Shown in pieces: positions 1 through 23,801 of a stretch of DNA of 23,801 bases. The stretch's first letter is position 1. Every line of letters begins with the position of its first letter. This stretch comes from a virus, in the IMG/VR virus record IMGVR_UViG_3300042507_008178, positions 1 to 23,801 of that record; one strand, written 5' to 3'. A program made the translations under genes and the position numbers. Below the pieces are notes generated by a model. The model saw nothing but the letters and a program-made list of their open reading frames with translations, was not told where the DNA came from and did not search any database.

Positions 1-205
1 CGCGCCCAATTGGGTGATTCCAGTCGTGACCCCAGACCACGCGTGGCTTTCTGCGGCGAAGACTTCCGTCAAACGCACCCGGCAGAACGATGTCTCCGAC
101 AGAGTCCTTGTTGCCGATTCCCGCAACAAAACATTCAACAATGCCTTCTGATTCGTCAACTGTGAGTTGACCATTCATTGCTTTTGTTTCAAGAAGGTTT
201 GACAC
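1..205 (-). CDS. Prohead (capsid maturation) protease, N-terminal part, runs off left edge
   Basis: HK97-type prohead serine protease (peptidase U35 family), which cleaves scaffold and capsid N-termini during head maturation. Only about 68 residues are in the window. Read leftward from GTG at 205 it gives VSNLLETKAMNGQLTVDESE, then a segment with GNKDSVGDIVLPGAF and VVWGHDWNHPIG. The pattern 'ETKA...GN.DS.GDIV.PGAF...V.W.HD...PIG' is the classic start of this family. The catalytic His is expected near the visible HDW; the catalytic Ser lies outside the window. GTG at 205 is chosen because GGAG lies 8 bases upstream and family members begin near 'ETK'. ATG at 178 is in frame but would remove that segment. 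The ORF is too short to stand out alone, but the match is strong. It follows the portal gene on the same strand, the usual order in HK97-like phages. Confidence 0.85.
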   Translation of the reverse strand, partial: MSNLLETKAMNGQLTVDESEGIVECFVAGIGNKDSVGDIVLPGAFDGSLRRRKPRVVWGHDWNHPIGR

Positions 206-269
206 GTTTGCTGCTCCACGGGCTAAGCGCTTAAGCAAAGGGTAGAGCAATAACCTTCAATGCACAGCA

Positions 270-285
270 GGGTTTCAATAAACCC
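270..285 (-). repeat. Hairpin between portal and protease genes
   Basis: A perfect 6-bp inverted repeat, GGGTTT / AAACCC with a 4-base loop, lies in the 111-base gap between the portal stop and the protease start. No U-tract follows on the minus strand, so it does not look like a simple intrinsic terminator. It could tune protease expression relative to portal; that role is inference. Confidence 0.5.
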
Positions 286-292
286 AGCAGTA

Positions 293-314
293 TGTTGAAA
301 TAATTTGTTGAAAT
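293..314. repeat. Two 9-bp direct repeats just after the portal stop
   Basis: TGTTGAAAT occurs at 293-301 and again at 306-314, a 13-base period, in an A/T-rich stretch immediately downstream of the portal gene. It could be a small protein-binding site or chance; no function can be assigned. Confidence 0.35.
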
Positions 315-316
315 TG

Positions 317-2497
317 TTAAATGAAGCGCAAACGGCAACGGCAGTTCATTGTCAATCCCGGTGGGGCCAGAGGATCGCCGGGGAAACGCAAAACACCCCC
401 GTCTGCCTTAAATCCGTCCTCAACGGAAACGGACTTTCCATCAAGGTCACGATGCGCAACACGCACCTTGCCATCATTTCGAGTCAGCCAAACCTTTGCA
501 ACCGGACGACTCCCCGCTGCTTGCTGTGCCGCAAAGAATGTCCCAGCGTTAAAAGCGGTTTGCGCTTCTTGCTCTGCTGCCATCCTGCGTCTTTGCCCAA
601 TGAGATCAGCAAAAACCGCACCAAGGCCTGTGCGAAGGAAACTGCCCCTATCCTCACTGGGGGCAAGCGCAAGGGCCGACAGCAACGCCGCAAGCACCCC
701 ATCTCGTGTGGTTGAGTTCATTTTTTGGATTCGAGCAATCTGAGCGTCCAAAAACTGTTTGACCGCTTCAGGCTCAAGTAGCGCCTTCAGTTCTGCTGAC
801 TTGGAGTCCGTTTCAACGCCAATGTCAGCAGCCTCTTTTACAATTGCCGCCACCAATGGGCGCAAATCTTCATCAACTTGCCTGTCCCAAACAGACTTAT
901 CAAAAATGGTGTCAACCTCTAGCGTCCCAGCCGTCAATGAACGCCGGGCTTTTGCCCCAGACGCTTTTTCCAAAACGACTCGCTGCTGACGTTCAAAAAG
1001 GCGCTCTAGTGAACGATCAAAAATTTCGGTCCAGCGCTCAACAGACTGGTCGCTTTTGGTTTCCCAGTCGTCCGGCTTGCCCTTGTCAAGCAACTGCTTA
1101 AATTCCATGGGGGCTGCAAGCGATGCCTCTTCAGCAGGATTTGGCTCCCCTGCGGGAACTTGAGTTCCTTCTGGGGCGGCCTCGGGTGGCGCTTCTGGAC
1201 CCGGGGGACCGGCAGGCACGGGTGCCCCCGGAGGCGCTCCGCCTTCTGTCGGCTGTTGCGGCTTGAATTCTTTTTCCGTGTTGCCGATGGGCGTAAGGTT
1301 CGGGTTGGCCAAAAGCGAGTCCATCAACTCCGACTTAACCTTTTCCCTACCCGTGTGATCCCTGTACTCATTCCCCGAAATCAAACCATTGTTAAATTCG
1401 TCCATGTGGTAACGCTCGCGTTCCTGCTTAGACAAAATCAAAATCGGAACGCTTGACGTATCAAAATCAACGTAGTGGGTTTCGTCAAGTTCATCAAGAG
1501 CCCGAGCCAAAACCTCCAAATGTGGAAGCATGGTTTCCATCCAGAACACGCGCCCCTCTTCGGCGGCATTTGAAAATGTGCGACCAGCCGCATTGCCGAT
1601 AACGCTCTCTGGGACGCCAAAGGCCGCAAGGATTTCTTCTTTGGTGATCTGCCTCATCTCGGTGTAAGAGGCGTCACGAGGACTTGCAGACGTATCTACA
1701 AAGTCCACTCCGTCATCGGCAGCAATTACTGAAGTTTGCCCGGCGCGATTGATGTTGCCACGGAATCGGCTGCGAAGTTCTTCCTTGTCGTCCTCGTCCA
1801 TTTCCCCACGAACGACAAGCAAACCACCCGGTCGTCCATCGTTGTATAGAAAGTTTCTGTTGTACATTTTTGCGAGGTTTTCAATTTCAATGGCCACGCC
1901 AGCCGTTTCCATTGGAGTCAAAGAAAGGTATGGGTCAAGCGGGTGGGGCCTACGAACCCATACAACGTCATCGGGTGCAATGATCTTTTTGCCACCACCG
2001 GGAAGTGTGACCTCAAACCCGGCAAGAAACTTTTTGGGGTCCGGGATGGGAGCCGTGTGCTGGGGCGGCAACAAATGCAACGCAACGAGATTCCCATTGC
2101 GTCCACGGACCTTTTCAATAAAGGCCCCTCTCGTGGACATGAGCAACTGGCTGGACAGTCGAAACCTAAAAATAAAGGAGTTTTCCCCTTCATTTGACTT
2201 GGTATTCAGCAAGTCAAGAATATCATTGGATTTCTTGTTAATAATCTCCCCCCGAGGGGAGTTGTCCTTGCGAAGCACAACTGGAAGGCGAGCCTGATTT
2301 CCAGCAATAGCATCAATGCACCGAAAAACCCAAGTAACTCGCTGCATGCCCTCGCGATAAGCGCGCTCAATGTCCCACCCATCACGATAGCCGCGCCCCA
2401 CGGCAGTTGGGTTCAAAGCAACCGGAGCACCAAGACCCAGCGCCTTCGCACCAGAGTTCCCGCCAAGATCCTTGTTTTCAGTTTTGTTCCACGCCAT
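317..2497 (-). CDS. Portal protein fused to a MuF-like minor head domain
   Basis: A 726-residue protein on the leftward strand. Residues about 30-400 match HK97-family portals: N-terminal REGMQRVTWVFRCIDAIAGN, a central PDDVVWVRRPHPLDPYLSLTP segment, then the helix region with FGVPESVIGNAAGRTFSNA. The portal forms the dodecameric vertex ring through which DNA is packaged. About residues 415-460 are a Pro/Ala/Gly/Glu-rich linker. The C-terminus (about 645-726) is a MuF-like domain with VWLTRNDGKVR, AHRDLDGKSV, a PGDP motif and terminal NCRCRLRF; MuF proteins are minor head proteins often encoded next to the portal. Portals of this family are typically 400-500 residues, so the length fits a two-protein fusion. 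ATG at 2497 overlaps by one base the stop of the upstream small membrane protein gene, suggesting translational coupling. Portal assignment is very sure; the MuF domain is sure from its signature. Confidence 0.93.
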   Translation of the reverse strand: MAWNKTENKDLGGNSGAKALGLGAPVALNPTAVGRGYRDGWDIERAYREGMQRVTWVFRCIDAIAGNQARLPVVLRKDNSPRGEIINKKSNDILDLLNTKSNEGENSFIFRFRLSSQLLMSTRGAFIEKVRGRNGNLVALHLLPPQHTAPIPDPKKFLAGFEVTLPGGGKKIIAPDDVVWVRRPHPLDPYLSLTPMETAGVAIEIENLAKMYNRNFLYNDGRPGGLLVVRGEMDEDDKEELRSRFRGNINRAGQTSVIAADDGVDFVDTSASPRDASYTEMRQITKEEILAAFGVPESVIGNAAGRTFSNAAEEGRVFWMETMLPHLEVLARALDELDETHYVDFDTSSVPILILSKQERERYHMDEFNNGLISGNEYRDHTGREKVKSELMDSLLANPNLTPIGNTEKEFKPQQPTEGGAPPGAPVPAGPPGPEAPPEAAPEGTQVPAGEPNPAEEASLAAPMEFKQLLDKGKPDDWETKSDQSVERWTEIFDRSLERLFERQQRVVLEKASGAKARRSLTAGTLEVDTIFDKSVWDRQVDEDLRPLVAAIVKEAADIGVETDSKSAELKALLEPEAVKQFLDAQIARIQKMNSTTRDGVLAALLSALALAPSEDRGSFLRTGLGAVFADLIGQRRRMAAEQEAQTAFNAGTFFAAQQAAGSRPVAKVWLTRNDGKVRVAHRDLDGKSVSVEDGFKADGGVLRFPGDPLAPPGLTMNCRCRLRFI

Positions 2498-2667
2498 CAG
2501 TCAGATCCAAGAAGGTATGCGTACAGGCCGCACGTGGCGCCCAGAACAAGAAGGCCTGCGGGAATGAAAATCATTGCTGCCCCTACAGTACTACATAGGA
2601 TAAAAGCGCCCATGAGGGCATACGCGGCGTTTTGTCGTGTCAAATACTTGGCCAATTTTTGCCTCAC
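2497..2667 (-). CDS. Small two-helix membrane protein upstream of the portal
   Basis: A 56-residue ORF starting at GTG 2667 with GGGAG six bases upstream and ending in TGA that shares one base with the portal ATG (TGATG). The protein starts basic (VRQKLAKYLTRQN) and then has two hydrophobic stretches, roughly residues 15-33 (AAYALMGAFILCSTVGAA) and 34-53 (MIFIPAGLLVLGATCGLYAY), followed by LLGSD. That gives a two-helix hairpin membrane protein with a positive N-terminus. It is the first gene of the leftward capsid block. Small membrane proteins of unknown function next to phage head genes are seen elsewhere, but I do not recognise a named family. The ribosome binding site, stop/start overlap and hydrophobic pattern make it likely real. 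Confidence 0.72.
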   Translation of the reverse strand: MRQKLAKYLTRQNAAYALMGAFILCSTVGAAMIFIPAGLLVLGATCGLYAYLLGSD

Positions 2668-2769
2668 GTTTAACTCCCGCTTTTTGGTTTACGCACAATA
2701 ACACCCTGACCCTGTGGCCTAGCAATAAATACTACATTGGTGACCGACACGAGAACGGGTGGTGTGGCA
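2668..2769. promoter_or_regulatory. Divergent control region between capsid block and terminase operon
   Basis: The leftward capsid block and the rightward terminase block start back to back here, so promoters for both directions are expected. Rightward, CTGACC (2706-2711) and TACTAC (2730-2735) are 18 bases apart; TAAATA at 2726-2731 is an alternative -10. Leftward, the complement carries TTGCTA and TTATTG about 18 bases apart, ahead of the GGGAG of the small membrane protein gene. The matches are weak and the calls rest mainly on gene orientation. Confidence 0.35.
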
Positions 2770-4074
2770 ATGACCGACTGGAACAAAGTACTTGAGCACC
2801 TTCAACCTAAAGCACCACAATACTGCCCAGAATCCCCTTCACTGACGCAGAAAGTTTTCCTGCGCACCTACGCTCTGGAAGCGTTATTCGGTGGTGCGGC
2901 TGGTGGTGGGAAAAGTTCGGCACTTCTGATGTCCGCTCTTCAGTATGTAGATGTTCCCAATTACTCCGCCATCCTTTTCCGTCGGACTTTTGCCGACCTT
3001 TCCCTTCCGGGCGCCTTGATGGACCGTGCAAAAGACTGGATGTCAAACTATGACGACATTCACTGGAATGCGAATTCTTACATTTTTACTTTTCCTTCTG
3101 GGGCGCGCATTTCCTTTGGTTACCTGAATAACACAAACGATTACTTGCGTTACAAGGGTGCGGAATTTCAGTTCATCGGCATGGATGAGGTCACTGAAAT
3201 CCGTGAACTTGATTACAGGTATTTGTTTTCGCGTTTACGTCGACCGGCATCAGGGCCGTTGTCTCAGGTTCCGCTTAGAATGCGTGCAGCCTCAAACCCT
3301 GCCCCCAACTGGGTAAGGCAGCGGTTCATCGTAGAGGGAAACGAGCAAGGCAGAATCTTCGTGCCGTCAAAGTTGACGGACAACCCGGGCATTGATGCGG
3401 ATTCCTACAGGCAAGCCCTTTCTTCACTTGATCCCATCGAACGTCGGCGCCTTGAATCTGGTGACTGGTGGGCGACAACTTTGGGAACCATGTTTTCGCG
3501 TGAGTCGTTTGTAGCGATTGACTCTCACGAAGTTCCTGAAATTTCTTCTGCGGCGCGCGTGGTCAGGTTTTGGGACCTTGCCGCCTCGGAACCAAGTTTT
3601 GATTATCCCAACCCAGACTGGACCGTTGGCGCCTTAATGCTTTTTGATAAAGGAATTGCCTACGTCCTTGACATTCGGAAAGCCCGTGTAACCGGCGACA
3701 AAGTGGAAAAGTTGATTGCCCAAACGGCGGATGAAGACGGAAAAGGCGTAGCGATCAGAATGGAGCAAGAGCCGGGCTCGGCAGGTAAGGCGCTTTTGGA
3801 CCAGTACGCCCGTTATGTAGTCCCCGGTTACGATTTTGCTGGCATTAGGTCTACGGGAGACAAGGAAACACGTGCTCGCCCATTCGCTGCGGCTGTTGCA
3901 AATGGCAACGTTCGCCTAGTGCGTGCATCGTGGATGTCGGACTTTCTTGACGAGTTCTCGTCTTTCCCTGAAGCGTGCGACCATGATGACCAAGTTGACG
4001 CAACAGTCGGCGCATTCACATTTTTGACTGGGTTGGGCTTGCCTCAGCGGGCTCGAGCCTCTATTATCGTTTAG
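2770..4074 (+). CDS. terL: Terminase large subunit
   Basis: ATP-driven DNA packaging motor and headful or site-specific nuclease, docking on the portal. The 434-residue product has an N-terminal ATPase with Walker A GGAAGGGKS near residues 41-49, a Walker B GMDE with the acidic pair D139-E140, and a C-terminal RuvC-like nuclease with FWDLAAS (D269) and DHDDQVDATVG (acidic residues 404-410). The length is normal. The start is uncertain. ATG at 2770 has only a weak GGTGTGG upstream. GTG at 2740 adds ten residues, has no ribosome binding site, and sits 8-9 bases after a possible -10 box, which would suit a leaderless mRNA. No small terminase subunit was recognised anywhere in the window. The gene heads the rightward block, separated from the portal by a strand switch. 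Confidence 0.95.
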   Translation: MTDWNKVLEHLQPKAPQYCPESPSLTQKVFLRTYALEALFGGAAGGGKSSALLMSALQYVDVPNYSAILFRRTFADLSLPGALMDRAKDWMSNYDDIHWNANSYIFTFPSGARISFGYLNNTNDYLRYKGAEFQFIGMDEVTEIRELDYRYLFSRLRRPASGPLSQVPLRMRAASNPAPNWVRQRFIVEGNEQGRIFVPSKLTDNPGIDADSYRQALSSLDPIERRRLESGDWWATTLGTMFSRESFVAIDSHEVPEISSAARVVRFWDLAASEPSFDYPNPDWTVGALMLFDKGIAYVLDIRKARVTGDKVEKLIAQTADEDGKGVAIRMEQEPGSAGKALLDQYARYVVPGYDFAGIRSTGDKETRARPFAAAVANGNVRLVRASWMSDFLDEFSSFPEACDHDDQVDATVGAFTFLTGLGLPQRARASIIV

Positions 4075-4104
4075 GTCAAAACTTATTACTAGGTGAGGAG
4101 GGCA

Positions 4105-4602
4105 ATGCCCGAAACTGATTTTGTTAACGATTTTCGAAACGCAATTCTGCGGCTCGATACCGCTTTGTCTGAGTTTTCAGAAAAGGGGCCGACTGCGGAC
4201 GAGGCCGCAGAAGCACTCGTTGCACTCAATATTGCAAAAGCGGAAGTTGGAATGGTTTATGACGTCTTGGCGAATTTGGTTTCTGACTTAATGGCCAACA
4301 CTGATGAGATTCCGCTTCCTGATGGTTCACGAATCGAAAAAAAGTGGGGTTCCTCACGGACCGGCTGGCGGCACAAGGATTTGAACAGTGTTGTTGCCCG
4401 ACGTATCATGGACATGTCCGTCGACATGGACACCGGCGAGATTCTTTCTACACCGGAAGAAATGATTACTAAAGTTCTTGACTTTCTTCAGCCTTCATAC
4501 TGGCGAATCAAAGAACTCCAAAAAATTGGCATTGATGCCGATAACTATTGTGAAGTAAAAGAAGCAAAGGCTTCGATTATTGTGCGAAAGGCAAAATCAT
4601 GA
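4105..4602 (+). CDS. Conserved phage protein of unknown function, upstream of Rad52-like gene
   Basis: A 165-residue soluble protein. The start is fixed by a near-perfect AGGAGG (4096-4101) four bases before ATG 4105; a GTG at 4093 lies inside that site and is discounted. The N-terminal half is helical and acidic. The C-terminal half has PLPDGSRIEKKWGSSRTGW, DMDTGEI and YWRIKELQKIGIDADNYCEV. The arrangement 'basic segment, then dTGEi, then SYWR...L...GID.d.YCE' reminds me of uncharacterised actinophage proteins encoded next to annealing proteins and exonucleases, but this is recall, not a search. Its stop overlaps the start of the Rad52-like gene (ATGA), so the two are probably translated together and it may be a recombination accessory factor. 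Confidence 0.85.
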   Translation: MPETDFVNDFRNAILRLDTALSEFSEKGPTADEAAEALVALNIAKAEVGMVYDVLANLVSDLMANTDEIPLPDGSRIEKKWGSSRTGWRHKDLNSVVARRIMDMSVDMDTGEILSTPEEMITKVLDFLQPSYWRIKELQKIGIDADNYCEVKEAKASIIVRKAKS

Positions 4603-5243
4603 CTAAAGATTTGTATTCATTGCTGTCCGAGCCATTTCCTCGCGAAATGGAAAGAACAGTTTCCAAGTCCGGCAGGTCACTGACCTATATCCCTATCAGT
4701 GAAGTAATTGCAAGGCTCAATAAGGTTATCGGGCTCAACAACTGGTCTAGCGAAATTGTTTCGGTTGGCCGAGATTCCGTTGATACCGACTGGGTTATTG
4801 CCCATGTTCGACTTACCGCAATTGTCAATGGCGAGACCATTACTAAGGACGGGGTAGGTGGGCAACAAGTTAAGTACACCAAGGCTGGAAAGGTTTTGGA
4901 TCTTGGCGACGAGTTCAAGGGTGCCATGTCAGACGCTTTAAAGAAAGCGGCACAGCAACTTGGAGTTGGGCTTTACTTGGCTCGCGATGACGCCGCTTTG
5001 GAGGTTGAGGCTACCCCCGAAGTCGATCCCGTTGTTGATACGCTTTTCAACCGTCTTGTTGCCCTAACAAAGTCACTTGACGAAAATGGCAAGAATGCTT
5101 TAGAAGACTTTTGGATTGAGTACGGGGATGGCGAGCCGAAACCAAAGCGGGCAACGGCAAAGGCGGAAGATCTTGAGGCCTTAATTGCCGAAGCAACCCG
5201 TCTCACTTTGGGTGGAGACTTTGTCGATGCCAAATCCTCCTGA
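4599..5243 (+). CDS. Rad52/Rad22-like single-strand annealing protein
   Basis: A 214-residue protein whose first 130 residues carry the Rad52-family pattern: SLTYIPISEVIARLNKVIG with LNNWSSEIVSV after it, a central beta region, DLGDEFKGAMSDALKKAAQQ and LGVGLYLARD. This family (Sak-type phage recombinases) forms rings on single-stranded DNA and anneals complementary strands during phage recombination and replication. The C-terminal 80 residues are variable, with a helical acidic region and a basic KPKRATAK patch. The start ATG 4599 overlaps the preceding stop (ATGA), with AAAGG about seven bases upstream. The next gene, a Cas4/RecB-like nuclease, overlaps its 3' end by 17 bases, the usual exonuclease plus annealing-protein pairing. 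Confidence 0.88.
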   Translation: MTKDLYSLLSEPFPREMERTVSKSGRSLTYIPISEVIARLNKVIGLNNWSSEIVSVGRDSVDTDWVIAHVRLTAIVNGETITKDGVGGQQVKYTKAGKVLDLGDEFKGAMSDALKKAAQQLGVGLYLARDDAALEVEATPEVDPVVDTLFNRLVALTKSLDENGKNALEDFWIEYGDGEPKPKRATAKAEDLEALIAEATRLTLGGDFVDAKSS

Positions 5244-6027
5244 AACCTTTGCGGTTGAGACCGCCGCAGGATTGGCCGTACCGGAATACCTTTCCGCTTC
5301 TTCAATTGGGACTTGGCAGCAATGTCCCCTCAAGTACAAGTACAGCAGAATTGACAGGATTGAAGATCCGCCCACAGAAGCAACCCTTTTAGGCAACTTT
5401 GTTCACGACGCTCTTGAACAACTGCTGGGGGCGCCTTCTGAAAATCGGACGCTTGCCGATGCTCGGGTCATCATGCGTACGCTTTGGGCAAATGAGTACG
5501 AAGCCAAAGTTACGGACGTTCTTTATGACATCCCTGAAAAACTGCATGCGTTTAGATGGCGTGCATGGTGGTGCGTAGAAAACTACTTCTCTATGGAGGA
5601 GCCGCACACCGCAACTTTTGATGGCCTTGAAGACTATGTGACTGGCAAAATCGGTGAAGCGCCGTTGCGTGGCTACATTGACCGCTGGGTCGACACAGAA
5701 GACGGAATCATCGTAGGGGATTACAAAACCGGCAAAACGCCAAAGCCCCAATGGCGAGGCGACAAGTTTCAACAGTTGTTGATTTACGCTCTTCTTTTGG
5801 GTGACATCCACGACAGGCCGGTAAAGTCACTTGAGTTGTTGTACTTGAAAGACGGCGTGCGTTTAACGCAAGAAGTCAAACAGTCTGAGTTAAACAAAAC
5901 TGTTGATCAAGTATCAACCGTATACGCCGAAATTAAAACGGCTTGCGCCTCCGGGCATTTTGAAGCAAAAAAGCATAGGCTTTGCGACTGGTGCTCATAC
6001 AAGTCGTTTTGCCCAGCGTGGTCATAA
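5227..6027 (+). CDS. Cas4/RecB-like PD-(D/E)XK exonuclease with iron-sulfur cysteines
   Basis: A 266-residue nuclease. Motifs from ATG 5227: first cysteine C33 in TWQQCPLKYKY; H60 in LGNFVHDAL; D152 in GYIDRW; D165 and K167 in GDYKTGK; QLLIYALLL helix; and a C-terminal C253-C256-C262 in CDWCSYKSFCP. One early cysteine plus three late cysteines is the Cas4/AddB iron-sulfur cluster layout, and H...D...DxK is the RecB-type nuclease core. It probably resects DNA ends to supply single strands to the Rad52-like partner. ATG 5227 is chosen because GGAG lies nine bases upstream; an in-frame TTG at 5185 would extend it further into the Rad52-like gene and lacks a ribosome binding site. No cas1/cas2 genes are nearby, so this is a phage recombination enzyme and not a CRISPR protein. 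Confidence 0.9.
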   Translation: MPNPPETFAVETAAGLAVPEYLSASSIGTWQQCPLKYKYSRIDRIEDPPTEATLLGNFVHDALEQLLGAPSENRTLADARVIMRTLWANEYEAKVTDVLYDIPEKLHAFRWRAWWCVENYFSMEEPHTATFDGLEDYVTGKIGEAPLRGYIDRWVDTEDGIIVGDYKTGKTPKPQWRGDKFQQLLIYALLLGDIHDRPVKSLELLYLKDGVRLTQEVKQSELNKTVDQVSTVYAEIKTACASGHFEAKKHRLCDWCSYKSFCPAWS

Positions 6028-6063
6028 TCATAAAAAAATCCATTACTAAAGAAAAGAGTAGAA

Positions 6064-6567
6064 ATGCTTGATGAAACGTTTGCACGACTGGTAGCAGAAG
6101 AAGTTAAAAATCGTGTCACTCAGGAACAGAAGGACTACCTTCGACTTCCTGAAAATTGGACAAAATGGCAGCGTGCACTTGTCGCCCTCTGCGACAACTT
6201 GAATAACCAACTTGCACAACTGGCAGATCAAGAAAAGTCTGACACAGTTCGCTATCGCGAACTTGGGGAATCCGGCTTGAAACTCCTTGCTGAATCACTT
6301 TCAGAGTTTGAGTCGCGCCGCAAGAAAATTACACGATTCAAGTTTCACGTTGATGCTCGTCTTGATGAAGTGACCCGAATGATTGCACTTGGGTCCGACG
6401 CCATAGACGACAGACTTAAGACTGTCGACTTTCTCCGCAAAGCAATTGAGAAGCACCGCTCTCTCTTGGACGAGTTGGACCTTGAGGCAACCCCGATTGA
6501 TCAAGCATTGTGGGCTGCACTAGACGGCAAATGGGAATTTGACGGCATCACGCATTTGGACCTTTAG
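6064..6567 (+). CDS. Coiled-coil protein of unknown function in recombination cluster
   Basis: A 167-residue, almost wholly alpha-helical protein, rich in Glu, Lys, Arg and Leu, with no signal peptide or membrane segment. Heptad-like leucine spacing runs from about residue 45 to 140 (for example QLAQLADQEKS and ESLSEFESRRKKI). It ends with a short conserved-looking segment, ALDGKWEFDGITH. ATG 6064 follows an A/G-rich stretch (AAAGAAAAGAG). It sits between the Cas4-like nuclease and the glycosyltransferase, in the same operon by spacing. I do not recognise the family; a structural or DNA-end-binding accessory role is only a guess. Confidence 0.8.
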   Translation: MLDETFARLVAEEVKNRVTQEQKDYLRLPENWTKWQRALVALCDNLNNQLAQLADQEKSDTVRYRELGESGLKLLAESLSEFESRRKKITRFKFHVDARLDEVTRMIALGSDAIDDRLKTVDFLRKAIEKHRSLLDELDLEATPIDQALWAALDGKWEFDGITHLDL

Positions 6568-6569
6568 CC

Positions 6570-7643
6570 ATGAAAGTCGGTTTCGCCTCCTGTGACTGGT
6601 CTCGCAGCGTTTATGACGCCAGCGGGCACCCCGTCATGGGCGGAGCAGGATGGGCGCGCCTTGGCCAATACAGTAAACGCATTGACTCCGTTAAAGCAGT
6701 TGGAGTTTTAGCGCACAGCGAACAAAAACAGATTTTTGGTGTGCGGACTTGGGACAACACTGACCATTTTGACTTAGATGTCATTGTCATGCAACGAGTT
6801 ATGTTTGAAGACGTTGCCGACAAAATTAAAATTGCTCGTGCTCACGGGCAAATCATTATTAATGATTTAGATGATTGGTACTGGGGTTTATCAACATCCA
6901 ATCATGCTTGGAAAGCAAGTCACCCCAAGTACAACCCAACAGAAAATATTAATCATTACAAATCCATTCTCGCGGCATCCAATTACGTAACGGTTTCAAC
7001 ACCGTATTTGGCGCAACGAATTTCGTCTTGGGTTAAATCACCCATTGAGGTTTTGCCAAACACTGTTGACCTTAACCGGTTTGCAAAAAGAGAAGTTACT
7101 GATACTGAAATCCCTATTGTTGGGTGGGTGGGCTCAACTGCTCACCGGTCTAACGATTTGGAACAAATGCGTGGAGTGCTTTCCCCTATGTGGTCTGAAG
7201 GGAAAATTCTCCTTCACCATTCCGGCTACTTGAAGGGTCACCCACTTTTTGCCGATGCAATTGGTGTGCACCCTCGTTTGGTTTCGACTTTGCCGCTTGT
7301 TGCGCCGGAAGATTACCCGAGTGTTTTTCAGTTTGATGTTGGCATTGTTCCTTTAAGTGACGTTCCGTTCAATCAAGCAAAAAGTGCAATTAAAGGTTTG
7401 GAATATGCGGCAGCAGGAATTCCTTTTGTTGCTTCCCCTCTTGACGAATACCGTTTATTGGCGGAGCAAGGTATTGGTGTTGTGGCAAAAAAGTCTCGTC
7501 ACTGGCGTCCAATTTTAGAATCTTTGCGTGACCCGAAATTTCGAAAAGAACTATCGGAACAGGCGACCGAAGCCATTGTTTTGCACGACATTGGTGTTGG
7601 TGTTGAAAGACTGAAGTCTTTTCTTGAAAGCGTTAAATCATGA
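6570..7643 (+). CDS. GT-B fold glycosyltransferase (GT4-like)
   Basis: A 357-residue enzyme. The N-terminus has the GT-B opening MKVGFASCDWSR with a GGAGWARLGQY loop that could bind acceptor or donor. D99-L100-D101-D102-W103 ends a first-domain strand. VEVLPNTVDLNRF-type sequence (here IEVLPNTVDLNRF) marks the domain linker, GWVGS opens the second Rossmann domain, and E278 in AIKGLEYAAAGIPFVASP is the donor-binding E motif of GT4 enzymes. It would transfer a sugar from a nucleotide donor; the acceptor cannot be read from sequence. Candidates are phage virion proteins, host surface glycans or modified bases in phage DNA. It lies two bases after the coiled-coil gene and overlaps the HNH gene by ATGA, inside a DNA-processing operon and not beside tail fibre genes. 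Confidence 0.87.
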   Translation: MKVGFASCDWSRSVYDASGHPVMGGAGWARLGQYSKRIDSVKAVGVLAHSEQKQIFGVRTWDNTDHFDLDVIVMQRVMFEDVADKIKIARAHGQIIINDLDDWYWGLSTSNHAWKASHPKYNPTENINHYKSILAASNYVTVSTPYLAQRISSWVKSPIEVLPNTVDLNRFAKREVTDTEIPIVGWVGSTAHRSNDLEQMRGVLSPMWSEGKILLHHSGYLKGHPLFADAIGVHPRLVSTLPLVAPEDYPSVFQFDVGIVPLSDVPFNQAKSAIKGLEYAAAGIPFVASPLDEYRLLAEQGIGVVAKKSRHWRPILESLRDPKFRKELSEQATEAIVLHDIGVGVERLKSFLESVKS

Positions 7644-7942
7644 GGCACAGGTCAAAGAAAAAGCAGCAAGAGTACATGCGGCGTCGTCCGCTGGTTGAGC
7701 GGATGCTTATGGAGCGCCCATGGTGCGAAGCGTGTCCTGCTTTTGCTGGACATGACGGCAAGGTCACTTACCAGCGCCTACCATCATGCGACATTCATGA
7801 AATTGTGCGGCGCAGTCAGGGTGGATCAATTCTTGATGAAGAGAATTGCATTGCCGTCTGCCGACCTTGCCATGTGCGAATTGGCAATTACCCCGAGTTG
7901 GCGTTTCAATTGGGTTTAGCAAAACACGGGTGGGAACGTTAA
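7640..7942 (+). CDS. HNH endonuclease
   Basis: A 100-residue single-domain HNH nuclease. The core reads CDIHEIVRRSQGG (H53), then N69 in DEENCIAVC, and H78 in RPCHVRIGNYPE. C29, C32, C74 and C77 form two CxxC pairs able to hold a structural zinc. The N-terminus is strongly basic (MRHRSKKKQQEYMRRR), suited to DNA contact. ATG 7640 overlaps the glycosyltransferase stop by four bases. Free-standing HNH proteins of this size may be homing-type nucleases or packaging/recombination accessories; the tight coupling to its neighbours suggests an integrated phage function and not a recent mobile insertion. Packaging-associated HNH proteins usually sit next to the terminase, whereas this one is 3.5 kb away. 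Confidence 0.88.
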   Translation: MRHRSKKKQQEYMRRRPLVERMLMERPWCEACPAFAGHDGKVTYQRLPSCDIHEIVRRSQGGSILDEENCIAVCRPCHVRIGNYPELAFQLGLAKHGWER

Positions 7943-8479
7943 GTGCCCAATCCCTGTTATGTCGCCATCGGACTAGATCTGTCGTTAAGGTCAACCGGCA
8001 TTGCCACTAACGGTGAGCCCATTGTCCTTCAAACAGACCTTTTAGGTGTTCAACGTTTGGCTTGGCTGCGGGATTCAATTATTGCGCTTGTAAAGGTTGA
8101 GAACAATCCTGCCGTTTTTGTTGAAGGTTATTCGTTTGCTTCTAAAAATTCTCAAAGTCATGCCGCAGGCGAACTTGGCGGCGTAATTCGTCTTGCTTTG
8201 TGGGAGCAAGGAATTCCGTATGTTGACATTCCGCCTACCACGCGGGCAAAATTTGCTACAGGGCGCGGAAACGCCTCAAAATCGGAAGTGGTTAGCGCCG
8301 TAAGTGCCCGAACCGGAATTGTTTGGTCGGGAAAAGGCGGAGACGACCGTTGCGATGCTTGGATTTTGCGTGAGATGGGTCGTGTTTGGTTGGGTCAAAA
8401 CGAGTTGGATTGGCCACAACTGAACTTAAGTGCTTTAGAAAAAATTGACTGGTCACCTTTGGAGGGGAACAAAAAATGA
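7943..8479 (+). CDS. RuvC-like Holliday junction resolvase
   Basis: A 178-residue protein with an RNase H-fold resolvase pattern: D12 in AIGLDLSLRSTG, E61 in VFVEGYSF, the PPTTRAKFATGRGNASK loop, and the C-terminal acidic pair D134/D135 with D138 in GGDDRCDAWILREMG. These are the acidic residues that bind two metal ions in RuvC and phage resolvases. It would cut branched DNA before packaging or during recombination. GTG 7943 directly abuts the HNH stop (TAAGTG) and has GGGTGGG upstream; GTG is the only reasonable start ahead of the first strand. Its own stop overlaps the next start by ATGA. Confidence 0.9.
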   Translation: MPNPCYVAIGLDLSLRSTGIATNGEPIVLQTDLLGVQRLAWLRDSIIALVKVENNPAVFVEGYSFASKNSQSHAAGELGGVIRLALWEQGIPYVDIPPTTRAKFATGRGNASKSEVVSAVSARTGIVWSGKGGDDRCDAWILREMGRVWLGQNELDWPQLNLSALEKIDWSPLEGNKK

Positions 8480-8829
8480 ATTACGTAAAGCGTTCGCAGC
8501 CAATTAGTCAGGTTGAGATTGAAACCGAGTTGTTGCGTCTAACTGATCTGCTTGAAAACGAGACTGAGGCGTTTGAAACCCTTGCCGTCGATGCAGCGAA
8601 AAAGGAAGCGCAATACAAGTCGAACTGGGCCAAAGAGTACCTTTCAGCAAAAGGGTCAATTAAAGAACGCGAGGCTTGGGCGGATTACAAATTGGCAGAT
8701 TTTTCTTACGACCACAAAATTGCTGAAGCCCTTGTGAAGTCAAAAAGAGAAAAGTTGTCGTCGCTACGAACTTCAATGGATAGTCTTCGAACCCTAAACG
8801 CAAACGTGAGAGCGCAGGTGCTTCCATGA
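8476..8829 (+). CDS. Small coiled-coil phage protein, unknown function
   Basis: A 117-residue charged helical protein, with no membrane segment or metal motif. It has TELLRLTDLLENETEA in the first helix, a KKEAQYKSNWAKEYLSAKGS middle, and ALVKSKREKLSSLRTSMDSL near the end. The 'A..K.EA.YK..WA...LSAKGS...R...A......' layout is like unnamed phage proteins often found near resolvase and recombination genes, by recall only. The gene overlaps both neighbours by four bases (ATGA at each end), so it belongs to the same translation unit as the RuvC-like and ParB-like proteins. A role in recombination or replication complexes is inferred from position. Confidence 0.83.
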   Translation: MNYVKRSQPISQVEIETELLRLTDLLENETEAFETLAVDAAKKEAQYKSNWAKEYLSAKGSIKEREAWADYKLADFSYDHKIAEALVKSKREKLSSLRTSMDSLRTLNANVRAQVLP

Positions 8830-9656
8830 CGGCAAAAAAGTCCTCAGCCAAAAAGCCGGAATTGCAAAACGAACAAAATCACAAAATTGACCCGAGTCTG
8901 TTGATGCTTTCCGTTCCGGTCGACTCTTTAGTGCCGCTAGAAAACAACCCACGCAAAGGTGACGTAGAGGCGATTATGGCCTCCTACGACGAATTCGGTC
9001 AGGTGAAGCCCATTGTCATCCGCCCGAACGACGATGGAACCGCAACAGTAATTGCGGGCAACCATCAAACGGAAGCGGCCCGCCGCTTGGGTTGGACACA
9101 CATCGCCGCTGTCCCAATGAACACTGACGACAAGCGGGCGCTCGCATTCGCCTTAGCGGAAAACCGGACAATGGAACTGGGTCACAACGACCCGATCCTT
9201 CTTCACGACGCAATTGTTAGCGTGTTTGACGATTACTCTGAAACGTTTGAGGCGCTTGGCTGGGACGATTTCCAACTTGCAGAAATTGACGATCGTGCAA
9301 CATACTTGACCGAATCACAATCCTCGCCTTCCGGTTATATTCCGCCGGTACTTGTTGCACAACCGGGTGAGGTTCCACCTCCTGTTGCTCCAACTCAGCC
9401 TCAACCCAATGTTGAGTCGGTCAGAATTGAAGCGCCACCAAGCGTTAACTCTCGTGAGGCCGTTACTCTTGGTTCACCCAGCGTCGGTGCGGCTGGAACA
9501 AAAGCGGTTGTTCAATACATGCTGGTTTTTGATGACGCCGAACAGCAGCGTCAGTGGTACGACTTTTTGCGTTGGCTGCGTTCAGATCCGGGGACAGATG
9601 GCGACACAACAGCCGAAAAACTTTTGAATTTTGTGTCTGCTCACGGGGGGCCTTAA
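8826..9656 (+). CDS. ParB-like nuclease-domain protein (ParB-1) with C-terminal extension
   Basis: A 276-residue protein. After a Lys-rich tail (TAKKSSAKK), residues about 28-130 form a ParB/Srx-type N-terminal domain: PVDSLVPLENNPRKGDVEAI, FGQVKPIVIRPNDDG, then TVIAGNHQTEAARRLGW, the phosphate-binding box II region near residue 80, and FALAENRTMELG. A Pro-rich stretch (about 165-215) follows, then a short second domain with YMLVFDDAEQQRQWYDFLRW. In chromosomal ParB this fold binds CTP; in many phage proteins it binds or cleaves nucleotides or DNA. No classical helix-turn-helix parS-binding domain is visible, so a plasmid-style partition role is unlikely. It heads the ParB / PAPS-reductase-like cassette and overlaps the preceding stop by ATGA. 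Confidence 0.87.
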   Translation: MTAKKSSAKKPELQNEQNHKIDPSLLMLSVPVDSLVPLENNPRKGDVEAIMASYDEFGQVKPIVIRPNDDGTATVIAGNHQTEAARRLGWTHIAAVPMNTDDKRALAFALAENRTMELGHNDPILLHDAIVSVFDDYSETFEALGWDDFQLAEIDDRATYLTESQSSPSGYIPPVLVAQPGEVPPPVAPTQPQPNVESVRIEAPPSVNSREAVTLGSPSVGAAGTKAVVQYMLVFDDAEQQRQWYDFLRWLRSDPGTDGDTTAEKLLNFVSAHGGP

Positions 9657-9658
9657 TC

Positions 9659-9937
9659 GTGGACATTACTCCGGAGAAGGCGGTTCACACGCTGCGGACA
9701 GCGGACCCTTCATCACTTTTTTACTATTCGCAACACATTGCTGAAGTGTTGGAAAGTCTTATCGAGCAACAAAACCTTTTCCAATCGTTGTTAAAAAGTC
9801 TTGACGAGATTCAAATCGTTTCAGTATCGGATAATTTGCTGGAACTCTTGCTTAAGGGTAAAATGCCCAAAAGCGAAGTAAAAAATCTACTGAAAGAATT
9901 TGCTAATGCCCAAGACGAAGAATTTTTGCACCACTGA
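9659..9937 (+). CDS. Small helical protein, unknown function, in ParB/PAPS-reductase cassette
   Basis: A 92-residue acidic helical protein starting at GTG 9659, two bases after the ParB-1 stop, with a GGGGGG run ten bases upstream acting as ribosome binding site. Sequence landmarks are TPEKAVHTLRTADPSSLFYY, LESLIEQQNLFQSLLKSLDE and ELLLKGKMPKSEVKNLLKEF, with a His-rich end (EEFLHH). It has no membrane segment and no known catalytic motif. It may be a small partner subunit of the flanking enzymes; that is from position only. Confidence 0.75.
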   Translation: MDITPEKAVHTLRTADPSSLFYYSQHIAEVLESLIEQQNLFQSLLKSLDEIQIVSVSDNLLELLLKGKMPKSEVKNLLKEFANAQDEEFLHH

Positions 9938-9993
9938 ACGTTGTTATCAAAGCGGCATCGAATTGAGTGCACTTTCAACCGCACGGATGCAAC

Positions 9994-10006
9994 TTCCTGA
10001 AAGGAA
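9994..10006 (+). promoter_or_regulatory. Ribosome binding site embedded in a small hairpin
   Basis: TTCCT-GAA-AGGAA is a perfect 5-bp inverted repeat whose right arm is the AAGGAA ribosome binding site of the PAPS-reductase-like gene (GTG at 10013). It lies in the 75-base gap after the 92-residue protein gene. It could lower initiation until opened. A tight loop of three bases makes the stem only moderately stable. Confidence 0.4.
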
Positions 10007-10012
10007 CTCAAA

Positions 10013-11176
10013 GTGACGCGTCAAAGAATGTTTTTGGACATGTCGTGCGTCGACGCAGCGCGTGAGCGCATAAGACACGTTTATGACACGTTTGACACTG
10101 TGTGTGTTCAGTTTTCTGGCGGCAAAGATTCCACTGCCATCATCTACCTTGCCAAAGAAATTCATGAAGAACGCGGTTTGGGGCCAGTCAAGGTAATTTT
10201 TCGTGATGAAGAGATGGTGAACCCCGCAACAGTCAAATTTATCGAGGAAGTAAGCAATTATGACTGGGTGGATATGGAGTGGTACTGCTTGCCGTACGGT
10301 GCGGAGGTTTGGACTCTCGGGCATCGAGAATCGATTCTGCTGTGGGATCGTCAGCGTGAAAAGGAAGGTCGTTTAGTTAGGCCAATTCCTCCGGGGGCGA
10401 TCACTGCCGAGCATTTTGGTTTGGACGGCGGCAAGCCATTGCAACAATCCATCGACTATTACACAATGCAAGGCAAAACGGGTAGGGTTGCTTTCATTAC
10501 GGGTGTTAGGGCGAACGAATCAATGATTCGCTACCGTTCCTGCGTTCAAAAACTCCACGAAAATTACATTGTTGTGCCGTTTAGGATGAAAAAGTCGATC
10601 CCGCTTAGATTTGCGAAAGTGATTTACGACTGGACAACGGATGATGTGTTTAAGTTCGTCACCGAAGAGCATGGTGGAACTTTTAACGAGTTTTATGACT
10701 TGGCTTCAATTACGGGATCGAACATGCGGGTCGGGATTCCATTGCACTCGGTTGCAATTAGGAGAATTGGTGATGTTGTCGCCACCGAACCCGAATTTTA
10801 CGATCGACTTTATGAGTGTTTTCCATACATTGATGCGCAGCGTCGCTGGTGGTCTCAGTTTGATATTGAAGAGTTGATTGCCGATTACGCTAGGCGTGGC
10901 TGGTCAGGCGTTGCGGATTGCATTGAGCATTTTATGCTCACTCCCGATTTGCAGCAGAGCGCCAAGGTTTACGTTGCAAAGTTTAGGGAAAAGCACAGGA
11001 AAGATCCATTTTCTTATCCGATTGAGTGGCTGATCCGAAATCTTCTGTTAAATGAAATTAGCATTACTTCGGTGAATCCTGTCGGCCCCAAAACTCGTGC
11101 ACATGCCGTAAGAATTGCTGCCGCTCAGGCGGAAGCAGAGGCAAATGCCTTAGACACCATCGACGACTACAGGTGA
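10013..11176 (+). CDS. PAPS-reductase-like (IbrA/DUF3440-type) N-type ATP pyrophosphatase protein
   Basis: A 387-residue protein with the ATP-pyrophosphatase loop SGGKDS at residues 35-40, followed by IIYLAKEI. Next come VIFRDEEMVNPAT and a long middle region with FITGVRANESMIRYRSC, the PAPS-reductase-like 'G.R..ES..R' element. A C-terminal part carries YDWTTDDVFKF, HGGTFNEFYDLASITG and NPVGPKTRAHA. The latter elements resemble the DUF3440 region of IbrA, whose genetic partner IbrB is ParB-like, matching the downstream gene here. The family adenylates substrates and often transfers sulfur (compare DndC in DNA phosphorothioation), but a cysteine-based reductase ending (ECGLH) is absent, so true sulfate reduction is unlikely. 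GTG 10013 is chosen for AAGGAA seven bases upstream. Substrate unknown. Confidence 0.88.
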   Translation: MTRQRMFLDMSCVDAARERIRHVYDTFDTVCVQFSGGKDSTAIIYLAKEIHEERGLGPVKVIFRDEEMVNPATVKFIEEVSNYDWVDMEWYCLPYGAEVWTLGHRESILLWDRQREKEGRLVRPIPPGAITAEHFGLDGGKPLQQSIDYYTMQGKTGRVAFITGVRANESMIRYRSCVQKLHENYIVVPFRMKKSIPLRFAKVIYDWTTDDVFKFVTEEHGGTFNEFYDLASITGSNMRVGIPLHSVAIRRIGDVVATEPEFYDRLYECFPYIDAQRRWWSQFDIEELIADYARRGWSGVADCIEHFMLTPDLQQSAKVYVAKFREKHRKDPFSYPIEWLIRNLLLNEISITSVNPVGPKTRAHAVRIAAAQAEAEANALDTIDDYR

Positions 11177-11189
11177 AAGGTTTTAAAAA

Positions 11190-11738
11190 ATGGAAATTAA
11201 TTACATTCACGGTTCGGACCTCATTCCAGCACCATGGCGCTCAACTTACGTCCTGAAACCTGATCAGAAAATTCTTGTTAGTTCATTAAGGAATTTTGGG
11301 TGGGTTGCTCCGATTTTGGTGCAGGAAAAGTCTGGAATGATTATTGACGGCCATGAAAGATGGATGATTGCCGCCAATGACAGTGTGATTCAAGAGCGTG
11401 ACAATGGGATTATTCCCGCCAACGTGGTCGACTGCTCCGACATTGAGGCCATGGTCATGCATGTCAAGGTAAATCGTGCTCGTGGAATTATGCATGCCAA
11501 GGCGTTGCGTGGCACAATTCTTAAAATTTTGCGTTCTAAGGCTTATACCGAAGATGAGTTGCGGGTTGAGTTTGGCATGACGCGAGACGAAATGATGCTT
11601 TTCTCTGGCGCAAGTTTTCTTAAGGGTCGCAAAATTTCTGAACACAAGTATTCGAAGGCTTGGGTTCCGATTGAGGCCCCTCCGGGTGCTGCTGCACCTT
11701 CCGTGAAGATTGAAAAGCCGCCCAACGCTGACAGGTAG
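11190..11738 (+). CDS. Second ParB-like (IbrB-type) protein
   Basis: A 182-residue protein with a ParB/Srx-like domain: HGSDLIPAPWRSTYVLKPDQ, LRNFGWVAPILVQEKSG, then IIDGHERWMIA (53-60), the box II equivalent in which DGHERW replaces the GNHQTEA of the upstream paralogue. The second half is helical (AKALRGTILKILRSKAYTED, TRDEMMLFSG) and may be a helix-turn-helix-like or partner-binding part. The C-terminus is Pro/Ala-rich. ATG 11190 follows GAAAGG nine bases upstream and comes 13 bases after the PAPS-reductase-like stop. The pairing of PAPS-reductase-like and ParB-like genes is that of ibrA-ibrB. It shares little with ParB-1 beyond the fold pattern, so the two probably do different jobs. Confidence 0.85.
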   Translation: MEINYIHGSDLIPAPWRSTYVLKPDQKILVSSLRNFGWVAPILVQEKSGMIIDGHERWMIAANDSVIQERDNGIIPANVVDCSDIEAMVMHVKVNRARGIMHAKALRGTILKILRSKAYTEDELRVEFGMTRDEMMLFSGASFLKGRKISEHKYSKAWVPIEAPPGAAAPSVKIEKPPNADR

Positions 11739-11784
11739 ATCTTTTAGTATCTTCCCAAAATAAAGGCTTGGCATGCTACTTTTT

Positions 11785-11811
11785 GGAGAACGGATTATTC
11801 TCCTTGAAGGA
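11785..11811 (+). promoter_or_regulatory. Two overlapping, mutually exclusive hairpins ahead of the Arg-rich gene
   Basis: GGAGAA (11785-11790) pairs with TTCTCC (11798-11803) around a 7-base loop. TCCT (11801-11804) can instead pair with AGGA (11808-11811), which is the ribosome binding site of the gene at 11820. Because both use 11801-11803 they cannot form together, a simple on/off layout for translation. Stems are short, so this is suggestive only. Confidence 0.35.
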
Positions 11812-11819
11812 AACAAACC

Positions 11820-12065
11820 ATGCCATCTCCCCGCTTTCTCCCAATTCGTCAATTGTTTGGTCGTGGCAGGCCCGGCGGTCAGACTCGTCAAGAGCGACGC
11901 GATGAACGACGTGAGCGTCGTCGGCAGCGAGCGGAGGCTGATCAAAATAGGCGTGAAAAAGAGCAACGAATTCGTGACTTTCGCCGTCAGCGTGATCAAG
12001 CGGAACGCGCGAGGCGTCGCGATGCCCGTCGCGGGCGCGTCCGTCGACTTTTCCGTCGCGACTGA
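11820..12065 (+). CDS. Very arginine-rich small protein
   Basis: An 81-residue protein in which about 30 residues are Arg, with Glu, Asp and Gln making most of the rest of the middle (for example QERRDERRERRRQR and REKEQRIRDFRRQRDQAER). It begins MPSPRFLPIRQLFGRGRPGG and ends RRGRVRRLFRRD. The alternating charge predicts a long single helix; the ends are strongly basic. ATG 11820 has AAGGAAA eight bases upstream. Two other frames are open across this stretch (11773-12123 plus and a long minus frame), which is expected of CGN-rich DNA; I prefer this frame for its ribosome binding site and its position before an AGGAGG-led gene. A nucleic-acid-binding, DNA-condensing or assembly role is inferred from charge alone. 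Confidence 0.62.
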   Translation: MPSPRFLPIRQLFGRGRPGGQTRQERRDERRERRRQRAEADQNRREKEQRIRDFRRQRDQAERARRRDARRGRVRRLFRRD

Positions 12066-12106
12066 GGCCAACATTTTACAGTCGTTAAATTGGCGTAGGA
12101 GGCGCA

Positions 12107-12730
12107 ATGCTTGTTTCTGTTGACGACCTTGCCACCTACATGGACATCAAGTTTTCCAACCGGCAAACACGCGCCGCTTCTTTTGTTTTGGCGGGTTTGC
12201 AAAGCGAACTTGAGTCGTATTTGCGTCGCCCAGTTGAGGTTGGTTCCTTCGTTGAGGATCATGTAATCCCGCCTGATTACGCGTCGTTTCCCGTTTCGTC
12301 CCATCTTTACGACGTGACACTTGACACCACGGGCAACCCACCGGGATACGTTCGGCCTGCCGTGACCGTGTACATGCGGAACACCCCTATCACTTCGGTT
12401 GACAGCATCATTTTGAGTCCGTCAATCGGAGCCTCGGTCGCAGCCAATGAGGGCACCGAATACATCGTGCATCGTTACGGCGTCGACCTTTACCGTGCTC
12501 TTCCAAACGACAAAGTCACTGTTTCGTACACGGGCGGCCTTGAGGGTGAGGCAATTCCAGTATTCAAACTTTTGATTTTGCGTGCAGCGACAAGAGAAAT
12601 GCAAAACATGCACGACGATGTTGTTGGCATCAAGGATCTCGAAACCCGTAACGTGGCACCACTTGTCACCGGATTTACCGAACAGGAACTTCAATCGGTT
12701 CGCCGTTGGCGGCGTGTAAGGATCGCTTGA
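12107..12730 (+). CDS. Head-tail connector / adaptor protein
   Basis: A 207-residue protein with the layout of gp6/gp15-type adaptors that bind under the portal: an N-terminal helical part (MLVSVDDLATYMDIKFSNRQ, AASFVLAGLQSELESYLRRP), a central beta region with RNTPITSVDSIIL and VTVSYTGGL, then a helical part (IPVFKLLILRAATREMQNMH). Proteins of this class often read 'tv..YtgG' before the last helices, as here. AGGAGG sits four bases before ATG 12107. It opens the neck-and-tail module, far from its physical partner, the portal, which is encoded at the left end on the other strand. Confidence 0.8.
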   Translation: MLVSVDDLATYMDIKFSNRQTRAASFVLAGLQSELESYLRRPVEVGSFVEDHVIPPDYASFPVSSHLYDVTLDTTGNPPGYVRPAVTVYMRNTPITSVDSIILSPSIGASVAANEGTEYIVHRYGVDLYRALPNDKVTVSYTGGLEGEAIPVFKLLILRAATREMQNMHDDVVGIKDLETRNVAPLVTGFTEQELQSVRRWRRVRIA

Positions 12731-12736
12731 TTCGCC

Positions 12737-13177
12737 ATGGCTAAGACCAGAATTGAAATTGACGTAGACGATTCTGATGCTCAACGGAAGTTGAGTGCGA
12801 TGGGCGCAAGGTCGCAGAACATGCGTCCTGTTTTTGAGCAAGCCAAATTCATGTTGCGTCGGGCCAATGCGGCAAACTTTGCTTCAAATGGTTTGCCGGT
12901 TGGCGGGTGGGCGCCTCGCCGTGACGAGGAATTGTGGCCGCTGATGAAGCGGACTGGTGCTTTGGCTGGTTCCCTTTCCACGCTTAGTGGCCCTCCGAAT
13001 GACATTGGGCGTCGTGATGCGACGTTTGGTACTTCCGTTGAGTACGCCAAGTTTCATCAGTACGGAACTAGCCGCATGCCAAAACGACAAGTTGTTTTTG
13101 AGCCGCTTGGGTTCCGTCAAGAATTGAGTGAGAGGGCCGTTTCTTACATTATCAACATGCGCAAGCGGGTGTTCTGA
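12737..13177 (+). CDS. Neck / virion morphogenesis protein (HK97 gp10-like or Mu gpG-like)
   Basis: A 146-residue protein. It starts with a beta strand and a helix (TRIEIDVDDSDAQRKLSAMG), then GLPVGGWAPRRDEELWPLMK, RTGALAGSLSTL, VEYAKFHQYGTSRMPKR and RQVVFEPLGF. The sequence 'W.p......l...TGaL..Sl...YA..HQyG....P.R.fl' is the mark of phage virion morphogenesis proteins, which complete the neck or tail end. The gene is six bases after the connector stop and its stop shares a base with the next ATG (TGATG). The start lacks a strong ribosome binding site (AAGGA is distant), implying coupled translation. Confidence 0.83.
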   Translation: MAKTRIEIDVDDSDAQRKLSAMGARSQNMRPVFEQAKFMLRRANAANFASNGLPVGGWAPRRDEELWPLMKRTGALAGSLSTLSGPPNDIGRRDATFGTSVEYAKFHQYGTSRMPKRQVVFEPLGFRQELSERAVSYIINMRKRVF

Positions 13178-13764
13178 TGTTGCAGGGAGTGGCAAAGGTT
13201 AAGAAACTGGTAAACGACTATCTTGCCCATGATCTCCCGACGCGCTTGGTGACTTACCGAAACTACTGGGAAGTTGATGAGGACTCACTTCCAGAACCGC
13301 TGCTTTATTTGACGTATGAGCCTGTTGCGCTTGACCATTGGCCCACGCTAATCACCGTCGCCATTTCAATGCCTGACCTAACGCGCGACGATTACGACCA
13401 AAATCTGAATCCCCAATATTCTGTTCGCTACACCATGCGAACGTACGTTTGGGTAAAGGCGGACGGGTCCGAGCAGTGCACGGAAATGCGTGATAACTTG
13501 ACGACAGTTGTTCGTTCTGCACTATTGGATCATCCGAGCCTCAGGACTTACAACAACAGCAGTTGCGATGTACTAATCGAAGAAAGCAGCATTCGCGAAG
13601 AGTACTCAGACCTTACGCTGATCAAGGGCGAACGCGTGATGGCAGGTGCGTACATCGGATACGACATCAATGCCGATGAGGAAATTCTTCGCAGCACAAT
13701 TGCCGACTCGATTACTGAAGTTGAAATTGAAACGGAAGTTCTTGCGCACATCATGGACTCGTAG
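13177..13764 (+). CDS. Probable tail terminator protein
   Basis: A 195-residue protein located exactly where tail terminators lie, between the gp10-like neck protein and the sheath. The N-terminal helix (KVKKLVNDYLAHDLPTRLV) is followed by mixed strands (LLYLTYEPVALDHWPTLITV, QYSVRYTMRTYVWVKA), a helix (EMRDNLTTVVRSALLD) and a C-terminal tail rich in Glu. The alpha-beta pattern with a central 'y.v.Y.m..yvWv.a' strand fits the gpU/gp17-like terminator fold that caps the tail tube. Assignment rests mostly on position and general pattern. ATG 13177 overlaps the preceding stop. A 301-base non-coding stretch follows, so this gene ends a transcription or processing unit. Confidence 0.65.
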   Translation: MLQGVAKVKKLVNDYLAHDLPTRLVTYRNYWEVDEDSLPEPLLYLTYEPVALDHWPTLITVAISMPDLTRDDYDQNLNPQYSVRYTMRTYVWVKADGSEQCTEMRDNLTTVVRSALLDHPSLRTYNNSSCDVLIEESSIREEYSDLTLIKGERVMAGAYIGYDINADEEILRSTIADSITEVEIETEVLAHIMDS

Positions 13765-13897
13765 GATCAAACTGGCTTGCCCGAATCCAAATCTTACAAA
13801 CCGTGCAAAGGAAACAAAAAACAGGCAGATCTTCACATTTGCACTTGCGGTTATTTCTTTCTGAGAGTGACCTAGAGCGTTTAGTTGCTTGTGGAAA

Positions 13898-13948
13898 ATG
13901 AGTACGGTTTGGTCTGCGGCAAAAATCAGTTTGCAATACGTGCCGTAA
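13898..13948 (+). CDS. Possible 16-codon leader peptide
   Basis: ATG 13898 opens MSTVWSAAKISLQYVP and stops at TAA 13946. The upstream GTGGAAA is a poor, too-close ribosome binding site. The TACGG/CCGTA inverted repeat lies within it. It may be chance in an A/T-rich leader; listed because of its place in a structured region. Confidence 0.15.
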   Translation: MSTVWSAAKISLQYVP

Positions 13949-13966
13949 AAGAGGGTCTGGTCAGGG

Positions 13967-13972
13967 TACTAT
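13967..13972 (+). promoter_or_regulatory. Candidate -10 box (TACTAT) of the tail operon
   Basis: TACTAT matches TANNNT and lies about 95 bases before the sheath start, just ahead of the hairpin series. No good TTGACA is found 16-18 bases upstream. A second candidate pair is TTACAC (14002-14007) and TGTAGT (14024-14029) with a 16-base spacer. Either could drive sheath and tube. Confidence 0.3.
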
Positions 13973-13984
13973 CCGAATAAGTCT

Positions 13985-14026
13985 TAAGGACAAATGATTC
14001 CTTACACGAAGTAAGCACGGTCGTGT
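13985..14026 (+). promoter_or_regulatory. Cluster of competing hairpins with a short RBS-led ORF
   Basis: TAAGGA/TCCTTA, CTTAC/GTAAG and ACACGA/TCGTGT overlap so that only one or two can form at once. AAGGA (13986-13990) could serve ATG 13994, a six-codon ORF (MIPYTK, stop at 14012), and the first hairpin would hide that site. This looks like a translation- or protein-responsive leader, or an operator set; the function is inferred. Confidence 0.4.
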
Positions 14027-14065
14027 AGTAATCTTGCCAATGGAACACGGTTCATAGGAGGGCCA

Positions 14066-15520
14066 ATGCCCGGTGTAGTCGTCACAACCGCAGTTAGGAC
14101 GGGTCCGACAACGGATACCGTCAATGCTTCTTCAACTTTCTTTGTTGTTGGTACCGCATCTCGCGGGCCAGTTGACGAGGCGCGACTGATCACGGGTATT
14201 GCGGACTTTGAAATCCTGTATGGCGAGTACAGCGCAACCCACACTCTTTACTCGCACGTCAAGACATACTTTGAAGAGGGTGGCTCACGGGCCTACGTCT
14301 CACGCGTTGTTGGCGCCTCCGCAACCGCAGGCTTCCTCGTCGACGGCGACCTGACCTTCACGGCAGCCAACCCCGGCTCATGGTCCTCTGACGTGGAGGT
14401 CGCTGTCACCCCCGTCGCCACCGGCGGCTTCCGAGTGAAGGTCTACTTCACCGACGCCAACGAGGTCACTTCACTTGTTTACTCCTCAGGGATCGTCTAC
14501 ACGACCACCGAGGCAGTGAACGCGGTAACCCAATCGGCAACCGCTTCCGCTTATATTGTCCTCACAACGGACAATGACGACGCAAACCTCGTTGAAGTCA
14601 CTCAGGAGGCTTTGAGCGCTGGCGCTAACGGCAACGCTGTCGTGGAGGCAGACCTGATTGACGGCCTTGACCTTTTCTTGTCAAACCTTGGCGCCGGTTC
14701 AGTGGCAATGCCCGGCCAGTACGGCGACACCGTCTACGATGCACTCATTGCTCACGCCGTTGAGAATAACCGGGTTGCGATTCTGGCAGTTGACCCAAGC
14801 AACACCACCGTTGAAGATGCCATCAACGACACCGAGACCTACATCGAAAGCGTTGTGAACGGCGAGTACGCAGGGATGTACTACCCGCACGTGACGATCC
14901 CCGGTCCGGGCGGCACCACCCTTACCATTTCCCCCGAGTCGTATGTTGCGGCAAAGCGTGCCGTGGCGCACAACAGGACGGGTGCTTGGGCGATTGGTGC
15001 TGGCCTTGCGTCTAAGGCGTCGTTTGTGAACGGCGCCACGGTTGCGATCAGTACCACGACCGGTCAGGAACTTGACGACGCCAAGATCAACGCCATCCGG
15101 ATCATTCAGAACTCGGTGCGTGTCTACGGTGCTCGCAGCCTGTCGACCGACACTGAGAACTTCCGTTTCATCAATGGGCGCGACATGCTGAACTACATCG
15201 TGACCGAGGCTGAGCGCCGGTTGGAGGACCTTGTGTTCGCTCCGATCGACGGGCGTCGGGCAGTGTTCGGTCAGGTGGAGAGCACGCTTATTGCGATGCT
15301 TGAGCCGCTCCGCACCGCTGGTGGTCTTTATGAGGCGTTCGACGCCGAGGGTGTCCGGATTGACTCCGGTTACTCGGTTGTGGTGTCGGATGCGATTAAC
15401 CCAATCAGCCAGTTGGCTGACGGTGTTGTTCGGGCAAACGTTGGGGTGCGAATTTCCAGCATTTCTGACCGAATCGAAATCCAGATTGTCAAGTCCAACC
15501 TCACGAGTTCCGTGGTCTGA
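14066..15520 (+). CDS. Tail sheath protein
   Basis: A 484-residue contractile tail sheath subunit, which stacks in hexameric rings on the tube and contracts on infection. The N-terminus is typical: MPGVVVTTAVRTGPTT followed by FFVVGTASRGPVDEA, FEILYGEYSATHTLY, and FEEGGSRAYVSRVVGASA. The middle is a variable insertion domain, and the C-terminal part has AVAHNRTGAWAIGAGLASK, INAIRIIQNSVRVYGARSL, and RRLEDLVFAPIDGR, ending IEIQIVKSNLTSSVV. The G.RAYV.RV pattern and the C-terminal 'N.i....g..v.GaRtl....' region are diagnostic. ATG 14066 has a perfect AGGAGG five bases upstream. The gene is richer in C-ending codons (GTC, ACC, GGC) than its neighbours, as expected for a very highly expressed protein. 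It is direct proof of a contractile-tailed (myovirus-type) particle. Confidence 0.95.
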   Translation: MPGVVVTTAVRTGPTTDTVNASSTFFVVGTASRGPVDEARLITGIADFEILYGEYSATHTLYSHVKTYFEEGGSRAYVSRVVGASATAGFLVDGDLTFTAANPGSWSSDVEVAVTPVATGGFRVKVYFTDANEVTSLVYSSGIVYTTTEAVNAVTQSATASAYIVLTTDNDDANLVEVTQEALSAGANGNAVVEADLIDGLDLFLSNLGAGSVAMPGQYGDTVYDALIAHAVENNRVAILAVDPSNTTVEDAINDTETYIESVVNGEYAGMYYPHVTIPGPGGTTLTISPESYVAAKRAVAHNRTGAWAIGAGLASKASFVNGATVAISTTTGQELDDAKINAIRIIQNSVRVYGARSLSTDTENFRFINGRDMLNYIVTEAERRLEDLVFAPIDGRRAVFGQVESTLIAMLEPLRTAGGLYEAFDAEGVRIDSGYSVVVSDAINPISQLADGVVRANVGVRISSISDRIEIQIVKSNLTSSVV

Positions 15521-15532
15521 GCGAGGTCATAA

Positions 15533-15994
15533 ATGTCACAAAAGATTGCACAGCGTCAGGTAGTCGGCTCGGTCTCCCCTGAGACCGTTGGCGGCATCTC
15601 ACCTCCCTCCTTCGGTGTTGGCCGTGAGGGTTACTTCGCTCAGGTGTCCGGTGGTGAAATCACCGCTTCTGTCGAGAAGGTGTACGACGGTGGGGCCATT
15701 TTCCCTGAGGTCCTTTGCGCACCGCCAGAAATTGGTGACATCACCTTGACCCGCCATTACGATCGCGACCGTGACGGTCAAGCGCTAAAGTTGCTGCGTC
15801 CCCTTGTCGGGCGTGCATACTACAGCGTGAGCGTCAAGGATCTTGATTGCGACCTAGTGGTTTTTGGGTCGGAGCGAGAGTACGCAAAGGCTTTGCTGGT
15901 TGGCCTTTCTGAGCCTGAGGGCGACTCGTCTTCGGGTGCACCGACCACGTTTTCCTTGACTTTCTCAATTTCGTCGGTTTCCTCCGTAACCTGA
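15533..15994 (+). CDS. Tail tube protein
   Basis: A 153-residue protein immediately after the sheath, the standard place for the inner tube subunit of contractile tails. Beta-rich with FAQVSGGEITASVEKVYDGG, ICAPPEIGDITL-like sequence (here LCAPPEIGDITLTRHYD), LLRPLVGRAYYSVSVKD and a Ser/Thr-rich end (SLTFSISSVSSVT). The 'sGgeit...ek.yDGG......pe.gditltr.yd' layout fits gp19/XkdM-type tube proteins. ATG 15533 has GAGG seven bases upstream. It is presumably made in hundreds of copies like the sheath. The sequence after it forms a large hairpin before the chaperone gene. Confidence 0.83.
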   Translation: MSQKIAQRQVVGSVSPETVGGISPPSFGVGREGYFAQVSGGEITASVEKVYDGGAIFPEVLCAPPEIGDITLTRHYDRDRDGQALKLLRPLVGRAYYSVSVKDLDCDLVVFGSEREYAKALLVGLSEPEGDSSSGAPTTFSLTFSISSVSSVT

Positions 15995-16011
15995 CTTTGA
16001 GTTAGTCCCTT

Positions 16012-16069
16012 GACAGAGGGGTGCACAACCTCGGCGGAAATTGATGCCGTGTTGTTGCACTCCTTTGTC
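16012..16069 (+). promoter_or_regulatory. Large near-perfect hairpin between tube and chaperone genes
   Basis: The arm 16012-16029 (GACAGAGGGGTGCACAAC) pairs with 16051-16069 (GTTGTTGCACTCCTTTGTC). There are 18 base pairs, two of them G-U, and one bulged base at 16055. Inside, CGGC (16032-16035) pairs with GCCG (16046-16049) around a 10-base loop, so the whole 58 bases fold into one long stem. No U-run follows, so it is not a textbook terminator. It could be a partial terminator, an RNase processing site, or an mRNA end-stabiliser for sheath-tube transcripts. The left arm also includes TTGACA, but no fitting -10 box follows. Confidence 0.8.
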
Positions 16070-16094
16070 GCGTATTGGTGATAGTTTGCCGATC

Positions 16095-16616
16095 ATGACT
16101 GACACCTACGATTTCACTGGATCATCGAAGTCTTCGACCACTTCAGACAAGTTGGCCGCTACAAGTGAGCCGACGACCGCCCTTGACCGGCTGCGACAAG
16201 AACTTTCCCGCAAGGTGGAACGGGCAACTATTCTGCTTGAGGTCCCCGAGCGGCCCGGTGTGTCCGTCCGGATCAGCCCAAACATCACTCAGCATCAAAT
16301 GCGTTCATGGCGCAAGAATGCCGGTGAGGGAACGAAGCCGGGCTTTGACCCCACCAAGTTTGCCTGTTACGTGATTGGGAACACCACGACCGGTATCGTC
16401 ATTGACGACGAAGAGGTTTTTTCCGATGAGGGAAACCCCCTGTCGTTTGCGTCGCCCGAGATTCTTGAGATGACGAACACCACTCGCCCCCTCCCAGACT
16501 GCATCCTTGCTTTCTTTGGTCTTGACCCCCACGTTGAGGCTGCGGCGCTTGCAATTATGGAGGCTGCCGGTTACGGAGAAGAGGTTGAGACCTCGGACCC
16601 TACGATGGGGTCCTAG
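16095..16616 (+). CDS. Tail assembly chaperone, short form (G-like)
   Basis: A 173-residue protein in the canonical place between tube and tape measure. The N-terminus is Ser/Thr/Asp-rich (MTDTYDFTGSSKSSTTSDK). The body has LDRLRQELSRKVERATILLE, VRISPNITQHQMRSWRKNAG, FACYVIGNTTTGIVID and MTNTTRPLPDCILAFFGLD, then an acidic end EEVETSDPTMGS before TAG. Such chaperones bind the tape measure and tube during tail building. ATG 16095 is preferred as the natural N-terminus although its ribosome binding site is weak (GGTGATAG); an in-frame ATG at 16044 would start inside the large hairpin and add a Cys-rich MPCCC segment that looks non-coding. The longer -1 product is listed separately. Confidence 0.85.
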   Translation: MTDTYDFTGSSKSSTTSDKLAATSEPTTALDRLRQELSRKVERATILLEVPERPGVSVRISPNITQHQMRSWRKNAGEGTKPGFDPTKFACYVIGNTTTGIVIDDEEVFSDEGNPLSFASPEILEMTNTTRPLPDCILAFFGLDPHVEAAALAIMEAAGYGEEVETSDPTMGS

Positions 16617-16795
16617 AACATTTTGCTGAGGATGGCCGCATAATTACTGCGGCCCGACTTGGCGAGTTGTTTGGCACTGACCCCATCCAAATTCTCAATA
16701 GTGACGAGTTGGATTGGGTTTTGAGGCTTGCGTGCGCAAAAGTTATTTCGGAGGACCGTAAACGCCAGCAAGAAGAAATGGAAAAGCGCCGTTAG
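16095..16795 (+). CDS. Tail assembly chaperone, long form (G-T-like) by -1 ribosomal frameshift
   Basis: A second open frame, offset -1 from the chaperone, runs past its TAG to the stop at 16793-16795 and has no start of its own with a ribosome binding site. It encodes DGVLEHFAEDGRIITAARLG, then LFGTDPIQILNSDELDWVLR and a charged end EDRKRQQEEMEKRR. That is the usual T-part pattern of phage chaperone pairs (hydrophobic helix, 'dw.lr.A...' and a charged Gln/Glu-rich tail). The frame is closed upstream by TGA at 16586, so the shift must occur between 16589 and 16613. A slip at GGG gives a product of about 233 residues. The expected partner is the tape measure protein encoded next. Confidence 0.82.
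16598..16613 (+). other. Candidate -1 frameshift site
   Basis: In the zero frame the codons read CCT ACG ATG GGG TCC TAG. A GGGG run (16607-16610) lets GGG-decoding tRNA slip back one base onto GGG, after which GTC CTA GAA continue the T frame; the TAG two codons later would give a pause. A second option is CCCT (16598-16601), where Pro-tRNA slips from CCT to CCC. No classic XXXYYYZ heptamer is present, so the exact site is unproven. Confidence 0.55.
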
Positions 16796-16849
16796 TTTGC
16801 GTTGTCTCTCCCCCGTAACTGCTTTTGAAGTGGCAACATGGGGGTAACT

Positions 16850-19800
16850 ATGGCGATTCCGGGCGACGGCGGCAACGTTGTAATCAAGATTAAGTTTAAC
16901 GTTGACGATAAGTCGTTGGCGGCTGCCAAAGCGAAGATTAAGGCGCTTGGTGGCGAAAGCAGTGGCGCCGCAAAGGACCTTACTGAACTTAGCGGAGCGT
17001 TCGACAACCTGAGCGACGACAGCGACCGCTCAACAAAAAGTTTGGACAACTTCACCCGAAAACTGGACAAGGGTGACAACAAACTTCGTGGTGCCACTCG
17101 CAGCACGAAGCGAATGGCTATAGCCATGAAGAGCCTGCTTGTCGGTCTCATCTACGTCACCGCCGAATGGTGGCTGATGGTTGCAGCCATCGGCGCCGTT
17201 AACGGTGTTCTGTGGGCTGGGCAGGCGCTACTTAAAACGTATCAGTGGTTGATGAAGGGTGTCGCTTACGGTGTCGGTGCCGCAACCGTTGCTGTCGGTT
17301 TGCTGACTGCCGCTCAACGTGAGTACAACGCTTCGTTGCAGTCGTTCCGGTACACGTCTGCACCGCATTTGGGTTCTGGGACGAATCAGGCAATGTCAGC
17401 AATGCGAATGTTGACGTCTGATACGAAACTTGCGGTGTTTGGCATGGAGTCTTTGAATGCCACGTTTGCGGCGGTTTCGCAAAATGCTGAACTGACCGGT
17501 CCATTGAAGCAGGCTTTGCGTGGTTTGGGCGATTTCGCTGTTGCGGCTGGGGGCGACATTGGTAAAAACTTGACGTCCTTGGGTACGTTTATTGGGTTGT
17601 TGCAGAAGTCTGGTTCGCTAACTGATGAGGTAGTTGCTGCCGCCGATCAGGTTGGTGGCAAGTTTGGTGAGAGCATTGCTAATGCCAAGAAGATGGGTAT
17701 TACTAGTGCTGACGCTTTGATGAAGATGTTTTCTTCTGGCGAATTCGCAAAACTTGCTGGGCTGGAGGGTGCTCTTGATGCGGTGAACAACACGTTGATG
17801 GGACAGTTGAAGTCGTACTTCACTTTGGTGCAAGGCCAGTTTGCTGATTTCGGCCAGTTTTTTCTACCGCAAACAAAACGAACGCTTGAGCAACTTTACA
17901 GAGTTTTTGGTGTCACGTTTACGCGCATCAGCGGAACGGTGATGTCCGTGTTCGGTAACGGAAAATTGATGAATGATTTGCTAAACGTGTTTAGCCGCCT
18001 TGCCGATTTCACAGCAAATATTGTGGATAAGTATCTTCCTCAGAGTGGTGGCATGCTTGACGGGATCAAGAGTGCCATTCAGTTTACGATGGAACTTTTT
18101 TACAAGATGAAGTCCAGTTTGGAAAGTTTTAGCGAGGCAGGAAAAATTGTTACTGACGCTTTGGGTCCTGTCGTAAAAACTATTTCGCAGGGGTTTGGAG
18201 ATTCGTTTCGCGATTTGCGGACATATCTTGTTGAGAATCGTGACGAGTTCATTGATTTTGGTGACGCGTTAGCAGGTGCTTTTGAGACGCTGCGTTCAGC
18301 CATCGAAATGATTAAAGACGCTTGGCAAGGGGCGGTTCCAACGATCACATCAGTTTTGCGCATTTTTGAACGTTTAGGGTTTCTTTTTGAGGGCATGAGT
18401 TGGCTTTTGAGTTTGGGCGGGCAGCAACCTTCGGATCAACCTCAAAGCGCAAGCCAAACAGTTGGGGATACGGTTGGCGGGTTGCTCTCTAATTATGCCA
18501 GTGTTGCCACTCTTGGTGGAGTCGCAGTTTTAAGTTCACTGCGGGCAGATAAAAAAGGGAAGAAGGGCGGCATGATGGCGGGCGCCGGAAGAGGTATACG
18601 CAACCTTTATGGAGGGAGAGGAAGCGTTTCCCCTCATGCCCTCAGAATGCAACAGATGCAAGCAGCAAATGCGTTCAACAACGTGGCTACTGGGCAACGT
18701 TCAAGAATTCCTTTAAATAGTCAAACGGCTGGAATTTTCGGTCGTGGGGCTGGTATGGGATTTACTGGTGCCGCCCCACTTGCAATTGGTGGTCAACTTG
18801 CAATGCTTGGTCTTGGCGATACCGGCGGTGACAACGCCGCATTTATGGCGGCGGGTGGTGTCGCTTCATTTATTAATCCGATGGCCGGTTTGGCAGTTAG
18901 TGGCCTTGGAACAGCAACAACTTCCGACAACGCCATCAAGGGTGGTCTTGCTGGGGCGATGGGTGGGGCAGCAGCGGGGGCATTGGTTGGTTCGGTGGTT
19001 CCCGGTGTTGGAACTGCCCTTGGGGCGGGCATTGGTGGTGCCGCTGGTTTGGCGTATGGCGCCACGATGGGTGGTGTGCGGCAAGCCGGAATTGGGCAAA
19101 TCGGATCAAACGATGCGTTGTGGAAGGACGCAGTAGCCGCCATTCCACTTTTTGGTCAGGTTGCGGCGTTCTGGAACGATGCACACATGCGTGACCTCAC
19201 CGCCGACCGTGCACGTGAAACCGTGACGACTGGTGTGTCTCGTGCCGGGCGCGCCGGTTTGATTGGTGGAGTTGAGGCGGCACGCAAAGAGTTCGACAAG
19301 TTGAATCAAAGTCTTGAGGAACTTACATCGAATCAAGCACAGTTCACCGGCAAAAATGAGGAGGAGCGCCGCAACCTAGCGAATCAGATGTTGCGGGAAG
19401 GAAAAATTTCTCAAGAGACTGCTAGGGCGTTTTCTGAACGTTACGAGTCAACTTTTATTGATGAAAAAATTGAGGCAACAACTGAAGCGATGGAAGTTCG
19501 TTCAATTGCCGAAGGGGAGTTGGGTCGCAAACTTAAGGGTTTGACTGAAATTACTGGTTTGACTGAGGAGCAAATTGGGCAGTTGGCTATTACGACTGGC
19601 ACCGATTTGTATGACGGTGCTCAAAGTTTGACGGGTGCGCTTGAGCAACTTGGTTTGGCGTCTGTGAAAAGTGCTGAAGAGGTTAACGCTGCGATTCGTG
19701 AAATTTATGCGCTTAACATTGAACGTATTTTTGGTGCACGTTCTCAAGTTTTGGAAGGTCAAAATTTAGTAACTCAGGCTGGTGAAGCGTTCCGTCAATT

Positions 19801-20998
19801 GGGTGGTGGTGGGACGGAGGAAGAACTTAATGTGATTTCTCAAGACATTTTGAGGGGTGTTCTTCTTTGGAAGGAAGCGGACCCGGTTGCGGCGCTTCAG
19901 TGGCTTGAGGATGCTTTTGGCCCAAATGGGCATGCGTATTCGCAACCGGGCGGCCCATTTGAGAACGCTCCTCAGCAGACTGGTATCCAACAGTTTGTTG
20001 CAGAAACTTCTGAAGGAATGGCGAGTGTGCTTGGAGCCAACTTCACCACATCTCTTGCCACCATGAACAATGTTGGCATGAGCATGGGGGATCGCGGAAT
20101 GATCGAACAGGTTCTTGCCGGTAAAGCGGGAACTGAAGAACAAAGAGCGCTGTTGGGAAGGCAGGTCCAGTTTTTAACGGCTTTTGGTGCCGGTTTAAAT
20201 CCGGAAACAGGGCAAGCGTTGCAGGGGGAGGAAGCCGCCAAAGTAATTGAAGGAACCATTGGCGCAACTTTGCAATCAATTTTTCCTGAGGGGACGCCAT
20301 TTGATGCTCAGGGTTTAGCGGCGCAGGATGACGCTGCTGCTGCTATTAAAGCGAGCATGTCTGAAGGCGCTCAAGAAATGTACGACAAACTCAACGAGGT
20401 GGTTGCAGATCAAAAGGAGGCCCCTTACTGGTGGCATCAGGCACCGGGCTGGTTTGAGTTGCCTCCGGACAGTTTCACTAACGGAATTAATAGCGCTGTG
20501 TATAACGGTGTCAGGGAGGCACTGTTGAACAACCCGAACACGCCCCCCACGGCTCCCGACACACCAACTAGTCGCCTTGCACGCACCATGGGGCGTCACA
20601 ACTTTTACGACAACCAATTTGCTGGCAAGCGAACCGTCACATCCGCTTGGCGAAACACAAACCTCGGATCGATTAACTCCGATCATGTTACAGGCAACGC
20701 CTACGACCTTATTGGTCAAAACCTTGGTGCTTACGCAACAATGGTAAATCAAACGGGTGGTTTTGCAGAATTCCATGGTGTTGGAGGGGCAAGGCACCTT
20801 CATGTTGTCCCCGGACAAACCCCGGTTGGGGACACTATTGCCCCAATCCCGGCAGCAGCGATCGCTGTGGGCGGATCCGGGTCAACCGCTTACAACATTA
20901 CGGTCAACGCTGCACAGGGACAGGATCCGAACGCTATTGCCGCAGCAGTCATGTCACGTATTGATGAGCGTGACCGCAACATGAGGGAACGCCGCTGA
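16850..20998 (+). CDS. Tape measure protein with C-terminal M15-type peptidase domain
   Basis: A 1382-residue tail length ruler. ATG 16850 has GGGGG six bases upstream; ATG 16838 adds four residues and is possible. The N-terminus (NVVIKIKFNVDDKSLAAAKA) leads into a coiled segment. Hydrophobic stretches near residues 93-126 and 136-155, and a Gly/Ala zipper near 700-745 (GAMGGAAAGALVGSV), may enter the host membrane on DNA injection. Long helical parts follow. Residues about 1240-1330 have TVTSAWRNTNLGSINSDHV, SDHVTGNAYDL and ARHLHVVPG. The SxHxxGxAxD and HxH pair are the zinc ligands and catalytic residues of M15 (DD-carboxypeptidase-like) peptidases, so it likely cuts cell-wall peptide stems. 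At about 0.15 nm per residue the ruler predicts a tail near or somewhat under 200 nm. Confidence 0.92.
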   Translation: MAIPGDGGNVVIKIKFNVDDKSLAAAKAKIKALGGESSGAAKDLTELSGAFDNLSDDSDRSTKSLDNFTRKLDKGDNKLRGATRSTKRMAIAMKSLLVGLIYVTAEWWLMVAAIGAVNGVLWAGQALLKTYQWLMKGVAYGVGAATVAVGLLTAAQREYNASLQSFRYTSAPHLGSGTNQAMSAMRMLTSDTKLAVFGMESLNATFAAVSQNAELTGPLKQALRGLGDFAVAAGGDIGKNLTSLGTFIGLLQKSGSLTDEVVAAADQVGGKFGESIANAKKMGITSADALMKMFSSGEFAKLAGLEGALDAVNNTLMGQLKSYFTLVQGQFADFGQFFLPQTKRTLEQLYRVFGVTFTRISGTVMSVFGNGKLMNDLLNVFSRLADFTANIVDKYLPQSGGMLDGIKSAIQFTMELFYKMKSSLESFSEAGKIVTDALGPVVKTISQGFGDSFRDLRTYLVENRDEFIDFGDALAGAFETLRSAIEMIKDAWQGAVPTITSVLRIFERLGFLFEGMSWLLSLGGQQPSDQPQSASQTVGDTVGGLLSNYASVATLGGVAVLSSLRADKKGKKGGMMAGAGRGIRNLYGGRGSVSPHALRMQQMQAANAFNNVATGQRSRIPLNSQTAGIFGRGAGMGFTGAAPLAIGGQLAMLGLGDTGGDNAAFMAAGGVASFINPMAGLAVSGLGTATTSDNAIKGGLAGAMGGAAAGALVGSVVPGVGTALGAGIGGAAGLAYGATMGGVRQAGIGQIGSNDALWKDAVAAIPLFGQVAAFWNDAHMRDLTADRARETVTTGVSRAGRAGLIGGVEAARKEFDKLNQSLEELTSNQAQFTGKNEEERRNLANQMLREGKISQETARAFSERYESTFIDEKIEATTEAMEVRSIAEGELGRKLKGLTEITGLTEEQIGQLAITTGTDLYDGAQSLTGALEQLGLASVKSAEEVNAAIREIYALNIERIFGARSQVLEGQNLVTQAGEAFRQLGGGGTEEELNVISQDILRGVLLWKEADPVAALQWLEDAFGPNGHAYSQPGGPFENAPQQTGIQQFVAETSEGMASVLGANFTTSLATMNNVGMSMGDRGMIEQVLAGKAGTEEQRALLGRQVQFLTAFGAGLNPETGQALQGEEAAKVIEGTIGATLQSIFPEGTPFDAQGLAAQDDAAAAIKASMSEGAQEMYDKLNEVVADQKEAPYWWHQAPGWFELPPDSFTNGINSAVYNGVREALLNNPNTPPTAPDTPTSRLARTMGRHNFYDNQFAGKRTVTSAWRNTNLGSINSDHVTGNAYDLIGQNLGAYATMVNQTGGFAEFHGVGGARHLHVVPGQTPVGDTIAPIPAAAIAVGGSGSTAYNITVNAAQGQDPNAIAAAVMSRIDERDRNMRERR

Positions 20999-21762
20999 TG
21001 CCCGCCAACTCGCCAACAAAAACAAAGACCACGCCACCACCTCGCCTTTACAACGATCTGATTTACGGTTTGGCTGAAAGAAAAAGGGCGTCGGTGAGCG
21101 CTCAACTGTTTTTCTTTTCACCGCTTGGGAATTTGACGTTTAATTTTCCGTTTGCCCCTAAAGAGGTTTCTTACGGTTCGATTGCAAACACGTATGCTCA
21201 AATCAACAGGCCGGGTGCGTTTCCGATAATTGATCGTACAGCGCCGCAATTGATGACTGCATCTATGCAGTTTCGGGTTGCGGACGTGGAAAGTCGCGGT
21301 TCGTTTCCTATTGAGAAAGAGTTGGATAAGTTGCGCGGGATGGCATTGTTGCCGGGTCGTTTGCTTGTCGGCGGCATGGATTCTTTTTTGTCGAAGCCGT
21401 CTTTTCCCACTGTGCGTTGGGCTGGTGCCAATTGGGCTTGGTGGCGCATGACAGATTTGTCTATTGATATTGTTCAGCGCACATTGGCGAACAAGGCGCG
21501 TCAGGCAAATGTTTCTTTGACTTTGACGGAGGACCGGAATCCTTGGATTCCAACCGTTGCTTTGCCCCCTATCGTTTATTTTGATGAACCCATACGTGCG
21601 TCTACCGTCGGCACAAATCCTCCTGCTGGGCCAGCAAAGCCACAAGCCATTTTGCCAAATGCAGTGCCTCCCCGTAATGCTCAGGAAAGAATCAATCAAG
21701 GAAGGCTAAACGCGGGCTTGCCCCCTATCAACTTTGGTCCGCAGGGGCCTGTCGGTCCGTAA
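20998..21762 (+). CDS. Baseplate hub-region tail protein (XkdP/gp53-like position)
   Basis: A 254-residue protein directly after the tape measure; its ATG shares one base with the tape measure stop (TGATG). After a Thr/Pro/Lys-rich lead (SPTKTKTTPPPRLYNDL), about residues 38-190 contain FFSPLGNLTFNFPFAPKEVS, INRPGAFPIIDRT, QLMTASMQFRVADVESRG, a WAGANWAWWRMTDLSID strand and RQANVSLTLTEDRN. This fits tail-hub or LysM-less XkdP-type proteins that join the tube end to the baseplate hub, in which 'f.f.P.ev.y.......i...G...i....p.l...s....f' is common. The C-terminus is Pro/Asn-rich and flexible. I cannot see a LysM motif. Function is assigned from position plus this weak pattern. Confidence 0.68.
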   Translation: MPANSPTKTKTTPPPRLYNDLIYGLAERKRASVSAQLFFFSPLGNLTFNFPFAPKEVSYGSIANTYAQINRPGAFPIIDRTAPQLMTASMQFRVADVESRGSFPIEKELDKLRGMALLPGRLLVGGMDSFLSKPSFPTVRWAGANWAWWRMTDLSIDIVQRTLANKARQANVSLTLTEDRNPWIPTVALPPIVYFDEPIRASTVGTNPPAGPAKPQAILPNAVPPRNAQERINQGRLNAGLPPINFGPQGPVGP

Positions 21763-21809
21763 AGTCCTCGACGACCTTTCACTTAAAGTTAAATTTGGAT
21801 TTGAGAACA

Positions 21810-22652
21810 ATGTTTTTTGATTTTTTCATTGGTGAACTTGGCGGCAAAGGGATGCAACGCGTCCTAGACGCACTCATCAGCCTTGACTTCTCATGGACCC
21901 TAGACTCCGTATCAGAAGTGTCTTTCGAAATCTGGGATCAAGATTTCGCAATGACGAACGCCAACTACTTTCAAGTGCGACGCGACGTCACCATCGCAGG
22001 CAAAGAATTTGAAATTGCTGCCGTCGACATCTCTCAAGGAGAAGGCACGGCCCCAAAAATCAAAATTGATGCCCGCACAAAAGCAATTCAACGCATGAAA
22101 CGCGACAAAAACCCCAACGCTTACGGCGGCGGCACAGCAACCGACTACGCCCGCACAGTCGCAGCACAATTCGGTCTCAACTTCGTAGGGCAACCAACCG
22201 GCACTCAAGCCGTCCAATCACAATCAAGTAACGAAGGCAAAGCCGACTCCGTGTGGACCGTTCTTACAAAAAACGCTTCGGAAGCACAGTTTGCCATTTT
22301 TGAATCAGAAAACACTTTGTACTTCGCTAGCGAAGAATGGCTGCTGGGAAAGTGGGCCAACATCCCGTTGAACTACCCGTCGTTTAACCCGGCGGAACCA
22401 TACCCGCTGATTGAAATCCCGCAGTGTCGAACGTCAGAAGATGACGTAAAAGCCGCGGAAATCAAATTTTTGATTGAGCGCACCAATGCCATCAACATTC
22501 GGCCCGGCATGTCCGTCGATTTTACAGGCATCAACAACTTCAACGGCAAATACCTTGTTACGGACGTCGCCTACATTTACGGTGACCAGACTCCCGTTGG
22601 TGTTTCAGTGCGCACACCCGTAAAGCCTGAACCACGTGAACAGCAAAGGTAA
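21810..22652 (+). CDS. Baseplate hub protein (gp44/XkdQ/GpD-like)
   Basis: A 280-residue protein with the hub pattern of contractile tails. N-terminal LISLDFSWTLDSVSEVSFEI and FQVRRDVTIAGKEFEIAAVD form the first barrel. KIKIDARTKAIQRMKRDK and NAYGGGTATDYARTVAAQFG start the second part, followed by VWTVLTKNASEAQFAIFESE. The end has INIRPGMSVDFTGINNFNGK and YLVTDVAYIYGDQTPV. The 'a...g......iW.vL..la...g...f......l.f' and '..pGm.v.v.g....ngkylV..v.h' elements are typical of Mu gp44/XkdQ proteins, which trimerise and hold the spike. ATG 21810 is preferred; a TTG at 21795 would add five residues. Its sense strand is rich in A and C, unlike the G/T-rich genes on either side. Confidence 0.83.
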   Translation: MFFDFFIGELGGKGMQRVLDALISLDFSWTLDSVSEVSFEIWDQDFAMTNANYFQVRRDVTIAGKEFEIAAVDISQGEGTAPKIKIDARTKAIQRMKRDKNPNAYGGGTATDYARTVAAQFGLNFVGQPTGTQAVQSQSSNEGKADSVWTVLTKNASEAQFAIFESENTLYFASEEWLLGKWANIPLNYPSFNPAEPYPLIEIPQCRTSEDDVKAAEIKFLIERTNAINIRPGMSVDFTGINNFNGKYLVTDVAYIYGDQTPVGVSVRTPVKPEPREQQR

Positions 22653-22661
22653 GGTTTTACT

Positions 22662-23462
22662 GTGAGCACCTACTTCGCTAGAGCCAAAAGTGCATCGACC
22701 CCCGTATCGACAAACGGGATCTACTTCGGTGTTGTGCGACGCGTGGACACAAATTTGAACAGGGTGTGGGTTGAAATTGCCCGTTTGAATCGTGGGTTTC
22801 AATTTGGCCCGTTGGCTGTTGTTGGCCCTGTGTTGCCTGTGGTTGGGGATCGTGTGGCGTGCGAGTTTGTTGAAGACAAAACGAACGATTTGGTTGTTTT
22901 GGGTGTGGTGAAGAATGCGGAGTCGGTTTCGTTTTTGTCGACGATTTCTTGCACTTCGACTAGTCGTCCTATTGAGGTTGCTGAGGGGACGTTGATTTTT
23001 GAGACTAATACAAATTTGAGTTTTCAGTTTGTTGAGGGTGAGTGGATTCCGTTTGGTGGCGGGTCTGGTGTTCAGTTGTTTGAGCGGACTGCTTCTTATG
23101 GTGAGGACCCTGAGGTTCAGGCTTATGAGATGACTTCTGGTGATGTTGGCGGGTTGTTGTTGGTTTCTTCTGATATTTCGGAGGGGCCGTCGAATCCTTT
23201 GGTTGAGGTGACGGTTGCTGGCGGGGTGGGTTCTTTGGGTGACCGTGTTGAGTTTTTGTTTGACCTTTTTTCTGTAGGGTCGCTTGCTTTTGCGGTAAAT
23301 GAGGCGGGCGACGCGCTTTTTCTTCCTCCGTTGGGGAAGTTGGCTGCACCTAGGGATTCTGGGTCGCTTGTAGTTGCTACTAAAATTTATGAAGATTTTG
23401 AAATTGATGAGGTTTTTGTCGACGTTTGGTTGTTGAGCGGCGATTTGGCGGATGACGTATGA
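22662..23462 (+). CDS. Baseplate spike protein (gpV/gp5-like OB fold) with appended C-terminal domain
   Basis: A 266-residue protein. Residues about 20-90 form an OB-fold-like barrel (IYFGVVRRVDTNLNRVWVEI, FGPLAVVGPVLPVVGDRVAC, NDLVVLGVV) as in gpV/gp5 spikes that puncture the cell envelope. After a short linker (TISCTSTSRP) come EGTLIFETNTNLSFQFVEGE and WIPFGGGSG, a small beta unit common in phage fibre or appendage proteins, and then a beta-rich acidic C-terminal domain (about 130-266) with no recognised family. A classical needle tip (HxH iron site) is not visible. GTG 22662 follows AAGGTAAGG. Codon style changes from C-ending to T/G-ending near 22740, inside the gene. Confidence 0.8.
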   Translation: MSTYFARAKSASTPVSTNGIYFGVVRRVDTNLNRVWVEIARLNRGFQFGPLAVVGPVLPVVGDRVACEFVEDKTNDLVVLGVVKNAESVSFLSTISCTSTSRPIEVAEGTLIFETNTNLSFQFVEGEWIPFGGGSGVQLFERTASYGEDPEVQAYEMTSGDVGGLLLVSSDISEGPSNPLVEVTVAGGVGSLGDRVEFLFDLFSVGSLAFAVNEAGDALFLPPLGKLAAPRDSGSLVVATKIYEDFEIDEVFVDVWLLSGDLADDV

Positions 23463-23677
23463 CTCTTGACATTGGTGAGGTTCAGGCCCGTTACCAGCGA
23501 GCAGTCAACCGCCACGCCTACGGCTCCCCATTGCCCCCTGTAGGGGCATATGCGGCCCTCCAAGTAGTTTTAGGTCTAGTCCCCATCGAACACGCAGCAA
23601 ACGCCGTAGGGGTCAATCCAGAGGATTTAATTCGTGAGGCTGAGGCTTGGGCTGCCGCAGTTGCCCTGCAATCGTAA
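23459..23677 (+). CDS. Small protein of unknown function between spike and gp25-like gene
   Basis: A 72-residue protein starting at ATG 23459, overlapping the spike stop by four bases (ATGA). It is mostly helical: IGEVQARYQRAVNRHAYG, PVGAYAALQVVLGLVPIEHA, VNPEDLIREAEAWAAAVALQ. The middle is moderately hydrophobic but too short and polar to be a clear membrane segment. The tail (VNPEDLIREAEAW) looks like a small helix-turn motif. It sits where some contractile-tail phages encode PAAR or small baseplate chaperone-like proteins, but no PAAR signature is present. Function unknown; the overlap supports its being real. Confidence 0.75.
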   Translation: MTLDIGEVQARYQRAVNRHAYGSPLPPVGAYAALQVVLGLVPIEHAANAVGVNPEDLIREAEAWAAAVALQS

Positions 23678-23729
23678 GTAACTTCACGTTGTAGGGCGCA
23701 ATTGGCAGGAATCGTGAAAGAATGTAAGC

Positions 23730-23801
23730 GTGCAGGCAGCGGCTTTTCCTTTCAGATTTAGACGAGGTCGTCTTGTGACGGTTGACACGTTTGATGAGCG
23801 G
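23730..23801 (+). CDS. gp25/gpW-like baseplate wedge protein, N-terminal fragment, runs off right edge
   Basis: Starting at GTG 23730 the frame is open to the end of the window and reads VQAAAFPFRFRRGRLVTVDT then FDER (24 codons). Small baseplate wedge proteins of the gp25/gpW family often begin with 'FPF....G....vs....i...i...L.T..GeR', and the gene position after spike and hub genes is the expected one. A TGA at 23715 closes the frame upstream, so 23730 or GTG 23775 (with GAGG about nine bases upstream) are the possible starts. The assignment rests on few residues plus gene order. Confidence 0.5.
   Translation, partial: MQAAAFPFRFRRGRLVTVDTFDER

Follow-up and report, generated by a model that had tools for sequence, protein, structure and literature searches.

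The question raised by this locus is what a phage does with a gene cassette in which an enzyme of the PAPS-reductase fold is accompanied by two ParB-like proteins. The window, i.e. the whole stretch of viral DNA that was analysed (23,801 nucleotides; positions 1 to 23,801 of IMG/VR record IMGVR_UViG_3300042507_008178), holds one such cassette. Because known modification modules replace it in the same genomic slot, and because one of its ParB proteins has a partner-specific C-terminal domain, the cassette quite likely constitutes a DNA-modification module of the phage, in which ParB1 would serve as adaptor, the IbrA-like protein as ATP-using enzyme and ParB2 as constant partner. As far as sequences tell, the three partner genes probably add a decoration of undescribed chemistry to the phage's own DNA.

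The locus and its core genes

An initial annotation, made from the sequence alone, had grouped four consecutive genes, and all four ORFs are indeed present on the + strand. These are ParB1 (8826..9656; 276 aa, with a ParB N-domain, a linker and a C-terminal domain), a 92-aa protein (9659..9937; GTG start), an IbrA-like PAPS-reductase-fold N-type ATP pyrophosphatase (10013..11176; 387 aa, SGGKDS at residues 35-40) and the IbrB-like ParB2 (11190..11738; 182 aa, ParB/Srx fold and, after it, a helical ParB domain resembling an HTH). The 92-aa protein was found in 12 loci only, every one a close relative, and therefore falls outside the conserved unit to which it had been assigned. The four-gene core was rejected accordingly, and by sequence comparison the core of the cassette is three genes: ParB1, the IbrA-like enzyme and ParB2.

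Upstream, also on the + strand, are a phrog_1389 protein (8476..8829), which neighbours the core in the same gene run, and, as context outside the core, a RuvC-like resolvase (7943..8479). A RuvC gene near the cassette is also found in Heathcliff and prophi79-1, and in the window, where RuvC lies just upstream, the cassette is located ~4.8 kb downstream of the terminase. The phrog_7162 glycosyltransferase (6570..7643, + strand) belongs to a family with members no more than 4 kb from the cassette in 27 loci, and is therefore a candidate tailoring enzyme; in some phages acetyl-, methyl- or glycosyltransferases adjoin the cassette.

Fold and motifs of the IbrA-like enzyme

The enzyme matches PAPS_reduct (Pfam, 3e-9) and phrog_2302 (9e-70), and its AlphaFold model (pLDDT 87.5) matches PAPS reductase, FAD synthase and CysD; a single-sequence search of solved structures gave zero matches for the enzyme or ParB2. 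It contains the motifs SGGKDS, DxE, GVRxxESxxR and DW...D. The IbrA/DUF3440-like C-terminal elements of the initial annotation are absent, as the window enzyme has no match to DUF3440 (PF11922), which does match 6 of the 13 aligned IbrA-type proteins.

The initial annotation had also considered thiolation. A rival reading along this line would have a DndC/SspD/BrxP-like phosphorothioation enzyme insert sulfur into the DNA, either in the backbone or in a base. The nearest PADLOC models are in fact BrxP (1.1e-7) and DndC (5.9e-7), though over residues 13-82 only, so that the likeness is limited to the PP-loop region of the PAPS-reductase-like fold. The GxRxxESxxR motif, which we take to be common to the enzyme and the DndC/SspD/BrxP branch, was likewise counted in favour of sulfur chemistry. 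However, no cysteine is invariant in the 43- or 13-member alignments of the enzyme family, including any CysH-type catalytic cysteine in a C-terminal ECGxH motif, and the best-conserved one (in 40 of 43 relatives) is replaced by Asn in both the window enzyme and classical IbrA. The Dnd system does include a ParB-superfamily protein, DndB, but DndC has a distinct cysteine dyad (PMC10853773). This dyad is not conserved in the cassette, and no desulfurase, DndD/E or other Dnd or Ssp partner gene was found in the window (a genome fragment). Thiolation is thus unsupported for want of an invariant cysteine; with no sulfur-transfer partners seen either, thiolation or phosphorothioation was dropped as the main reading and is considered unlikely. 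Adenylyltransferases, namely FAD synthase and CysD, are among the solved structures nearest in fold. What stands of the earlier proposal of a modification system is an adenylating-type PP-loop enzyme with ParB-fold partners, probably acting on DNA (given the slot and the C-terminal domain discussed below).

Fold of ParB2

ParB2 matches phrog_2159 (9.5e-29), and, although the window protein itself reaches only 0.068 against ParB_N, 32 of 48 relatives do match that family. Its AlphaFold model (pLDDT 82.9) matches Noc/ParB N-domains in Foldseek (best E 5.2e-7, with moderate TM scores of 0.34-0.56), a profile search retrieves ParB structures at 7e-8, and the motifs IIDGxxR and NRARG are present. 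Going by the model, ParB2 is a member of the ParB family, with a predicted ParB/Srx N-domain fold and a following helical DNA-binding domain. Family matches and AlphaFold models thus agree on the ParB and PP-loop folds that had been read from the sequence earlier.

Co-occurrence of the ParB proteins and the enzyme

The triad is kept in unrelated phages: the cassette arrangement recurs in elements of Mycobacterium, Arthrobacter, Bacillus, Rhizobium and Amycolatopsis, and changes among the enzyme homologues fall mostly on third codon positions (75/43/221 by position), which together place the cassette beyond chance. Co-occurrence across phages, on which the initial annotation had staked its reading, was observed: among the neighbours of IbrA, ParB is the sole family common to 21 of 22 IbrA lineages (the runner-up occurs in 5). 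Since local ParB1 or ParB2 is missing in some relatives, a locally fixed operon was dropped as sole evidence; larger records carry the missing genes elsewhere. In viral records of at least 60 kb (n = 16), ParB2 is present in all 16 and full-length ParB1 in 15, and in 5 of these records the triad genes are 19-85 kb apart, yet still all kept. A scan of viral contigs with ParB1 as single-protein query found 15 records, 6 of which lack IbrA, all of them shorter than 50 kb.

In 5 IbrA lineages the cassette is followed downstream by the terminase, which would fit a role in partition or packaging only, with the ParBs partitioning prophage-plasmids or choosing the pac site and the enzyme as a passenger. 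This is highly improbable, as no ParA was recognised within the window and the ParB-IbrA linkage persists away from the terminase and in bacterial chromosomes (IbrB adjoins IbrA in 77 of 80 loci).

A slot shared with DNA-modification modules

The clue that weighs most is the genomic slot. In the B3 mycobacteriophage Heathcliff the order is ParB1-x-x-IbrA-ParB2-TerL-RuvC, i.e. the cassette is flanked by an orthologous ParB gene on one side and by terminase/RuvC on the other. The same slot was observed to hold recognised DNA-modification modules in Saguaro (ParB-DpdA-QueC-QueD-QueE-FolE-TerS-TerL-RuvC), JAMaL (ParB-TET-ADDT-TerS-TerL-RuvC), Acadian (ParB-TET-TAGT-PIG-L-TerS-TerL-RuvC) and LilMcDreamy (ParB-TET-ADDT-2OG-kinase-TerL-RuvC), where the TET matches of JAMaL and LilMcDreamy are below the Pfam cut-off and the call leans partly on the ADDT neighbours. 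The B3 cassette thus shows the same succession of a homologous ParB and then an enzyme beside terminase/RuvC, and the terminases of Heathcliff's sister phages with other modules are 56-60% identical. Finch has ParB with DpdA-QueC-QueD-QueE-FolE at a distance from the terminase, and Pickles13 has ParB with Mom (PF25680, 1.2e-46). For the B2 phages the evidence is taken from papers: the first six genes are common to B2 phages and Saguaro (PMC6392294), and Rosebush DNA carries dPreQ0 at ~28% of G, which proves one module type (PMC6884629).

ParB neighbourhoods were sampled at about one per phage group. A recognised modification enzyme adjoins ParB in 8 of the 14 groups without IbrA, and one further group has a candidate (ABC-GNAT + formyltransferase), while none was found beside ParB in the remaining five (Hanem, prophiGD43A-5, King2, Abba and PA_L9).

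Alternatively, the enzyme's substrate could be RNA, a protein or a free nucleotide, and the ParBs could be nucleotide-dependent helpers, considering that its PP-loop relatives act on tRNA (TilS, NcsA, TtuA) or, like FAD synthase and CysD, on FMN or sulfate. With ParB-fold partners of DNA-binding architecture, and with exchange against DNA-modifying modules, such substrates are quite improbable.

The partner-specific C-terminal domain of ParB1

ParB1 matches ParB_N (PF02195) at 6e-9 (above cut-off), phrog_723 at 1.7e-34 and Noc/Spo0J chains at 1e-9 to 1e-5. Its ParB N-domain (~residues 23-168) is connected by a linker to an IbrA-partner-specific C-terminal domain at ~residues 224-275 (9495..9650, + strand; pattern YxLVFDDxxQQxxWxxFxxWL...T.AE(R/K)L), for which docking to the IbrA complex is proposed. 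Residues 224-275 match the C-domain HMM at 4.5e-27. Leave-one-out profiles of IbrA-type C-domains recovered every tested held-out IbrA partner and 0 of 14 other ParBs; when held out, the window domain scored 5e-18, compared to 0.14 for the top non-partner. Among 50,697 phage records, matches to a 61-aa C-domain query were confined to IbrA-bearing genera. In contrast, the N-domains of IbrA-partner ParBs are not one clade (p-AU 0.00094), that of the window being a long branch distant from the mycobacteriophage ParB1s. The N-domain tree is thus independent of the partner enzyme, whereas the C-terminal domain tracks it. This matching of ParB C-domain to partner module appears to be new, and would suit ParB1 as a DNA-bound adaptor.

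It bears as well on the proposal that the proteins regulate phage genes as transcription co-activators and leave the DNA unchanged, as suggested for E. coli IbrA-IbrB. Phage IbrA-IbrB are annotated as prophage gene-expression co-activators (PMC4490671), and ParB2 has a helical DNA-binding domain of the ParB type. However, co-activation leaves unexplained the intact PP-loop motifs, the slot common to DpdA/TET modules and the partner-specific C-domain, while DNA modification could itself change gene expression; on balance it does not seem a likely explanation.

Proposed mechanism and implications

The scheme that we infer for DNA modification (substrate, adaptor role, direction of the chemistry and purpose alike) would run as follows. 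The N-domain of ParB1 would bind phage DNA and its C-terminal domain recruit the modification machinery, upon which the IbrA-like enzyme would convert ATP to AMP and PPi, thereby activating either a DNA position (base carbonyl or backbone phosphate) or a small molecule for attachment, after which a nucleophile would be joined. ParB2 (IbrB) probably recognises the site or gates the enzyme with nucleotide, and the neighbouring acetyl-, methyl- or glycosyltransferases may decorate the product in some phages. Protection against host nucleases, which had been put forward before and is plausible, would be the likely purpose, with a possible link to packaging since cassette genes adjoin the terminase in several phages.

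More tentatively, a single ParB scaffold whose C-terminal docking domains can be exchanged might be the common adaptor for chemically unrelated modification modules (of the 7-deazaguanine, TET-hypermodification and Mom types, among others), with IbrA-ParB2 as one more, adenylylating DNA without a catalytic cysteine. The C-domain/partner match suggests a common targeting mechanism for phage DNA modification, and offers a means to predict a phage's modification module. Records with IbrA-IbrB, from phages, plasmids and bacteria, number in the hundreds; on the more tentative reading above, bacterial and prophage IbrA-IbrB would modify DNA too, with the effect on gene expression being secondary. 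The shared slot turns their mechanism into a direct test on isolated Mycobacterium smegmatis phages.

Relation to known systems

The association of ParB with phage DNA modification has in part been published already; IbrA as a phage DNA-modification module appears to be new. Phage CmoX-CmoA-CmoY (5-carboxymethylcytosine) is accompanied by ParBc-domain proteins, whose role was called unknown (PMC12783734), and resembles the cassette in having a ParB-domain protein alongside a DNA-modification pathway, but its chemistry is methyltransferase-derived and no IbrA is reported. The DpdA-QueCDE-FolE (dPreQ0) modules of actinophages (Rosebush, Saguaro) share the homologous upstream ParB, the terminase and Heathcliff's terminase/RuvC slot (PMC6392294), whereas their enzymes and chemistry are different and their ParB C-domain is of another type. 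The TET/JBP modules (TET, ADDT, TAGT, PIG-L, kinase) of Cooper-, Acadian- and Lilmcdreamyviruses have the same slot and a homologous ParB N-domain, but an oxidation-based base chemistry and a different C-domain.

Closest is IbrA-IbrB itself (COG3969/DUF3440 + ParB-like), which likewise places an SGGKDS enzyme of PAPS-reductase fold beside a ParB-like partner, and with which the invariant SGGKDS core, DxE, GxRxxESxxR and DW...D are in common. Classical IbrA-IbrB, found in bacterial chromosomes and prophages and known there only as gene-expression co-activators, is usually without ParB1, whereas the window cassette adds ParB1 with its own C-domain and has an enzyme without DUF3440 that is 19-23% identical to classical IbrA. 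In several phages the cassette, unlike IbrA-IbrB, is located on the packaging side.

The cassette and its enzyme

The window, whose 23.8-kb virus record is probably a fragment, carries on its + strand all four genes that the initial annotation had placed there. ParB1 (8826-9656) has a ParB N-domain (PF02195, 6e-9, exceeding the curated cut-off), the IbrA-like enzyme (10013-11176) gives hits to PAPS_reduct (3e-9) and phrog_2302 (9e-70), and ParB2 (11190-11738) matches phrog_2159 (9.5e-29), ParB_N being recognised by Pfam in 32 of 48 ParB2 relatives; no family assignment was found for the 92-residue product. The structure model of ParB2 (pLDDT 82.9) matches Noc and ParB, including the helices following the ParB core. 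Immediately 3' of the cassette (11820-12065) lies a very arginine-rich 81-residue protein, for which no family was found either. An IbrB-like protein of mycobacteriophage Gaia (L090:5317-6216; positions in L-numbered comparison loci are counted within each locus) has an extra N-terminal region and is annotated as ectoine synthase/ParB multidomain, which may hint at small-molecule chemistry.

Structural matches of the enzyme model (pLDDT 87.5) are PAPS reductases, the FAD synthases of human and yeast and the ATP sulfurylase CysD, the same kinds of protein that a profile search with the enzyme returned, and the enzyme family's invariant residues include the SGGKDS loop, DxE, GxRxxE...R and DW...D. 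No cysteine is invariant in the family, the commonest (40 of 43) being Asn in both the window protein and classical IbrA, and DUF3440, of which C-terminal elements had been claimed, is absent from the window protein. Because of these matches, motifs and absences, we regard it as an adenylating-type PP-loop enzyme that lacks the conserved cysteines used by PAPS reductases and DndC; with no invariant cysteine, the thiolation initially proposed is unlikely. The IbrA-like gene of L123, L124 and L125 (4759-6861) contains an intein-like insert of ~300 residues at a W-Y-C in a conserved strand close to the active site, starting with CVDGDTEVITRRG and ending with VLADHILTGN, then C.

Conservation of the trio

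Co-occurrence across phage genomes had been named as a check, and the core trio ParB1-IbrA-ParB2 is indeed found together in unrelated phages. Profiles from 13 IbrA, 12 ParB2 and 8 ParB1 proteins were run against 152 loci; the trio occurs in Mycobacterium B3 phages, prophi79-1, Arthrobacter phages, Bacillus phage 031MP004, Rhizobium phage L338C and the Amycolatopsis prophage-plasmid pAmyja1. When all neighbours within 4 kb were clustered, the ParB family accompanied 21 of 22 IbrA lineages and every non-ParB family at most five, and in bacterial genomes IbrB adjoins IbrA in 77 of 80 loci. ParB2 is present in each of 16 viral records of at least 60 kb, and full-length ParB1 in 15; in five of the 16, at least one triad gene is 19-85 kb away from IbrA, in some cases on the opposite strand. 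These records are related to each other and do not count as independent; the independent evidence is the contiguous cases in unrelated phages. The cassette is real, and the trio is a conserved unit.

A phrog_11826 methyltransferase (9 loci), a GNAT (15 loci) and the window's glycosyltransferase family (27-28 loci) also lie next to the cassette, which is only suggestive of tailoring enzymes, since such enzymes are common in phages. In Microbacterium phage Dewdrop (L087:1112-6167), a row of three glycosyltransferases, an acetyltransferase, a methyltransferase and a 471-residue IbrA-like protein includes no ParB gene. Elsewhere (L065:4724-6223, L079:5006-6043), IbrA without an adjacent ParB lies near a protein whose LLNGQHR motif resembles the DGQHR/DndB-like ParB superfamily, and in Streptococcus, Lactobacillus and Flavobacterium phages (L088:2764-4002, L089:2833-4002, L091:2202-3401) a conserved ~400-residue protein with a helicase-like GTGKT motif precedes classical IbrA-IbrB pairs.

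An exchangeable module beside the terminase

Searching phages with the window's ParB1 led to sister phages without IbrA. In Heathcliff the order is ParB1-x-x-IbrA-ParB2-TerL-RuvC. The corresponding slot reads ParB-TET/JBP-ADDT-TerS-TerL-RuvC in JAMaL and BrownCNA, ParB-TET-TAGT-PIG-L-TerS-TerL-RuvC in Acadian, ParB-TET-ADDT-2OG oxygenase-P-loop kinase 3-TerL-RuvC in LilMcDreamy, ParB-ABC/GNAT-formyltransferase-TerL-RuvC in Yago84 and NHagos, ParB-DpdA-QueD-QueE-FolE-TerL in Bipper and Nadezda, and ParB-DpdA-QueC-QueD-QueE-FolE-TerS-TerL-RuvC in Saguaro. This module type is proven by the dPreQ0 in DNA of the B2 phage Rosebush (PMC6884629), and the first six genes are common to B2 phages and Saguaro (PMC6392294). 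The terminases of JAMaL, Acadian, Saguaro, LilMcDreamy, Yago84 and NHagos are 56-60% identical to that of Heathcliff, so the locus is the same in all of them and only its content has been exchanged. Elsewhere than at the terminase, Finch has ParB-DpdA-QueC-QueD-QueE-FolE and Pickles13 ParB-Mom; the ParB neighbourhoods of Hanem, prophiGD43A-5, King2, Abba and PA_L9 held no recognised module. Two long ParB proteins (527 and 532 residues; L258:5001-6584, L267:3839-5437) have a large C-terminal extension without known family, with RuvC or terminase nearby and no recognised modification enzyme.

All the phages named above share the ParB N-domain (84-166 bits where there is no IbrA partner), and in its tree neither the IbrA-partner (p-AU 0.00094) nor the DpdA-partner ParBs (0.0003) form one clade, at least six switches between IbrA and other partners being required. 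The C-domain follows the partner: leave-one-out IbrA-type profiles recovered the held-out protein every time (window 5e-18, Heathcliff 8e-24, Kovu 4e-17, Amycolatopsis 1e-22, Bacillus 4e-11, Rhizobium 6e-9), against a best score of 0.14 among 14 non-partners. A DpdA-type profile made without Saguaro recovers Saguaro (2e-8), whose N-domain, unlike its C-domain, groups with TET phages, and a TET-type profile recovers LilMcDreamy (9e-20). The Heathcliff C-domain (61-residue query) matches 70 of 50,697 phage records, all from Mycobacterium (52), Arthrobacter (12) or Bacillus (6); the IbrA-like enzyme occurs in 55, 12 and 6 records of these genera, respectively. The simplest reading is that ParB would be a common adaptor, its C-domain docking its own modification enzymes.

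ParBc proteins were associated in 2025 with the phage DNA-modification pathway CmoX, their role being called unknown there (PMC12783734), and in phage CRB2 a ParB adjoining DpdA was suggested to be DpdB (PMC6392294). Phage IbrA-IbrB have been described only as prophage gene expression co-activators or prophage regulators (PMC4490671, PMC8813620), and a search limited to open-licence papers found none that counts IbrA among DNA-modification modules. From context and domain matching, the cassette is probably a phage DNA-modification module, to which we assign no chemistry; the modification reading of the initial annotation is retained to that extent, shorn of thiolation.

The JAMaL, Acadian and BrownCNA genes (L255:785-1759, L256:813-1691, L260:785-1759) annotated as queuine tRNA-ribosyltransferase are TET/JBP dioxygenase-like, judging from a Pfam match in JAMaL and a common HRDG...H sequence, and that annotation appears to be wrong; phrog_6059 bears the same name.
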